Assembly: GCA_002730875.1 (NCBI GenBank)
Contig: PCBI01000002.1
Location: 131,358-195,357 of the forward strand
Source of the DNA: Spirochaetaceae bacterium
GTDB taxonomy: Bacteria > Spirochaetota > Leptospiria > Leptospirales > Leptonemataceae
Direction of reading: 5' to 3'
Length of the DNA stretch: 64,000 bases
The first letter of the stretch is position 1. Every line of letters starts with the position of its first letter. Below, one piece after another: positions 1 to 64,000 of this stretch. A program made the translations under genes and the position numbers. The notes below the pieces were generated by a model. It was given only the letters and a program-made list of their open reading frames with translations, was not told the origin of the DNA and did no database searches.

Positions 1-2306
1 CAGGCATTCAAGCCGTCGAGCTCCGGCATCTGTAGGTCCATGAGTATGAGATCATAGTCGCGGTCGGCGGTTTTTTTCAGGGCTTCTTTTCCATTCCAGG
101 CTGTATCCAGTTCGTAGGGACCCCTGGAAAGTAGCTTCAGCACCAGCATCTGGTTGTCTTTGTTGTCCTCTACAATGAGGATGCGCGCTTTTCCGGGCTC
201 GTCATTCACTGGTTCAGCATCGATGGCTTCTGTATCCTCGGGAGCGGTGGCTGAAGGCAGTTGCACGGTAAAGAAAAAGTGACTCCCTTCTCCCGGATGA
301 CTGATGACTCGCAGGGATGAACCCATGAGCTCCACTATCTTTTTACAGATATTGAGACCAAGGCCGCTACCTCCCTTCTTCTGTTTTATGGTGGACTCGG
401 TCTGATAGAATGCATCGAATATTTGACCCATGTCTTCTTTCGATATTCCCGGACCTGTATCTCGGACTCCTATGCGCACTACTTCCAGAGTGGGCGGGGA
501 ATCCTCGCTTCCCGTTAAAGGATGACTGGCCAGAGGATCCGCTTGAATGACTACTTCGCCGGCGCGGGTGAACTTGATACTATTGCCCACCAGGTTTAGA
601 AGCACCTGTTGAATTCTAAAAGCGTCCCCCATTACTACCAGAGCCGGGTCGAGCCGGGATTCCACTCGTAGCAGCAGGCCTTTCTGCCGGGCCACGGGCG
701 CCATAATGTCTCTTACCCGGTCAAACACCGACTGCGGACTAAACGGGCTGCTATCCAGGGTCATCTTGCCGGATTCTATCCTGGAAACATCCAGGATATT
801 GTTCACTACATCCAGAAGGGCCCGGGAACTTTTCTGCAACACCGCCAGATACTCTTTCTGGTCTTCGCTTAGATTGGTCTCCGAGAGAAGTTCGGCCATG
901 CCCGCCAGCGAATACATCGGTGTGCGAAGCTCATGACTCATGTTCGCAAGAAACACGGACTTGGCTCGCGAAGCCGCCTGAGCGGATTCCTTGGCCTGGA
1001 CAAGTTCCTTCTCCAGCTGCTTTCGTGCAGTAACATCATGTACGATCGAATAGAGATACATTTTCCCGCGAAAGTGTAGAGGACCGGAATACACCTCCAC
1101 ATCGCGAATCTCTCCATTCTTTAGCTGATGTTTGAATTCGAAGTGACTCTGCCCCAGCGTGCGAGCCCGCTCCATGGCTGCCAGAATCTCTTCCTTGGTG
1201 GCGGTGTTTATATCGAAGACGGATTTGTTGAGCAACTCTTCTTTGTCGTAGCCATAGTATTGAATGGCCGCTTCGTTTGCATCCACGATGCGAGCGGTGC
1301 CTGGCTCCAAAAGCAACTGTACCGCGCGGTTCTTACGAAAAACCTGAGCCTGCCGGCTCCGGGACATGCGAAATGCCCGCGCCATCTTTCGCGCCAGGTC
1401 CACAGCTCGCGTGCGAGTTCTGCCCTGGACATAGAATAGCAATCCCAGCAGAAACGAAAGCATCAACCCGCCCACCAGAAAGAACGATCTAAACAAGCCC
1501 TGGTCCGCTCCCGAGTATAGTCTGAAGAACTCTTCGCTGGCCTGGATGGAATAGCGAAAATACGGGCCATGGAAAAGAATGCCCTGGCCTTGCTCCTTCG
1601 CGGGAGGCGATATGGGGCTCCAAACCGGCAGCGAGGCGCTCTGCGGTCGGTTCAGAGCTTCTTGTTCCGGGGATGGCAAGAATATTTCTACGGCAAGGCC
1701 CGTGGGGTACTCCGCTCGCATCTCATGAAACAAACGATCACCGTCCAACCGTATGGCCGCGACCAGAAAGCCCCGTTCCCGAATCAGTCGGAAGAGCTGG
1801 AACTGATGACCGCTGCCGTTCTCTTTTATCAATACCGGGTCCGGAAACACTTCCGGGGATATCTCTTCCTGTTGAACCAACCGTTTGCGCGCTTTCGTTC
1901 CTTCGGCCAGCCAGCCCGGATTGCCGGTTTTGCTGTAGTAGGGACGGAAGGCGCCCTGCGGAGAGATGGTTCCAACGGCGAAATCCAGAATTACCGGATC
2001 TCTGTCCGCTCCCATTGTGCGAAGAAAGGCTTTCCAGTCTGCTGGCGTTACCTGGTCCGAGGCCTCGAACAGGGATCGCAGGGCCAGAAGTTCGCTTCCG
2101 TAAAAGTCGATCCTTTTCTGAATCTGTCGGGATATGTCTGTAGCGGCTTCCTGTAATTCCTTCTGACGTTTGGCTTCCTCCAGACCCTTGAACCGAAACC
2201 AGACGAGGAGGTGCAACAACGCCAATCCGGCGGCCAATACGTAGGGTAGAAGTCGGACGATTCGCGCAGGAAGAATTCTACGAAGTGGTCTGGAGGAGAT
2301 CTTCAT
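1..2306 (-). CDS. CHASE-PAS hybrid sensor histidine kinase with receiver domain (3' end outside window)
   Basis: Membrane sensor kinase that should autophosphorylate and pass phosphate to its own receiver domain. Reading from the ATG at 2306: an N-terminal membrane segment (about residues 15-30), an extracytoplasmic CHASE-like domain (contains FYGSELLALRSLFEAS), a second membrane segment near residue 270, a PAS domain, a HisKA box (MSHELRTP, phospho-acceptor His about 458), an HATPase domain with DTGPGI and GSGLGL, then a receiver (LILMDLQMPELDG, Asp about 757). The frame is still open at base 1, so the gene continues past the window. Its start overlaps the end of the acyltransferase gene by 29 bp, so the two are probably co-transcribed. 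The ligand of the CHASE domain is unknown. Confidence 0.93.
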   Translation of the reverse strand, partial: MKISSRPLRRILPARIVRLLPYVLAAGLALLHLLVWFRFKGLEEAKRQKELQEAATDISRQIQKRIDFYGSELLALRSLFEASDQVTPADWKAFLRTMGADRDPVILDFAVGTISPQGAFRPYYSKTGNPGWLAEGTKARKRLVQQEEISPEVFPDPVLIKENGSGHQFQLFRLIRERGFLVAAIRLDGDRLFHEMRAEYPTGLAVEIFLPSPEQEALNRPQSASLPVWSPISPPAKEQGQGILFHGPYFRYSIQASEEFFRLYSGADQGLFRSFFLVGGLMLSFLLGLLFYVQGRTRTRAVDLARKMARAFRMSRSRQAQVFRKNRAVQLLLEPGTARIVDANEAAIQYYGYDKEELLNKSVFDINTATKEEILAAMERARTLGQSHFEFKHQLKNGEIRDVEVYSGPLHFRGKMYLYSIVHDVTARKQLEKELVQAKESAQAASRAKSVFLANMSHELRTPMYSLAGMAELLSETNLSEDQKEYLAVLQKSSRALLDVVNNILDVSRIESGKMTLDSSPFSPQSVFDRVRDIMAPVARQKGLLLRVESRLDPALVVMGDAFRIQQVLLNLVGNSIKFTRAGEVVIQADPLASHPLTGSEDSPPTLEVVRIGVRDTGPGISKEDMGQIFDAFYQTESTIKQKKGGSGLGLNICKKIVELMGSSLRVISHPGEGSHFFFTVQLPSATAPEDTEAIDAEPVNDEPGKARILIVEDNKDNQMLVLKLLSRGPYELDTAWNGKEALKKTADRDYDLILMDLQMPELDGLNA

Positions 2307-3018
2307 TTGCGGTCAATAGCCCTTCTTGCATCTGAATGCTCAGCATCGAGTTGCGGATCTTCTGTTGGATATGCTGCAGCGCTTCCTTTTCTTTCATTTC
2401 TTTGAATTCTTCGGGCTGCAGTCCGGGACCAAACACTACCTTCACTTTCTTGTAATTCGCCCTTTGCGGTATGGCGGATACCTCTTCCGGTAGGCCCATT
2501 AGCTGCCTTAGCTGTTGCGGCACTGGCATTGCTTCAATTTCTTCTTCTATGGGTATGATGCTAAACGGAACAACGGGCACCCTGGCACGATAGGCAAAAA
2601 TGGCAAATCCTGAATGGAAAGAGACCATGGGCGCAGAAAAATCATTCTGTACCATGTAGTCGTGGCCTTCTGGAAAGATGCCCAGGATTTCGCCGGACCG
2701 TAAGACGCTCATTAGCTTTTTGATGGAGGACACGGAAACATTACCGCTAATGTCCATGGGGATTACGCCGGTTTCGCGGATCAGGTTCTTGAAAATAGGA
2801 ATGCGTTGGGTGTACTCCGCAGCGATCCAGGAAATATAGCGAGGTACCACCGAGGCCACGATAAACGGATCCATATCGGATCTGTGATTGCCCACCAGAA
2901 TGGTTCCTCCGCTATCCGGGATATGCTGTAACCCTTTCTTTTCGATGGACACCATCAGATTCAGAAAAGGCTTCACAATCATCTTGATGTTCTGGAATAC
3001 CTGTTTCTGATCCGCCAT
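2278..3018 (-). CDS. PlsC-like 1-acyl-glycerol-3-phosphate acyltransferase family protein
   Basis: Predicted membrane-associated acyltransferase of phospholipid synthesis, transferring an acyl chain to lysophosphatidate or a related acceptor. The HX4D catalytic motif is visible as NHRSDMD and the acceptor-binding block as FPEGHDY. I chose the ATG at 3018 (246 aa, a normal family length, with AGGA a dozen bases upstream). A longer frame opens at 3153, but it would overlap the divergent exported protein, and its extra 45 residues do not look like the family. The gene runs into the histidine kinase with a 29-bp overlap. Exact substrate is not determinable; several paralogues of this family usually occur per genome. 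Confidence 0.85.
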   Translation of the reverse strand: MADQKQVFQNIKMIVKPFLNLMVSIEKKGLQHIPDSGGTILVGNHRSDMDPFIVASVVPRYISWIAAEYTQRIPIFKNLIRETGVIPMDISGNVSVSSIKKLMSVLRSGEILGIFPEGHDYMVQNDFSAPMVSFHSGFAIFAYRARVPVVPFSIIPIEEEIEAMPVPQQLRQLMGLPEEVSAIPQRANYKKVKVVFGPGLQPEEFKEMKEKEALQHIQQKIRNSMLSIQMQEGLLTANEDLLQTTS

Positions 3019-3085
3019 GAACTTTACGATCTTCTTTCCTGAGTCGCAGTCAAGCAGTTCCGCCAAAAACCGAAAAAAGAGTAAT

Positions 3086-4144
3086 ATGATTGGCCGTTGC
3101 CTAGATGGAATGCCCGGATGGGTAGTTTCGTTCTTTTTGCTCTGCACCAGCACAACTCTGTTCGCCGAAGAACCGTTGGATCCGGCGCTTCGCCGTCCCT
3201 GGGTGCAGGCGGAACAGAATCGAATGCTGGATTGGTTGTCCGGATTACAGAAAAAAAGAGGGGCAGTGCAGGGGCACTGGTGGTTGCAAGATCGAAAGAA
3301 TCGTTCATTCGAACTGAGCGTTGGAGATATCGAATTCTATCCGCTGGAGGCCTACTCCTTTCCAGTGCCCTCCAGCGAAGAGGCTCCTCTGCATATGGCC
3401 GAAGCCCTGGCGCTGTATGAGGACGGTTATCCGGAAGAGGCTGCCCGCATCTGGAAAAGCTTTCTGGCGCTTCGCGCGCTTCCGGACCGCCCTGCCTATC
3501 AGACGAAAGCCAGCGTCCAGGCCGCGAACAACCTCCAGACCAAATCGGATTTCACGGGGCCGGTGGTTCTCTATCTAAGTGAATCTGACAGAACTCTGGT
3601 TTCCCATCCCGAGCACGGTTTTCGTTTCTCGGTGGCTTCCGAATATGCGGCCGCCTATTTCCGACTGAAAAACGGCGGAGTTCCCAGGGATCAGCTTCCG
3701 GGCCAGGAGAATACCGTGGCGTTGCGTCGCTCCACCATGGGAGCCGAATACCGCAAAGAGGTTACAATTCTTGTGTCGTCGGACTCATTCCGCAGAGAGC
3801 TCTCGGCTAATGCTTGCAAGGCTGTATGGAGGGAGCGACTGGGAATCAGCCCGGCCCGGCAAAATACGCCGGCTTTCGCCGAGGAAATCCTTTCTTCCTC
3901 GGACTCTGAGATCCTGGTCTCGAGAGCCCATCCCCGGGGCGGATGGCTGGAGCTCTACCGAGCCAATGGTACCCTATGCTTGCATATTCAAATCATTGTA
4001 GGTCTGTTCAGTCCCCTGGAAAGATCCATGGAAAATGCTCTTGAACTGGAAGGGGCAGAATTCAAAGATCCCCTGGAGTCTTTGGATCTAGCGGAAGCCT
4101 TGAGAATCCTGGATGACATTCGCCCCGAATTGGTCGGCCCGTAA
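3086..4144 (+). CDS. exported protein of unknown function
   Basis: A 352-residue protein that I do not recognise. The start at 3086 gives a cleavable signal peptide: short N-region, hydrophobic core VVSFFLLCTSTTLFA, likely cut after LFA before EEP. A start at 3110 (MPGWVV) would also work, whereas the open frame reaching back to 3017 would add a charged segment in front of the signal. Around residues 90-115 there is a short helical, TPR-like stretch (ALALYEDGYPEEAARIWKSF). The stop codon overlaps the start of the SpoIIE phosphatase gene by one base (TAATG), so the two are translationally coupled and probably function together. The mature protein should be periplasmic. Confidence 0.75.
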   Translation: MIGRCLDGMPGWVVSFFLLCTSTTLFAEEPLDPALRRPWVQAEQNRMLDWLSGLQKKRGAVQGHWWLQDRKNRSFELSVGDIEFYPLEAYSFPVPSSEEAPLHMAEALALYEDGYPEEAARIWKSFLALRALPDRPAYQTKASVQAANNLQTKSDFTGPVVLYLSESDRTLVSHPEHGFRFSVASEYAAAYFRLKNGGVPRDQLPGQENTVALRRSTMGAEYRKEVTILVSSDSFRRELSANACKAVWRERLGISPARQNTPAFAEEILSSSDSEILVSRAHPRGGWLELYRANGTLCLHIQIIVGLFSPLERSMENALELEGAEFKDPLESLDLAEALRILDDIRPELVGP

Positions 4145-5529
4145 TGAAAGGATTTGATTTACAACGTATCTTTGGTCGGTACCTGGACGCTTTTCTTCCG
4201 GAAGGCCATCCCATCCTTGAGGATCTGGCAGCCAGGCGAAAGCTGAGGATCATCATGGGCGTTGGCGCCGTCGTGGTTTTGATCTTCGCGACTCGAATAC
4301 CGGTAATCTACGGCCACACTCCGCTCGTGGCCCACGTAGTGGCCGTTATGGTTTCCGTTTTTGTGCTGGCTCTGGGTTTCATTATCTGGAACCGGGCCCG
4401 CTACTATCTGGAAATCGGATTCTTCATGGTCCTGATGGCCACCGGCGTCATAATCTTCAACTCCTATCATATTGGTACCTATCCGCCGGTTAATCTTCCT
4501 TACGCGGTTGTGATGGTCATACTGCTGCACTTCTTGTATGGCCGTTGGATTGCGCTTCTTGTTCTGGTGATTCAGTGGGTGGTGCATTTTCCTTTTGTTT
4601 TCGAAGATGAGATTGGCGGATTATACAGTCCGGATCGCGCCGAGTCTGTGCCTTTCTGGCGCATCCGTCATTATGTGAACGTGCTGGTGGCCGGAATCAT
4701 CGTCTGGCTTATAAGCGAAGCCTACGATCGATTTCGCAATGAATCGGAATCCAAACTACAACGGCTCCAGGCAATGCATCAGCAGGAGCTGGATTTCGCG
4801 CGAACCTTGCAGCAGGAACTCCTTCCCTCCGATAATGGAGTCGGTCCGTATCGATACCTGGGAATGATGCGACCCGCTGTTCAGGTAGGCGGGGATTACT
4901 TTGACGTGATACCAACCCGAAAGTACACCTGGTTTGCGGTGGGGGATGTTACCGGTCATGGGGTGCAGGCTGGCTTGCTGGCGATGCAGGTTCGCAGCCT
5001 GCTGCAATACTGTTTGAACGTTCAGGGAATGGACCGGCCGGCCAGCGTGCTCATCCAGATCAACAACTCCTTCTTTGACAGTATCATGCGATTGTACCAG
5101 AAGTCCTTTATGACCTTTGTGCTTCTTCGGATGGACAACCGGGGTAACGTTCTATATGCGGGCAGTCATCTTCGCATCATTGTATACAGAAAAAAAACGG
5201 GTAAACTGGAATCTTACAGCACCCAGGGGTTCTGGCTCGGAGTGAATCGACTGGAACAGAATCGGGAACGAAACCTGGAAAGCCAGTTCAAGCTGGAGAC
5301 CGGCGATCTGGTTATTCTTTATACAGACGGCTTCACCGAAGCGGAGAACAAAGAAGGAAGGCATTTTGGGCTGGAAGGGCTGTTCAGGGCTATTGAAGTG
5401 GGCCTAAAGAGCAACGAAGAGAATCTGGAAGCGCTCCAGGCTGCGGTGCTCAAGGAATTTCGCGCATTTACCGGCGACAGGGAGCCCACGGATGATCTGA
5501 CTTTGTTGACCATTCGTCGCAGCGGCTAA
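4144..5529 (+). CDS. membrane-anchored SpoIIE/PP2C-type serine phosphatase
   Basis: A 461-residue phosphatase. The N-terminal half (about residues 35-190) has five or six hydrophobic segments; a short coiled linker ([20 protein letters not shown]) follows, then a SpoIIE domain from about residue 222 to the end. The metal-binding acidic motifs are present: [26 protein letters not shown] and PTDDLTLL. Family members dephosphorylate anti-sigma-factor antagonists (RsbU, SpoIIE); no partner-switching antagonist or anti-sigma gene is seen nearby, so the target is unknown. It is coupled to the exported protein upstream, which may be its sensory partner. fumC starts 22 bases after its stop. Confidence 0.88.
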
Positions 5530-5551
5530 TTCCTGCCCCCAGGAGGAAAGA

Positions 5552-6952
5552 ATGAGCGTTCGTATTGAAAAAGATACCATGGGAGAAATTGAGGTTCCGT
5601 CGGATCGGTACTGGGGAGCTCAAACGCAAAGGTCTCTTACAAACTTTAAAATTGGACAGGATCGATTTCCCAGGGAAATGATTCGAGCACTGGGTATTCT
5701 AAAGAAGTCGGCGGCCCTGGCGAACCAGTCCTTGAAGAATCTGCCCGATAACATTGCAGAACTAATAATAAAAGCGGCGGATGAAGTGATCGAAGGCAAG
5801 CTGGATGACCACTTTCCTCTGGTTGTCTGGCAGACCGGTAGCGGCACCCAGACCAACATGAACTCCAATGAAGTGATCTCCAACCGTGCCATTGAAATCG
5901 CGGGCGGGGAGATGGGTTCCAAAGACCCGGTGCATCCGAACGATCATGTGAACCGGGCCCAGAGCTCAAACGACACATTCCCCACCGCCATGCACATAGC
6001 CATCGCGGAGCAAACGGTTCATCATCTGCAGCCCCGTCTAAAGACGCTGCGGGATACCCTGGATAAAAAATCCCGGGAATTCGAAAATGTAATCAAGATC
6101 GGAAGAACCCATTTAATGGATGCAACTCCCCTGACCTTGGGGCAAGAATTCTCGGCATATGTGACCATGCTGGATCATGATATGGAAAGAATCGATCATG
6201 CGCTGGGAGGCATCTTTGAACTGGCCCTCGGCGGAACCGCAGTGGGTACCGGACTGAACACATTAAAGGGATTCGCGGAGAAAGCCGCGAAAGAGATTGC
6301 TCAAATGACTGGATTGCCTTTTGTTACGGCGCCCAACAAGTTTGAAGCGCTAAGCTCCCATGGGGCGATTCTGGAATTGCACGGCGCGTTGAAGACACTG
6401 GCGGCGGACTTGATGAAGATCGCCAACGACATTCGATGGATGGCCAGCGGGCCCCGTTCCGGTCTTGCCGAAATTCGCATCCCGGAAAACGAGCCTGGTA
6501 GTTCCATTATGCCCGGCAAGGTGAATCCCACTCAAAGCGAAGCGATGACAATGGTATGCGCCCAGGTGCTCGGAAACGATGTGGCCATGAATGTGGGCGG
6601 CGCCTCCGGAAATTTTGAGCTGAATGTATTCAAGCCGGTTATCGTCTTTAATGCGCTGAACTCCATTCGATTGCTGGGCGATGCAGCGCTGAGTTTCAAT
6701 GATAACTGTGCCGTGGGTATTGAGCCCTGGCAGGAAAACATTGATAAGCACTTGAACAACTCGCTAATGCTTGTCACTGCTTTGAATCCGCATATAGGTT
6801 ATGATAATGCTGCGAAAATTGCGAAAAATGCCCACAAGAAAGGAACCAGCCTGAAGGAGTCGGCCATAGAGCTGGGAATTCTGAATGAAAAGCAATTTGA
6901 TGAAATGGTAAGACCGGAGCAAATGATCGGTCCTTCCGATCCGGTGAGCTGA
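5552..6952 (+). CDS. fumC: class II fumarate hydratase
   Basis: Fumarase C, 466 aa, interconverting fumarate and malate in the TCA cycle in the cytoplasm; iron-independent. The superfamily signature [16 protein letters not shown] is at about residues 317-332, and the typical family opening ([21 protein letters not shown]) is intact. Full family length. A strong ribosome binding site (CAGGAGGAAAG) precedes the ATG. The gene lies 22 bp behind the phosphatase gene and is followed by a perfect 15-bp hairpin terminator. Confidence 0.97.
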
Positions 6953-6987
6953 TATTAACCGGGCTGCTATGCAGCGTATGTTATTGC

Positions 6988-7025
6988 AAAAGCCCGTAAC
7001 TCTTCTGAGTTACGGGCTTTTCTTA
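6988..7025 (+). terminator. rho-independent terminator after fumC
   Basis: Perfect 15-bp inverted repeat: arms at 6988-7002 and 7007-7021, four-base loop TTCT, with the U-tract formed by the end of the right arm. It should end transcription from fumC and, as the arm ends in A-runs on the other side, can also work for transcripts coming from the right. Confidence 0.9.
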
Positions 7026-7138
7026 TCTGCTCACCTGACGGAGTCCAATTCCGTTGCAATAGCCAGGCAGAGCCCGTCTCGGAGAACTCAAATTGCAAAC
7101 CGAATTGCATTCAAATTGCTTTCCTCTACGACGGTGGG

Positions 7139-7702
7139 CTAGCGCCTCGTACTGGCGCTGAGTTTGGCGGCTCGCACTCTGAAAGCCTTTACCCATTCCT
7201 GGACAGTATTTCCTCGAACGTCTGTTCGACCGTAGATTTCGTTCAGCAAGGGCTGCAGAGTCCGTCGCATCAGGGACTCCACGGGCGCGATCTCGGAAGA
7301 ATCCTCCGGCCCAAAGTGGACCAGCATTACATCAAAGTTCTCCATCACTCGCAGAGCGCCTTTGATGTATTCGTCCCGATTCTTTGGTTTGCCAAAACCG
7401 TCCTTCTTCTGGATGGAATAGAGCAGAGTGGCCTGTCGTCCCGAATCCTGAAATTTGAACTGTTCGGGGAGCTTCTCAACAAAGGAGCTGCCCACGCACT
7501 TGCCCACGTAATAAAGATCCCCTTTGGGACCAAATAGTAGATACAGACCCTGTCCATTTCCATTTCCATGCTGGATTTCGGTCAAAATATCATAGATTTT
7601 AATATCCTTTAATCTGGCTTTTTTGGTCTCCCGTAGTATTCGGGCCAAATCTACCATTTTAGTCTTTCGGACTACATCGTATGTTAGTGAGAACTTGAGC
7701 AT
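7139..7702 (-). CDS. putative divergent GIY-YIG-like protein
   Basis: A 187-residue protein without a family I can name with certainty. Residues in the middle read GLYLLFGPKGDLYYVGKCVG, which fits the paired GIY and YIG strands of the GIY-YIG nuclease fold (here GLY and YVG), and near the C-terminus a Glu (APVESLMRR) and Asn (QPLLNEIYGR) are spaced like the catalytic Glu and terminal Asn of that fold. The usual catalytic Arg is not obvious. The start is the ATG at 7702, with GAGGT seven bases upstream; a TTG lies directly before it. The gene stands alone, divergent from the Cys-rich lipoprotein. It could be an active endonuclease, a non-catalytic relative, or a coincidental match. Confidence 0.6.
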   Translation of the reverse strand: MLKFSLTYDVVRKTKMVDLARILRETKKARLKDIKIYDILTEIQHGNGNGQGLYLLFGPKGDLYYVGKCVGSSFVEKLPEQFKFQDSGRQATLLYSIQKKDGFGKPKNRDEYIKGALRVMENFDVMLVHFGPEDSSEIAPVESLMRRTLQPLLNEIYGRTDVRGNTVQEWVKAFRVRAAKLSASTRR

Positions 7703-7874
7703 CAAGGACCTCGATTTGAATTTTTAAGCGGTGATTCTTCTGTTTGTGTGTTACACCGACGCCTTTTACAAAATCGCTAAATATGACGAAAAAGTAAAGC
7801 CGCAAAGCGAGCATATGCGCCGTTAAACGGCAAAGAAAGGTTGATTTTTTTCGATCTGCAGCCCCTCTGGGCCC

Positions 7875-8150
7875 ATGAAATCAAAAAGCAAGCTACTTAT
7901 GGGGGCAGCGTTAGGCGGAATGCTTATGGCTGCATCGTGCGGCGGTTCCGATTCTGCCGATACCCCGCTACAGACCGATCTCGGGGAATGCCATGGAGTA
8001 AACTCCTGCAAAGGGCAGAGCGCCTGCCACACCAAAGAAACAAGCTGCGCCGGGCAGAATTCCTGCAAAGGGAAGGGCTGGCTGCAGATGACCAAAGAAG
8101 AGTGCGCCGAAAAAGGCGGCGACTGGCAAGAAATGACCATGCAAATGTAA
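7875..8150 (+). CDS. small Cys-rich lipoprotein resembling BufA2-type bufferins
   Basis: A 91-residue protein with a lipoprotein signal (hydrophobic segment ending LMAASC, lipidated Cys22). The mature part has six further cysteines (39, 45, 51, 58, 64, 77) and two copies of a CxGxNSCKG unit (CHGVNSCKG and CAGQNSCKG), then KEECAEKGG near the end. This pattern resembles the BufA2 group of bufferins, small periplasmic copper-binding peptides whose cysteines are modified by MNIO (DUF692) enzymes with a BufC partner. No DUF692 or BufC gene lies in this window, and family members normally carry a plain Sec signal rather than a lipobox. Role as a metal-binding envelope lipoprotein is inferred. Confidence 0.75.
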   Translation: MKSKSKLLMGAALGGMLMAASCGGSDSADTPLQTDLGECHGVNSCKGQSACHTKETSCAGQNSCKGKGWLQMTKEECAEKGGDWQEMTMQM

Positions 8151-8157
8151 CGATCGG

Positions 8158-8192
8158 ATCCCGGGAATTCTCCCGGGATTTCCATTTTCTTT
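8158..8192 (+). terminator. rho-independent terminator after the Cys-rich lipoprotein
   Basis: Perfect 9-bp stem ATCCCGGGA / TCCCGGGAT (8158-8166 and 8171-8179) with loop ATTC, starting eight bases after the stop codon and followed by a T-rich stretch (TTCCATTTTCTTT). Confidence 0.75.
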
Positions 8193-8829
8193 GGGATCAC
8201 TCGGGCCTGGCCATTTCTGTCAAAACTCGGGCTTTGCCCCGTCCGGAACGCCAGTGGATTTCTCCAGGCCACATAGCTTATGCGAACCTCACGATACGGC
8301 TGTTTCGTGCCTTCCCGGCGCTTGTGCAGGTGCCGCACGCGCTTAAACCGGAACCTGCCACTCTCCCCCGGCTATCTCATCGGAGCTGCTTCCTGGAAAA
8401 CCTGGCCGGGGATCGAATGCCCTGGACTACCTGACATAATTTAATTTTCTGCAGAGTTACCTGTAAATGGAGCGACGGAACCATTGCGAGTTTGTAGATC
8501 GGAGCTGTCCATTCATCGAGTTTCCATGCATCGCCTCCGGGACGGTTTCTGAGATTGTCCGGTATATCAATAGGCCGGAAAATCAATCATTGGAGAGTTT
8601 ACCTGTTAAAATAATTGGGCCTGAATGGCAACCAGGGGCCCTGATGGCGCAAATGAGCATGCTTCCATGACGTTACAGCGCTTATTTTCCTGGTTCACGA
8701 CATAAATGGCGGAATGCATCTACCGCTTTTGTGGGGTTTTTTCCTTGACACTATGGTCGAAAATAAGCCTCCTAAAGGCATCCAGTTGCGCGTACGCGTC
8801 TTATTTGCTTGCCGGTTAGTAAAGCCAAA
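8193..8829. other. intergenic stretch without a convincing gene
   Basis: About 640 bases between the lipoprotein terminator and the betaine-operon promoter. The open frames here are short, lack ribosome binding sites and do not resemble proteins. No tRNA, hairpin array or repeat was recognised. A long upstream region could carry osmotic-stress control sites for the betaine operon, but I see no defined motif. Confidence 0.5.
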
Positions 8830-8857
8830 TTGAGCCCATAGCGGTTCGTGTGATAAT
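8830..8857 (+). promoter_or_regulatory. predicted sigma-70-like promoter of the betaine synthesis operon
   Basis: TTGAGC at 8830-8835, a 16-base spacer, and GATAAT at 8852-8857 preceded by TGT, which makes an extended -10 element. The start of transcription would fall near 8864, leaving a leader of about 35 bases with GAGGTG (8887-8892) as the ribosome binding site seven bases before the ATG. Confidence 0.5.
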
Positions 8858-8899
8858 AGGAATCCTCACATTGAGGGTTAACAGTCGAGGTGTATATAT

Positions 8900-9730
8900 A
8901 TGAGTTCAAAGGATACAGTTGCAGAAGCAAAAACGCAGGATTTTGGAAAGGATCCCACATCGGTCCGCGATACGGATCATTATGTTGAAGAATATGTAGG
9001 CGGCTTCGTCGACAAATGGGATGATTTGATTGATTGGGATGCTCGCGCCAAGAGCGAAGGCGATTTTTTCATTCGTGCGCTCAAAGAGCGAGGATGTAAG
9101 AAAGTGTTGGATGTGGCCACAGGGACCGGTTTTCATTCGATTCGCCTGATTGAGGAAGGCTTTGAAGTCTTTAGCGCGGACGGTAGTCCGGTTATGTTGG
9201 CGAAAGCCTTCGAAAATGCGCGAAAGCGAGGCCATGTACTTCGCACAATACATGCGGATTGGCGCTGGCTAAACCGGGATGTGCACGGAAAGTACGACGC
9301 AATCATTTGTCTCGGAAACTCGTTTACGCACTTATTTGAAGAGCGAGATCGTCGCAAAACTCTGGCTGAATTCTACGCGGCCTTGCGGCATGATGGGGTC
9401 CTGATTCTTGATCAGCGAAACTACGATACCATTCTAGATCGCGGATTTTCCTCGAAGCACACTTACTACTATGCAGGCGAAGACGTAGAGGCGGTGCCCG
9501 AGCACGTAGACGAAGGTCTTGCCCGCTTTCGGTACACATTTCCGGACAAATCAGTGTTTCATCTAAACATGTTTCCCCTTCGTAAGTCCTACGTGCACAA
9601 ACTTATGGAAGAAGTGGGGTTCCAGAAGGTGGAAACCTTCGGCGATTTTAAAGAAACCTACCATGAAGACGAGCCGGACTTCTGGATTCACGTAGCCGAA
9701 AAGAGCTACGATATCGGAGGTAATCAATGA
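8900..9730 (+). CDS. bsmA: glycine/sarcosine N-methyltransferase (betaine synthesis)
   Basis: SAM-dependent enzyme converting glycine to sarcosine and sarcosine to dimethylglycine, the first two steps of betaine synthesis from glycine. 276 aa. The class I methyltransferase motif I is KVLDVATGTGFHS (about residues 67-79), followed by the family's typical DGSPVMLAKAFENARKR, the Trp-rich DWRWLN stretch and an LDQRNYD motif. The N-terminal DTDHYVEEYVGGFVDKWD is characteristic of GSMT. Cytoplasmic. The stop overlaps the start of the next methyltransferase (ATGA), so the pair is translationally coupled. Such operons occur in halotolerant cyanobacteria, gammaproteobacteria and actinomycetes. Confidence 0.93.
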   Translation: MSSKDTVAEAKTQDFGKDPTSVRDTDHYVEEYVGGFVDKWDDLIDWDARAKSEGDFFIRALKERGCKKVLDVATGTGFHSIRLIEEGFEVFSADGSPVMLAKAFENARKRGHVLRTIHADWRWLNRDVHGKYDAIICLGNSFTHLFEERDRRKTLAEFYAALRHDGVLILDQRNYDTILDRGFSSKHTYYYAGEDVEAVPEHVDEGLARFRYTFPDKSVFHLNMFPLRKSYVHKLMEEVGFQKVETFGDFKETYHEDEPDFWIHVAEKSYDIGGNQ

Positions 9731-10563
9731 GTAAAAAGAACTATTCAGGGGTTGTAGAGAAAGCACGAGAATACTACAACAGCGATGACGCAGACAAGTT
9801 TTACTACGATGTCTGGGGCGGTGAAGATATCCACATCGGACTCTACGAAGGACCGGATCATCCGATTCGAGATGCCAGTCAAAAGACCGTGGAGAAGATG
9901 GACAGCTGCATCCAGAATATTGGCAAAGACAGCAAGGTTCTGGATGCCGGCGCTGGATTTGGCGGAGCTGCCCGGTACCTGGCCAAGAAGTATGGCTGCC
10001 AGGTAGTGGCGCTGAATTTGAGCGAGAAGCAGAATGAACGCGATCGTCAGATGAACAAAGAGCAGGGGCTGGATCATTTGATCGATGTTGTGGACGGCGA
10101 TTTCGAAAACCTGTCCTACGATGACGAAACCTTTGATGTCGTCTGGTCAGAAGATAGCTTCCTGCACAGCGGTAATCGAGAAAAGGTTATGCAGGAACTG
10201 CACCGGGTCTTGAAAAAGGGCGGGGAGCTAATCTTTACGGATCCAATGCAGAGTCCCGACGCAAAGCAGGAAGACCTGCAACCGGTACTGGATCGAATCC
10301 ATCTGGAAACCATGGGTTCCTTCAAATTCTACGAAGAGCAGGCTAAAAAGCTTGGGATGGAAACGGTTCAGATAATCGATCTTTCGCACCAGCTTCCGGA
10401 GCACTATTCCAGGGTAGCAGCGGAGCTCAAAGAGAAGACGGCGAAGATGAATCACATCAGTCAGGAATATGTTGATCGCATGCTAAAGGGATTGTCTCAC
10501 TGGGTTGAGGCTGGTCGAAAAGGAGCCCTGAACTGGGGTATTCTGCACTTCAAAAAGAAGTGA
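9727..10563 (+). CDS. bsmB: sarcosine/dimethylglycine N-methyltransferase (betaine synthesis)
   Basis: SAM-dependent enzyme that methylates sarcosine and dimethylglycine to give glycine betaine, completing the pathway begun by the upstream gene. 278 aa. Motif I is VLDAGAGFGGAARYLA (about residues 70-85); the family-typical KFYYDVWGGEDIHIGLY near residue 20 and WSEDSFLHSGNR near residue 140 are intact. Start overlaps the upstream stop by four bases. A GC-rich hairpin terminator follows, so the operon consists of just these two genes. Confidence 0.94.
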   Translation: MSKKNYSGVVEKAREYYNSDDADKFYYDVWGGEDIHIGLYEGPDHPIRDASQKTVEKMDSCIQNIGKDSKVLDAGAGFGGAARYLAKKYGCQVVALNLSEKQNERDRQMNKEQGLDHLIDVVDGDFENLSYDDETFDVVWSEDSFLHSGNREKVMQELHRVLKKGGELIFTDPMQSPDAKQEDLQPVLDRIHLETMGSFKFYEEQAKKLGMETVQIIDLSHQLPEHYSRVAAELKEKTAKMNHISQEYVDRMLKGLSHWVEAGRKGALNWGILHFKKK

Positions 10564-10596
10564 GTCCTGCTTACAAGCATACTCGGACTTGAGCCA

Positions 10597-10626
10597 AAAA
10601 GCCGCCCCTTGAGGCGGCTTTTTTAT
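10597..10626 (+). terminator. rho-independent terminator after the betaine operon
   Basis: Stem AAAAGCCGCC / GGCGGCTTTT with a short loop (CCTTGA), 35 bases after the stop of the second methyltransferase and followed by further T residues. The flanking A-run makes it symmetric enough to act on both strands. Confidence 0.9.
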
Positions 10627-10927
10627 TTGTGCCCGGTTCATGTGGATACACCAGGCACATCAGGCCAGACTCCAATCGTCAGGGAAGAGCCGTGGAGCCA
10701 GCGTGGAGCCAGCAATGATGCTCCGCGTGGGATTGCCTCGGTATCGGCCGCCCGGGACCAACTCCACGGACATTCGGCACCAGCTGCCTGGCTACTTCGG
10801 CGCCGCCAGCGTAGCAGGGCTGGCCAACCCCTGGTAAACAAACCGGAACGTTAGTAACCGCCGGCAACCTTGAAGCCACCGGAAACCTGGAAACCGGGGG
10901 CCGCATACCAGGTCCCTACCAGTTCTG
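10627..10927. other. intergenic stretch between convergent betaine genes
   Basis: No gene supported. It holds a short tandem repeat GTGGAGCCAGC near 10694-10715 and, next to the transporter's end, a GGAAACC-rich stretch (about 10850-10895) with repeated CCGGAAACCTGG-like units. No clear terminator for the transporter is seen. Confidence 0.4.
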
Positions 10928-12562
10928 TTAACGGCCCAGATCAGTAGACTCCTTCTGAACGGCCAGATTAGCCTTTCGTGCGCGCTCGACTTCTTCTTTT
11001 CGAATTTCCATGGGATTCACCCCATAGCGAGTGGCCCGGGCGGGGTCCTTCTTAAGCTGTCGGACAAGTCCCCAGCAAATCAGAATTAGCACGATAGAGA
11101 GAGGCAAAGCTGTGGTGAGGGCCGCTGTCTGTAAAGCAACAAGGCCACCGGCCAGTAGAAGCACAGCTGCAACCAGTCCTTCCATCATGGCCCAGAAGAT
11201 GCGCTGCTTCACCGGCGGTTCATGGTGGCCGCCCGCGGTGATCATGTCGATAACCAGGGAACCCGAGTCCGAGGATGTCACGAAGTATCCGGTAATGACA
11301 ATTGTAGCGATAAGAGCCGTAATGTTGGCAAAAGGAAGTTTGTCCAGAAGCATAAACAGCGCCGTGGGCATGGTCTTTGAATCGCTTACGGCCGCGGCAA
11401 TGTTTTCGGCTCCGCCGCCGAACAGATCAAACCAGATGGCCGTGTTTCCAAAGACAGTGAGCCAGAAAAAAGTAACGACCGTGGGGACGAGGGAAACGCC
11501 CAGGATGAACTCTCGGATTGTCCGTCCTTTGGAGATTCGAGCGATGAACATCCCTACGAATGGCGACCAGGCAATCCACCACGCCCAATAAAACAGGGTC
11601 CAATTCTTTTGCCAATCCCGCCATGCGTCGGTTTCGCCTTTGTAGGCGGCCGTCCAGTAGGTAAGATGAATGAATTGCTGCAAATAATCACCCATGCTCT
11701 GCACCCAGGATTTTAAAATGAACAGGGTGGGGCCGGTGAAGAACACGAATAAAAGGAGAATGAATCCCAGAATGATGTTGAAATTACTCAAATAGAGGAT
11801 GCCTTTCTCGAGGCCGGTAACCACCGAGATCGTGGCGGCCAACGTTATCAATGCTATGAGTATGATCTGATTCTCTGTCGAAAATTCCATCAGGCCGGTG
11901 AATTCCAATCCTGCATTTACCTGCATCACTCCAAGCCCCAGGGATGTAGCCAGGCCAAACAGCGTTCCCAGAACTGCAAAGGTGTCGATGATGTTTCCTG
12001 CCGTTCCTTCTACATGCTTTCCAATGAGCGGGTAGAAAGCGCTTCGAAGAGACAGGGGCATCTTCATTCGATGCGTAAAGTAAGCCAGCGCCAATCCCAT
12101 AACAATATAGATGGCCCAGGCGTGTAATCCCCAATGGAAGAAGGTTGTGATCATCGACCGCTGCGCCGCATCCACCGTGCGCGGCTCGCCGATGGGCGGT
12201 TTCAAATAATGGGTCATGGGTTCGGCCACCGAATAGAACACCAGGCCAATTCCCATACCGGCACTAAACAGCATGGCAAACCAGGACATATAGCTGAACT
12301 GAGGTTTTTCGTCATCGGGCCCAAGGCGAATGCGGCCAAAGGGGCTAAAATAAAGCCAGATTACAAAGATTACATAAAAACCTACGCAAAGGATGTAGAA
12401 CCAGCCTACATAGGTTCCAAGGAAGTCGAGTGCATTGCCAAAGTATTCTTTGGTTGCGTCGGTGAAGGTTACGCCCAGAAAAACAAAAAGGAAAATGAGG
12501 ATTGCGGAAAAAACGGACACGTACGGGTTCAAATGAAGCCCATACTTGTTGAAGATTTTCAT
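10928..12562 (-). CDS. BCCT-family betaine/carnitine/choline transporter
   Basis: Inner-membrane secondary transporter, 544 aa, with about 12 hydrophobic segments. The BCCT signature lies around residues 325-350: the Trp-rich FYWAWWIAWSPFVG followed by MFIARISKGRTIREF. The Gly-rich unwound part of TM3 is visible as FSAGMGIGLVFYSVAEP. The family imports betaine, choline, carnitine or ectoine, mostly with sodium. Its position tail-to-tail with the GSMT-SDMT operon makes betaine the likely substrate, letting the cell both make and import it. Starts with ATG at 12562, about 95 bases from the divergent purL. Confidence 0.93.
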   Translation of the reverse strand: MKIFNKYGLHLNPYVSVFSAILIFLFVFLGVTFTDATKEYFGNALDFLGTYVGWFYILCVGFYVIFVIWLYFSPFGRIRLGPDDEKPQFSYMSWFAMLFSAGMGIGLVFYSVAEPMTHYLKPPIGEPRTVDAAQRSMITTFFHWGLHAWAIYIVMGLALAYFTHRMKMPLSLRSAFYPLIGKHVEGTAGNIIDTFAVLGTLFGLATSLGLGVMQVNAGLEFTGLMEFSTENQIILIALITLAATISVVTGLEKGILYLSNFNIILGFILLLFVFFTGPTLFILKSWVQSMGDYLQQFIHLTYWTAAYKGETDAWRDWQKNWTLFYWAWWIAWSPFVGMFIARISKGRTIREFILGVSLVPTVVTFFWLTVFGNTAIWFDLFGGGAENIAAAVSDSKTMPTALFMLLDKLPFANITALIATIVITGYFVTSSDSGSLVIDMITAGGHHEPPVKQRIFWAMMEGLVAAVLLLAGGLVALQTAALTTALPLSIVLILICWGLVRQLKKDPARATRYGVNPMEIRKEEVERARKANLAVQKESTDLGR

Positions 12563-12656
12563 TCCGTTACAATGTGAGCAAGGGAGAGGCTTTCAACCGG
12601 TTTTCCTATTTTTCTGAAACAGTTGCCCGTGCATGGGCCTCTCGCAGCTTTGTCGT

Positions 12657-14933
12657 ATGCTATACTCCGAAAAAGAGATTACCCTGGACGATGCTCTGGA
12701 GCACGGCTTAACCGAAGAGGAGTTCCAGAAGATACAGCAGTATTTGGGACGGGTACCTACCGTAACCGAGCTCGGGATCTATTCAGGGATGTGGTCGGAA
12801 CACTGCAGTTACAAGAACTCTATACTACTACTAAAGACCCTCCCTTCCGAGTCTCCGGATTCGCTGGCGCGGGCCGGAGAAGAGAATGCTGGCGCTCTGG
12901 ATATAGGCGAAGGTCTCGCCGTGGTTTTCAAGATCGAATCGCACAATCATCCCTCTGCCATTGAGCCGTATCAGGGCGCAGCCACCGGCGTCGGCGGTAT
13001 TATGCGCGATATATTTACCATGGGCGCGAGGCCCATTTGCTCTTTGAACTCATTGCGATTCGGTCCGCCCGACGAATCCAGGAATCAATATCTGCTAAAG
13101 CGAGCGGTGGCCGGTATCGGAGATTACGGAAACTCTCTGGGCATTGCCGTGTCCGGCGGCGAATTATTCTTTGATCCATCCTTTTCCCGCAATTGCCTGG
13201 TGAATGCCATGACCGTTGGTATTGTAACCCATGAAGGAATCGCCCGCGCCCGGGCCGATGGCCCTGGCAATCCGGTGTTCTATGTAGGAGCTACCACCGG
13301 ACGAGATGGAATTCATGGCGCCAGTTTCGCTTCCAGGGACCTGAGTCAGGAATCGGAAGAAAAGCGAAGCGCCGTGCAGGTGGGTGACCCCTTTATGGAA
13401 AAACTTCTACTGGAAGCCAGTCTGGAATTAATCGCTACTGGCGCCATTATAGGCATCCAGGATATGGGCGCGGCGGGGCTATCCTGTAGTACCTCGGAAA
13501 TGAGCGCAAAAAGCGAAACCGGAATGGACATTGATCTGGACAAGGTTCCCTTGCGCGAGGACGGAATGAATGCCTACGAGATCATGCTTTCGGAAAGCCA
13601 GGAGCGCATGCTGGTGGTGGGAAAGCCAGGTCGTGAGCAGGAGATTATCGACATCTTCAACAAGTGGGATTTGCATGCTGTGCAGATCGGCTCGGTGAAC
13701 GAGGACGGAAAGCTGCGGGTTCGACGGGAAGGTAAGCTCTGCGCCGAGATACCCGCAGATTCTCTGGTCCTCGGCGGTGGGGCCCCGCAATACAAACGAG
13801 AAACGCGAAAGCCCGCCTATATTGACGAACTGGCCGCGAAACCCGACGAATCCATACCTGCGTTGACCGACGCCTCCGGGCTGCAGAAGACTTTCCTGGA
13901 TCTAGTGAAGCGACCCAATCTGGCCAGCAAGCGGCCTGTGTTCGAACAGTATGATACCGAAGTGGGGCTGGTTCGCGTACACGGTCCTGGCGGCGACGGC
14001 GGCGTTGTTCGCATTCCGGGGACTACGCGAGCTCTTTCGGTAAGCACAGACTGTAATTCCCGGTTTGTGTACCTGGAGCCTCGCCAGGGGGCACGGATTG
14101 CGGTATGCGAGTCCGCGCGAAATGTAGCGGTGACCGGAGCGCGGCCCCTGGGGATAACCAATTGCCTGAACTTTGGAAACCCCTACATCCCGGAGAACTA
14201 CTACATGTTTTCCGAAGCGATTGGCGGTATGTCCGATGCCTGTCGCGCCTTTAATATCCCTGTAACTGGCGGAAATGTAAGTTTCTACAATGAAAGTCAG
14301 GATGGTCCGGTGTTGCCCACGCCCACCATCGGAATGGTCGGTCTGGTACCCGATCTGAATCGAGTGGTGTCGCCGGTATTCAGCAAGTCCGGAAGCCTGG
14401 TCGCTCTTCTGGGAAGCTTTCGACCTTCGGCGGGCGGGTCGGAATATCAGAATATGGCTCTGGGCGCTATCCAGGGAACTCCGCCGGAACTGGATCTGGA
14501 CCTGGAAAAAAGACTTTGCGAAGCGCTGTTTCAAGGCGCCGGCGAATCCGCTTTTCTGGCCGCGCGCGATCTTTCCCTCGGCGGGCTATCCGTCGGTCTT
14601 TTCCGAAGCGTTTATGATCCGTACAACTCAAAATCGGTGGGCTTTCGCGCAAACGGGGAATCTATGGCGCAATTGAAAGCCAGCGCAGGGGAGTCCTACC
14701 GGAGCCGACCGGATCTATTCTGGTTTTCGGAGACCTGCGGCGCCGTTCTGCTGAATGTAGACACCGCGAAGCGCGAAGCTGTGGAAAGTCTGGCGAAGAA
14801 GTATGATCTGGGCCTCTCGTGGATTGGTGAGCTGACCGACGACCAGACGATGGATCTTAATGATTTTCAGATACCACTGGATGCAGCGGCTGCTGCTTTC
14901 GAAGGCGGACTGGTTCCCTATTTCGAAGAGTAG
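12657..14933 (+). CDS. purL: phosphoribosylformylglycinamidine synthase subunit II
   Basis: Fourth step of purine synthesis: ATP-dependent conversion of FGAR to FGAM, using ammonia from a PurQ/PurS complex. 758 aa, the size of the separate-subunit (small) PurL type, so PurS and PurQ must be encoded elsewhere. Diagnostic pieces: the N-terminal [11 protein letters not shown], the substrate loop [19 protein letters not shown], and the repeated AIRS-like domains ([33 protein letters not shown]). An in-frame ATG at 12633 would add eight residues; neither start has a good ribosome binding site, and 12657 fits family N-termini better. Confidence 0.95.
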
Positions 14934-14992
14934 TGCGAGGCAATCGGAATGACGGACTGAAAAAAAGAAGTCTGGAAAGACCGAATCCGCAT

Positions 14993-15021
14993 ACCGAGGG
15001 CTACGGTCAGTAGCCCTCGGT
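14993..15021. terminator. hairpin between purL and the convergent membrane-protein gene
   Basis: Perfect 12-bp inverted repeat ACCGAGGGCTAC / GTAGCCCTCGGT with a five-base loop, in the gap between two convergent genes. It lacks a proper T-run on either side, so it may be a weak bidirectional terminator or an mRNA 3'-end stabiliser. Confidence 0.55.
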
Positions 15022-15039
15022 CTCATGAATCCACCGGAC

Positions 15040-15546
15040 CTAATCGTGATGATCCGGTTCCTCTTCGCTTTTTGTATCATCTGTGCTGATGTCTTGCTCG
15101 GCTCCGTACCGGGCCGTATCGCCTCTTATTTCCGGATGCATTATCTGACCTCCGCTGTTGGCGGCTCGCGCCATAAGAATGACAGTAACTAAAAAGAGCA
15201 CTGTAGCTGCCGCCATACCTGCACCTCGAGCATTCTTCAGAATCAGCGCGCCGCCGGCCACAAGCCCGGAAACAATGGCTGCGATAGTAGCCAATTTGGC
15301 GGCTTCCTCATGGTTTTCCACCAGTTCATGGCTTACATTCTTCTGATCTTCTATCAACTCTTCTGCCGCTTCTCCAGAAAAATATGCGGGAATGGCTGTT
15401 AGTCCAAAAATCAGAGCCATGATTAATGCTGATTTTTGAAAATCCGCGGACTTCCAGAAAAGGGCCACGGCCAATGCGAATAGCGATACCAGGGCTCCGA
15501 TTACGGGAACATGGTTCACTAGTAGATGTAGATGAGCTTCGTTCAT
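15040..15546 (-). CDS. small DUF2231-like membrane protein
   Basis: A 168-residue protein with four membrane segments and a charged, acidic tail (DDTKSEEEPDHHD). The opening MNEAHLHLLVNHVPVIGALV has the His-rich start typical of DUF2231-like proteins, and a conserved-looking loop between segments carries ENHEEAAKLA. Function unknown; histidines in such proteins have been suggested to bind haem or metal, which is not shown here. Strong ribosome binding site (GAGGAGG) just before the ATG. Single gene, convergent with purL. Confidence 0.7.
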   Translation of the reverse strand: MNEAHLHLLVNHVPVIGALVSLFALAVALFWKSADFQKSALIMALIFGLTAIPAYFSGEAAEELIEDQKNVSHELVENHEEAAKLATIAAIVSGLVAGGALILKNARGAGMAAATVLFLVTVILMARAANSGGQIMHPEIRGDTARYGAEQDISTDDTKSEEEPDHHD

Positions 15547-15676
15547 TATTCCTCCTCACGATTTCCTGATGATCCGCTTTGGGCAGGAAGCGCTCTGTGC
15601 GAATACAGTAGCCTATGAAGCGAGGAATTGCAATGGGGCATTTGTCCCGATTAATGAAAACCGGAGCGTTCGGCGC

Positions 15677-17053
15677 TCATTTCCCGTGCGGGGACGTTGC
15701 TCGGTCCGGCCAGGTTAGCGAACCCAGGATTCCCAGAATAAAGAATCCCGGAATGCCGGCGGCCCAGTATACGGTGTACATCCCCCCTTCGCCAAAATAT
15801 AGATAGCAGAAGACCCCCCAGCCGAGTCCGGCCAGAATCGAGACAGAGGCGCCGGCACGGGAAACCTTCTTCCAGTGAAACCCGGCCAGGAGCGCAAAGG
15901 ACAGCGCCGCCACCGGTATATTGGCCAGAATGAGTTTCTGCAAAACGTTATCTACGAGAACGTTGGCCAGTAGATACGATGTAGCAGCAAAGCCGGCAGT
16001 AAGCAGGATCCCTCGTCGGGGCGAATCGCTACCTTTGGCCAGAAAATCGCCCACGGCCATACTGCTCATGGCGCTCCAGACTCCGGCCAGGGTTGTGGCT
16101 GCGGCGGCGAAGAAGAGTCCGTAGGTCAGGCCACGCAATCCCGCAGGCAGAATGGTTACCAGATAGGGAAGTCCTTCTTGCGCAGCGGCAAGGTCCACGT
16201 CCATAATCTGTAAGGCGGCTACCGAGAGCACGGCCATACCATAGAGGGCAAACACGAGCACAGCCGAAATCGCCACGGCCAAAAAGGCCGTGCTTTCGTT
16301 TCTGGCCGCAAAGATCTTCTGACCATACCAGGGCGCGGCAATGTAGGTGAAACAGGTAAGGGCGATTAGCGAGGCCACATATTCGGGAGGCAGCGCTTTC
16401 ATGGCCCGGTCCAGTGGGATGGCTTCTGCGATTTTAGTTATCGCGTCGGGCCCCGCTTGCAGAAAGCTATAGACCATAATCGTTGGCAGGAGAATCAACA
16501 CGGCCACGAAAGAAACAACATCGGCGCCAATTACAGATTTCAGGCCGCCGCGCAACGTGATCAGCAAAACAATCGCCACCGAAAGCGCTGTAACGGACCA
16601 CTCATTCCAGCCTTCCAGAATGGGCCCGAATACCAGATACATGGATTTAACGTAGGTGGCGCTGAAGCCTATCATGGCCAGAAGCAGGGATGCCGCAGCG
16701 AGCTTTCCGATGACATTGCCATATTTCGCTTTGAAGAGCTGGGCCGTGGAGTAGGCATCCAACCGCTTCCATTGCCGGGCTACGGTTACCGAATAGAAGG
16801 CCAGTCCTACCAGGAAAACAAAGGGCAAAGAAAGCCCCCACCATCCGGCAAAGTAACCCACCGAGGAGAAGGCTACCAGGGTAGTGGTATTGAATTCGGT
16901 CATGACCAGCGTTGCGGTGAGCGCGAACAGGCCGGTGTTGCGCGATGCCAGGAGATAGTCCTCTTCGCGCTGTACTCGCGATGCGCCACGCCAACCCGAG
17001 TACACCAGCGCCCCCAGAAAGAGTAAGAACAGAATAAGGTCCAGATAGATCAG
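15677..17053 (-). CDS. sodium:solute symporter family protein, probable CTG start
   Basis: Inner-membrane transporter of the SSS (SSF) family, roughly 458 aa with about 13 membrane segments. The family pattern (REEDYLLASRNTG, then LVMTEFNTTTLVAFSSVGYFAGWWG) is clear. The first ATG/GTG/TTG in frame is a GTG at 17005, but that start drops the first membrane helix. Upstream the frame stays open to a TAA and encodes LIYLDLILFLLFLGALVYSG, a typical first helix, beginning with CTG at 17053 exactly eight bases after a perfect AAGGAG (17062-17067). CTG initiation is therefore the best reading. Substrate unknown. Confidence 0.85.
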   Translation of the reverse strand: MIYLDLILFLLFLGALVYSGWRGASRVQREEDYLLASRNTGLFALTATLVMTEFNTTTLVAFSSVGYFAGWWGLSLPFVFLVGLAFYSVTVARQWKRLDAYSTAQLFKAKYGNVIGKLAAASLLLAMIGFSATYVKSMYLVFGPILEGWNEWSVTALSVAIVLLITLRGGLKSVIGADVVSFVAVLILLPTIMVYSFLQAGPDAITKIAEAIPLDRAMKALPPEYVASLIALTCFTYIAAPWYGQKIFAARNESTAFLAVAISAVLVFALYGMAVLSVAALQIMDVDLAAAQEGLPYLVTILPAGLRGLTYGLFFAAAATTLAGVWSAMSSMAVGDFLAKGSDSPRRGILLTAGFAATSYLLANVLVDNVLQKLILANIPVAALSFALLAGFHWKKVSRAGASVSILAGLGWGVFCYLYFGEGGMYTVYWAAGIPGFFILGILGSLTWPDRATSPHGK

Positions 17054-17069
17054 AGTGTTGTCTCCTTAA

Positions 17070-17084
17070 ATGTAGATGCTACAT
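17070..17084 (-). promoter_or_regulatory. small hairpin in the leader of the symporter mRNA
   Basis: Perfect 6-bp inverted repeat ATGTAG / CTACAT with a three-base loop, two bases upstream of the AAGGAG ribosome binding site. It could influence translation from the unusual CTG start. Farther upstream, the 10-mer CCGATTCTTG occurs twice (17101-17110, 17144-17153). Confidence 0.35.
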
Positions 17085-17175
17085 AGCTACTGAATAGATA
17101 CCGATTCTTGAGACACTGACTCTAAAGAACCAATACTTCCAATGCCGATTCTTGTTCGAATTGGCGGATATTCGG

Positions 17176-17766
17176 TTACTCAAAGGTGTCGTGCCTGCCG
17201 GTCATGATTTGAAAAAAACGGGGAATGTAGGTGACCAGAACATAGATCTCGATCAATGAGCTCACCGCCAGCAGACTCCATCGGATTATGGGCTCCCAGG
17301 TCTGCGAATAAGGATCCGGTAGTTGCTCGGTAACCAATATATGGCCAAAAATCCAGAAAAGTAAAATGAAGTTTAGTGCCGTTCCCCATTTTGCAATCAG
17401 GGAAGGCTTAACTTTGAACTGGATCTTCATCCACCACATCAGAATCGGAATACTGAGTAGCTGGGCAATATCGCGCACATAGATGAGCGCTACATACCAG
17501 AACGGAACCCGCTCCAGATAGAGCAGATAGCCGAACATTGAAAGGACCACCAGTTTGTCGGCCACTGGATCTAGAATGGCTCCCGTGGCGCTCTGCTGGT
17601 TCAACGCGCGAGCAAGTTTGCCGTCCAGAAAGTCAGTGAGAAACATAATGGCGGCCAGAGCGATGGACAGCAGGTAATGCCCTTCGCTCCAGGACCATAG
17701 GACCGGCGCGATTAGAAGAATCCGACTGATAGTGAGAACGTTGGGCCATGTCCATGTGCGCTCCAT
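17176..17766 (-). CDS. CDP-alcohol phosphatidyltransferase (PgsA-like)
   Basis: Inner-membrane enzyme of phospholipid head-group attachment. The CDP-alcohol phosphotransferase signature D-x2-DG-x2-AR-x8-G-x3-D-x3-D is complete: DFLDGKLARA and, after it, GAILDPVADK. The N-terminal RTWTWPNVLTISRI is typical of PgsA (phosphatidylglycerophosphate synthase). I place the start at the ATG 17766 (196 aa); the frame stays open upstream to 17970 but those residues look non-membrane and run toward the divergent lipoprotein gene. A start at 17796 (MSPGSS) is possible. Could be PgsA or a related phosphatidyl-alcohol synthase. Confidence 0.85.
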   Translation of the reverse strand: MERTWTWPNVLTISRILLIAPVLWSWSEGHYLLSIALAAIMFLTDFLDGKLARALNQQSATGAILDPVADKLVVLSMFGYLLYLERVPFWYVALIYVRDIAQLLSIPILMWWMKIQFKVKPSLIAKWGTALNFILLFWIFGHILVTEQLPDPYSQTWEPIIRWSLLAVSSLIEIYVLVTYIPRFFQIMTGRHDTFE

Positions 17767-17968
17767 ACTTACACGGACAGAGCTTCCCGGGCTCATTGCA
17801 AGTAAATTTGGCGGAAGGCATGGCTCGATTCGCCTCCAGGCACGGGCATAATAATGCCGGCCAGATTCTCGCTTCAACGCTTCTTGGCCCCGGTGGTAGG
17901 CCGCGGTGCGCGGGCGTCCAGCCGTGTAATTCGCTGGACACAGTTCCGGACTGGCATCCAATACGTGC

Positions 17969-18331
17969 ATGAAACAAACCTGGATCTTGATTACTCTTCT
18001 GGCTCTTCTGGGCGGATACTGCGCCAGTGGGGATACGCCCGCGCCTGCAAACGATTACAAATTTGACCGGGCGGATCGCCAGGCTGCTATGAAAGAATAC
18101 GGATTGAAGCGCATTGAGTCTTTCCAGGCAAAGGCGCAGTCCAGCGCAATAGCCACCGGGGACGATGCAAAAAAAAGGTCTTCCTGCGAGTCCTCGGCCA
18201 TGGGACTGGCGCAAGTTAGCGGTATGTCTTTGAGCGGAAGCGGAGGCAAAAAGGAAACAGCAGTCGTAGTGGCTTGCCGTAGTACCAAAAACAACTACGA
18301 GCAGTGCGAGTGCGATATAGGATTTAAATAG
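17969..18331 (+). CDS. small lipoprotein of unknown function
   Basis: A 120-residue protein with a lipoprotein signal: short basic start MKQTW, hydrophobic stretch ILITLLALLGG and a spirochaete-style lipobox LGGYC (Cys18). The mature part has four cysteines, two of them in QCECD close to the C-terminus, suggesting disulfides in the periplasm. No family recognised. It lies 40 bp before the EEP-family gene and may share its transcript. Confidence 0.65.
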   Translation: MKQTWILITLLALLGGYCASGDTPAPANDYKFDRADRQAAMKEYGLKRIESFQAKAQSSAIATGDDAKKRSSCESSAMGLAQVSGMSLSGSGGKKETAVVVACRSTKNNYEQCECDIGFK

Positions 18332-18371
18332 AATACAGTCTCGGGCCTGGCATGGATGCAAGCCCATCTCC

Positions 18372-19211
18372 ATGGGGAATAGATCTCAAAAGGCTGCAAA
18401 GCTAATTATTCTGGCGGTGGCCCTTGGGGCCGCTGTCTGTATCCTCTTTCCCCCAAGATCTGGCCACAGCGGCTTCAGGGCCGTTACCTACAACGTTCAT
18501 TACTTCCGGGCTGGCGTCGCCGGCATTGAAAGCACACTTGCAGAAATCGACGCCGATGTGGTCGCTCTGCAGGAGGTTTCCGGCGGTTCGACTTTGCCCG
18601 CGTTGGCTCACAGACTGGGCTATCGGTACGTTTCCAGCGCTCCCTACGTTCGTTACGGAAGTACTTACTGGGTTCTGGCCATAATGACCAGATTTGCAAT
18701 ACTCGAAAGGTCGGAGATTCGCCTGGGCAATTCCCGCCGAGCTTTGCGAGTGGTACTCGATGTGCATGGAAGGCCGGTGGAGTTCATCACGTTGCATCTA
18801 ACCCCTCTGGCCGGGCCTTCGTCCTCGCGGACGGACATTGAAGCCCGTAGCCAGAGCCGAAAAAGGGAGATTCACGATCTCCTGGCTTGGCTTTCTGAAG
18901 ATCGTCCCAGGGTTATCCTCGGCGATTTCAACTTTCTAAGGGGGCTGCCGGGCTTCTGGTTGGATGAATACAAGCTGATGGGGGACTACACAGATGCAGA
19001 CGGCGGAATCTTTCCCAACAATCACGACACATTCCCCATCCCCGAAGAGACCCGGACCGCACTAAAGAAATCCTTTCCAGACATACTCATTCCAGAGGCC
19101 ATTACCCTGGACTACATCTTTTACAGAGGGCTGGAATTGCGCGACGTGCGAACTGTCCATGGTTCGGCTTCGGATCATTGGCCTCTGATCGCCGAATTTC
19201 TTCTCGAATGA
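18372..19211 (+). CDS. endonuclease/exonuclease/phosphatase (EEP) family hydrolase
   Basis: A 279-residue metal-dependent phosphodiesterase-fold enzyme with an N-terminal hydrophobic segment (about residues 10-25) that should export or anchor it outside the cytoplasm. All landmark residues are there: AVTYNVH (Asn), ALQEVSG (Glu), ITLHLTP, VILGDFNF (Asp/Asn), LDYIFY (Asp) and SDHWPL (Asp-His). The family includes nucleases, sphingomyelinases and inositol phosphatases; an extracytoplasmic enzyme here could act on nucleic acid, phospholipid head groups or sugar phosphates. Substrate not determinable from sequence. Confidence 0.85.
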   Translation: MGNRSQKAAKLIILAVALGAAVCILFPPRSGHSGFRAVTYNVHYFRAGVAGIESTLAEIDADVVALQEVSGGSTLPALAHRLGYRYVSSAPYVRYGSTYWVLAIMTRFAILERSEIRLGNSRRALRVVLDVHGRPVEFITLHLTPLAGPSSSRTDIEARSQSRKREIHDLLAWLSEDRPRVILGDFNFLRGLPGFWLDEYKLMGDYTDADGGIFPNNHDTFPIPEETRTALKKSFPDILIPEAITLDYIFYRGLELRDVRTVHGSASDHWPLIAEFLLE

Positions 19212-19460
19212 TTGCTGGACCTTTCGGACTATACAGCCCTTTTACTATATACCCCGGCTTCTGGTAATATTATCCATTTGCCATAGGCATGGGAATTGAT
19301 AGAAGCATGCGCCGGGCTTTTTGGCGCCGGATGATTCGGTTCTGGCGACAACTGTCAATATCGCCAGTAGGAAATCCGACGTTACCGACGCGAAAACATC
19401 GCTGAAATAGATTTTTACCAGGAATCTTCCGTCCTCTATTTCAGGAAGTAAGCCAGCGAG

Positions 19461-22457
19461 ATGAATTCAGTGAACCAGAAGAAAAAAACTATCAACGATT
19501 TCAGGACCGATGGGCTCCTGGATGGCGCAGGAATAATCAACCCGAAGGATTTCTCTGATTTTCAGTTCAACCGATCCTTCTGGAACTGTCTGGGGCGCTC
19601 CGAGAGCCGGGAGAACCACTCGGCTCTGGATGACCTGATTTTTCCGGAAGATATGCACAGGGCCCGGCAATTCTTCAGCAGTCCTGGAGCAGCTATTTCG
19701 CTGCGGTTTTTGACCTGGAGCGGCGAAGTGCGACACTTCCGGGTAACCGGCGAGCTACAAGACGAATACTGTGTGGTGGGCTTCGTGGACATTACCGACC
19801 ATATCCATGTCGAACAGGCACTGGAAAGAAATGAAACCTATTTCAGGCAACTACTATCGTCTTCCGGGGATCTGCTATTCGTCCTGGATCTAGATTTTCA
19901 CTTTGTGCAATACTTCCACAGGCCGGACGATGTCGAGCAGCTTGTAACGCCTTCCGATTTCCTGGGACGCACCATTTTTGAAATTGGCTTTCCCGATGAT
20001 GCTCTTGGCATTATTGCAAAAACGCTTCGTAGAACTGCGGACACGGGCAAAAGAAGTTATGCCGAATACTCCTTGAACATGCCAGCCGGAACAGAATGGT
20101 ACAGCATGGTGGCAAGTCGCCACGATTCCGCCGAGGACGGAGTGCAAATCATTTGCATGGTGCGAAATGTAACCGAAAAGGTGCAGGCGGATTTCAAGCT
20201 GAAGGAGAATGCGAAACGATTCGAACTGTTCTTCAAGAACTCCCTGGCCGGTTTCTTTTTCATGATGCTGGATGAACCGATCGAATGGAATGAAACCACC
20301 AACAAGGATGCAGCGCTGGAATATGTATTTTCGCATCAAAGGATTACCAAAGTAAACCAGGCCATGTTGGACCAATACGGCGCTACCGAAGACAGCTTCA
20401 TTGGTCTTACTCCGGCAGATTTTTTTGCTCATGACCTCCTCCATGGTAAGCAGGTATGGAGAGAATTCTTCGATACAGGTCGCGCTCTATTGCAAACGGA
20501 TGAGCGCAAAATGGACGGTACGCCAATCTGGATCGAGGGGGATTACATTTGCATGTACGACGATCAGGGCCGGATCGTGGGACACTTTGGAGTACAAAGG
20601 GACATCACCAGGCGAAAGCAAGCAGAACAGGAACTGGAGATGGCCCGGGAAAAGGCGGAAATGGCTGTTCGCCTTCGAGGCGAATTTCTGGCGCATATGA
20701 GTCATGAGCTGCGAACGCCACTGAACGGCATTATTGGTTTTTCAGATTTACTTACCCGGTCTCCGCTCAGTGGTTCGGCGCGGCAGTACGCCGAACTCGC
20801 GCATCAGTCCGCACAATTGCTCCTGGGAATTGTAAACAACGTATTGGACTTTTCCCGCCTGGATGCCGGAAAAACGGAAACAATACTGAGCGATGAGGAT
20901 CCTTCCCGTGTAGCGCGCAGGGCGGTGGACTCGGTGGTATTTCAGGCGCACAAAAAGGGGCTGGAGTTGCATCTGGATCTCGATCCGGGATTGCCTTCGC
21001 TGGTGAGGTTGGATGCAGTTCATTTGCAGCAGATTCTCGTAAATCTGCTGGGTAACTCGGTAAAATTCTGCGAAGTCGGCGAGATAGAACTCAAGCTGGA
21101 ATATCTGGATACCGCCGAGAGGATCCGGTTCTACGTCACGGATACCGGTCCGGGCATTGAGGCCTCTACCCGGGATAGTCTTTTCGAAGCTTTTCAACGG
21201 GGCGAAAAAGCTGGCGCAGAAACAGGTACAGGGCTGGGGCTGACCATTGCATCGCAGCTGGTGGAATTGCTCGGCGGCGAACTAAAGATTCGCGAAGGGG
21301 AAATGACCGGCACTACGTTTTTCTTTGATATACCGGTGACTCCGCTGGACCGCAGTCCCGCGGATGCCCGTCTTCCGGATCATATCAAGCGAGCTGCCGT
21401 GGCTGTTCCAGGTAGCACCGGGGCTCGGCTCATCCGTCGAATACTTGAAGGACAGGGTATTCAGGTAATCACTGCGGACAATCTGCAGAACCTGCGAAGC
21501 CGGTTGGAAGGGAATAGTTTTGATCTGATTCTCGTGGATGAGCGTCTTTATGGCGCGGGACTGGAGGCGGTTCTTTCCATTCAAGCGGATAAGCGTCCTC
21601 CGGTGGTTTTGCTCCAGCGGGTCTCGGAGGAGACGATGCCCTTGCCGGATCTGGCCAGAACCGAACTTCTAAGGGTACCGCTGCCCCTGGATCTGTCGTT
21701 TCTTTCACGGACTCTATTAAAGGCTTCCCATGATAGGGAATTCTTGAGGCCGGAGCCGAGCCGAGGCTGGAAGGGTACGGTTCTGGTGGCCGAAGACAAT
21801 CTGGTTAACCGAAGTTTGACGCGGCATATGCTTCAAAGCATTGTTCCCGGTGTTCATATTCTGGAAGCGAAGGACGGTAAAGAGGCGCTACGATTGGCCA
21901 CGGAAAACGAGCCAGATCTGATCTTTCTGGATCTACAGATGCCCGATATGGATGGCCTTGAAACCGCCCGACATCTGCGACGGTGGCAGCCCGGCGCGAA
22001 GCTCCCCATAATCGCGCTTACAGCAGCGACAATGGATGGGGAGAGGGAAAAAGCCTTTGAAGCCGGGATGTCCGATTTTCTGGCCAAGCCCGTAGCCAGG
22101 GCGGACTTTGAGCGGACGGTAAAGAAATGGCTAAAGCCAGCAGAGCAGAGTTCAGATCTTTGTCAGAAGGTCATGTCGAATACTGGCCTGGACGAAGAAG
22201 CGGCTCGCTCGCTTTTGGCGGAGGCGGCCCGGGCCCTGCGAAACGATCTGTTGGCTCTGGAAACCAGCCTGGGTCACGGCCAGGATGAGACCGCGCGTCG
22301 AATCATGCATCATATGCGGGGCACAGCCCTGGGGCTCTATCTGGAAGAAACCGGCCAGATTCTTGGTAGTATGCAGCGCAAGAGTAAATCTGGCGAGTCG
22401 GTGCAAGAAGACCTATCCTCCCTGAGAAAGTCTCTGGATACTTACTTCGCAGAGTAG
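19461..22457 (+). CDS. multi-PAS hybrid histidine kinase with receiver and C-terminal Hpt
   Basis: A 998-residue cytoplasmic sensor; no membrane helix is visible. Order: three PAS-like regions (residues about 30-120, 125-245, 255-390), HisKA (MSHELRTPLNG, His415), HATPase with VTDTGPGIE and GTGLGLTIA, a degenerate receiver (around 640-755, keeps LILVDERL but lacks the front acidic pair), a good receiver (VAEDN, DLQMPDMDG with Asp824), and a C-terminal Hpt domain (HHMRGTALG, His950). This is the full set for an internal His-Asp-His phosphorelay, whose output should go to a separate response regulator. Stand-alone gene with about 250 bp of non-coding DNA in front. Confidence 0.92.
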   Translation: MNSVNQKKKTINDFRTDGLLDGAGIINPKDFSDFQFNRSFWNCLGRSESRENHSALDDLIFPEDMHRARQFFSSPGAAISLRFLTWSGEVRHFRVTGELQDEYCVVGFVDITDHIHVEQALERNETYFRQLLSSSGDLLFVLDLDFHFVQYFHRPDDVEQLVTPSDFLGRTIFEIGFPDDALGIIAKTLRRTADTGKRSYAEYSLNMPAGTEWYSMVASRHDSAEDGVQIICMVRNVTEKVQADFKLKENAKRFELFFKNSLAGFFFMMLDEPIEWNETTNKDAALEYVFSHQRITKVNQAMLDQYGATEDSFIGLTPADFFAHDLLHGKQVWREFFDTGRALLQTDERKMDGTPIWIEGDYICMYDDQGRIVGHFGVQRDITRRKQAEQELEMAREKAEMAVRLRGEFLAHMSHELRTPLNGIIGFSDLLTRSPLSGSARQYAELAHQSAQLLLGIVNNVLDFSRLDAGKTETILSDEDPSRVARRAVDSVVFQAHKKGLELHLDLDPGLPSLVRLDAVHLQQILVNLLGNSVKFCEVGEIELKLEYLDTAERIRFYVTDTGPGIEASTRDSLFEAFQRGEKAGAETGTGLGLTIASQLVELLGGELKIREGEMTGTTFFFDIPVTPLDRSPADARLPDHIKRAAVAVPGSTGARLIRRILEGQGIQVITADNLQNLRSRLEGNSFDLILVDERLYGAGLEAVLSIQADKRPPVVLLQRVSEETMPLPDLARTELLRVPLPLDLSFLSRTLLKASHDREFLRPEPSRGWKGTVLVAEDNLVNRSLTRHMLQSIVPGVHILEAKDGKEALRLATENEPDLIFLDLQMPDMDGLETARHLRRWQPGAKLPIIALTAATMDGEREKAFEAGMSDFLAKPVARADFERTVKKWLKPAEQSSDLCQKVMSNTGLDEEAARSLLAEAARALRNDLLALETSLGHGQDETARRIMHHMRGTALGLYLEETGQILGSMQRKSKSGESVQEDLSSLRKSLDTYFAE

Positions 22458-22527
22458 CGTTCTTCCCTTTCATCGCATAGCCTGGCAGCCCCGGGGGCGA
22501 AGAAACATTTCCTCGCGCGATTCCAGA

Positions 22528-23226
22528 TTATCGTTCGTCGCTGTGGCTGTAGGGATCGAATGAATCGGTAATCAGTTCTTCATCCGAATCATCCAGATCT
22601 TCTGAGGAGTCTGCAGGATCGGGAGTGATGGGTGACTTTCTATAGAGAATGGCCAACAGGAAGCCTGCTACGGCCCCGGACAGATGTGACTGCCAGCTGA
22701 TCCCCGCCTCTAGAGGGAACATCCTCCAGATCATGCCGCCGTAGAGAAAAACGATGATAAGCGAAAGAGCAATGGATCGCGGGTGCCGACGGAGTAAACC
22801 GGACCAGAATAGAAAGGCAAGCAGGGCATAAATCCAACCGCTGGCCCCAATATGGATGTGAGGATCGTCCCAGAGCCATACCGCCGCGCCGGGAAGTAAC
22901 ATACAGAGAAGCAGTACGGCGAAACGAGCTTCTCTATACAAATAGCTTACGCCCCAGACCGAAAGAAATAGCGGCGCCGAGTTGGAAAACAGATGCATCC
23001 AGTCTCCATGTAAGAAAGGAGCAAAGACGATGCCTGCCAGGCCCTGAGCAGTGCGTGGCTGCACGCCCTGGATGAAACCGGGAAGGGTGCCAGCTTCTTT
23101 AAAAAAATGGATGCAAAGTTCCAGAAACAGAATACCTGCAGCCAGTCGGACCGAGCCATGTCCCTGATAGCGATTCGCATCTTCTTTGCTCTGTCCTTGA
23201 GAGATTCCGCTGGAGTCTGGCACCAT
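22528..23226 (-). CDS. rhomboid-family intramembrane serine protease
   Basis: A 232-residue inner-membrane protein with about six hydrophobic segments. The rhomboid landmarks are present: HGDWMHLFSN in the second segment, the catalytic GASG (GASGWIYALL) and the partner His in SWQSHLSGAVAG. The family cleaves single-pass membrane proteins inside the bilayer. The C-terminal tail (DPADSSEDLDDSDEE) is strongly acidic and probably disordered in the cytoplasm. Stands alone, convergent with the kinase gene. Natural substrate unknown. Confidence 0.87.
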   Translation of the reverse strand: MVPDSSGISQGQSKEDANRYQGHGSVRLAAGILFLELCIHFFKEAGTLPGFIQGVQPRTAQGLAGIVFAPFLHGDWMHLFSNSAPLFLSVWGVSYLYREARFAVLLLCMLLPGAAVWLWDDPHIHIGASGWIYALLAFLFWSGLLRRHPRSIALSLIIVFLYGGMIWRMFPLEAGISWQSHLSGAVAGFLLAILYRKSPITPDPADSSEDLDDSDEELITDSFDPYSHSDER

Positions 23227-23400
23227 TGGAATAGACTAGGGATTTTGAGCGCTGCGGAAAAGCATAATCCGGGTAATCAAAATGGTTCAGGATACACCTC
23301 GTGCGGGTATTTCCTGGTTTTTTTGTTGAACTCTGTTTGATGCGAAAACTATTCTGCCTGGTTCGCACGATGCTGCATTGGAAGCATTTCTGGAGAAAAA

Positions 23401-23931
23401 ATGAAATCTAAACCTGGCCTGTATTTGATCATCATCTTTGCTCTTTGCATTCAGAGTTGCGCATCCGGGAGCAAAGACGGCCATAACGAAAAGGCCATTG
23501 CTCTCGAGGACTCCGATACCAGTAAGCGGTGTAAGAGCCTTGCCGCCCAGCTGTCCGAATCCTATCCTCTGGCACAGGTGCGTTTTGATGTGCAGCCGGA
23601 TTCCGGGTTTGTTAAGTGCAGTATCTATATGGAAAAGGCCGGGGTATTCCAGTTTTTCATTTCGCAGCCCCTGGGCCGGGATCCTGATGCAATGGCGAGA
23701 TACGAACAGAACCGAAAAGACTTCAGAGAGATGTATTCTGTCACTGGAAGCAAGTTTGTGATTTCCGGAAATGCAGGCACCTGTTTCTGGAATCAAACCG
23801 GGTTCATGTCCCGCCTGCAGCTGAAATGGAAATCCATGGGAACTTCCGAGGAGGAGTGCGTCATTGCTAAAGCGCCGCCCTCTTTGCAAAGAGGCTATGA
23901 ACTTGTGAAAGGGGAGTTTGTTTTTCCCTGA
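23401..23931 (+). CDS. lipoprotein of unknown function
   Basis: A 176-residue protein with a lipoprotein signal: hydrophobic LYLIIIFALCIQSC with the lipidated Cys in QSC-ASG. The mature region has four more cysteines (RCKS, VKCSIY, GTCFW, EECVI), which could form two disulfides. No known domain recognised. Stand-alone gene, divergent from the rhomboid gene. Confidence 0.65.
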   Translation: MKSKPGLYLIIIFALCIQSCASGSKDGHNEKAIALEDSDTSKRCKSLAAQLSESYPLAQVRFDVQPDSGFVKCSIYMEKAGVFQFFISQPLGRDPDAMARYEQNRKDFREMYSVTGSKFVISGNAGTCFWNQTGFMSRLQLKWKSMGTSEEECVIAKAPPSLQRGYELVKGEFVFP

Positions 23932-23944
23932 TTCTTGTTTCGAA

Positions 23945-23976
23945 GCTGGCTACGGAATAGGCTGGCTTCGGAATAG
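23945..23976. repeat. 16-bp tandem repeat, two copies
   Basis: GCTGGCTACGGAATAG followed directly by GCTGGCTTCGGAATAG (one mismatch), then a partial third copy GCTGCCTGG. It lies just after the lipoprotein stop codon and has no evident role. Confidence 0.6.
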
Positions 23977-24072
23977 GCTGCCTGGATCGTATTCGCACCG
24001 ATTTCATGGAGCTATGTTACGATTAGAAGTGATGAGGAATTCCACCACATTTGCGCCAGAAATACCTAGCAT

Positions 24073-24309
24073 TCATCGCGTTGCGTTGTCCTTATTCACC
24101 CTTAGAACCAGGGTAAGCTTTCCGCTGTCATCTCGAATGAGATCAAATCCTTCCTGTCGCAGGGCTCGTTGAATGCGATAAACATTCAGGTTAACTACCT
24201 TTTCGCCCGGAGCGCGAGGCCCGCCGGGATCGGTTTGCGACAGTGCAAGCGCCTTCTGAATGGTGTTTTGCTCTTCAGAATTTAGATCTTCGCCGGTCTT
24301 TCCTTCCAT
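24073..24309 (-). CDS. short protein of unknown function
   Basis: A 78-residue reading frame that begins 23 bp after the stop of the TPR lipoprotein gene on the same strand and probably shares its mRNA. The sequence is hydrophilic and has a plausible folded C-terminal half (YRIQRALRQEGFDLIRDDSGKL cut here for length: a helix then a beta hairpin). No signal peptide, no recognised family and no clear ribosome binding site, so translation is plausible rather than certain. Confidence 0.5.
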   Translation of the reverse strand: MEGKTGEDLNSEEQNTIQKALALSQTDPGGPRAPGEKVVNLNVYRIQRALRQEGFDLIRDDSGKLTLVLRVNKDNATR

Positions 24310-24332
24310 GGAAAGATTATCGGATTTGCTAA

Positions 24333-25223
24333 CTACAGATTTGATTGAGCCAGCGCTTTTAATCCGCCGCTACGCACGCCGTCAAAGAAGGGGTCCTGCA
24401 AAATGAGTAGCGCTCCGGCGCGACGTAATGCCACTCCCTGGTCGCTTCCGGTCAGCTCCGGTAATCCAAAGAAGCGGCGGGCTGCCTGCTCGGTGGCCCC
24501 GGCCGAGCCTGATCGAGCCGCATCCAGAGTAGCCGCCCAGGCCTGCACAGCCGGCACATTACCGGGATTCTGGCCGTATTTCCAGAATGGGTTCCACAGC
24601 CGGTTCAGCGGATGCATACTTAATTGAATGGCCTTCCACTCTCCTTGATAATCGGGCATTTGATCGCGGATGCTCTGTATACGATTTCGAGCCTGGGCCA
24701 TTTCATCCGCCTTCGCCAGGTTTTCCAGGCATTGTTCGATTAGCGGCTGGGATACGAAGCGGGCAAATCGAGAATCCGCATCGCTTTCCAGAGCAGACAG
24801 TATATCCGCCACCACGGCAGACTCCTGGTTACGGCAGCCCTGGATAATCTGCGCGGCCTGTTTCTGGAAATCGGAACCGGGAGCCGATCCTGCCTGCAGT
24901 CTGGCGCTGGCAACGGCGCTTCGATACAGCGGAATGTCTTTGTAATCCAGGGCCCTTTCAAAATAGTCCAGGGCCTGTTCGGGGCGGCCCTCGCGAAGAA
25001 GGAGCACGCCGGCATTGTAGCAAAGAAGATCTGGATTATCCGAGTTATCTGCACAGGCTTCCTGCAATATCTGGATGGCCGTTGATTTGTCTCCATCAGG
25101 CAAAAAGTATTCTTTGACTGCACGATCCAGGATCAGGTAATAGGGCTGAGAAACAGTCCGCTGACAACCGGCCAGTACTACCATGGTCGCCAGGGCCAGC
25201 GCGAAGCCCGGATAAAGCCGCAA
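24333..25223 (-). CDS. TPR-containing lipoprotein
   Basis: Extracytoplasmic lipoprotein of about 296 aa. The signal segment reads LYPGFALALATMVVLAGC, with a good lipobox VLAGC. Behind it lie tetratricopeptide-like helices (DLLCYNAGVLLLREGRPEQ, ALDYFERALDY), which usually mediate protein contacts. The start is uncertain: the frame is open much farther upstream (to 25583, with ATGs that overlap the divergent protease gene), but the simplest start for a 20-residue signal peptide is the TTG at 25223; no strong ribosome binding site marks any choice. Divergent from the S41 protease gene, with about 100 bp between them. Confidence 0.7.
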   Translation of the reverse strand: MRLYPGFALALATMVVLAGCQRTVSQPYYLILDRAVKEYFLPDGDKSTAIQILQEACADNSDNPDLLCYNAGVLLLREGRPEQALDYFERALDYKDIPLYRSAVASARLQAGSAPGSDFQKQAAQIIQGCRNQESAVVADILSALESDADSRFARFVSQPLIEQCLENLAKADEMAQARNRIQSIRDQMPDYQGEWKAIQLSMHPLNRLWNPFWKYGQNPGNVPAVQAWAATLDAARSGSAGATEQAARRFFGLPELTGSDQGVALRRAGALLILQDPFFDGVRSGGLKALAQSNL

Positions 25224-25327
25224 ACCAGCAGGTCTCGGTTTTTCGTTAAACGCCTTCCTATGGGAGCGCCATGGGCCGAATTTCCGGATGGAATCCGGGT
25301 ATCTTCGATGGAAAAGGAAATCTAAAA

Positions 25328-27205
25328 ATGTCGACAAAACACAGGATATGGTTCCCATTACACTCTGTGAAGCTTTCAGGTACTCTTCTTCTTTCTCTTT
25401 CATTGGCTCTTTTTTCATTTTGTGGCTGCGATCCGGCGCAGAGCAAGAATATTCCAGGCCAATTCGGTCAGGATAATTTCGACGACATAGTAAAATACGC
25501 CCTGGACAACTATATTGATCCCGGAGTTGACACCGGTCGTGGCTACGTGGGCGCCGCAGAGTCGGCCCTGCGCGCGCTACCATATCCGCTGATCCTGTAT
25601 CCCCGAAGCTTCTATCAGAAGCAAAATCAGCTCCTTCGACCGGTGCGAATCATTCCAGGAAAAGAAATCCAGGGCTTCAAGGGAAAACCATTCGTGGTTC
25701 TGGAACCGGATTGGCAGGCCTATGAAAAGAAACGGAATACTATAGAGGAAAGGGAGCAGAAAGAGCGGGAAGGACTGAGCAATGCCGAAAGATCGCAGAA
25801 AGCTCAGACCGTGCGGGATCAGATTCAGTCCGAGCAGCGGGCCCTGGAAGAAGCCTGGCAGAGCATCGATTTCTCCAGAGGAGATTTCCTGGATATTGTA
25901 AACTGGATTGAGGATAACCGCGACAGCTACATGACCCCGCCGGATACGGAATCCCAGTCCGAAGCTCCCGATTTCGATCCCGCCAACTTTGGCCTGAATC
26001 ATGTATACTTTGCGGCGGCCAATGGCTTTCTCAAGAGTCTGGATCCCCATAGCGCCATTCTGGACATGGAGACCTGGGATAAGATTCGCAAAGAATCCGA
26101 GGACTCCACTTTCGAAGGTATTGGCGCCATGCTCCGGGGAGGCGGCTCGGCGGACGTCATTGTAGAAACTCCATTGCCCGGTTCGCCTGCCCTGAAAGCC
26201 GGTTTGCGCGCCGGGGATATCATTAAGAAGGTGGACGGAAACAGCATCGAAGGATTACCGCTTTCCGATGTCGTAAAACAAATTCGCGGTCCCCGAGACA
26301 CTACAGTAACTCTGACCGTGGAACGGCCCACCACCCTCGAAACCCTGGATATCCCTATTCGCCGGGGTGTCATCGAACAAAAGGCAGTATCCTCAACGTA
26401 TCTGCCGGAATCACCGCTGAAGGATTACACCGACAAGAAAATCGGAGTGATTAAGCTTTCTTCGTTTTTGTTTGATCGCACCTATCCTTCAGACCTTATC
26501 AGAGAAGAATACGAATCCCTGGTAAACAAGGCGGACGGAAAGCTGGATGGACTAGTGCTGGATCTCCGCGGCAATCCTGGCGGCGATCTGCGCGAAGCCA
26601 TCAAAGTGGCCGGTCTTTTTCTGCCCAAAGGCCTGGAAGTTGTGGAAATCAAAGGTCGTAGGGACTCCAAAGAAGAGAAGAACAATCTCCGTCCCATTTA
26701 TCTCCATAGCGCCGAAGCGCCGTTGATTGTAATGATCGACGCCGGTTCCGCCTCCGCCAGCGAAATTGTGGCTTCTGCGCTGAAAGACCATGACGCTGCC
26801 CTGATTCTGGGCGAAAGAAGCTTCGGCAAGGCCACGGTGCAAAGCCTGGAAAGCCTGGGCGATGTAATCATTAAGCTCACTACGGCCAGGTATTATGCCC
26901 CGGACGGCTATACCATCCAGGTGTACGGCGTCCATCCTGACGTGGCCATATCGCCGGAGCCGGATGGGAGCTTTCCTCCGCGATTCCGGGAAGAGGATAT
27001 GTGGCAGCACTTGCCCGAACTACAGGAAAGAAAGAAAAAGCCGGTCCGCCAGGCCTGGATTAAAAAACTGCAGGAGTCTGTAGGCGAAAACGATGCTGCG
27101 GAGCAATTCCTCCGGGATCACAAGGCGGATGCCATCAAGCCCGATGCAGCCCTGATTCGCGCCATCGCCTACTTTGACGCTCTGGCAAAAAATCCAAGGC
27201 CCTGA
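25328..27205 (+). CDS. S41-family C-terminal processing protease with PDZ domain (CtpA/Prc type)
   Basis: A 625-residue exported serine protease. The start at 25328 has AAGGAAA as ribosome binding site and gives a lipoprotein-like signal (LLLSLSLALFSFCGC). A PDZ domain lies near residues 255-345 (APLPGSPALKAGLRAGD-like region, as PLPGSPALKAGLRAGDIIKK). The S41 core follows with LRGNPGGDL, the nucleophile in GSASASE (Ser476) and the general base in RSFGKATVQ (Lys501), at the same 25-residue spacing as in E. coli Prc. Family members trim C-termini of periplasmic and outer-membrane proteins. A charged coiled segment precedes the PDZ. nadB starts one base after its stop codon. Confidence 0.9.
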   Translation: MSTKHRIWFPLHSVKLSGTLLLSLSLALFSFCGCDPAQSKNIPGQFGQDNFDDIVKYALDNYIDPGVDTGRGYVGAAESALRALPYPLILYPRSFYQKQNQLLRPVRIIPGKEIQGFKGKPFVVLEPDWQAYEKKRNTIEEREQKEREGLSNAERSQKAQTVRDQIQSEQRALEEAWQSIDFSRGDFLDIVNWIEDNRDSYMTPPDTESQSEAPDFDPANFGLNHVYFAAANGFLKSLDPHSAILDMETWDKIRKESEDSTFEGIGAMLRGGGSADVIVETPLPGSPALKAGLRAGDIIKKVDGNSIEGLPLSDVVKQIRGPRDTTVTLTVERPTTLETLDIPIRRGVIEQKAVSSTYLPESPLKDYTDKKIGVIKLSSFLFDRTYPSDLIREEYESLVNKADGKLDGLVLDLRGNPGGDLREAIKVAGLFLPKGLEVVEIKGRRDSKEEKNNLRPIYLHSAEAPLIVMIDAGSASASEIVASALKDHDAALILGERSFGKATVQSLESLGDVIIKLTTARYYAPDGYTIQVYGVHPDVAISPEPDGSFPPRFREEDMWQHLPELQERKKKPVRQAWIKKLQESVGENDAAEQFLRDHKADAIKPDAALIRAIAYFDALAKNPRP

Positions 27206-27206
27206 A

Positions 27207-28811
27207 ATGGCAGATCGTACAGTAGATTATCTGGTAATCGGTAGCGGGGTGTCCGGCCTCTACGCCGCTTACTTGCTGGCGGATCATGGACAGGTTCTGC
27301 TTATAACAAAATCCAACGTCGTAGAAGCCAATACCAGCTATGCCCAGGGCGGTATTGCTTCGGTTCTGGCTTCCACTGACAGCTTTGAAAGCCACATCCA
27401 GGATACCCTGGATGCCGGCGCCGGCCTGTGCGATCCGGAAGCGGTGCGTATTCTGGTTACGGAAGGTCCGCGACACATCCACAAGCTAATGGAAATGGGC
27501 GCCGAGTTCGATCGCAATGCCAAAGGCGATCTCCATCTGGGAAGGGAAGGAGGTCACAGCGCCAATCGAATCGTTCATTCCGGCGATCTAACCGGCAAAG
27601 AAGTGGAAGATGTTCTGGTAGATGCCGTGAAGAAGAAGGGCGTGGAGTTACTGGAATACACCTGCGGTGTGGAGTTGATTACAAACTATCATGTGGAAGG
27701 CGAAAGCTCCCCGGGGGAAAAGCCCCCGGCCTGTTATGGCGCCTATGTCTACGATAGAAACACCTGGGAGATCAGCGCCATTCGCGCCCGGGCCACCATT
27801 CTGGCCTCCGGCGGCGCAGGCCGGGTTTATCTGCACAATACCAACCCGGATGTGGCCACCGGCGATGGCGTGGCTCTGGCCTATCGCGCCGGGGCAGTGA
27901 TCGCAAATATGGAGTTTTACCAATTCCATCCCACATCGCTCTATATGCCCGGGGAGAACTCTTTTCTGATAACAGAGGCGCTTCGCGGTTTCGGGGCCAG
28001 GCTTCTCGACTATGAGAAGCAACCGTTCATGCATCGCTACGATGAACGATTGGAGTTGGCGCCCCGAGACATTGTGGCCCGGGCCATCGACGCAGAAATG
28101 AAGCGAAGCGGCGCACCGCATGTGTGGCTGGACTGCACCGGAACGGATCAAGAAGAGCTTATGGTTCGCTTCCCGAATATCTATGCCACCTGCTTGAAAC
28201 GGGGCATCGATATCGGACGCCAGCCCATTCCGGTGGTGCCGGCGGCTCATTATATGTGCGGAGGCATTCGCACGGATCTACACGGACGTACGCGGTTGAA
28301 CGGACTGTATGCAGTGGGGGAAGTTGCCTGCACTGGCGTGCACGGCGGAAATCGACTGGCTTCCAATAGTCTCCTGGAGGGCCTGGTGTTTGCTTATCGC
28401 ATTGCCGAGGTTGTGCCTTCGGACGCTTTGCCCGCAGCCGATGCATTGCCGCCGGTGCGGGCGTGGCAGAAAGAGGGGCTTTTGAATCCGGAAGAATGGA
28501 TTCTTGTGCAGCATAACTTCGGCGAAATCAGACACATTATGTGGAACTATGTGGGTATTGTACGTTCCACACTCAGGCTGAACCGGGCTTTGCGAAGGAT
28601 TAACCTGCTGTACGACGAGATCATGGATTTCTACAAGCGAACCGTGCTGCAGAACAAGATCCTGGAGCTCAGAAACCTGGTGCTCATTGCGAAACTCATT
28701 ATTGAGTCGGCCCTGGAACGCCAGGAAAGCCGCGGTCTGCACTTCAACACGGATTTTCCAGAGAACCGGGATCCCAGCAACACTTACACGGAGAAGTGGC
28801 GGACGTCCTGA
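27207..28811 (+). CDS. nadB: L-aspartate oxidase
   Basis: FAD enzyme that oxidises L-aspartate to iminoaspartate, the first step of de novo NAD synthesis. 534 aa, family length. The FAD-binding opening is VIGSGVSGLYAAYLL; ANTSYAQGGIASVL, the active-site HPTSLY and the EALRGFGARL stretch are typical, and the C-terminal helical domain is complete. I take the ATG at 27207, one base after the protease stop, rather than an in-frame ATG inside the protease gene at 27174. Co-transcribed with the protease gene although there is no obvious functional tie; NadA and NadC are not in this window. Confidence 0.94.
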   Translation: MADRTVDYLVIGSGVSGLYAAYLLADHGQVLLITKSNVVEANTSYAQGGIASVLASTDSFESHIQDTLDAGAGLCDPEAVRILVTEGPRHIHKLMEMGAEFDRNAKGDLHLGREGGHSANRIVHSGDLTGKEVEDVLVDAVKKKGVELLEYTCGVELITNYHVEGESSPGEKPPACYGAYVYDRNTWEISAIRARATILASGGAGRVYLHNTNPDVATGDGVALAYRAGAVIANMEFYQFHPTSLYMPGENSFLITEALRGFGARLLDYEKQPFMHRYDERLELAPRDIVARAIDAEMKRSGAPHVWLDCTGTDQEELMVRFPNIYATCLKRGIDIGRQPIPVVPAAHYMCGGIRTDLHGRTRLNGLYAVGEVACTGVHGGNRLASNSLLEGLVFAYRIAEVVPSDALPAADALPPVRAWQKEGLLNPEEWILVQHNFGEIRHIMWNYVGIVRSTLRLNRALRRINLLYDEIMDFYKRTVLQNKILELRNLVLIAKLIIESALERQESRGLHFNTDFPENRDPSNTYTEKWRTS

Positions 28812-29155
28812 TCCAGGCATCGAATACCTCTAATCAGGCAACCCCGGGATCGTCGATTCCAAAGCTTTGACGACGCAAAGCGCTACCTGGACCGGAAAAT
28901 GTGGCTTACCATGAATCTGAGCCATGCAGAGCATCATTAACCTTCTGATTCCCAGTTCGTCCGAATAATCTGCCAGGACTCCAGCAGTGGGAGAAAATTT
29001 CATCGGTTGCAGAGACTCTGCGCAGTTCGAGTGGATTCCAGCGGATTCAGGCCCTCAGGCCAGCAAAATGCTCTTTCCGGCCGTGAAAAATGCTGAACGA
29101 TCGATTTCATGTGTACCCGCTTGACTCCAGAGTTGGCCTACCATTTCTGGACGCG
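28812..29155. other. intergenic stretch, nothing recognised
   Basis: About 340 bases after nadB. No open frame of useful length, no hairpin with a T-run and no repeat beyond very short ones were found. Confidence 0.4.
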
Positions 29156-29305
29156 ATGAACGAGAAAACGGCCAAACTTCTCAAGCGCTATGCCGACAAG
29201 ACCGGATCCAACGTACGGGATCTGAAAAAGGCATGGCAGGGATTGAATTCCAAAGAGAGATTTCAAAAAAGACAGGTATATTTGCAGGAATTAAAAGGCA
29301 AATGA
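29156..29305 (+). CDS. small basic protein of unknown function (49 aa)
   Basis: A 49-residue, lysine- and arginine-rich helical protein starting MNEKTAKLLKRYADKTG. The frame is open upstream to 29090, but those extra residues look unrelated. The composition (alternating charged and hydrophobic residues, ending in RQVYLQELKGK) is like that of short conserved leptospiral proteins, though I cannot name a family. A small hairpin (29316-29332, AGGGCT / AGCCCT) follows 10 bases after the stop. Confidence 0.5.
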   Translation: MNEKTAKLLKRYADKTGSNVRDLKKAWQGLNSKERFQKRQVYLQELKGK

Positions 29306-29469
29306 TCCGCAGCGGAGGGCTTCTGTAGCCCTTCCCGTCCAATCCCTGACCATTCCCTATTTCGGTTTTCTTCCATTTCTCATCTCGGAATACTATCCCG
29401 GACACCGGAATTCGCTGTGTACAGGCGTTCCGGGATTTCACATATATTGTCTTCGGTTTCCGGAATAAA

Positions 29470-29497
29470 TCCCCCGTCCCACCTCGGATGAACGGGG
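29470..29497. repeat. GC-rich inverted repeat in an intergenic gap
   Basis: CCCCCGT and ACGGGGG form 7-bp arms about 14 bases apart, in the gap between the small basic protein and the biotinyl-domain gene. It lacks a T-run; it may help end convergent transcripts. Confidence 0.35.
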
Positions 29498-29585
29498 GAC
29501 GGCGTCCATGGCGTCCACGGAATCCCGGGCGCGAAGACCTGGACCGTTTCTTTCGATGACTATATACGGCGCGAGCCCGTAAAGC

Positions 29586-30107
29586 TCAGGATTCCAGGGT
29601 GATGATGATGTCCTCGGGATTGACGAGATCCCCTTCTTTGCCGTTAACCGACTCCACTATCCCCGCTCGACGGGCCTTTACCTGGTTTTCCATTTTCATT
29701 GCTTCCACAACAAACAGGGTCTGGCCTTCCTCCACCGAATCCCCGGCGCTCACGGGAAGGTGTATTAGTTTTCCAGGCATAGGACTGGTGTAGGTGAGAT
29801 CGGAATCGGAAAGTGCAGCGTCGGAAGAGATGGGTTGGAAATGCAGGTTCTTGCCATCCAGATGAAGGAAGAAGTCTGTTTCCGTGAAATGGTAGCTTCC
29901 TTCGATGATTCGATCCGGCGTATGAAGTTCGAATCGTTCCCCGTCCAAAAAACGGAATTGATGGGCGGATCGAAGCGACTTCGCCTCTTCGGTTTCCATG
30001 TCCAGTAGCGATATCTTGTATTCGCCGGCTCTGGTTTGTACATCGAGAATAAAGGAATTGCCTTCATGTCGGAAGGTCTTTTTCATGCAACGTAGAGCAT
30101 CGGTTCC
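29586..30107 (-). CDS. biotinyl/lipoyl-attachment domain protein (carboxylase carrier subunit)
   Basis: Carrier protein of about 173 aa. The C-terminal 75 residues are a biotinyl domain with the attachment site EAMKMEN (biotinylated Lys) preceded by a Pro/Gly-rich SPMPGKLIHLPVSAGD, as in acyl-CoA or oxaloacetate-type carboxylases. The first 95 residues are beta-rich and not recognised, resembling the BC-CT linker region of acyl-CoA carboxylase alpha subunits. A start at 30086 (MKKTFRHEG) is equally possible. TATAAT at 30126-30131 on this strand may be its -10 box. No carboxylase subunits are nearby, so the partner is unknown. Divergent from mazG. Confidence 0.82.
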   Translation of the reverse strand, partial: GTDALRCMKKTFRHEGNSFILDVQTRAGEYKISLLDMETEEAKSLRSAHQFRFLDGERFELHTPDRIIEGSYHFTETDFFLHLDGKNLHFQPISSDAALSDSDLTYTSPMPGKLIHLPVSAGDSVEEGQTLFVVEAMKMENQVKARRAGIVESVNGKEGDLVNPEDIIITLES

Positions 30108-30147
30108 GGCCATTGTGTCCAATAAATTATAGGTGGTTTCCGGAAAA

Positions 30148-31107
30148 ATGAATCCTTCCACAATCGGGTCTTCGCAAAAGCTGGAGCGAGTCCAGAACGC
30201 CTCTCATTCTGTACAATCCATGATCGAGCTAGCCGCAGTTCTAAGAGAACCGGGCGGTTGCGACTGGGATAGAAAACAGGATCTGAACTCCATGCAGCCC
30301 CATCTTCTGGAGGAGGCCCATGAACTCATCCATGCGATTCAGACACTGGACGTAGAAAACTTCAAAGAGGAACTTGGGGATCTGCTGTTTCTGGTGGTAT
30401 TCTTTGCCCGGCTGGCGCAAGAGAAGGGTTGGTTCGATCTATACGATGCGGCCCGGGCCAGTGTAGATAAGCTGGTTTTTCGGCATCCCCATGTATTCGG
30501 GGATCTGAAAGTTAGTGGAGCCGGCGAAGTGCTGAAGAACTGGGAAAAGCTGAAGGAACAAGAAAAGGAGATTCAGAAGCAGGGCCGGAGTCCTGATAGA
30601 CCAGAAGATCAAGATGGCCCGCACACCACACTTGGCGGCGAAACCGAAGCCGCAACCAGCGGCGCAACAGACGGCGATCCATCGAAAGAACCGTCAGAGT
30701 TTGGCAAGAAAACCGCTTATCTACCGGCGCTGCATCGCGCCGAAAAGCTGCAGAAGAAAGCCGCCCTTAAAGGCTTTGATTGGGACAACATTGTAGACGT
30801 TCGCAAGAAACTGGATGAGGAGCTTGGAGAACTGGATGAGCTCATAGAGAGTCTTCAGAAAAATGAAGTCGATGCATCGGTTAAGAGCCGGTTATCCGAT
30901 GAACTGGGAGATGTGCTTTTCTGTGTGGTGAATCTCGCCAGGCATTTAGACGTTCCCGCGGAGCTATCCCTGCATGGTAGCTGTGAGAAGTTCATCGCTC
31001 GATTTCGAGCCATGGAAGATATGAGTTCCGTTCCGTTGGAAGGCCTGAGTCTAGAAAAACTGGAAGACCTCTATCAGGCGGCGAAGGCCAAGATCCACGC
31101 TTCATGA
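30148..31107 (+). CDS. mazG: MazG nucleoside triphosphate pyrophosphohydrolase
   Basis: Hydrolyses nucleoside triphosphates to monophosphates and pyrophosphate, a house-cleaning role. 319 aa with two MazG domains: the first has GGCDWDRKQ, LLEEAHEL and EELGDLLFLVV then RHPHVFGD; the second has KGFDWDN, LDEELGEL and DELGDVLFCVV. Between them sits an unusual 45-residue linker rich in Asp, Gly, Thr and Ser (around residues 148-192) not found in E. coli MazG. The ATG at 30148 is chosen over 30133 because it has GGA in the right place. Its stop overlaps the murB start (ATGA). Confidence 0.92.
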   Translation: MNPSTIGSSQKLERVQNASHSVQSMIELAAVLREPGGCDWDRKQDLNSMQPHLLEEAHELIHAIQTLDVENFKEELGDLLFLVVFFARLAQEKGWFDLYDAARASVDKLVFRHPHVFGDLKVSGAGEVLKNWEKLKEQEKEIQKQGRSPDRPEDQDGPHTTLGGETEAATSGATDGDPSKEPSEFGKKTAYLPALHRAEKLQKKAALKGFDWDNIVDVRKKLDEELGELDELIESLQKNEVDASVKSRLSDELGDVLFCVVNLARHLDVPAELSLHGSCEKFIARFRAMEDMSSVPLEGLSLEKLEDLYQAAKAKIHAS

Positions 31108-32234
31108 ATTCCGCTATCGAAAGCCAGAGGGAGCTGGCCCCGCTTACCACGCTCCGACTCGGGGGGGATGCCCGCTACTTTCTTAAAGCCAGCAGTGTCG
31201 AAGACATCTTGCATGGTCTATCTTTTGCGCGAGAGAAAAAGATACCTCTCTATACTCTGGGAGGCGGTTCGAATACCATTTTCTCGGATCAGGGCTTTCC
31301 TGGCCTGGTCATGCACATTGCCACCAGGGGAATCGAGACCATCGATCAGGATGAAAGATCGGCGCTTCTGGATGTTCAGGCCGGCGAGAACTGGGATGAA
31401 TTTGTGCAGCATTGCATCGCCCATGGTCTGGCCGGTGTGGAATGCCTGTCCGGGATTCCCGGACAGGTAGGAGCCGTGCCCATTCAAAACGTGGGCGCCT
31501 ATGGCCAGGAAGTGGCCCAGACCATCGAGTCGGTGCGGTGTCTGGACCGCATCACCTTTGAGCAGGTGGTTTTCACAAATCAGCAATGCGAGTTCGCCTA
31601 CAGACAAAGCAGGTTCAAATCCTATGATCGCGATCGCTACATTGTACTCGGCGTAGCATTCCGACTGTCCACTGTTAACATCCAGGAACCCCGGTATGAA
31701 GAGCTAAAAAGGGCTCTGGGGCCCGTGGATTTCAGCCATGCATCGGGGATACCGGGGGCCCCTGATAAGACCCTGGCCCGTGCGGAGGAGCGGGCGGAGG
31801 CCTTGCAGCGCCTGCGCGAGGCCGTACTGGCGCTACGGAAAAAGAAATCAATGGTCGTTGACCGGGCGGACCCGAATTCCATCTCTGCAGGAAGCTTCTT
31901 CCTTAATCCGGTTATTCCGGCCGGCCAGATCCAGGACTTTAGGGATAGAATGGAACGCGCGGGCTTAACCGATTATCCCTGCTTTGAGGTTCCCGATGGA
32001 TTCAAGCTCAGCGCAGCCTGGTTGGTTGAGAATTCCGGCTTCCAGAAGGGATTCACCGAGAATGGCGTTGGTCTTTCTGAAAATCACAGTCTGGCCCTGG
32101 TGAATCGTGGCGGTTCGGCGAAGGCATTGATGGAGCTTGCGCGTAAGATTCAAAAGCGTGTGTTTGAATTTAGCGGAGTATGGCTGGAAAGAGAACCGGT
32201 ACTGGCAGGACCGGAAGAGAGCGTAGAGCAATAG
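31104..32234 (+). CDS. murB: UDP-N-acetylenolpyruvoylglucosamine reductase
   Basis: FAD/NADPH enzyme that reduces UDP-GlcNAc-enolpyruvate to UDP-MurNAc in peptidoglycan precursor synthesis. 376 aa. The FAD-binding LGGGSNTIFSD, the GIPGQVGAVPIQNVGAYGQE block, the active-site Tyr in AYRQSRFK and the catalytic Ser in SAGSFFLNPV are all visible. The presence of the YRxSxFK loop places it with type I MurB proteins (E. coli-like). Second gene of a mazG-murB-cysteine-cluster operon, with overlapping or nearly touching junctions. Confidence 0.94.
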   Translation: MNSAIESQRELAPLTTLRLGGDARYFLKASSVEDILHGLSFAREKKIPLYTLGGGSNTIFSDQGFPGLVMHIATRGIETIDQDERSALLDVQAGENWDEFVQHCIAHGLAGVECLSGIPGQVGAVPIQNVGAYGQEVAQTIESVRCLDRITFEQVVFTNQQCEFAYRQSRFKSYDRDRYIVLGVAFRLSTVNIQEPRYEELKRALGPVDFSHASGIPGAPDKTLARAEERAEALQRLREAVLALRKKKSMVVDRADPNSISAGSFFLNPVIPAGQIQDFRDRMERAGLTDYPCFEVPDGFKLSAAWLVENSGFQKGFTENGVGLSENHSLALVNRGGSAKALMELARKIQKRVFEFSGVWLEREPVLAGPEESVEQ

Positions 32235-32235
32235 A

Positions 32236-32877
32236 ATGGCAAAAAAATCCACCGACACAGCAACAAAGAAAGGCGCGAATTCAAGCCCAAAGAAATCGGC
32301 GAAGACAACCGCGAAGCGCAAGGCTACAGCAAAACCCGCAGCCTCCGGTTCAGATCCCAATCCCGCTCCGCCGCGAAAAGGGGAGTTAAACTTCACTGCA
32401 AGATTTGATACAAACCAGGTGGATCAGCTAAAAACCTCCGGCGAAATTGATCTCACCTTCCCGAGATTTCCCCATGAAAAGCAGATGGATCAGACAGAGA
32501 TCTGTCTGAAGTGCCATGGCTGCTGCATGTACATTACCGTACCTCTTGATTATCCTCGTTCCAATGAACAAAAGGATCTCTATACCTGGTATCTGCTGCA
32601 CAGAAATGTGGAGATCTATATCGATCACGATAAAACCTGGGCCATCATCTTCAAGACCCCCTGCGACAAGCTCCTGGCCAATGGTATGTGCGGTATTTAC
32701 GAAACCAGGCCGCAACTATGCCGAGATTATTCGCCGGACAGTTGCTCCCGGGTGGGTAAAGACCATATGCACCTGTTTCAGACTCCTGCTGAGATGCATG
32801 CTTATCTGGATCGAAATAAGAAGAAGACCTCGAAGAAGGCTGCGAAAAAGACTTCAAAGAAAGCTACGCGAAAGTAG
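32236..32877 (+). CDS. YkgJ-type zinc/iron-chelating cysteine-cluster protein with lysine-rich tails
   Basis: A 213-residue cytoplasmic protein. The core has the cysteine cluster of the YkgJ/CxxCxxCC family: CLKCHGCC, then PCDKL, GMCGIYETRPQLCRDY and SPDSC, expected to bind zinc or an iron-sulfur centre. Unusually it carries histone-H1-like tails: residues 2-40 are almost only Lys, Ala, Ser, Thr and Pro, and the last 20 residues repeat KKTSKK/KKAAKK units. A similar tail is on TopA in this window. It starts one base after the murB stop. Biochemical role of the family is not established. Confidence 0.8.
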   Translation: MAKKSTDTATKKGANSSPKKSAKTTAKRKATAKPAASGSDPNPAPPRKGELNFTARFDTNQVDQLKTSGEIDLTFPRFPHEKQMDQTEICLKCHGCCMYITVPLDYPRSNEQKDLYTWYLLHRNVEIYIDHDKTWAIIFKTPCDKLLANGMCGIYETRPQLCRDYSPDSCSRVGKDHMHLFQTPAEMHAYLDRNKKKTSKKAAKKTSKKATRK

Positions 32878-33033
32878 CGCATAAGTATGAATTACCAGGC
32901 TCTCGGAAACAAGGTAGATGAACTGGGGGGCCCAAAGCCAGGCTCTGACGAACCCGAGTCCTCCTGGCGCATGCTCTTATCTGCAGACCGATAATATCCT
33001 TTACAAACATTCTGGATAGACTGTTATTCTTGC

Positions 33034-34899
33034 ATGAAAAGGTGCGGGGGACGTCATGGCCGGGCGCCAGGTTTTATTCTTGCCGTCGCGGTCGCTTTGC
33101 TTGCGCCATTGCTGCTATCCTCCTGCGAAGATACCGGCCACTCCGATAAGGGTCATCCCTATCGGCTTTTCTACTACCTGGATACAGGCAAGAGTCTACC
33201 ATTCGAGCAAATCCTTGAATTGAACGCTGACCGGTGGACTCCCACCCCGGCGAAGGCCCCAGGATTCGGTTTTCAGGACGTGGTACTGTGGCTTAAAGTG
33301 GAAGGCAGCGAAGGCGCACCCACAGCTACTGTTTCGGCCGATATTCTGGATATTTCCTACAGCCAGCTGGATTCGGTTCAGGTGTTTTACCTCGATGCCA
33401 GCGGCGGACTTGTTGAAAAACATACCGGCGATACGCTTACGTTCTACAGTCGCGATGTGCCGGCCAATAGCTTTGCCTTTTCCGTCTCGGGATCCAGGGG
33501 GCCGATCTATGTTCGTATCCGAACACAGGGAACTCTGATGGCCCCTCTGGGCCTTTTCTCGGATAGCGAATGGAACCGGGCCATACAGATACGCACGGCT
33601 CTCTACGGTCTGTATTTCGGCGGTCTGGTCTTCATTGGATTGTATAATCTCTTTCTCTTCTTCTCGATCCGGGATAGAACCTACCTCTACTATTCAATCT
33701 ACGTCGGATTCGTGTTCGTTTCGTTTCTGTCCTTTCTGGGATACGGACATCAGTATCTATGGCCCGGTTCCGATTTTTGGAATAATCGATCTTTCGTAGT
33801 ATCAGCGATGCTTTACGTGATCGCATCGCTGCAGTTCGCCGTAAGGTACCTTGCCGTTTTCTTGAATCATCCCTGGCTCGGGCGCAGCATGCGATTCTTG
33901 CAGATTCTGTTTTTGCCGGTCATTCTTATCGCCATTCTGGGCGACTACCAACTGGCCACCCGCCTGGGGTCTTCTTTGAACATTGTGAGTAGTCTACTGA
34001 TATTTGTGACGGCAATTGTACGAACAATGGATGGATTTCGTCCGGCCCGGCCTTTTCTGGTGGCCTGGTTCTTCTTTCTTTCCGGACAAATCATCGGCTC
34101 GGTGGCTTTTCTGGGACTCTTTCCCGATGTTTCCGGGGTGTTGCCGCTGCCCTTCCTCGGCTCTGCTCTGGAACTGACTTTGCTTTCTCTGGCTCTGGGA
34201 GACCGTTTCAAGCATCAACAGGAATTGGCCGTAAAGGACCGGCTGGAGCTCACGGATTCCTACTCAAGATTTGTTCCCAGGGAGTTTCTTTCTTTCCTCA
34301 AGCGACGAAGCATTAAGGACGTCCATCTAGGGGATTCGGTGGAGGCTCGGATGACGGTCCTTTTTGCCGATATCCAATCCTTTACTACACTATCGGAATC
34401 CATGACGGCGGAAGAAAACTTTCGCTTCATCAATGCATTACTTAAACGGATTGGGCCCGTCATCCGCAAGCATGATGGATTCATCGATAAGTATATCGGG
34501 GATGCTATAATGGCGCTTTTTCCGAAGCGACCGGATGACGCTCTTGAAGCTATTATGGAAATGCAAGGGCTGTTGGAAGACTATAATCGTGCACGTATAG
34601 AGAAAGGGCTTGACCGTATTCAAATTGGCGTGGGCGTACATACCGGTATGGTGATGCTGGGAACCATAGGCGAAAATGAACGAATGGAGGGTACGGTAAT
34701 CGGCGATACAGTGAACACCGCGTCCAGGCTGGAAGGTTTAACGCGAAGCTACAATGTGACCGTCATTGTTAGCAAGGAATGCCGCGATTTCCTGGAGGAC
34801 GGCAATCGGTATCGATTTCGATTCATAGAAGCTGTACAGGTTAAAGGGAAGAGCAAGCACGTTGATGTACTCGAGTTTATGGGACTTGATTCGGTCTAA
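33034..34899 (+). CDS. 7TMR-DISM receptor adenylate/guanylate cyclase
   Basis: A 621-residue membrane receptor that should make a cyclic nucleotide. The N-terminus has a lipoprotein-like signal (ALLAPLLLSSC). A periplasmic DISMED2-type beta domain (residues about 45-175) leads into seven membrane segments (about 185-390), followed by a class III cyclase domain. Cyclase landmarks: LFADIQSFTTLSE (metal Asp), DKYIGDAIMALF (second metal Asp) and GTVIGDTVNTASRLE. This architecture is abundant in leptospires. Stands alone. The ligand, and whether the product is cAMP or cGMP, cannot be read directly. Confidence 0.9.
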   Translation: MKRCGGRHGRAPGFILAVAVALLAPLLLSSCEDTGHSDKGHPYRLFYYLDTGKSLPFEQILELNADRWTPTPAKAPGFGFQDVVLWLKVEGSEGAPTATVSADILDISYSQLDSVQVFYLDASGGLVEKHTGDTLTFYSRDVPANSFAFSVSGSRGPIYVRIRTQGTLMAPLGLFSDSEWNRAIQIRTALYGLYFGGLVFIGLYNLFLFFSIRDRTYLYYSIYVGFVFVSFLSFLGYGHQYLWPGSDFWNNRSFVVSAMLYVIASLQFAVRYLAVFLNHPWLGRSMRFLQILFLPVILIAILGDYQLATRLGSSLNIVSSLLIFVTAIVRTMDGFRPARPFLVAWFFFLSGQIIGSVAFLGLFPDVSGVLPLPFLGSALELTLLSLALGDRFKHQQELAVKDRLELTDSYSRFVPREFLSFLKRRSIKDVHLGDSVEARMTVLFADIQSFTTLSESMTAEENFRFINALLKRIGPVIRKHDGFIDKYIGDAIMALFPKRPDDALEAIMEMQGLLEDYNRARIEKGLDRIQIGVGVHTGMVMLGTIGENERMEGTVIGDTVNTASRLEGLTRSYNVTVIVSKECRDFLEDGNRYRFRFIEAVQVKGKSKHVDVLEFMGLDSV

Positions 34900-34905
34900 C
34901 ATCCA

Positions 34906-34920
34906 CCTCGGTAACCGAGG
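34906..34920 (+). terminator. short hairpin after the cyclase gene
   Basis: CCTCGG and CCGAGG separated by TAA, seven bases after the cyclase stop codon, followed by GGCTTTAATG. Only a weak T-run, so termination is tentative. Confidence 0.35.
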
Positions 34921-34988
34921 GGCTTTAATGATCGGACCAGGGTTATCCAGGCAAGTCAGCTGACGAAGAGAGTTCGACGCAATTCAGC

Positions 34989-35430
34989 TCACTGTTCCAC
35001 GCAGACAAAGGAATAGTTGAAGCCGCTACAGGGACTTGCATCTACAAGAAACAGGAACGGCTGGTTGGTTCGGGAAGCGTCTCCCATGGCAAAGGTGCCG
35101 GAACCCGTGTCCCAGTTGCCGCATGTAGAGCCCGCCCGGGTAGTCCAATCCGCATTCATGCCAAGGAAGACCCGTGTTGGAATCGTTATTGCAGTAATAA
35201 TCCGCTCCCTGAATGCCCGTATTTCCCGAAATGCTTATTGCTCCCGTGGAAGTGGACATAGTAACAAACATTCGTTTTGGAGCGTCGTTTGCCGGCGAAG
35301 CGCCATTTGTTGCCTCTGCAGGGACTGCCAGGGCCGCCAGAATGGCGGTGAGGTCGCCGCCGTTTTTGTCGGAATCGCTTGAAAGGTTACCCTGGAAACA
35401 GGCTGGCTGGGCCTTTTCTTCCCTCACGCC
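34989..35430 (-). pseudogene. frameshifted DUF1554-type exported protein remnant
   Basis: Two overlapping frames together spell most of a leptospiral DUF1554 domain. The upstream frame (to about 35165) reads DAPKRMFVTMSTSTG, then GIQGADYYCNNDSNTGLP; the downstream frame continues MNADWTTRAGSTCGNWDTG, ASRTNQPFLFLVDASPCSG and ends in FVCVEQ at 34989, the usual end of these proteins. Removing one T from the CTTCCTTGG around 35165-35173 would join the frames (TGLPGMNADW). No signal peptide or good start codon is found; the DNA upstream is purine-biased low-complexity sequence, so the N-terminus also appears lost. A sequencing or assembly error cannot be excluded for the frameshift alone. Confidence 0.65.
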
Positions 35431-35593
35431 ATCTTTCCGTTCCTTTCCTGCTCTGCGCCGTCCGCTACTCGTCGTTTTTTTGGGCCTCGTCCACTTGTTC
35501 CTCGTCGTTTCTCTGCCGCCTTCTGCCGTTTTCTGTCCTCTTGAAGAGGGCTATGGAAAATCGGCAGGATTGCTTATGCGAAACTCCCCGGCT

Positions 35594-35953
35594 TTAGGCG
35601 CCGGTAGGGAAGCGCTGCGAAAGCCAGCCAAAGAGGTGATCCCAGAGCATGGCGCCGCGAAAGAGAGCCAGCCCTGAAAAGATTACATCGGGCCATAGCA
35701 GGGTTTCATTGACCTTGTCCAGAAACAGTGCGTGGATGAGTCGCATGGGCACCAACCAGTAGATCAGAAATACGGCAGCCACTATGAATACGATTCCATG
35801 AATCAGTCGTCCCACGGGCTTTCGAACCCATTTTCCCACAAACGGCAGATAGAGTACGCTGGAAATCATCGTATAGTAGATGAACGTAAGGATTAAGAAC
35901 TGCAGTAAAAATAAAAAAAGTTCATCGTAAGGTCCGATGGGCTCAGGTCTCAT
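35594..35953 (-). CDS. small membrane protein of unknown function
   Basis: A 119-residue protein with three or four membrane segments (LFLFLLQFLILTFIYY, GRLIHGIVFIVAAVFLIYWL, and a weaker one near the end). Its layout resembles YggT-type small membrane proteins, but I cannot assign it firmly. The ATG lies inside the end of the rimI gene (11-bp overlap), so it is translated from the rimI mRNA. Confidence 0.65.
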   Translation of the reverse strand: MRPEPIGPYDELFLFLLQFLILTFIYYTMISSVLYLPFVGKWVRKPVGRLIHGIVFIVAAVFLIYWLVPMRLIHALFLDKVNETLLWPDVIFSGLALFRGAMLWDHLFGWLSQRFPTGA

Positions 35954-36674
35954 GATGGCTCTCCTTGTATTCCATGATTAAAGCATCGGAATCCGCGTAG
36001 TAGTTCTTGCGTCGGTGGATCTCTTTAAATCCGCAGGACTCATATAGTTTGCGGGCCGGAAGGTTGTTCTCGGCTACTTCCAGGAGGATCCGGCACTCTG
36101 TAATCCATTCAGTCTTCCCGATATGGGAATCATCCCTATCCGAATTTCTGATTTCGTCGTCTCCTCTTGCTTCCTCGCCGTGCTGATCCTGTTCGGCCAC
36201 CGGGGCCTGCCCACTGCCGATGAACTTCTGACCGCTGCTCAGCAGGGCACGGCCCAGGGAGCGGCTTCGATAATCGGGTAGCACACCTATCCGTAGTAGC
36301 TCCCAGCTTGACTCATCCTCTTCCGGGGTCGATCGGTCCTCAAGCCAGATATATCCGCAATAGGAGGCGTCGGGCCGATGGGAAGAGCCGGCCGAGTCCG
36401 TGGATGGGGCATCGGACAGGAACGAGGTAGTGAGGTGCCTGGCGCCAGTGAACACGACACCGCCGCTGCGGTGCATAGTATCATAAAGTGGGACGACTCG
36501 GGCATCAGGATCAATTCCCAGGATCAGCTGGCCCTTTCTGGATAATTGCCCTTCTATCATCCGGCTGTTCCAGTTTTCGGCCATGCAAAGCTGCTCCAGC
36601 TCAACCAGAAGGTTTACCAGGTCCGCAAAATAAGAGGCAGGGTAGGATGGATGATCGGGTTTCAGACTGTACAT
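35943..36674 (-). CDS. rimI: RimI-like GNAT N-acetyltransferase with inserted low-complexity loops
   Basis: Acetyl-CoA-dependent N-acetyltransferase; the best match is RimI, which acetylates the N-terminus of ribosomal protein S18. The acetyl-CoA-binding VLPDYRSRSLGRALL, the later LEVAENNLPARKLYESCGF and RRKNYYADSDALIMEY are textbook RimI. At 243 aa it is about 90 residues longer than usual because of two hydrophilic insertions: SFLSDAPSTDSAGSSHRPD near residue 90 and an Asp/Glu/Gln-rich stretch (AEQDQHGEEARGDDE region) near residues 158-185. A general GNAT with other substrates remains possible. Confidence 0.8.
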   Translation of the reverse strand: MYSLKPDHPSYPASYFADLVNLLVELEQLCMAENWNSRMIEGQLSRKGQLILGIDPDARVVPLYDTMHRSGGVVFTGARHLTTSFLSDAPSTDSAGSSHRPDASYCGYIWLEDRSTPEEDESSWELLRIGVLPDYRSRSLGRALLSSGQKFIGSGQAPVAEQDQHGEEARGDDEIRNSDRDDSHIGKTEWITECRILLEVAENNLPARKLYESCGFKEIHRRKNYYADSDALIMEYKESHHET

Positions 36675-36813
36675 GAAATGGCGGAATGCTTAAGGATCAA
36701 ATCAAAACTGAAAGGGTTCAGGCTCATCCATTTGGGGTTCCTGGGCTCCGGGCTCGATCAAAAAAACAAAAAATAAATGCAAACGAAAACGCTATCCAGA
36801 ACACTCCACCTAT

Positions 36814-37734
36814 ATGAGGGCTCCCGACCAGGCAAACCTTACTGTTTCCGTTATTGTGTCCCTGTTGGTGCTGGCGTTGGTATCCAGTAGTTGCGAAGAC
36901 GCATCCGACTCCATACGCAACTGGGGCATGCGCGAGAGGGGGGAGCGCATTCTGGATCTCTCCGACGAAGATATTGCCCGACTCAAAAGGGATCTAAAGC
37001 TCAGCGAGGACCGGGCTGTGGAATTCGAAAAGAACCTTCGTGGGCTTTTGCAAGAGCAGTCCATTCAGGGGGACCTGGCCTGGAAAATCGGAAAAGCCAT
37101 TATGCAACAGGGCCGCTACGAAGCGGCGGACCCCTATTTCCGGCAATCCATAGATGAGGATTCCGGACCGGTGCTTGCGGCCCAGAACAACAACTACTTC
37201 GAAGAAGCTTTGCCTTATTATAGAAAGGCCCTCACGTACAACAAAGCCAATCCCGAGCTGTTGTTCGAAGCCGGTCTCTGCTATGCCAATGCCAGCCGGG
37301 CTCTGGGTTGGGAGCGATCCAGGTTTGAGTCCGCCGAATTCTTATTTGAAGCGGTGGCACGACTGGAACCGGGGGATCATCGCCCGCGATACCAGCTGGC
37401 GCTCCTCTATGGAAAGTCCGAAGGTTACGGTCGCGATCCGGAAAAAGCCCTGGAGATTCTGGACGAGCTACTGCGCAAAGAGGAGCAAAACATACCGGTA
37501 CGCTTTGCCAAAGCCAATATACTGGTCGAGAACGGCAATCTGCGCACCGGCGCCGATGAGTACCGTCGTATTATCGAAATCATGGACGATCTCTATGAAC
37601 GCGGAGTGCTGCGCGGAAACAAGAAACGTAACGTACAGTACAGATCGGCCCGGGAAAACCTGGAGAAGCTGGAGACCTGCCTGCAGGGAAAGCCCGGCTG
37701 CGAAATCATCACGGAAGAAACCATCCAACCCTGA
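36814..37734 (+). CDS. TPR-containing lipoprotein
   Basis: A 306-residue lipoprotein: hydrophobic VIVSLLVLALVSSSC with the lipobox VSSSC, followed by an acidic N-region and several tetratricopeptide helices (GRYEAADPYFRQSIDED; EALPYYRKALTYNKANPEL; KALEILDELLRKEEQN). Likely an envelope scaffold for protein contacts. No distinct ribosome binding site. It abuts dprA with no gap, so the two are co-transcribed, a pairing that gives no evident functional clue. Confidence 0.75.
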   Translation: MRAPDQANLTVSVIVSLLVLALVSSSCEDASDSIRNWGMRERGERILDLSDEDIARLKRDLKLSEDRAVEFEKNLRGLLQEQSIQGDLAWKIGKAIMQQGRYEAADPYFRQSIDEDSGPVLAAQNNNYFEEALPYYRKALTYNKANPELLFEAGLCYANASRALGWERSRFESAEFLFEAVARLEPGDHRPRYQLALLYGKSEGYGRDPEKALEILDELLRKEEQNIPVRFAKANILVENGNLRTGADEYRRIIEIMDDLYERGVLRGNKKRNVQYRSARENLEKLETCLQGKPGCEIITEETIQP

Positions 37735-38838
37735 TTGCCACTCTCACCAACAGAACGGCTTAAGCTTGCCTGCATGGTTTCAGGATTGCCCTACCGGAGG
37801 CGATTCTTCCAGACGGGCGGTTTCAGCAATTGGGGCAGGGAGCTTCGGGCATGGTTTCCCTTTATTGTTAGAGAGTTCGGCGAAATCTACACTGCCAGGG
37901 GAATGCAGATTTTCCGAAACCTGGTCAGCAACCATCGATTCGCGGGGAATCCAGAGGTAGTACCAGTTTTCTATCCGGATCCCGATTATCCATCCGGGTT
38001 ACGACATATCTTTGACGCTCCTGGAGTTGTCTGGCTGCGAACCATGCCAGGAAGTGCTCAAAGAACGAGCTCGGTGAGCAAACCTGGAACAACGACCGGT
38101 TTCGCGGACAATGACGACGATTCTGGAGAAGGGGCCGGGGTCAGCGCAACGTCAAATGAGTCGATAAATCCGTTCCAATCCAACAAACGCTTTGTATCGA
38201 TTGTAGGAACGCGAAACCCGGATCCGGTTTCTTGCGAAGCGACCGTTCAATTCGTAAATGCTCTGCCCGAAAGTACCGTCATCGTATCTGGTCTGGCCCG
38301 GGGCATTGATTCGGTAGCTCATGAAGCCGCTCTGAAACGAGGCATGGATACCCTGGCCGTCCTGGGAGCCGGCATCATGAAACCGGGTCCGGCCGAAAAT
38401 CGGAATCTGTGGAGCGGTAAGTACCCCGGCAAACTGTATCTGCTGAGCGAATTTCTGCCCTATACAGAAGCAAGAAGCTACCATTTTCCGCGACGGAACC
38501 GAATCATTGCAGGTTTGAGCGATACTACCGTGCTAATGCAAGCTCCTTACGGTAGCGGTGCGCTCATCAGCGCTTCTTTCTGTCTCGACGAAGGACGCGA
38601 CCTTATGGTATTTGATCATCCGTTGCTGAGCGCCGCTGGAAAAAACGAGGGGGGCCGGGAATTGCTGGATCAGGGCGCGTTACCCCTATCCGAATTAATA
38701 CCGCCCGAACGAATCCATCGTATTCCAGACGGAGAAGTGGATGTAGGCGAAGAGATTGCATTCCGGGAAGGGTTGAGGAGCGGCCGATTGAGACCTCTGG
38801 GCCAGGGACTACTTTTTGAAAGGCCGCCCGACGATTAG
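37735..38838 (+). CDS. dprA: DprA/Smf DNA-processing protein
   Basis: Loads RecA on incoming single-stranded DNA during transformation in competent species; widely kept in others too. The DprA Rossmann core is clear: SIVGTRNPDPVS, VSGLARGIDSVAHEAAL, DTLAVLGAGI, LLSEFLP, FPRRNRIIAGLSDTTVLMQA and GSGALISA. A 40-residue Ser/Asp/Gly/Thr-rich insertion (about residues 105-142) separates the N-terminal region from the core. The frame begins with TTG at 37735 directly after the preceding stop; the first ATG is at 37774. No ribosome binding site separates the two options. Confidence 0.85.
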   Translation: MPLSPTERLKLACMVSGLPYRRRFFQTGGFSNWGRELRAWFPFIVREFGEIYTARGMQIFRNLVSNHRFAGNPEVVPVFYPDPDYPSGLRHIFDAPGVVWLRTMPGSAQRTSSVSKPGTTTGFADNDDDSGEGAGVSATSNESINPFQSNKRFVSIVGTRNPDPVSCEATVQFVNALPESTVIVSGLARGIDSVAHEAALKRGMDTLAVLGAGIMKPGPAENRNLWSGKYPGKLYLLSEFLPYTEARSYHFPRRNRIIAGLSDTTVLMQAPYGSGALISASFCLDEGRDLMVFDHPLLSAAGKNEGGRELLDQGALPLSELIPPERIHRIPDGEVDVGEEIAFREGLRSGRLRPLGQGLLFERPPDD

Positions 38839-38901
38839 CAGACTGGCATCTGGATTTGAATTTCTCGGGGACCGGTTCGCGACTGGTTCGCGGCTGGATT
38901 G

Positions 38902-38929
38902 CTGCTGAACTTCCCTGGCAGTTCAGCAG
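38902..38929 (+). terminator. hairpin after dprA
   Basis: Perfect 9-bp inverted repeat CTGCTGAAC / GTTCAGCAG with a 10-base loop, about 65 bases after the dprA stop. There is no T-run, so it is only a possible terminator. A repeat of GGTTCGCG-type units lies just before it. Confidence 0.4.
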
Positions 38930-39047
38930 TATCGCCGCCATCCATGAGCTGCTCGCCGTCTGGATGGATACACCAGATTTTCAAATTTTGCTTTTTTCCT
39001 GAAGGCATGCGCCGATTCTCGTATTATATAGAAGAAACTGAAATTTT

Positions 39048-41228
39048 ATGGCAACAGCAAAAAAGGCATCCAAGAAAACATCCAAGAAGGGTAGCGCTGC
39101 AAGCAAAAAGACCGCTGCAAAGAAAAGCACTGCAAGAAGCGCCAGGGGAAAAACCCTGGTTATTGTGGAGTCACCGGCGAAGGCTCGCACCATTCATAAA
39201 TATCTGGGTAACGATTACGTAATCGAAGCCTCAATGGGTCATATCATTGACCTGCCCAAATCGCGCATGGCGGTGGATATTCAGAACAAGTTCGAACCGG
39301 AGTACATCACTGTTCGTGGCCGCGCTCCGATTCTGAATCGGCTAAAGAAACTGGCCGAGGCATCTAAAGAAGTGCTACTGGCGCCTGACCCGGACCGGGA
39401 AGGCGAAGCTATTTCCTGGCATTTGAAGCGGGCTCTGAGTCCCCGTAACTCTAACATTCGTCGGGTGGAGTTTAATGAGATTACTCCGCAGGCGGTGAAG
39501 GATGCCATTGCCAGCCCGCGGGAAATCGACGAAAACCTGGTGAATGCGCAACAGGCCAGGCGAATTCTGGATCGGCTGGTCGGCTACAGTCTGTCCCCTA
39601 TTCTCTGGAAAAAGATTAAACGGGGCCTTTCCGCCGGTCGCGTACAGTCCATTGCACTGCGATTGATCTGCGACCGGGAAAAGGAAATCGATGCTTTTGT
39701 TCCCCGGGAATACTGGACAGTGGATGCGAAGCTTCAAAAAAATAAAACTACGTTTCCTGCCTCTTTGAATACAATCGATGGCCAGAAGGTTGATTTAAAG
39801 ACCGAAGACGATGTGGCGGGCATGGAAGAAGAGATGAAGTCTCTGGACTTCCAGGTAAAGAGCATTACTCGCAGAGAAAGAAAGCGGCAGCCTACGGCGC
39901 CATACACAACGTCCAGACTTCAGCAGGACGCCGCTAATAAACTGGGCTTCACCTCGCAGAAGACCATGATGGTGGCGCAGCAACTATACGAAGGACTGGA
40001 GCTGGCCAATGGAGTTGTTACAGGACTGATCACCTATATGCGTACCGACTCCACGCGTATCAACCCGGCCGCGGCCGAACAGGTGCGAGGATACATCAAA
40101 GAAAAACATGGCGCCGAGTACTTATCCGCTGAAGTGCGGCAGTACAAATCCAACAAATCCGCTCAGGATGCCCACGAAGCTATCCGACCCACGGATCCCA
40201 CTCGCACTCCGGATTCCATACAGAGCATTCTTTCAAGGGATCAATTTCGCCTTTATCAGCTCATCTGGCAGAAGTTCGTGTCTTCGCAAATGGCCGATGA
40301 GATTGCGGATCACACATCCGTGGATATCCAGGCCGGCAAGTACGGTTTTCGCGCTAACGGACGAATCGTCAAGTTCCCCGGGTTCTCCGCAGTGTTTTCC
40401 ATGGAAGAGGCCAAAAAGAAAAAAGATAAGGATAACAAGCTTCCAGAACTCGAAGAAGGGGACGAGCTAAAGTTGATGAAAGTGCTTCCTGAACAGCACT
40501 TCACGCAGCCGCCCCCCAGATTCAACGATGCATCCATGGTAAAAACCCTGGAAGAGAGCGGAGTGGGGCGACCCTCCACTTATGCGCCCACGATCCAGAC
40601 TCTGTTGAAACGCTTCTACGTTACACGTATTCAGAAAGCGCTGAAGCCTACGGACCTGGGTAAGCTCGTAAACGATCTAATGGTAAATCATTTTCCGCGA
40701 ATGGTCAATACCGAGTTTACCGCCAAGATGGAAGACGACCTGGATAAGGTGGCCAATTCAGATCTACAGTGGACTTCCATGCTGGATGAGTTCTATCAGC
40801 CCTTTGCGAAGACCATTCAGGACGCCCAGGAGAACATCGAAGAGATGCGTAATGTCCTGGATGAGCCCACTGATTTGATCTGTGAAAAGTGCGGTCGAAA
40901 CATGGTTAAAAAAATTGGGCGGAACGGCTATTTCCTGGCCTGCCCGGGATTTCCCGAGTGCAAGAATGCGCGCGCCATCCCGCTGGGGCCCTGTCCGTCC
41001 TGCGAAAATGGCGAAGTGATCCAGCGAGCTACCAAACGAGGGCGGGCCTTCTACGGATGCACCAATTATCCGGACTGCGAATTCAGTTCCTGGGATCGTC
41101 CGGTGGAAGGAAGACTCTGCCCGAGTTGCGGCAAACTACTCCTGGAGAAATCCAGCCGCGAAAAGGGCAAGTATGTGGCTTGCAGTAGCTGTGATTTCGA
41201 AGAAAGCGCAGCAGAGCAAACAGCATAG
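39048..41228 (+). CDS. topA: DNA topoisomerase I with lysine-rich N-terminal tail
   Basis: Type IA topoisomerase that relaxes negative supercoils. 726 aa. After a tail of Lys, Ala, Ser and Thr (about residues 2-30, KKASKKTSKK-type repeats), the Toprim domain starts with LVIVESPAKARTIHKYLG and includes LLAPDPDREGEAISWHL. The catalytic Tyr is in GLITYMRTDSTRINP. Three C-terminal C4 zinc-finger-like units follow (CEKCGRN...CPGFPEC; CPSCENG...CTNYPDC; CPSCGKL...CSSCDF). The basic tail is not part of standard bacterial TopA and echoes the tails of the YkgJ-type protein. Preceded by about 200 bp of non-coding DNA. Confidence 0.95.
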   Translation: MATAKKASKKTSKKGSAASKKTAAKKSTARSARGKTLVIVESPAKARTIHKYLGNDYVIEASMGHIIDLPKSRMAVDIQNKFEPEYITVRGRAPILNRLKKLAEASKEVLLAPDPDREGEAISWHLKRALSPRNSNIRRVEFNEITPQAVKDAIASPREIDENLVNAQQARRILDRLVGYSLSPILWKKIKRGLSAGRVQSIALRLICDREKEIDAFVPREYWTVDAKLQKNKTTFPASLNTIDGQKVDLKTEDDVAGMEEEMKSLDFQVKSITRRERKRQPTAPYTTSRLQQDAANKLGFTSQKTMMVAQQLYEGLELANGVVTGLITYMRTDSTRINPAAAEQVRGYIKEKHGAEYLSAEVRQYKSNKSAQDAHEAIRPTDPTRTPDSIQSILSRDQFRLYQLIWQKFVSSQMADEIADHTSVDIQAGKYGFRANGRIVKFPGFSAVFSMEEAKKKKDKDNKLPELEEGDELKLMKVLPEQHFTQPPPRFNDASMVKTLEESGVGRPSTYAPTIQTLLKRFYVTRIQKALKPTDLGKLVNDLMVNHFPRMVNTEFTAKMEDDLDKVANSDLQWTSMLDEFYQPFAKTIQDAQENIEEMRNVLDEPTDLICEKCGRNMVKKIGRNGYFLACPGFPECKNARAIPLGPCPSCENGEVIQRATKRGRAFYGCTNYPDCEFSSWDRPVEGRLCPSCGKLLLEKSSREKGKYVACSSCDFEESAAEQTA

Positions 41229-41410
41229 CAAACGGCGTAGCAAACAGGTTATTCTGCGAACAGAACCAGGCGGAGGCAGCCTGAAAAAGAACCATGACGA
41301 AGCGGGGCCCCAGGATTTCGACTCGGGTCCCGCGGTTGATGTTTCAAGGGTTTCAGCCTGGTATCCAGGAACGCTGCCCTGATGTCTGAACGATCGCTAT
41401 TGTTTGCTTA

Positions 41411-42376
41411 TTATTTCAGCCGGATATAGGGCGAGGGATTTCGGCCGGGCTGAGAACCAAAGCGTACCTCGTAGTGCAGGTGATGGCCTGTGGCAGATCC
41501 GGTAGCGCCTACGTATGCGATTACATCCCCCCGATCCACTCGCTGACCTTCTTCTACAGCAAGTTCTGAGCAGTGTGCATACAAAGTTGAAATACCAAAT
41601 CCATGGTGTACTCGCACATAGATTCCATAGCCGGAACGGCTTTCCCCCACGGTTTGCATCACCATACCCGGGGCGGTGGCGATGATCGGAGTTCCGGGCG
41701 CCGCCGCAAAGTCCACGCCCGTGTGGAAATCTCCTTCATTGCTTCGACCAAACGGATCCTTACGGCCGCCATAGCCCGATGAAATCGAACCGACCCCGGG
41801 CATCATGGGACGGCCCCGGGGAATAATCCAGTTCAGATAGGCCCGGTTCCAGATCATATGCAGTCCATGGTGCGCCGCCGTACCCAGCACCACGTCCGAT
41901 TCCTGGCTCAGACTCTTGAGTGTGATCAGATCCTGTTCCAATCGACTGGCCGGGGTGACATTTTGCACCTGCTGCGGCTCAATCTGGCTTTCAATATAGG
42001 CCTCCAGATCCCGGGCATCTTTCCAGGACAGATCTCTGAATTCTTCGATCTGCTCTCTACTCCGGTTTAGAAGCTCCCTTTTCTCGGTGAGTAGCATGTG
42101 AAAGTTGGAAAGCAGAACCTTTCTTCGCTCTATGCTGGATACCGATTGTACGGTCTGAAATTGTCGTCCTACCCACAGAAATGCGCCGGAAAGGATGACC
42201 GAAACCACGAGCGCTACGACAAAGAACAGAATGTAGTAGTTGATCCGGATTCTGCGAGGAGGGGCGCTGGACATTTCCGGAAATACAAGTATGGAAAGGC
42301 CGGCCCAGGCTTTCTCCCGGCGTCGATTCCACAGATGCAGGTGATTCTGCAGAAATTTCCGGAATTTATCCCGCAT
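41411..42376 (-). CDS. M23-family (LytM) metallopeptidase
   Basis: Membrane-anchored periplasmic peptidase, 321 aa. One N-terminal membrane segment (YYILFFVVALVVSVILSG, about residues 45-65) is followed by a helical coiled region and a LytM domain. Zinc ligands are visible as FHTGVDFAA and HLHYEVRF, with SSGYGGRKDPFG typical of the family. Substrates are usually peptidoglycan cross-bridges, or the protein is a non-catalytic activator of amidases; the ligands are complete here. I chose the ATG at 42376; the frame is open to 42553, but that would overlap the pcnB start. Confidence 0.88.
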   Translation of the reverse strand: MRDKFRKFLQNHLHLWNRRREKAWAGLSILVFPEMSSAPPRRIRINYYILFFVVALVVSVILSGAFLWVGRQFQTVQSVSSIERRKVLLSNFHMLLTEKRELLNRSREQIEEFRDLSWKDARDLEAYIESQIEPQQVQNVTPASRLEQDLITLKSLSQESDVVLGTAAHHGLHMIWNRAYLNWIIPRGRPMMPGVGSISSGYGGRKDPFGRSNEGDFHTGVDFAAAPGTPIIATAPGMVMQTVGESRSGYGIYVRVHHGFGISTLYAHCSELAVEEGQRVDRGDVIAYVGATGSATGHHLHYEVRFGSQPGRNPSPYIRLK

Positions 42377-42473
42377 ACACACGTTTCTCAATTTCTGACT
42401 CTGGACTGCGAGCAAAAAACCATAATGGAATTTACTTGATTCTATCGGGTCTTTCCATGATGGTTCATCTGAA

Positions 42474-43853
42474 ATGATCCATAAGATTCTGCGCTTTTTC
42501 AGGCCTCGCCGTGGGCTGGCCCGGGTGCTTAGGTACCCGGATGGGAAGCGCATCTATAAGGAATTCCATCCTCTCCGCCGGGAGAACATGGATCAAGATG
42601 CTCTAAAAGTCATCAATCGTTTGAACCGATACGGTCACCGCTCCTACCTGGTAGGCGGCTGTGTCCGGGATGTACTGCTGGGAAAGAAACCCAAAGACTT
42701 TGATGTGGTAACTACGGCCACGCCCGCACAAATTAGAAAACTATTCAGCAATTCGCGCAGCATTGGAAGACGATTTAAGATCGTGCACATAATGTTTCGT
42801 GGCGGAAAAGTAATCGAAGTCTCTACATTTCGCAGCGTACCCGAGCATAGATTCAAGTCTCCGGAAAAGGGGAAGGACTATCTGATCAAAAGAGACAATG
42901 AATTCGGAACGCCTCCGGAAGATGCTGCCAGGCGCGACTTCACAATGAACGCTCTCTTCTTTGATCCAAGAAATGAAAGCATCATAGACTATGTGGGTGG
43001 ATTCGAAGACATTCAGAGCAAGACTTTGAGTGTGATCGGAGATCCAGATGTAAGCTTCCAGGAAGATCCGGTGCGAATGCTTCGTGCCGCGAAATTTGCT
43101 GCGCTTCTGGATATGAAGATGGACTCCACCTGCTTCAAGGCAATCAGGAAAAACCGCGAAGAAATATTAAAGGCAAATCAGAACCGTCTGCTGGAAGAAT
43201 ACTCCAAGATCTTTCGCACAGGCAGAGCCCTGGAAATCTTTACCTCGCTATACGATACGGGACTGCTGGACGCTCTTTTTCCGGACGCTATGGAAGCCAC
43301 TCGAAAGAAAGGCAAAACAGGCGAATCCGAGTTCAAAGAGTTGCCGGTGGGGCAAAGACTCAGTGTGGCAGATCGTATGCTTTCGGAAAGAGAGGAGCTT
43401 ACGATCAATGTCTATCTGGCTCTTTTTATGTGCGATATGGTGCCAGATGTATTTCTTTCGGGCCCCTGGAAAAGGGACATACACCTGGCCGAATACGTAA
43501 GAAGCGGAATCCACGAGTTCTGCAAGAGCGCTCAGATTTCTGGTAAAGACCGGGATCGCTTGATTCAGATCTTCATTGCTCAGCCAAGGTTTCACCGCAA
43601 AGGCCGAAAAGGCAAGGATCGTCCAGAGGTATTCAAGAAGAAGGTGTTCTTCTTTGAAGCATTCTCTGTATTCAAGATCTATGCCATTTCGCAGCAGGAT
43701 GATGAAGCGATTCAGAAAGCCATGTTCTGGGAGATCGGCCCCAGGGCTCGGCCGCCGGAGCCCAACAAGATCGTAACAACGTTCACGGGGCGAAAGCCCA
43801 GGCGAAGGGACTTCGAGGAAAAGCGAACTCAGGAAACGGCGGACAACAGCTAA
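42474..43853 (+). CDS. pcnB: poly(A) polymerase / CCA-adding-type nucleotidyltransferase
   Basis: A 459-residue class II nucleotidyltransferase that adds A residues to RNA 3' ends. The catalytic site is in LVGGCVRDVLLGKKPKDFDVVT (given as two overlapping halves, LVGGCVRDVLLG and KDFDVVT, with the Asp pair), followed by RRFKIVHIMF and RRDFTMNALF. The basic N-terminus (LRFFRPRRGLARV) and C-terminus (GRKPRRRDFEEKR) resemble PcnB rather than CCA-adding enzymes. Divergent from the M23 peptidase gene. The split between poly(A) polymerase and CCA enzyme is not fully settled by sequence. Confidence 0.88.
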   Translation: MIHKILRFFRPRRGLARVLRYPDGKRIYKEFHPLRRENMDQDALKVINRLNRYGHRSYLVGGCVRDVLLGKKPKDFDVVTTATPAQIRKLFSNSRSIGRRFKIVHIMFRGGKVIEVSTFRSVPEHRFKSPEKGKDYLIKRDNEFGTPPEDAARRDFTMNALFFDPRNESIIDYVGGFEDIQSKTLSVIGDPDVSFQEDPVRMLRAAKFAALLDMKMDSTCFKAIRKNREEILKANQNRLLEEYSKIFRTGRALEIFTSLYDTGLLDALFPDAMEATRKKGKTGESEFKELPVGQRLSVADRMLSEREELTINVYLALFMCDMVPDVFLSGPWKRDIHLAEYVRSGIHEFCKSAQISGKDRDRLIQIFIAQPRFHRKGRKGKDRPEVFKKKVFFFEAFSVFKIYAISQQDDEAIQKAMFWEIGPRARPPEPNKIVTTFTGRKPRRRDFEEKRTQETADNS

Positions 43854-43918
43854 CGGACGGGGTGATGCCGGGCGAAGCGTCCCGGGACATCTGATTTCTG
43901 ATCGGCTGCAATCAAGAG

Positions 43919-43944
43919 AGGCGGGGGCTACGGGCCTCCCGCCT
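43919..43944. terminator. GC-rich hairpin between convergent genes
   Basis: AGGCGGG and CCCGCCT (7-bp arms) enclose about 12 bases, in the gap between the ends of pcnB and the convergent unknown gene. No T-run directly behind, so only tentative. Confidence 0.4.
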
Positions 43945-43970
43945 GTCCCGCTTTCCGTCTTTTGGAGATA

Positions 43971-44603
43971 CTATTTCTCTTTGTCCGCGCTACTCAGGAT
44001 CAATCGTATCATCCTGAGCAGGCCGGATTCAATTCTGCTTTGCTCCTTTAGCTGATAGCATGTACGAATCATTTCTTCGAGATCTTCTTTGATTTTCGCG
44101 AACGCTTCGTCGCTCGCTTTTCCGTGGTAAAGCTTTTCCCCGGGTTCTACCATCATACCGTGGGTTTCTACCATGGCTGCTCTGAGGGCGGGGACCAATC
44201 TACCATGCAATCGTTCGATGATTCCGGCCAGGTCGTCCACCTGATAGAGGTAATCGCCTACTTCTTTTAAGAGTTGCCGATGATCCTCGGTGGGCTCTGG
44301 CATTCTGGACAGGCTTTCGTAAGCCTGCACGAAAGTATCGTATCTGTAGAGCAGGTTGCCTCGCAGGTTTAGCTGGTATTTCAAGGTTCGAAGCATCGCC
44401 AGCCAGTATCGCGGAGGCGCCGGATTGGTGTCCTTGTGTCTCTGGAACTCCAGATCGATTTCCCGAGTATCGTCCTGCAACTTCTCCAGCTGTCGCAGCA
44501 CATATTTGTGCTGATCTTCCGTCAGCGAAGTGGCGAGTTCACCGGCAATGGTCTTATAGGCCGCGATCAGGTTTTCATCCACTTTGAACCTCCGAGTCCT
44601 CAA
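43971..44603 (-). CDS. cytoplasmic helical protein of unknown function
   Basis: A 210-residue, entirely helical-looking protein without signal or membrane segment, rich in Leu, Glu, Arg and Lys, with heptad-like stretches (YVLRQLEKLQDDTREIDLEF). Its start overlaps the end of speE by 29 bp, so it is co-transcribed with the polyamine gene. No family recognised; a role tied to speE is not supported beyond the shared mRNA. Confidence 0.65.
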   Translation of the reverse strand: MRTRRFKVDENLIAAYKTIAGELATSLTEDQHKYVLRQLEKLQDDTREIDLEFQRHKDTNPAPPRYWLAMLRTLKYQLNLRGNLLYRYDTFVQAYESLSRMPEPTEDHRQLLKEVGDYLYQVDDLAGIIERLHGRLVPALRAAMVETHGMMVEPGEKLYHGKASDEAFAKIKEDLEEMIRTCYQLKEQSRIESGLLRMIRLILSSADKEK

Positions 44604-45528
44604 AACGAGGCGGCTCGTTATCCGAAAACACCCGGGCTGGCCTTTTGTAACCTTCTTTTTGAAATGGAGATAGAGTCCTGAGCTTCAGATCCATGGGCCC
44701 ATTATAGAAGCGTGTGCTGATACCGAATCGGTTCAGACTCTCATCGATTTCTTCCGGGGAGGGATTGGGTACTCTACCTTCCTGACAGGCCAGATTCAAC
44801 GCTTCGGGGAGAAGGAAGCTGGGAACCGACACTTCCAGTACGACGATCTCTCCCAGGGAAGCCTTCTGCGTCCGGAACAGATCGAAATGGAAGCCGGTGT
44901 TGATCCATTCGCTTTGCATGGAAACCATTCCGCCTTCGGTGAGTTTGTTCTTAATCAACAAATAGAACTCCCGCGTAAAGAGCAGTCGTGCAGGACCTTC
45001 TTCGGTGGCTTCATTCAAATCCAGGATGATTACATCGAAGGGCTCCGCCGTTTCCAGATAAGTCCGTCCATCCTGGTGTAGCAGAGTGAGACGCGGATCC
45101 AGCCATGGGTTCCCGTAGACATCGCTCAAATGCTGCTGGCAGAGCTTCACCAGTTCTCCGTCAATGTCCACCATCACGCATTGCTCCACCTCGGGGTACT
45201 TGAAAACTTCCCTTAGAACGCCGCCTTCGGCGCCGCCAATGATGAGCACGCGTTTCTTCTGGCGAGCCCGCATCATTGCGGGGTGGACCAGAGCTTCATG
45301 GTAGATGAACTCGTCGGACTGGGCCGAATTCAGGATGCCATCCAGGAAAAGTGTCTTTCCGAAGGCCTCTGTTTGCACCAGCGTGGCCTGCTGGAACTCG
45401 GTGGATTGTTCGAAGATTATTTCCTGGAATGTAAACCCCGCCAGAAGCCCGGATTGGACCGTTTCGAAATAGATATTTCCCGTAGCGCCGCCTTCTAGGA
45501 GTGCGGCGGCGGACCTGGATGATGCCAT
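44575..45528 (-). CDS. speE: polyamine aminopropyltransferase (spermidine synthase family)
   Basis: Transfers the aminopropyl group of decarboxylated SAM to a diamine such as putrescine. 317 aa. Family pieces: FQQATLVQTEAFGKTLFLDG, EFIYHEALVHPAM, VLIIGGAEGGVLREV and a VMVDIDGELV acidic pair. The catalytic loop normally reads DxTDPxGPA but here is DLNEATEEGPARLLF: the first Asp stays, while the Thr-Asp-Pro is replaced by Asn-Glu-Ala. It may use another diamine or be less active. No SAM decarboxylase gene is present in the window. Starts at the ATG 45528. Confidence 0.85.
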   Translation of the reverse strand: MASSRSAAALLEGGATGNIYFETVQSGLLAGFTFQEIIFEQSTEFQQATLVQTEAFGKTLFLDGILNSAQSDEFIYHEALVHPAMMRARQKKRVLIIGGAEGGVLREVFKYPEVEQCVMVDIDGELVKLCQQHLSDVYGNPWLDPRLTLLHQDGRTYLETAEPFDVIILDLNEATEEGPARLLFTREFYLLIKNKLTEGGMVSMQSEWINTGFHFDLFRTQKASLGEIVVLEVSVPSFLLPEALNLACQEGRVPNPSPEEIDESLNRFGISTRFYNGPMDLKLRTLSPFQKEGYKRPARVFSDNEPPRFEDSEVQSG

Positions 45529-45760
45529 CGGTCAAGTTTTCGCCCCGTGTTTCTCCATCAAAGGACTTTAGAGCACTTTTTCGCCGGTATTCCACTGTGC
45601 CGGTACGCAGCCAGGCGCCGAGCGGACGGGGACTGTGTTCCGCAGTGAATGATCGAGAGAATGTGCGCAGGACGAACGTTTACAGAAGTCCACCGAGGAT
45701 GTAGACAGATCGCTCCAGGGAGGATAGAATCTGCCTCCGGGTTTTCGGTGGTTACTGTTG

Positions 45761-47167
45761 CTATCCCGCCTCTTCGAGATTGCGACGCGCCAGTTCCAGT
45801 TGTTCTTCAATCCTGAATCGTGCGGTGCCGCCCTGGGATCGTTTTCGATCGGCGCTGGTAGTGGGATCTACGGCCGGATTGTAAAAGTCGGGATCTTCAA
45901 AGGCAGGATGAGCTTGCCGTCTGATCTCCGGAGCGGCATTCAGCAGAGAGACCCCACTTTGCTCGCAAAGCGCAACAAGTTTGCCCACTGCATGATGGGC
46001 TTCACGAAAGGGAACCTGCTTTTCCCAGACCAGGGCATCCGCCAGATCGGTGGCAGTGGCATAACCTTTCTCCAGCGAACTCTGCATGTTCTTGTCCTGG
46101 AATTCCATCCCCTGCACCATTGCGCGCAATGCGCGAACGATGAGTTCTGCCTGGTAAGCAGAATCCAGCAAGGGGTGTCGGTCCTCCTGGAGATCCCGGT
46201 TATAGGCCAGGGGCAGTCCCTTCACAGCGGTCATTAGAGCAATCAGATTGCCGTTTAGACGTCCCGCTTTACCGCGGATGAGCTCGGCGAGGTCCGGGTT
46301 CTTTTTCTGCGGCATGATGCTGGATCCTGTGGTCACCGAATCCGGCAACTTGAGAAAGGAAAATTCCACGCTACACCAGAGTACTATTTCTTCTGCAATT
46401 CGCGAAGCATGAGTGGCGAATACACTGGTGGCGTACAGGAAATTCAGGATGTGGTCGCGGCTCGCTACTGCATCCATGGAGTTTTCATAGATGGACTCAA
46501 ATTTCAGTTCCTGGCGAAGGAATTCACGGTCCGTGTCGTAGTTAACTCCGAGGCAGGCCCCGCTTCCCAGAGGTAATCGGTCCGCCTGCTGTTCTGCGAA
46601 TTGGAGTCTTTCCGCGTCGCGAAAGAAGCTCCAGAAATGGGCCATTAGCGGATGGGCCAATCGGGCTGGCTGAGCAACTTGCAGATGAGTATAGGCCGGA
46701 ATGGTAATGTCTATGTTCTTCTCTGCCTGGGCCAGCAGGTCTCGGCAGAGATCCAGGATCATGAAGCGCAGCTCAGCGGATTTTCTTTTTACGTACAGAT
46801 GAGTGTCTACTGCGATCTGGTCATTTCGGGACCGCGCCGTATGGAGCTTTCGCGCTGGATCTCCAATAAGCTCCATCAGACGGTTTTCGACGTGCGTATG
46901 AATATCTTCCAGTTCCCAGCGAAGCGGCATTTGTCGCGCGGCGATTTCTGCTTCCACAGTCGTAAGACCTTCCAGGATCTGATCCAGTTCGGTTTGATCG
47001 AGTACGCCAATCCTCTGTAGCATGCGAGCGTGGGCTCTGGAGCCCTGAATATCCTCGCGATACAGCTGGATATCCAGATCGATGGATTGACCGATCTCCA
47101 CTGTGATGTCGGCCACGTGGCCCGAGCTACGACCCTGCCATAGCTTGTCGTTGGATGTATGTTTCAA
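45761..47167 (-). CDS. argH: argininosuccinate lyase
   Basis: Last step of arginine synthesis: cleaves argininosuccinate to arginine and fumarate. 468 aa, family length. The superfamily signature GSSIMPQKKNPDLAELIRGK (catalytic Ser) is intact, as are the N-terminal RSSGHVADITVEI-like start and HTARSRNDQIAVD. Its ATG overlaps the stop of the upstream unknown gene (ATGA), so it is the second gene of that operon. ArgG is not in the window. Confidence 0.95.
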   Translation of the reverse strand: MKHTSNDKLWQGRSSGHVADITVEIGQSIDLDIQLYREDIQGSRAHARMLQRIGVLDQTELDQILEGLTTVEAEIAARQMPLRWELEDIHTHVENRLMELIGDPARKLHTARSRNDQIAVDTHLYVKRKSAELRFMILDLCRDLLAQAEKNIDITIPAYTHLQVAQPARLAHPLMAHFWSFFRDAERLQFAEQQADRLPLGSGACLGVNYDTDREFLRQELKFESIYENSMDAVASRDHILNFLYATSVFATHASRIAEEIVLWCSVEFSFLKLPDSVTTGSSIMPQKKNPDLAELIRGKAGRLNGNLIALMTAVKGLPLAYNRDLQEDRHPLLDSAYQAELIVRALRAMVQGMEFQDKNMQSSLEKGYATATDLADALVWEKQVPFREAHHAVGKLVALCEQSGVSLLNAAPEIRRQAHPAFEDPDFYNPAVDPTTSADRKRSQGGTARFRIEEQLELARRNLEEAG

Positions 47168-48036
47168 AGTTTCAGTTTCTCCAGAATGTCTGCGATTCGG
47201 TAATCCGGACTGTCCACTGTCGTTGTATGAATGGAATAATCCAGAATGAGGCTGCGAATCTCGAAGTAGATATGGTGAAAGCGTTCCTGGATCTGCTCTT
47301 CTCTGGGACCGCTGGACAGAACCAGATGGGACACAGGGGTAAGCGATACTAGCGTGTCGCGCTTTTTCAGGTTCGATTTGATTGTCTTGCGGATTTCTTC
47401 AATGATTTCCAGAGTCCAGAATTCGCCTACTTCCTCAATGTATCTAGTCAGGTCTTGAAAAAGAAAATGAGATATTGTAACGGGCTGCGCTTTTTCCAGC
47501 GCGCGCTTGATTCGACTGCCAAGGTAAGCGGAAAGATCCTGTACCGAATCGATCCAGTTTTCAGGATTTCGTCCGGCATCGGCGCGTAATATCCTGATTA
47601 TCACTGGCATCAACTCGCCGGCAAGTAGATGACGAATCAGATGAGAGCTTTTGGAGGGCACCACGGCCTGAATGCTGGCTTCCTTGCGGTTGATTCGAAT
47701 GGATTCCAGTCCTTCGAAGGGCGCGGGCCCGGGTTCGTCCCAGTACTTCCATTCCTTCAAAGGGATACCAAAATAGTACACCGGCTTGCGGTGATGTAGA
47801 ATCATGGCCTGCAGGCAACCGCTACGCAGGAAATTCTGATAATACAACCATTCGCCCGGATCGTTCCCATCAGAAAGCCTTCGGGTGGTAGCATGGACCA
47901 GCTCAAGGTAATCCCGGCGGTGGTTTTCCGGAATAGAATTCAGGGCCTCTTTCCACGCTTGCTCCAGCTGGCTCTGACGCTCGGCCAGGATGGAGGTGGG
48001 CTCCGGAAATACCAGTTCTGTGCCCGGTTGGCTCAT
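47164..48036 (-). CDS. cytoplasmic protein of unknown function, coupled to argH
   Basis: A 290-residue soluble protein that I do not recognise. It has no signal peptide or membrane segment; the second half is helical (YLGSRIKRALEKAQ; LEIIEEIRKTIKSNLKKRD) and the middle beta-rich (AMILHHRKPVYYFGIPLKEW). Its stop codon overlaps the argH start, so expression is coupled. About 110 bp before its start lies a perfect 34-bp palindrome, a candidate operator. Proteins with this look occur in leptospires, but that is an impression, not a search. Confidence 0.6.
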   Translation of the reverse strand: MSQPGTELVFPEPTSILAERQSQLEQAWKEALNSIPENHRRDYLELVHATTRRLSDGNDPGEWLYYQNFLRSGCLQAMILHHRKPVYYFGIPLKEWKYWDEPGPAPFEGLESIRINRKEASIQAVVPSKSSHLIRHLLAGELMPVIIRILRADAGRNPENWIDSVQDLSAYLGSRIKRALEKAQPVTISHFLFQDLTRYIEEVGEFWTLEIIEEIRKTIKSNLKKRDTLVSLTPVSHLVLSSGPREEQIQERFHHIYFEIRSLILDYSIHTTTVDSPDYRIADILEKLKL

Positions 48037-48144
48037 CAGTTCCAGGATGAACTATCCATTCTTGACGGCAACTGTAAATGAATGTGTGTTCCGGGTTTCG
48101 GCTAGGGCTCGCTGAGGTACGGTTTCTCGACGGGTTGTCATATT

Positions 48145-48178
48145 GCAATAACGCAATATTGCAATATTGCGTTATTGC
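48145..48178. promoter_or_regulatory. perfect 34-bp AT-rich palindrome
   Basis: Left arm GCAATAACGCAATATT (16 bases), central GC, right arm AATATTGCGTTATTGC; every base pairs. It sits between the cysK terminator and the start of the unknown gene, around where that gene's promoter should be. Its size fits a dimeric or tetrameric repressor site (TetR/MarR-like). It has no T-run, so it is unlikely to be a terminator. Confidence 0.55.
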
Positions 48179-48213
48179 GAAAAGAGCCCAGCGGCACTGA
48201 ATTGAGACTGTAC

Positions 48214-48242
48214 AAAAAAAAGGGGCCTCTGAAGACCCCTCT
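48214..48242 (-). terminator. rho-independent terminator of cysK
   Basis: On the minus strand: GGGGTCT, loop TCAG, AGGCCCC-type right arm (one G-U pair), then eight T residues (48221-48214). It lies about 50 bases after the cysK stop codon. Confidence 0.85.
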
Positions 48243-48290
48243 TTCGGCCGTCCGGCGATTATCTCGGAGGGCCACAATGCGGATTATATC

Positions 48291-49283
48291 TTAGATCACG
48301 CTTTCTGACGCTGTAGCGCCTTCCACTCCCGCAAACATGCCTTCGAACAGCACGCTGGAAAGATAACGCTCTCCTGCATCTGGCAGAATTACCACAATGT
48401 TTTTGCCGTCGTTTTCAGGCTTCTTTGCCTGGCGAATGGCAGCCACCGCCGCAGCGCCGCAGGAAATACCGCAAAGGATTCCTTCCTCTTTAGCCAATCG
48501 ACGAGCCATTTCCACGGATTCGTCGTTACTGACCTGCTCCACCTCATCCACGATGCTCAGATCCAGGTTTTTGGGGACAAAACCAGCCCCTATTCCCTGG
48601 ATCTTGTGGGGCCCAGGAGTAGGTTCTTCGCCCTTGATGGTCTGGGCAATCACCGGAGAATGCACGGGCTCAACAGCTACTGATGTAATCGCTTTTTTCT
48701 TTCCGTTTTTGATATAGCGGCTAACGCCAGTAATGGTGCCACCGGTTCCTACGCCCGCTACCAGGATGTCGATGTTTCCGTCTGTATCTTCCCAGATCTC
48801 AGGTCCGGTGGTTTGCTCATGGATGGCAGGGTTGGCCGGGTTATCGAATTGCTGGGGCAGGAAGTATTTTGCCGGGTCGCTTTCTGCGATTTCTGCGGCC
48901 TTCTGAATGGCTCCTTTCATTCCTTTGGCCGCTTCGGTTAGCACCAGATTTGCCCCGAATGCCTTCAGAACCTTTCTGCGCTCCAGGGACATAGATTCGG
49001 GCATGGTCAGGGTAAGCTTGTACCCACGGGCTGCGGCAACGAAGGCCAGGGCAATACCGGTATTTCCGGAGGTGGGCTCAACAATTTCCATGCCTTTCTT
49101 GAGTTTGCCGCTTTTCTCTGCTTCCCAGATCATGTTGGCGCCAATGCGGCATTTTACCGAATATGCCGGGTTTCTTCCTTCAACCTTGGCGTACACATTG
49201 GCATAGGCCCCTTCCGTTACTCGATTTAGCTTTACCAGGGGGGTTCTTCCAATGGCCAGCGAATTATCTTCATAGACTCTCAT
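48291..49283 (-). CDS. cysK: cysteine synthase A (O-acetylserine sulfhydrylase)
   Basis: PLP enzyme joining O-acetylserine and sulfide to cysteine. 330 aa. The PLP Lys lies in [14 protein letters not shown] (near residue 44), the substrate loop is [11 protein letters not shown] and the phosphate-cup is [11 protein letters not shown]. The motif SVKCRIG is typical of the CysK rather than the CysM type. Strong ribosome binding site (AGGAG, eight bases before ATG). Single gene between its terminator and an upstream inverted repeat that may be its operator. Confidence 0.95.
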
Positions 49284-49369
49284 AATTCAATCTCCTGTTC
49301 GGTTTCGAGCCGCCTGCGGCAGATATCCGTAGCGCCACTCCCGGGGTCTTGCCCCTCCGATCTTTTCTT

Positions 49370-49394
49370 AATTCCTACAAAAATAGTGGGAATT
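49370..49394 (-). promoter_or_regulatory. inverted repeat upstream of cysK, possible repressor site
   Basis: AATTCCTAC and GTGGGAATT are arms of a dyad (8 of 9 bases pair) separated by AAAAATA, about 87 bases before the cysK ATG. On the cysK strand a TTGACC and a TATTTT flank or overlap it, though at a short spacing. AATTCC...GGAATT dyads are the kind of site bound by CymR-type Rrf2 regulators of cysteine genes in Firmicutes; assigning that regulator here is a guess. Confidence 0.4.
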
Positions 49395-49587
49395 GTGCGG
49401 GTCAACAAAAAAATCCGGACCGGCATCCGAATTCCTCCGGGAGTCGCACGTGGCGCGCAACGGCCCCCAGTTCTGAGCTGCGAAGGCCGGTGCTCAGTGC
49501 CGAAAGCTAAAACGGAGATGGGTCATTCCTGCGAGATTCCGGCATGGAAATCGATGGGCCGGCGGAGCCTGGGGACGCTCATTTTCT

Positions 49588-50253
49588 ATGGAGTTTTTTT
49601 GGGGGGCGGGCGAGGTTTGGTTCGTGGCGGATCGAAAAAACCGGAATGCGGTTCAGCGCGTAGTCGACTTTCTCGGTTACGATGAAGTGTCTTTGTTCTG
49701 TCTGAATTATGCATTCTTGCTGATGGTGCTTATGGATTGGGAACTGCTGGTGATGTCCCTGGTAGTGTCTTTGAATCCACTGTTCTTCGTATATGGAATG
49801 AGCACTGTCATTAGTATGTATTTGTCGATCAAACACATCTGGCTCGTGCGAGAAAAGAGCACGCGAGAAGTGTTCTTTATGGTCGGAGGCGGGGGATGGC
49901 TCGCTGTTTCCCTGGCTTTCGTCAGCTGGAATCGGGTTTCGGGCGGGGACTGGCTTGGATATATCTTCGCCGCTTATTCGTTCTTTTACAATCTTCTAAT
50001 ATTGTGGTTCATGGGACTGATGGACGGTCTGGAGATTGCCCGGGAATTCTTGAGCGATCGGGAGGCCCATCTAATGGAAGCTACGGTTTCCATTGTTCTG
50101 GTTACGGTTCTGGCACTGTTTCTGCGCCTTTATCTGGAGTGGGAGTGGTGGCGAGCAATGAATGCTTGCATCTTTTATACCCTCAGCGCGAATAAACTGC
50201 TACTGGGTTTCTGGCATGAATGGCAGGTGCGCAACCGTGGGAAGGCCGATTAG
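49588..50253 (+). CDS. multi-pass membrane protein of unknown function
   Basis: A 221-residue protein with six or seven hydrophobic segments, rich in Trp, Phe and Leu (LLMVLMDWELLVMSLVV; VTVLALFLRLYLEWEWW). No motif recognised. The stretch of about 300 bp before it, shared with cysK, holds no other gene. Its end overlaps that of the convergent lipoprotein gene by four bases. Confidence 0.65.
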   Translation: MEFFWGAGEVWFVADRKNRNAVQRVVDFLGYDEVSLFCLNYAFLLMVLMDWELLVMSLVVSLNPLFFVYGMSTVISMYLSIKHIWLVREKSTREVFFMVGGGGWLAVSLAFVSWNRVSGGDWLGYIFAAYSFFYNLLILWFMGLMDGLEIAREFLSDREAHLMEATVSIVLVTVLALFLRLYLEWEWWRAMNACIFYTLSANKLLLGFWHEWQVRNRGKAD

Positions 50254-50537
50254 GGCAGGGCATTTAGCGCCGCGCGCAGGAACCGAAAATCCACCGGAAA
50301 GTTGCATCCAATTTCCTTGGCTCGAGGCTTCGGGGCAGCCCCGGTTGAAATCTCCGGTTTGATGGTCGAGGTTTGCATAGAGCGGTTAGCGGTGGGCTGT
50401 TCTTCAAGCCGGAATTCTCGGACTGTGTCATTGCGGTGGTCCATTTTGGAGACGGGTAGGTGATGCTGCTTCATCGCGCATCCAGGCGACCAGGAAAGCA
50501 TCCAGGCCAAAAAAAGAATGGTGCTGTAGACTCTCAT
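50250..50537 (-). CDS. small lipoprotein of unknown function
   Basis: About 95 residues, starting MRVYSTILFLAWMLSWSPGC with a spirochaete-type lipobox (SPGC). The mature part is hydrophilic, with no recognised domain and one more Cys (EIGCNF). An ATG at 50558 would add seven residues in front of the signal. Convergent with the membrane-protein gene. Confidence 0.55.
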   Translation of the reverse strand: MRVYSTILFLAWMLSWSPGCAMKQHHLPVSKMDHRNDTVREFRLEEQPTANRSMQTSTIKPEISTGAAPKPRAKEIGCNFPVDFRFLRAALNALP

Positions 50538-50634
50538 CTGTCGCTCAAGACGGCTCATAGTATGCTAACGTCAAGTCGATTCAATCCTCATCCTTCCAGT
50601 TTCTCAATATACAGGGAGGAATCCTGAATTCTGG

Positions 50635-51333
50635 CTATGGGTCGGTTTCGTAATTGCGTTTCTGGTTCCTGCGGACCAAAAGGAAAATAGCGATTCCGAT
50701 CGCCGGTATGGCGAAGAAAATGAGCGCTGCGGCCCAATTGTCTGGATTCGCAATAATTACAAGTACGCCCAGAGCAAAGAATGCAAATAGTACCAACCCG
50801 GCGATGATCAGTCCCAGCATGGCCATGGGCTTCGCTTCCAGTCGGGTCTGTTCTTTTGTATCGCCTTTTGCTTTGTAGAGGGCCCGGTAAGTCAGGATAA
50901 GGATTATACCCCCCAGCACTGTGAAGATGACACCCAGAACCAGCGTCCTTCCATAGATAGGCTTACCTGGAAGCCAGCTCAGAGCCAGCCATGCGAAGGT
51001 GGATCCCACGCCGAAGAAGATCCAGCCAACAAATCGCCCCGTCCATTGTCGGGGAACCCTGGTTTGTTGTGCCGTGCGGGGAGCATTCAGCGCTACGTAG
51101 GTATCCTTCTCGGACACATCCGATCGCATGTTCAGGATAATGCGGCCAATGATTGTGAAGACTACCATTAGCCATGCCAGGGCAAGATAACCGGATGGAT
51201 GTAAATCGGGATTTCCATCCATGAAGCCCATTACAGCCCGGCCGATAAATCCGATTCCCATTACGACGCCAATGAACTGGAAAAGATAGCCAGCCATTGT
51301 TAGCCTGAAATCTTTGCCCGTTCCCAATCGCAT
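50635..51333 (-). CDS. multi-pass membrane protein of unknown function
   Basis: A 232-residue inner-membrane protein with six hydrophobic segments (e.g. LFQFIGVVMGIGFIGRAV; LVLGVIFTVLGGIILIL; LIIAGLVLFAFFALGVL) and short basic cytoplasmic loops. The C-terminus is basic (RRNQKRNYE). No family recognised. Stands alone, divergent from the third hybrid kinase. Confidence 0.65.
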   Translation of the reverse strand: MRLGTGKDFRLTMAGYLFQFIGVVMGIGFIGRAVMGFMDGNPDLHPSGYLALAWLMVVFTIIGRIILNMRSDVSEKDTYVALNAPRTAQQTRVPRQWTGRFVGWIFFGVGSTFAWLALSWLPGKPIYGRTLVLGVIFTVLGGIILILTYRALYKAKGDTKEQTRLEAKPMAMLGLIIAGLVLFAFFALGVLVIIANPDNWAAALIFFAIPAIGIAIFLLVRRNQKRNYETDP

Positions 51334-51626
51334 ACTCTAGCATTACATCCTTGTGCATGATGTCAAGGGGTTGGCATTTTGCACGCAATTTCATATTTCT
51401 GCTTTACTTATGTTGCAGTCAGGTTCCAATGAAAGCAATTGAATACGCTGTATTTCCAATTCCACTCCGGGACGTTGCTGTGCGAAGTCGAAGCAGATGG
51501 ATTCCAGCCATTCTACTTTAAGGTTTGCGCTAACGTTTCTTGTCCTTCCCTGGCCAAGCTTTATGTAGAAGCCAGGTCTCTGTATGCTGTTCGACCCGCC
51601 GCTTTCTCAGGCGGGAGGAGCCTTTG

Positions 51627-53570
51627 ATGGACTTATGGAGCCTGGACAATGCAGATCCATTAACGCTTCAGAGGACTCTGTCTGCGATCTTTCAGTCCTC
51701 CGCAGATGCAATCATTGCGGAGAGTCTGGACGGGAGAATCTATGGCTGGAACCCTGCGGCTGAAGCTATCTTCGGCTACAGCTCGGAAGAGATACGGGGC
51801 ACCTCCATTTTCGATCTAATGCCAGAACAATCCAGAGAGCAGAAGCGAGAAATTGTAAGGCGGGTTCAATCCGGCGCCACGGTGAAGGAAGAGGTTCTGA
51901 GACTGAATCGGGCCGGCCAATCCATACGCCTGGAAATCACCGTGTCCCCCATCAAGTCCGAGTCAGGAACGGTGATTGCTATTCTAGTAGTAGCGAAGGA
52001 TCTAAGTCGACTCTACAACGAAAGGAAACTCAAGGATAGATTGGGGCTTCTTCTGGATCGTTCCTTCGATGAGATCTTCATTTTTGCTGCAGACACCTTT
52101 CTATTTCAGGAAGTGAGCCCCGGGGCTCGAAGGAATCTGGGCTATTCCATGGATGAACTCAAATCACTTACCCCTCTGGATATTAAGCCAGAGTTCACAG
52201 AGGATCAATTTCAGGATCTGGTGCAGCCTCTACTTACCGGAGAAATGGAAATCCGGGTTTTTACAACAGTTCATCGTAGAAGAGATGGTAGCCTGTATCC
52301 GGTGGAGGTGCGGCTGCAGCTATTGCCCGAAAGCCCTCCTTGCTTTATTGCCATTATCCTGGATCGCACAGAGTTGCAAAAGTATCAGAATCAAATACTC
52401 AGCGCTCAGAAAAAAGCAAACGAGGCCAGCGCAGCCAAGAGTCGTTTTCTGGCCAACATGAGTCATGAAATTCGCACACCTTTGAATGGGGTTATTGGAA
52501 TGGCCACCCTCCTACGGGATCAGAAACTGGATTCGGAAGGGCGAGGGTATCTGGACATTGTAATTCAGTCCGGAAAGCATGTACTGGGTTTACTCAACAG
52601 TATTCTGGAATTCTCAAGAATGGAGGCCGGATATCTAACGCTGCAGCGGATGCCCCTGGATTTCATCCAGGTGATTCGTAATACTGTGGATGTAATGTCA
52701 TTCAAGGCATCCGAATCCCAGGTAAGCATCCAGTTGGAGACCCATGGATTGCCCGGATTGATCCTGGGAGACTCCGGACGAATCACTCAGTTGCTAATGA
52801 ATCTGCTGGATAATGCCATCAAGTTCTCCACCGGACCTGTCGTTCGTTTGCTGACCAGAACAGAGCCGGATGGACAGATCTACTGCGAAATCTGCAATGA
52901 AGCCACCCATCTGAGCGAGCAGGATCTGGATCACGTCTTCTCTGCATTTTATCAGGCAGACTTGGGGGCTGAGTACAGAGGATCCGGTCTTGGTCTGGCC
53001 ATATGCAAAGAGCTGGTTAGCAGAATGCACGGGACCATTGGGGTGAAGAATGATACATTGAATGCAAATCCGGCTGTATGCTTCTGGTTTAGGTTTCCTT
53101 TCGAAAAGGCTATTGCCCTGGAGGGACCCTCGGGTGAGACCCTGGAGCTTCTCGACGGATTGCGTATGCTAATTGTAGAAGACGATCCAGTGAGTCAGCT
53201 GGTTACCGGACGGATGCTGGAGAGCTACGGCTGCGAAACCGAGGTCGTCTCCAATGGACGAGAGGCCCTGGAGATCATAGAGCGTCATCGCTTTGATGGA
53301 ATCTTTATGGATTGTAGGATGCCTGTGATGGATGGAATTGAATGCGCACGCTTAATCCGGGTTCATCCCGATGAGCGAAATCGAACGGTGCCCATCGTGG
53401 CCTTGTCTGCCGGGCTCATGGATGAAGAAAGAAGGAAGTGTTTGGAGGCAGGAATGGAGGACTTTCTGAGCAAGCCACTTCTGGAGGAGGATTTGAGGCA
53501 GGTTCTTGGCCGCTGGTTTTCTAAGAAATCTGGCCCCCAAGGCAAGAACGGAATCGTCGAATATGAATGA
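51627..53570 (+). CDS. PAS-PAS hybrid histidine kinase with receiver domain
   Basis: A 647-residue cytoplasmic hybrid kinase. The start at 51627 has a strong ribosome binding site (GGGAGGAG eight bases upstream). Order: PAS (SIFQSSADAIIAES at about 20), second PAS (about 140-260), HisKA (MSHEIRTPLNG, His280), HATPase (LLDNAIKF; GSGLGLAIC) and a receiver (IVEDDPVSQ, MDCRMPVMDG with Asp562, LSKPL). No membrane helix, so the signal is internal. The stop overlaps the start of the exported 163-residue protein (ATGA). The gene's start also overlaps the stop of a 62-codon TTG-initiated frame (TGATG), whose reality is doubtful. Confidence 0.93.
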   Translation: MDLWSLDNADPLTLQRTLSAIFQSSADAIIAESLDGRIYGWNPAAEAIFGYSSEEIRGTSIFDLMPEQSREQKREIVRRVQSGATVKEEVLRLNRAGQSIRLEITVSPIKSESGTVIAILVVAKDLSRLYNERKLKDRLGLLLDRSFDEIFIFAADTFLFQEVSPGARRNLGYSMDELKSLTPLDIKPEFTEDQFQDLVQPLLTGEMEIRVFTTVHRRRDGSLYPVEVRLQLLPESPPCFIAIILDRTELQKYQNQILSAQKKANEASAAKSRFLANMSHEIRTPLNGVIGMATLLRDQKLDSEGRGYLDIVIQSGKHVLGLLNSILEFSRMEAGYLTLQRMPLDFIQVIRNTVDVMSFKASESQVSIQLETHGLPGLILGDSGRITQLLMNLLDNAIKFSTGPVVRLLTRTEPDGQIYCEICNEATHLSEQDLDHVFSAFYQADLGAEYRGSGLGLAICKELVSRMHGTIGVKNDTLNANPAVCFWFRFPFEKAIALEGPSGETLELLDGLRMLIVEDDPVSQLVTGRMLESYGCETEVVSNGREALEIIERHRFDGIFMDCRMPVMDGIECARLIRVHPDERNRTVPIVALSAGLMDEERRKCLEAGMEDFLSKPLLEEDLRQVLGRWFSKKSGPQGKNGIVEYE

Positions 53571-54058
53571 AGCGAAGTCGTCTTATAAATATGAATCTAC
53601 GGTCCATACTTCCGACATTTCTTGCGTTGCTCCTTATAGTTTCTGCGAGCCGGCCCGCGTCGATTCAGGCCGATTCTGCGGAGTTTCTCAAAGGCCTGGA
53701 AGGATTCAGACAAAGTGCATGCACGGGCTCCGTTGAAGGCATCCACAGTCATTTCGATTATTCCCGAATTCGGGATTTCTGGTTCCGAAATGAAAGCTAT
53801 TCGGATTCTGAATGCCAAAGCAAGATCAATGCATTTAAGCGAGCTGTGGCAGACTGGACAAAGCTAAAGAAGAATTCGCCGCTGTGCACGTTCACCGTAA
53901 AGGATCAGAATTCGTCGGTTTTTGCGCTGGAGTTTCGATACATGTATTCCTATCTGAGCGGTCCCTGGCGTGTGGAAATGCGCAATGGAAAGGCGGTCGT
54001 TGTAGAGCTACCTCGCCCGCCTGAACCGGCGCCGTACGGATGCGGTCTGCCCGACTGA
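53567..54058 (+). CDS. exported protein of unknown function, coupled to the kinase gene
   Basis: A 163-residue protein with an N-terminal signal peptide (SILPTFLALLLIVSASRPASIQA, cut likely after IQA). The mature domain has four cysteines (SACTG, SECQS, LCTFT, YGCGL), suggesting two disulfides. Its start codon overlaps the kinase stop (ATGA), so it is made with the kinase and could be a linked envelope component, although the kinase itself appears cytoplasmic. No family recognised. Confidence 0.7.
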   Translation: MKRSRLINMNLRSILPTFLALLLIVSASRPASIQADSAEFLKGLEGFRQSACTGSVEGIHSHFDYSRIRDFWFRNESYSDSECQSKINAFKRAVADWTKLKKNSPLCTFTVKDQNSSVFALEFRYMYSYLSGPWRVEMRNGKAVVVELPRPPEPAPYGCGLPD

Positions 54059-54323
54059 TCCTTTCGGATCGCCACCGGTGAATTTCCCTGCTCGCCGGAG
54101 GGGCGCCTGGTCTGCAAGAAGCGAAAATGCAGTATAGAATGTAGTCTATAGTTTCTGATCTCCGGGATAGGTCGGGATTCGGCGCTCGCCTCCGGGATTA
54201 GCTTAATTCTCTTCGGCTACTCTGAATGCCTGTGCGGTAGGCACCACGAGAAAGCAGATACCGCCCCGGGCAAAGACGTTGCCCGGGATGGCAATTACAT
54301 AGCTGCAAAGGTTTGTATCGCAA

Positions 54324-56090
54324 TTATGCGGTAGCCTTTGCGAAGGCGGCCGCCGCTCTCTGGAGCTTCATCTTGTTTCCCGCAACCATTGCCAGGGAAT
54401 CCAGATGATACTGTTCGGTGAGCGCGGATCGTTTGTCCAGGTCGTCACCGGTTAGCCTTTGCATGGATTTTTCCAGAAGCAGGCCGCAGAGAAAACGAGC
54501 GGCAGTTTCAACTACTTCGAAGGCAAGCTCGTCTTTCTTTGCGCCGGAACTGATGGAGCGATAGTTCTGAACGCACTCCTCCAGGCTTTCTCGCAGGGAA
54601 ACCAGATCCTGGCTGGCATCCAGACCATTCATCTGTTGATCGATGTAATTCCTTAGAACGCCGGTGGGGGACATGCCGGCAACCACGCCGCCGATGGCGG
54701 CCACGGTCTGGAGTTGCGTTGTGCCTTCGTAGATGGTTGTGATTCGGCTATCCCGATAGATACGGGCAACGTCATACTCTTCGGTGTAGCCGGCTCCTCC
54801 GTGGATTTGTATTGCGTCGTCGGCCACATCGATACAGCCTTCGGAAGCGTAGTACTTGCTCAAAGGAGTTAGTAGATCGGCCATTTTTTCCCAGAATCTG
54901 AGCGTCTCGTCTTTGTTGACATCTTTCTCGGATTTACCTTCTTCCTTAAGCAGATGCTCCTTTCTCCAGTGATACAGATCAATGGAGCGAGCTGCTTCGA
55001 TTACCAGCGCCCTGGAAGCTACGATTTCTCGTTCCATCTTATCCAGCATCTTTCTTACCGCAGGAATCTGCTCAATGGGTTTGCCGAATTGAATTCTCTC
55101 GGAGGCATACTTTTTGGCTTCGAAGTAGGCGCCGTTGGCAATTCCCAGGGATTGAGCGGCGATGGTTAATCGTGCGGCATTCATCATTCCCATGCTGTAT
55201 TTCACCAGTCCATACCCGGTCTTTCCGATGAGCTCGCCCGGGGCGTCTTCGAACACTACTTCGCAGGTAGGCGAGCAATGAAGGCCCATCTTGTGTTCAA
55301 TGTTGGCAACATGGACATCTTCGCCCTTTACCAGGAAGAAAGAAAGTCCTCGAGCGCCGCTGGTGGGGGATCCAGTGCGAGCCAGTGTGAGAATGACGCT
55401 GGGTGCATCAATATAACCGCAGGCATGCGTAATAAATCGCTTTGTACCGGTCAGCCTGTATGTTCCGTCTTCCCCGAGCACTGCCTTCGTTTGTACGCTG
55501 GGCAGATCGGAGCCGTAATTCGGTTCGGTAAGAGCCATGGCTGCGCTGTAGTTTCCGTCCGCGATTGCGGGTAGCCACTTTTCGCACATCTCCGGGCTTG
55601 CGTACCGTTCCATGATCTCTACAATGTTGATGTTGCCAAAAGCCAGGCAAAAGGCCGCATCGGCTCGAGCCGCAATGTCGCAGGCCAGAGCCTGAACAAC
55701 CACGGGTAATCCAAGGCCATGGTATTTTCGGCTGATGGCCATGGGCATCAATCCGGCATCGCGAAGAGCGGTGTAGCATTCTTCTTGCGCTTTGGGAAAC
55801 GTGACTTTACCGTCGGAGTACTTCAGACCTTCATGATCCATTTCCTGGCTTTTTTGTGCCACCAGGGTGCCCATCAATTCCCCGAGGGAGTCCAGTACCG
55901 ATGTATAATAATCCTTCGCTTCTTCCGTAGAAGAGGGAGCCATGGCCAGGTTTTCGGCCCCGGTTTCTTTGTATTTCTTCGCATCTCCGAAGCCCTGTTC
56001 GTAGGCTTCTACGATTTCTTTCCAGTCGATGAGGCTGTTATAGTTCAGCTGTAAGTCCGGATTGTCTTGAAAATAGTTACTTTTAATCAT
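54324..56090 (-). CDS. acyl-CoA dehydrogenase family protein (long form)
   Basis: FAD enzyme of fatty-acid or branched acyl-CoA beta-oxidation, 588 aa, longer than the usual 380 because of a C-terminal helical extension, as in AcdA/DmdC-like acyl-CoA dehydrogenases. Signature elements: ALTEPNYGSDLPSVQTKA, TGTKRFITHACGY, IQIHGGAGYTEEYDVARIYRDSR (given in pieces: IQIHGGAGYTEE and RIYRDSRITTIYEGT), with the catalytic-base region YEGTTQLQ. No electron-transfer flavoprotein or thiolase gene is adjacent. Substrate chain length unknown. Confidence 0.9.
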   Translation of the reverse strand: MIKSNYFQDNPDLQLNYNSLIDWKEIVEAYEQGFGDAKKYKETGAENLAMAPSSTEEAKDYYTSVLDSLGELMGTLVAQKSQEMDHEGLKYSDGKVTFPKAQEECYTALRDAGLMPMAISRKYHGLGLPVVVQALACDIAARADAAFCLAFGNINIVEIMERYASPEMCEKWLPAIADGNYSAAMALTEPNYGSDLPSVQTKAVLGEDGTYRLTGTKRFITHACGYIDAPSVILTLARTGSPTSGARGLSFFLVKGEDVHVANIEHKMGLHCSPTCEVVFEDAPGELIGKTGYGLVKYSMGMMNAARLTIAAQSLGIANGAYFEAKKYASERIQFGKPIEQIPAVRKMLDKMEREIVASRALVIEAARSIDLYHWRKEHLLKEEGKSEKDVNKDETLRFWEKMADLLTPLSKYYASEGCIDVADDAIQIHGGAGYTEEYDVARIYRDSRITTIYEGTTQLQTVAAIGGVVAGMSPTGVLRNYIDQQMNGLDASQDLVSLRESLEECVQNYRSISSGAKKDELAFEVVETAARFLCGLLLEKSMQRLTGDDLDKRSALTEQYHLDSLAMVAGNKMKLQRAAAAFAKATA

Positions 56091-56568
56091 TATTCTTCTT
56101 CTACAGTGTATTTCTTCTGATTCTGTCGCTACGCTATCTCCAGGCGAGCATTGTAAGGCGCGAACAGACCAAAATGGCTTCGGGCTGAAAAAACGTCAAG
56201 GTACCCTGAGAGGACGAATTCGGCCCTGGATCCCCCTGCGTCTCCGATGTAACAGGACCAACTCTGCGAGCGAACTATGGGTATGTCTTTCGGGAAGCCA
56301 CGGCCACCGAGGTCGGACGAAGGCAAAAGCGGGGGCAGAGACGGGGCTTGACTTGAGTCCGAAAATCAGGCTGCAAAAGCGCGGTAAAAGGGAATTTATG
56401 ACAGAATACTCAACAACACAGCTCCGGGTCCCAGGCCCATTCTTTCGTCGATTTTCCGCCTTCCTTTTCCGGGGATCCGCGCAGTCCGGCCGTAAGCATT
56501 CCGGCGGCCAGTTCGCCGGAGTCTCAGCCCTGGCGCCCAGGGCATCGGAGGAGTTGGTGGTTCCCGGA

Positions 56569-57420
56569 ATGATCCGGTTATCTCGCATTTTGATGCTCGG
56601 ACTTCTCTCCGCAGCCATGGTTCTTGCGGGCTGCTCGCCGTATGCGATTCAGCCCCGCACCGAGTTCGAAATAAGCAAAGACGTATTGTATTCCAGCGGT
56701 AGCGGCTACAAATTGCTGGCAGATATCTACACGCCGGCATCAGATTCCAGGAAAAGACCGGCCATACTCATTCTACACGGAGGTAGCTGGCAAAGAGGAA
56801 ACAAAGAGCGGATGAGCGATGTGGCCCAGAATCTGGCCGGCCAGGGCTTCGTGGTGATGAATGCCAATTATCGTCTGGCGCCGGACCATCCTTACCCGGC
56901 TCAAATTGAGGATGTTCGCAAGGCCGTTTCCTTTTTGCGAAAGAATGCGAATCGCCTGCATCTGGACGCAGAGAAGATCGGAGTGCTCGGATACTCCGCC
57001 GGAGGTCACATTGCGCTTCTGCTGGCTCTCCTGCCGGGTCATGAAGATTCGCGTGTGCAGGCCGTGGTAACAGCCGGAGCGCCCACCGACCTCACGGCGT
57101 ACGGGGACATCGTCACAATGCATCGTCTTCTCCAGGCGGAATACAGCAAAGAACCAAAGAAATATGAACAGGCTTCTCCTTATTTTGTGGCTAACGGACA
57201 GTCGCCTCCGGCTCTTTTGATTCATGGCACCTATGACTGGATTGTTCCGGTAAGCCATGCACGAAAGATGTTTCGAGCGCTACGCGAAAAAGGAGCGCCT
57301 GTTGAGTTAGAGGAACTACCCGATGGGCACATGGCCACCACCCTGGGCGTGCACGAAGAAAGCCTTCGGCTCACCGTGGACTTTTTTCGACGCAACCTGG
57401 AATCGCCCACTTTCCAGTAG
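56569..57420 (+). CDS. lipoprotein alpha/beta-hydrolase (esterase/lipase type)
   Basis: A 283-residue envelope hydrolase. The start at 56569 gives a lipoprotein signal (ILMLGLLSAAMVLAGC, lipobox VLAGC); an earlier frame from 56353 would put 72 unrelated residues in front. Hydrolase landmarks: oxyanion HGGSW, MNANYRLAPDHPYPAQ, nucleophile GYSAGGH, acid GTYDWIVP and base DGHMA. This is the hormone-sensitive-lipase/BD-FAE type pattern, acting on short acyl or aryl esters. It is followed 14 bases later by an unknown gene. Confidence 0.87.
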   Translation: MIRLSRILMLGLLSAAMVLAGCSPYAIQPRTEFEISKDVLYSSGSGYKLLADIYTPASDSRKRPAILILHGGSWQRGNKERMSDVAQNLAGQGFVVMNANYRLAPDHPYPAQIEDVRKAVSFLRKNANRLHLDAEKIGVLGYSAGGHIALLLALLPGHEDSRVQAVVTAGAPTDLTAYGDIVTMHRLLQAEYSKEPKKYEQASPYFVANGQSPPALLIHGTYDWIVPVSHARKMFRALREKGAPVELEELPDGHMATTLGVHEESLRLTVDFFRRNLESPTFQ

Positions 57421-57434
57421 CTGTATTGACGTCC

Positions 57435-58154
57435 ATGGAAGTTTGCTCAGTCTGGCTTATGCAGTGGATCGAAGAGCTGGAAAATCGGGACTGGATCATT
57501 GAGCATAGCGAAGAGCTTCTGGCCTTCTACGGCGAAGAACCTTTCTGGGCCGATGATCCGGTACCTATTAAGGGCGATTACCGGTCGCTGCAAAGCGCCG
57601 ATCCGGAAGCGGCCGCACAGGCCGTGGTGGAAGGTTGGCTGGAAGAACTGGGATTACCCTATCAGGGAGCCACCGTGGCTTCAATGGAAGAACCCGGGAT
57701 CTATTTCGATATCGAAAAGGACATCTTGCATCTGGATCTAAATGAACAAGATCTAAAGAGCGAGTACATGCCGGCTGTGATTGCTCTGGCCGTGGCCGCC
57801 CTCTTTATTTCCATGAAGCGGCCCGAAGAAGGCCAGGGCTGGAGCCAGGAAGAGGAGATGCCCATCCATACCCTGGTTGCGATTCTACTCGGCTTTGGGC
57901 CTTATATCTGTGAGGCTGAACTGCGACGGAAGCAGCAGCCGGAAGATACCGAGCAGTCGGAAGATAGCACTACACTGGCGTTTGATAGCGGGCTCAGCCT
58001 GGAAGAGTGTTGTTTTGCCCAGGCCTACGTTAGCTTCATATTTGAGCAGGATTTCACCTCCTATCAGAATCGCTTCTCTCCGGAATCCAGAGAGCTTGTG
58101 GCTCAGGCTTTGTCCTATATGATGCAAATGGAACAGAGCCAACAGGAACAATAG
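57435..58154 (+). CDS. acidic cytoplasmic protein of unknown function
   Basis: About 239 residues, strongly acidic (many Glu, Asp and Gln), helical, without signal peptide. It has one hydrophobic stretch (AVIALAVAALFISM) that may be buried rather than spanning. The frame opens with TTG at 57426; ATGs at 57435 and 57459 are both possible starts. It follows the esterase gene at a short distance and probably shares its mRNA. No family recognised. Confidence 0.6.
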   Translation: MEVCSVWLMQWIEELENRDWIIEHSEELLAFYGEEPFWADDPVPIKGDYRSLQSADPEAAAQAVVEGWLEELGLPYQGATVASMEEPGIYFDIEKDILHLDLNEQDLKSEYMPAVIALAVAALFISMKRPEEGQGWSQEEEMPIHTLVAILLGFGPYICEAELRRKQQPEDTEQSEDSTTLAFDSGLSLEECCFAQAYVSFIFEQDFTSYQNRFSPESRELVAQALSYMMQMEQSQQEQ

Positions 58155-58292
58155 ACCGTTTTTCCGTGTAAGACCATGGTCATAGCGGTGAAAAGTGTGA
58201 AGTTAGATTTGCCCGTCGGCGTTCGGTCGGTACGGAGCTCCGGTGGGCTATAAATGGCTGGACGTTGCCCGGGGCCATAGTTAAGTGCAGGA

Positions 58293-59036
58293 ATGTCCAT
58301 AAGTAGTCCGGTTCAAATTCGTTCCCTGCAAAAGGTGGGACTTATTGTGGCAAGCACCATCCGCGCCATGCGGAAAGCGGCCCGTCCCGGGATGACGACT
58401 GCCGAATTGGATGAAATTGGGTTGGCTTATTTCAGTCAACAGGGAGCCAGATCGGCTCCTCAGCTCACCTACGGATTCCCGGGCAGTACCTGCATCAGCG
58501 TAAACGAGGAGATTGCCCATGGCGTACCGGGTTCTCGAGTGCTCCAGGAAGGGGATCTAATCAACGTTGATGTATCTCTGGAGTATGACGGATACTTTGC
58601 CGATTCGGGTGCTTCTTTCTGTCTTGGTCAATCCACCGCCGAGAAGCAGAGGTTGTGCGAAACATCGCTTAACATACTGGAAAAGACCGTAGCTTCGGTG
58701 CGTAGCGGAATGCACATTCGAAGCATTGGCAAGAAAATTCAGACCATGGCCACCGAAGCCGGCTACAATGTAATTCTGAACCTGGCCGGGCATGGTACCG
58801 GTAGCGCCCTGCACGAAGAACCCTATGATATTTTGAATTACGAGGATCCCCGGGACAATAGAACACTGGAAGCGGGCTCCGTAATCGCCATTGAAACCTT
58901 TATCTCCACTGGCGCCCAGTTTGCGCTGGAAAGCGATGACGGCTGGACTCTGACCACCCATGATGGAAGTTACGTGGCTCAGTTCGAACACACTTTAATC
59001 GTGCGCAATCAGGAGCCGCTCATACTCACTGCTTGA
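58293..59036 (+). CDS. map: type I methionine aminopeptidase
   Basis: Removes the N-terminal Met from nascent proteins. 247 aa. The five metal ligands of the family are visible: Asp in INVDVSLEYDG, Asp in YFADSGASF, His in GHGTGSALHEEP, Glu in IAIETFIS and Glu in QFEHTLIV. The usual DTARTF segment is changed to DSGASF, but ligands are kept. GCAGGA directly before ATG serves as the ribosome binding site. Stand-alone gene. Confidence 0.95.
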   Translation: MSISSPVQIRSLQKVGLIVASTIRAMRKAARPGMTTAELDEIGLAYFSQQGARSAPQLTYGFPGSTCISVNEEIAHGVPGSRVLQEGDLINVDVSLEYDGYFADSGASFCLGQSTAEKQRLCETSLNILEKTVASVRSGMHIRSIGKKIQTMATEAGYNVILNLAGHGTGSALHEEPYDILNYEDPRDNRTLEAGSVIAIETFISTGAQFALESDDGWTLTTHDGSYVAQFEHTLIVRNQEPLILTA

Positions 59037-59148
59037 GTCCGGTACTTTGACCGTAGCAGTATGACTCTCACTGCCTGAAACTGGCATTTTGATCGCAGAA
59101 GCTTGAAGCCGAACGGACGGTCGCTGTTTCATTTCCAGCGCTACCCCT

Positions 59149-59967
59149 TTAGCGGTGCGGAGGCTTGTTCACTGGTTGCAGCAATCCAAGTATCCGGAGC
59201 AGAGCGAAAGTGAACCGGGGAAACTTCAGATAAAACTTAACAGAAAACCAGAGCAGGAACGGAAATATCTTCTCTCTTTTGTTCTTCTTGATTGCCTTCA
59301 CTGCCTGTTGCCCTACTTCTTCTGGCTTCAGTACCGGAAACATCTGGGCCAGCCTGGGATACCAGCCCATATCCGCATCGTTTCGCTCGAAATAGCCTGT
59401 ATCTACCTGTGCCGGGCAGAGCAACGTGATTCCGATGCCGCGTCTGGAGTACTCTTCATGCAAACTGTAAGAAAGACCGGTTACAGCAAACCTTCCGGCC
59501 GTGTAAGGTACCATGTAAGGAAACGGAAAATAGCCGGCCGGACTGGTGAGGTTTAGAATATGTCCTTCGCCCTTTTGCAACATTCCGGGAATCACATGAT
59601 GACTGGCAACCACTGCTGCGCCAAAAGGCAGAGCGATGGGGGCTTCGCTTTCATTGGCGCTCATCTTTTCCAGAGGTTTGAATGTTCCCACTCCGGCGTT
59701 GTTTACCAGAATATCAATCGAGCCCAGGTCCTGGTTGGCCTGATCCAGTGCTCTTCGTAGCGCCGGGTAATCGGTGGCATCGCAAGGATAAACTCCGGCT
59801 CGACCGCCCAGGGCTTCAATTTCGGCGCAAACAGCCAGAAGCTTCTCTTTGCTCCGCGCTAGCAAACCAACCGAGGCCCCCTCCCGGGCCAGAGCCAGAG
59901 CGATGGCACGCCCAATACCCTGCGAAGCTCCGGTAACTACAGCAACTCTTCCTTTGATGGCCTTCAT
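59149..59967 (-). CDS. short-chain dehydrogenase/reductase-like protein with Arg replacing the catalytic Lys
   Basis: A 272-residue SDR-fold protein. The cofactor motif VTGASQGIGRA and the NNAGVG motif are standard and the catalytic Ser is in LNLTSPAG. The YxxxK site, however, reads Y155-T-A-G-R159: Lys is replaced by Arg (codon AGG at 59493-59491), which in studied SDR enzymes greatly lowers activity. The C-terminus (KIFPFLLWFSVKFYLKF, then FTFALLRILGLL) is hydrophobic and suggests membrane association, as in lipid-acting SDRs. May be a weak enzyme, a pseudoenzyme or have a compensating residue. Confidence 0.85.
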   Translation of the reverse strand: MKAIKGRVAVVTGASQGIGRAIALALAREGASVGLLARSKEKLLAVCAEIEALGGRAGVYPCDATDYPALRRALDQANQDLGSIDILVNNAGVGTFKPLEKMSANESEAPIALPFGAAVVASHHVIPGMLQKGEGHILNLTSPAGYFPFPYMVPYTAGRFAVTGLSYSLHEEYSRRGIGITLLCPAQVDTGYFERNDADMGWYPRLAQMFPVLKPEEVGQQAVKAIKKNKREKIFPFLLWFSVKFYLKFPRFTFALLRILGLLQPVNKPPHR

Positions 59968-60168
59968 ACTCTAACCCCCGGAGAACCAGTTTTTGCGAAA
60001 CCCGGGGCAGTCTGCACCTGGGTAGAGGGTCTGGCAAGAAAAAGAAGAAATATCCCATGGATGCGAGAATATCGTGGAGCCCGGGGGTAGACTCCCTGGC
60101 CTCCCTTCGAGTGATCTCATCTGTTCTCGTCATCGAGTCTTTCGGGAATTGCCCCGGCTTTCGTGATC

Positions 60169-60957
60169 CTAACCAGGGGATCCTAACCGGGCGCCCTGTT
60201 TCGTTCCACGGGCCGGCGCAGCGCCTCCCAGTCCTCCCATCCTTCGCTCCCGATTCTGGAAGCTGTTTAACACGCGCTGTAGAAGTCCCTCTTCAAAATC
60301 CGGCCAGGGTTGCTCCAAAAAGAAAAGCTCTGCGTAGGCCATCTGATAGAGCAGAAAGTTGGATATGCGATGATCTCCTCCGGTGCGAACCATTAAGTCT
60401 ACATCAGGAAGACCAGAGTACAGAAGCTCCCGCATTTCGGTTTCGTCGGGCAGGGAATAGTCCCCGGTTTCGTGGCTTCGAGCGGCCCACAGTGCGCAGG
60501 CCCGGCGCATTTCCATCTGTCCGCCATAGTTCATGCAAAGATTCACCGTGATCCCGGTGGCCGTGGCTGTTTCGCGAATGCAGGTTTCGGCTATCTCTCG
60601 GCTACGGGCCGGCAACGCTTCCCAGTCGCCCGACACAAGGATTCTAATGTTCCTTTTTTTTAGGTCCTGCATCCTTCTTCTAAAGAATAGATCCATTAGT
60701 AGAAAGATGGTGCGAATCTCCCGTGCCGGTCTTTTCCAGTTCTCGGTGGAAAAAGCATAGAACGACACGTAGGGAATATTTCTTTCGCTGCATGCCAGTA
60801 CGATTCTTTCCAGGGCTTTCAGTCCTGCCTTGTGTCCCTGACTGCGGTTCATTCCCCGACTTTCGGCCCATCGACCGTTTCCGTCCATTATGAATGCCAG
60901 ATGACGCGGTCCCGGATTGTTACTCTGGCCTTTGGATACGAGGTTCCTGGTTTTCAT
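60169..60957 (-). CDS. uppS: undecaprenyl diphosphate synthase (cis-prenyltransferase)
   Basis: Builds the C55 lipid carrier for cell-wall and surface polysaccharide synthesis from FPP and IPP. 262 aa. The catalytic Asp is in FIMDGNGRWAE, followed by GHKAGLKAL, FSTENWKRP and the C-terminal RTGGDHRISNFLL and FLEQPWPDF. The usual RTSGExRxSNF is altered to RTGGDHRISNF. Its ATG overlaps the stop of the upstream di-iron gene (ATGA), with CAGGAG as ribosome binding site. The last 20 residues are a Gly/Arg-rich extension. Confidence 0.93.
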   Translation of the reverse strand: MKTRNLVSKGQSNNPGPRHLAFIMDGNGRWAESRGMNRSQGHKAGLKALERIVLACSERNIPYVSFYAFSTENWKRPAREIRTIFLLMDLFFRRRMQDLKKRNIRILVSGDWEALPARSREIAETCIRETATATGITVNLCMNYGGQMEMRRACALWAARSHETGDYSLPDETEMRELLYSGLPDVDLMVRTGGDHRISNFLLYQMAYAELFFLEQPWPDFEEGLLQRVLNSFQNRERRMGGLGGAAPARGTKQGARLGSPG

Positions 60958-61754
60958 AGACACTCCTGCAGACGTACTCCGTTGCGAATCCACTGAGCCC
61001 CGGTCCTTATTCGGTTGCGAAATCGTTTCGCCACATCCAATGTGGTGAGGCCGCATAGCCGAAAGGTTCTTCTATGTTCTACCATTACGGTGATGCTTGC
61101 GCAAACCGCTATGAAGCGATACAGCGAAAGATAGAGCTTTCGCTTAAGCCAGGATCTCCCGAGTAGATGAAAGAACTGACAGTGAAATCCTAGATGGGCC
61201 AGTTCATCCTTCTGAATTCTGTTTAGCCCCTTGCCCGCCGGGCAGGATTTTAGATATCGGCCCAGTATATCATAGCATTCGCATCCGATGATCTCTGCTG
61301 CCAGAAGAACCATTAATTTGAATCTGACTCCCAGAAGACCTCTGAATCCGTAGAACAGCCGGAAGCTTCCGCTGGAATTCGTTAGCTGTCCTCCCATGGA
61401 ACGAATCATTTGAAACAGAAGACCTGCATGCCTGCCTTCTTCGGCCACAAAGAGTCGCAGAGCATTTCGGTAGCTCTGATCTACGGGAAAATAAGTGACG
61501 CTTTCTATTTCTTTTAGAATTCTACCTTCGCCGGTTTCTCCTCTTTGAAAAATGGCCAGGGAGCGAAGTAATTCCTGTCGCTGTTTTCTATCCAACACCG
61601 GCGCAGAGTTAAACCGGTACTCGGCCCAATCGTTACGTTCTGCATTCCTTTCGAAATGTCCCAGAAATCCGTCCCAGGGGGATTCGGGCTTCAGGTCCAG
61701 GTAGAATGGACGGGTCTTTATGATCCGCCTTGCTGTGGCTGGTTTAATTCGCAT
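60954..61754 (-). CDS. ferritin-like di-iron protein coupled to uppS
   Basis: A 266-residue protein with the metal-ligand pattern of ferritin-like di-iron enzymes: FVAEEGRHAGLLF (EExxH), EIIGCECYD (Glu in the next helix) and KDELAHLGFHCQFF (DExxH). The EExRH and DExxH pair resembles acyl-ACP desaturases and AurF-type oxygenases. The start at 61754 is marked by GGAGG with a six-base gap; the frame extends six codons farther. It is translationally coupled to uppS, so it may act on lipid or envelope metabolism; the reaction is unknown. Confidence 0.72.
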   Translation of the reverse strand: MRIKPATARRIIKTRPFYLDLKPESPWDGFLGHFERNAERNDWAEYRFNSAPVLDRKQRQELLRSLAIFQRGETGEGRILKEIESVTYFPVDQSYRNALRLFVAEEGRHAGLLFQMIRSMGGQLTNSSGSFRLFYGFRGLLGVRFKLMVLLAAEIIGCECYDILGRYLKSCPAGKGLNRIQKDELAHLGFHCQFFHLLGRSWLKRKLYLSLYRFIAVCASITVMVEHRRTFRLCGLTTLDVAKRFRNRIRTGAQWIRNGVRLQECL

Positions 61755-62079
61755 TGTATGCCTCCGCTGCAATTTGGCTATTTATACACTAAACCAGCCC
61801 CGGAAAAAACCCTCCGGGTGCTTCGATCCAGGCACTCAGGTGCTTTACTTTTCCTGGTCTGCATGGGAGAATTGCGGAAAGCAGGAATCAGAGCCGGGAA
61901 ACGACAGGCAGTACGATGCCCCGGGGAGAAGTGGAAGGCCGGATGCTCTACGAAGCAGCGGAAGGTCGGATGCTCCACGGTGCACCGGAGCATCCTGGAG
62001 CTGTGGAGGACCGGGGCAATACTCGAGAAATCCGAGTTTGGCAATGTCCGTATCCATCCATTCTGTTAATGAATGAAAT
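61755..62079. other. intergenic stretch with tandem repeat and long hairpin
   Basis: About 325 bases between the divergent di-iron and response-regulator genes. It holds a 27-bp imperfect tandem repeat (61933-61959 and 61960-61986, 22 of 27 identical) and a perfect 9-bp inverted repeat GGATGCTCC / GGAGCATCC (61968-61976, 61987-61995) whose loop contains the palindrome GGTGCACC. No gene is supported. Confidence 0.6.
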
Positions 62080-62772
62080 ATGAAGCTTGGAATCATAGAG
62101 GACAATAAGCGACTTCGAGAGGGGCTGGCCAGGGGACTGGCCAATGAAGGCTTTCAGATATTGTTTCAATGCGGTAGCGGAGAGGAGGCCTTCCAGTATT
62201 GTCTTCAGGAGCCGCCGGCGGCGCTGCTGATGGACGTACAACTGGAAGGTCGAAACGGAATACAATGTACTGTGGATCTACGTCGCGAATGGCCCAGGTT
62301 GCCCGTTGTATTCTACTCTATCCAGGATGATGCTACCTATTTCCAGGACTTTCTGGCATCCGGGATTCTAACCCATTTCGCGTACGTGCGAAAATCCAAC
62401 TATCTGTTGCCGGAGATGATTACTCCTTTATTGAAAGATGCGGTGGCCGGAAAAAGCTTCATAGATCCTGAAATCGAAGACCGGGTAAGCGAACTGAGGT
62501 TCCGGAGTGATGGCCCCATGGATATTCTGGAACCCAACGAAAAGCAAGTGGCAGATATGCTGGCCCGGGGAATGAGCAACGAACAGATTGCCAGGCGGAT
62601 GGGCTTCAAGGACAAAAGAACCATCAGCAGAATTAACGGTCAGATCTACTCTCTGTGGGGACTGAACGATACCGCCTCCGACGAAAAAGTGGCTCGCACC
62701 CGGGTTGCCATCATCGTGCGAGAGAATCGATTCCTGGTGTGGGACCGGGACGGCCAGGTTTCCGAGGAATAG
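62080..62772 (+). CDS. NarL/LuxR-type response regulator
   Basis: A 230-residue transcriptional regulator. The receiver opens with LGIIEDNKRLREGLA, has the phospho-acceptor in ALLMDVQLEGRNG (Asp) and a Lys in the later strand (VRKSNYLL). The C-terminal HTH reads PNEKQVADMLARGMSNEQIA then RRMGFKDKRTISRING, the LuxR/GerE pattern. A leader with a tandem repeat and hairpin precedes it. The next gene starts two bases after its stop and encodes a membrane sensor, so the pair is very probably a two-component system. Confidence 0.9.
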   Translation: MKLGIIEDNKRLREGLARGLANEGFQILFQCGSGEEAFQYCLQEPPAALLMDVQLEGRNGIQCTVDLRREWPRLPVVFYSIQDDATYFQDFLASGILTHFAYVRKSNYLLPEMITPLLKDAVAGKSFIDPEIEDRVSELRFRSDGPMDILEPNEKQVADMLARGMSNEQIARRMGFKDKRTISRINGQIYSLWGLNDTASDEKVARTRVAIIVRENRFLVWDRDGQVSEE

Positions 62773-62773
62773 G

Positions 62774-64000
62774 GTGCCCGATTTGCATTCCGTTCTATTC
62801 TATGTCTGCCTGTTGTTGTCCTTCTGGAACCTTACCATCCTGATATACCAGGGGGCCGTGCTCGGCTGGAATGGAAGGCGAAGTAGCTCGCCGGCGCTGG
62901 TGGCCGGGCTATCCCTGATGCTCGCCGGCGCTTTCTTTGTTTTTCATTCCACAGCGTTGCATCTGGCCCGGTCCGGGGACTGGGAAATGGTCAAGCAGTT
63001 ACTTCCCGGTTGTCTGTTTATGGCCGCATCACTGGCCTCTCTATTTCTGCTAAATGTAATTCTGAGCGAAAGGGAAAGGCAGACCAGATCTCCGGTATTT
63101 TCTGGCATTCCGCTGTTTCCGGATCGTTCGGGTTTATATCTTTCCGTTCTTGCCCTGACTTTGTTTACCGCCAATGAAGCTTCGTTTACAGATCATTCCA
63201 TTTCCAGAGCTTTTGCCACGAGATCCATAAATCCAGGTTTGATTCTACTGGGTCTGGCATGTGGGATCCCGGTGGTGTTTGCCGTTCTGGTTCTTGGAAG
63301 AAAGCGTCCCGGAGTGGATGAACAGGGAAAGAAACTCCTGGCTCGCAGTTCCTACTGGTTGTTTGCGCTTCTGGTTCTTGCAGTGATTTCCTGGTTTGTG
63401 GGATGGCAACAGGTTACCGGCGCTTTGGTTCTGGATCTTCTGGCACAGCTGAGTATATTGATAGCTTTGATTCAGGTCAGCCAGGCTTCCGTGCGATACG
63501 AAGTATTTAGCGGTCATATGCCTCGCCTGGGGATGCTGCTCTACTTTCGCAAGACTTTGATCGGCCTGTTTGTCGTTTCTGTGTTGAATGCAACTCTGTA
63601 CATGATTTATTCAGATGTCTTGTGGCCCATGGTTACACTGTCTTTGATCAGTCTGCAGGCAGGCTATGTAGAATACCGTCTGATGAAGGATAGAGAAAGG
63701 TTGCTAATGCGAATGCAACCCTTTGCCCGGATGGATGTACAGGAACCACTGTTCCGAGATCTGGACCGGGTGGATCCTCTGTTGTTTCAGCTGCGCGAAG
63801 AGCTGGGTTTACAGGGAATTCGCATCCAGGCTACCGGTACCTACGGCTCCATTCTGGGAGATCGGGGGATGCGAAGTTCCGGAGATATTCCACCGAATGC
63901 AGAACCATCCGCAAGGATTCAGCTCAAGGGCCCCAGAGGAGTCCTGGGGGAGTTACAACTCTACGGTCAAAAAATCACAAAGGAAGAGCAGGAATTCGCC
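62774..64000 (+). CDS. membrane sensor protein, probable histidine kinase partner (3' end outside window)
   Basis: Open frame from a GTG at 62774 (with GAGGA eight bases upstream) to the end of the window, 409 codons. It contains about eight hydrophobic segments (e.g. VLFYVCLLLSFWNLTILIY; LLVLAVISWFVGW) and then, from about residue 310, a soluble GAF-like region (LLFQLREELGLQGIRIQAT; KGPRGVLGELQLYGQK). The missing C-terminus should hold the kinase domains if this is the partner of the response regulator that ends two bases upstream. It has no motif proving kinase activity in the visible part. Confidence 0.75.
   Translation, partial: MPDLHSVLFYVCLLLSFWNLTILIYQGAVLGWNGRRSSSPALVAGLSLMLAGAFFVFHSTALHLARSGDWEMVKQLLPGCLFMAASLASLFLLNVILSERERQTRSPVFSGIPLFPDRSGLYLSVLALTLFTANEASFTDHSISRAFATRSINPGLILLGLACGIPVVFAVLVLGRKRPGVDEQGKKLLARSSYWLFALLVLAVISWFVGWQQVTGALVLDLLAQLSILIALIQVSQASVRYEVFSGHMPRLGMLLYFRKTLIGLFVVSVLNATLYMIYSDVLWPMVTLSLISLQAGYVEYRLMKDRERLLMRMQPFARMDVQEPLFRDLDRVDPLLFQLREELGLQGIRIQATGTYGSILGDRGMRSSGDIPPNAEPSARIQLKGPRGVLGELQLYGQKITKEEQEFA

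Follow-up and report, generated by a model that had tools for sequence, protein, structure and literature searches.

A predicted lipoprotein bufferin precursor of the BufA2 family and a fused MNIO-DUF2063 enzyme at two conserved, separate loci in a Leptospirales genus

The stretch of DNA that we analysed (64,000 nucleotides, hereafter the window) encodes a genuine member of the BufA2 (Buf2) family of bufferins, and the MNIO and DUF2063 domains that mature such peptides are found in the same genome as one fused gene on another contig. We propose that the two genes form a split, two-locus bufferin system, in which BufA2 would be a lipoprotein matured in trans by a single-chain enzyme of the BufB-BufC type, to become a membrane-anchored, copper-binding protein. 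We give this reading a probability of about 75%.

The open reading frame of bufA2 (ATG at 7875, stop codon ending at 8150) translates as MKSKSKLLMGAALGGMLMAASCGGSDSADTPLQTDLGECHGVNSCKGQSACHTKETSCAGQNSCKGKGWLQMTKEECAEKGGDWQEMTMQM. In an HMM search, this protein matched NF050166, the NCBIfam equivalog Cu_RiPP_BufA2, with 73.9 bits and an E value of 8.6e-21, the curated cut-off of this model being 60 bits; Pfam gave no match above threshold. A preliminary description of this DNA had proposed a BufA2-type identity on the strength of six cysteines in the mature protein and two CxGxNSCKG units, and was right on each count: both a bufferin match and a conserved cysteine pattern, whose absence would have spoken against it, are present. 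The six core cysteines are C39, C45, C51, C58, C64, and C77, while C22, the seventh, is located in the lipobox. When the mature sequence was shuffled 200,000 times, no shuffle contained two CxGxNxCKG units (Table 1). All six core cysteines are invariant in one alignment (A2), and C39, C51, C58, and C77 are invariant in a cross-phyla alignment (A4) as well. The orthologues in three congeners, which are 76-88% identical to the window protein, keep the six core cysteines, both units, and the lipobox cysteine, and pairwise dN/dS is 0.02-0.08 for the pairs with estimable synonymous change. A structure model of BufA2 was set aside for its poor confidence (pLDDT 60.5).

Table 1. Features at the bufA2 locus, in window coordinates
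Feature	Position	Strand	Basis
Conserved 14-bp element GTAAAGCCRCAAAG upstream of bufA2, between divergent genes	7794..7807	+	Exact in four genus genomes
bufA2, 91-aa BufA2-type bufferin precursor	7875..8150	+	NF050166 match; syntenic orthologues in three congeners
Signal peptide (predicted), residues 1-21	7875..7937	+	Lys-rich start, hydrophobic core, then lipobox; inspection/pattern
Lipobox MAASC, residues 18-22, predicted lipidated Cys22	7926..7940	+	Prosite-type lipoprotein pattern
First CxGxNSCKG unit, CHGVNSCKG, residues 39-47	7989..8015	+	Cys/Gly/Asn invariant in 10 same-family relatives
Second CxGxNSCKG unit, CAGQNSCKG, residues 58-66	8046..8072	+	Cys/Gly/Asn/CKG invariant in 10 same-family relatives
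Terminator-like stem-loop past bufA2	8156..8181	+	11-pair stem, -18.7 kcal/mol, z -2.5

As for the N terminus of BufA2, it is predicted to be a lipoprotein signal. The lipobox and membrane-anchored form that had been described before are supported by the MAASC pattern and by its conservation, the motif being identical in G017, G018, and G019, with a predicted cut between MAAS and the cysteine. That MAASC is unchanged across four species of the genus, and that lipidated MNIO-modified RiPPs such as NedA are known experimentally (PMC12636315), argue against a precursor cut by signal peptidase I and released into the periplasm as a soluble protein without lipid. We regard this alternative as unlikely, even though close relatives without the cleavage-site cysteine show an ordinary-looking signal peptidase I site there, and position -3 of the lipobox is occupied by Ala where Leu is the favoured residue.

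The bufA2 gene stands alone, as previously stated, in a single-gene unit with a divergent gene on one side (7139-7705, minus strand) and a glycine/sarcosine methyltransferase gene on the other, at 8900. No bufB or bufC was found near it, which is compatible with membership of BufA2, a family whose linkage is known to vary. The terminator that had been assigned to the gene is recognizable as the stem-loop of Table 1, but this structure is not conserved in congeners. The 14-bp element may serve either of the divergent genes. Its copy at the bufA2 locus is the sole exact one in each of the four genus genomes and it is absent before the fused maturase gene, hence we claim no shared regulon. The divergent gene encodes a 188-aa protein with a GIY-YIG-like N-terminal stretch (GLYLLFGPKGDLYYVGK) that is 83-97% conserved in the genus. 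This protein matches neither a Pfam nor an NCBIfam family, and none of the eight other genomes searched has a copy; it was therefore rejected as part of the bufferin system.

The view of bufA2 as an orphan without maturation enzymes holds for the immediate locus, but not for the genome. Searches for MNIO (DUF692) and DUF2063 identified a single 605-aa protein containing both, encoded on contig C10 (657-2474), in line with the earlier suggestion that the maturation genes might be elsewhere. In this draft genome of 4.87 Mb (20 contigs; completeness 92.9%), we counted a single match each for BufA2, MNIO, and DUF2063 and found no Buf1/DUF2282 precursor, although at about 93% completeness a further precursor or MNIO could be missing. 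The fused protein matches PF05114 (MNIO) over residues 20-288, with an E value of 3.8e-87 and 292 bits (cut-off 25), and PF09836 (DUF2063) over residues 357-449, with an E value of 2.1e-11 and 44.4 bits (cut-off 27.2). Since its score with NF050167, the BufB equivalog, is 295 bits and thus under the cut-off of 310, we call it BufB-like rather than BufB. Across 76 MNIOs, the His, Glu, Asp, and Asn alignment columns with conservation of 90% or more are all intact in the four genus enzymes. The orthologue from G019 was modelled with a mean pLDDT of 72 and values above 85 for most of the MNIO barrel, and its MNIO half has the fold of 3BWW, TglH, and MbnB. The DUF2063 part was modelled poorly, and a PDB profile search with it gave no match, but the final 70 residues are confidently modelled as a beta-beta-alpha-alpha-alpha unit, the arrangement expected of an RRE.

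The fused enzyme changes quickly within the genus. Pairwise identity is about 46-57% and dN is 0.33-0.51, synonymous sites being saturated so that dN/dS is incalculable, whereas the genes beside it are mostly 62-95% identical. This fast change, together with the score under the BufB cut-off, could reflect another substrate or relaxed constraint. No bufferin-like precursor was found near the fused gene. In a tree of MNIOs, in which several backbone forks are open, the fused forms are not one clade, and we therefore claim no single origin of the fusion. In a scan of a genome collection, only 3 of 57 named MNIO loci encode fused enzymes, two of them in this genus and one in a deltaproteobacterium. 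Relatives appear in that scan under the names Leptospiraceae, Leptospirales, or Spirochaetia MAGs, which places the window in an uncultured member of this group. Between the fused gene (L041, upstream of 2474) and a divergent DNA cytosine methyltransferase gene lies a conserved TGTCAAARGAATTATGTC-like element, which is present in G017, G018, and G019 as well.

The two loci are conserved across the genus, yet separate. Both bufA2 and the fused enzyme occur in G000, G017, G018, and G019, four of its five members. The bufA2 locus is always flanked by the fumarase/188-aa gene side and by glycine/sarcosine methyltransferase genes, and the fused gene by a LIC11435-like gene and the DNA cytosine methyltransferase gene. 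Because the fused gene is on another contig and 139 kb separate bufA2 from the closer end of its contig, the two are at least 139 kb apart in the window's genome whatever the contig order. The fifth genome (G020; 77% complete, 930 contigs) is without both genes, and since it is incomplete and without the flanking gene as well, it is uninformative. G018 has a second, unfused MNIO, but this enzyme adjoins an EGKCG (oxazolin-type) precursor of its own, which leaves the fusion as the candidate enzyme for BufA2. The surroundings of this second MNIO (contig C23, L044:1149-6753) consist of the EGKCG-repeat precursor, the MNIO, and a DUF2063-like gene beside MerR-like, MerT-like, and mercuric-reductase-like genes, and a link of the EGKCG peptides to mercury is possible.

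Across the phylum, BufA2 and MNIO go together. In a sample of 393 genomes, an MNIO was present in all 16 genomes with a BufA2 above cut-off and in 6 of the 377 others (Fisher p about 7e-24, a value that ignores the relatedness of the genomes). The 16 genomes contain 23 BufA2 matches, of which 11 have an MNIO gene at most 2 kb away and 12 are unlinked. In 7 of the genomes all precursors are unlinked, on contigs that are short in some cases but long in G000, G018, and G094. The bufA2 gene is beside an MNIO gene in G010, G011, G081, G162, G171, G200, and G207, and in all of these except G010 it directly adjoins a fused MNIO-DUF2063 gene. Its position next to the fused gene in six relatives ties the fused architecture to a BufA2 precursor. 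G005 has two stand-alone bufA2 genes and one bufB-bufC pair without a recognised bufferin precursor alongside. In two further loci (G006, C27, L053:6088-8249; G004, C58, L057:19-2201), the order is MNIO, BufA2, DUF2063, and a second BufA2, the enzyme gene coming first where the published order is bufABC.

These data bear on whether BufA2 is modified at all. It could bind metal through plain cysteines, with the remote fused MNIO acting on some other precursor that has escaped recognition, and an unmodified lineage was one of two alternatives that had been raised in the preliminary description. The lack of physical linkage to the enzyme would fit, as would the contrast between a conserved BufA2 and an enzyme that diverges fast and scores under the BufB cut-off, and a survey of Buf2 states that unlinked precursors may be unmodified (PMC12452194). 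However, the presence of an MNIO in every BufA2 genome of the phylum sample, against its rarity in the rest, disfavours an unmodified lineage. Moreover, the window's genome has a single recognised bufferin precursor and none by the enzyme, and relatives place bufA2 beside the same fused architecture. We therefore judge an unmodified BufA2 to be distinctly unlikely. That bufA2 is a non-functional relic stranded by the break-up of an operon might be imagined from its unlinked position and the divergence of the enzyme, but is highly improbable given its low dN/dS, the position and cysteine pattern kept in four species, the retained GTAAAGCCRCAAAG element upstream, and an enzyme frame that is open with its ligand-type residues intact.

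The split system that we favour would work as follows. The BufA2 precursor would be made with its lipoprotein signal peptide from the window gene and, in the cytoplasm, would be bound by the DUF2063-RRE half of the fused maturase. The MNIO half would then oxidise core cysteines of BufA2, probably to 5-thiooxazoles as in Buf1. Modified BufA2 would be exported by Sec and then lipidated at Cys22, and would be held on a membrane, facing the envelope, where its modified cysteines may chelate excess copper. The pairing of precursor and enzyme in this scheme is suggested by genomics, with neither an operon nor a common upstream element joining the two genes. On a more tentative note, to which we give somewhat less than even odds, fusion of MNIO and DUF2063-RRE may have freed the maturase from the operon, allowing it to act in trans on a distant lipoprotein precursor before Sec, and the split RiPP pathway may have become fixed in this Leptospirales lineage.

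Much of this is familiar from known systems. The BufA2 family, its lipoprotein forms, and stand-alone precursors have been described: about 16% of Buf2 are lipoproteins, many precursors stand alone, none of 864 Buf2 genomes is without an MNIO, and the authors of that survey suggested that the maturing enzyme might be encoded at a different locus (PMC12452194). The window protein resembles Buf2/BufA2 (NF050166, Buf_6/12Cys; PMC12452194) in its family HMM, six cysteines, CxGxNxCKG units, and Sec-type N terminus. Where the usual order is bufA-bufB-bufC, however, it has a remote fused bufBC in an arrangement conserved in the genus. The fused enzyme shares the MNIO fold and ligand-type residues with BufB (PF05114/NF050167) and has the DUF2063 domain and, as modelled, an RRE-like C terminus of BufC (PME-type 1, DUF2063-RRE), but it unites both on one chain and falls 15 bits short on the BufB model. 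TglHI and MbnBC (8HI7, 7DZ9) likewise pair a catalytic MNIO with a peptide-binding partner, but as heterodimers of two chains, with other partner types and substrates without signal peptides. NedABC and DybAH (PMC12636315) also have an MNIO-modified precursor with a lipoprotein signal and thus a membrane-anchored RiPP, and the lipidated product of NedABC has been made in E. coli. In contrast to the system described here, their genes are clustered, NedA belongs to the EGKCG oxazolins, and DybA is chryseobasin-like.

In the literature that we searched, which included few subscription journals, we found no description of a fusion between an MNIO and its DUF2063 partner, or of a genus with precursor and fused maturase at two conserved unlinked loci. 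We regard bufA2 as an ordinary gene and the system variant as modestly new. Bufferin pathways are normally sought next to an MNIO gene, and since the genes for precursor and enzyme are conserved here without being linked, cluster-based mining would miss their pairing. The single-chain enzyme might be handy for studying how a precursor that carries an export signal is retained until it is modified. Furthermore, our findings extend bufferins, including what would be a membrane-anchored form, to uncultured Leptospirales. Downstream of bufA2, the window contains glycine/sarcosine and sarcosine/dimethylglycine methyltransferase genes (8900-10563, plus strand; 10928-12562, minus strand) beside a gene that by sequence resembles a BCCT-type transporter. 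They make up a betaine osmolyte cluster, which suggests a saline habitat.
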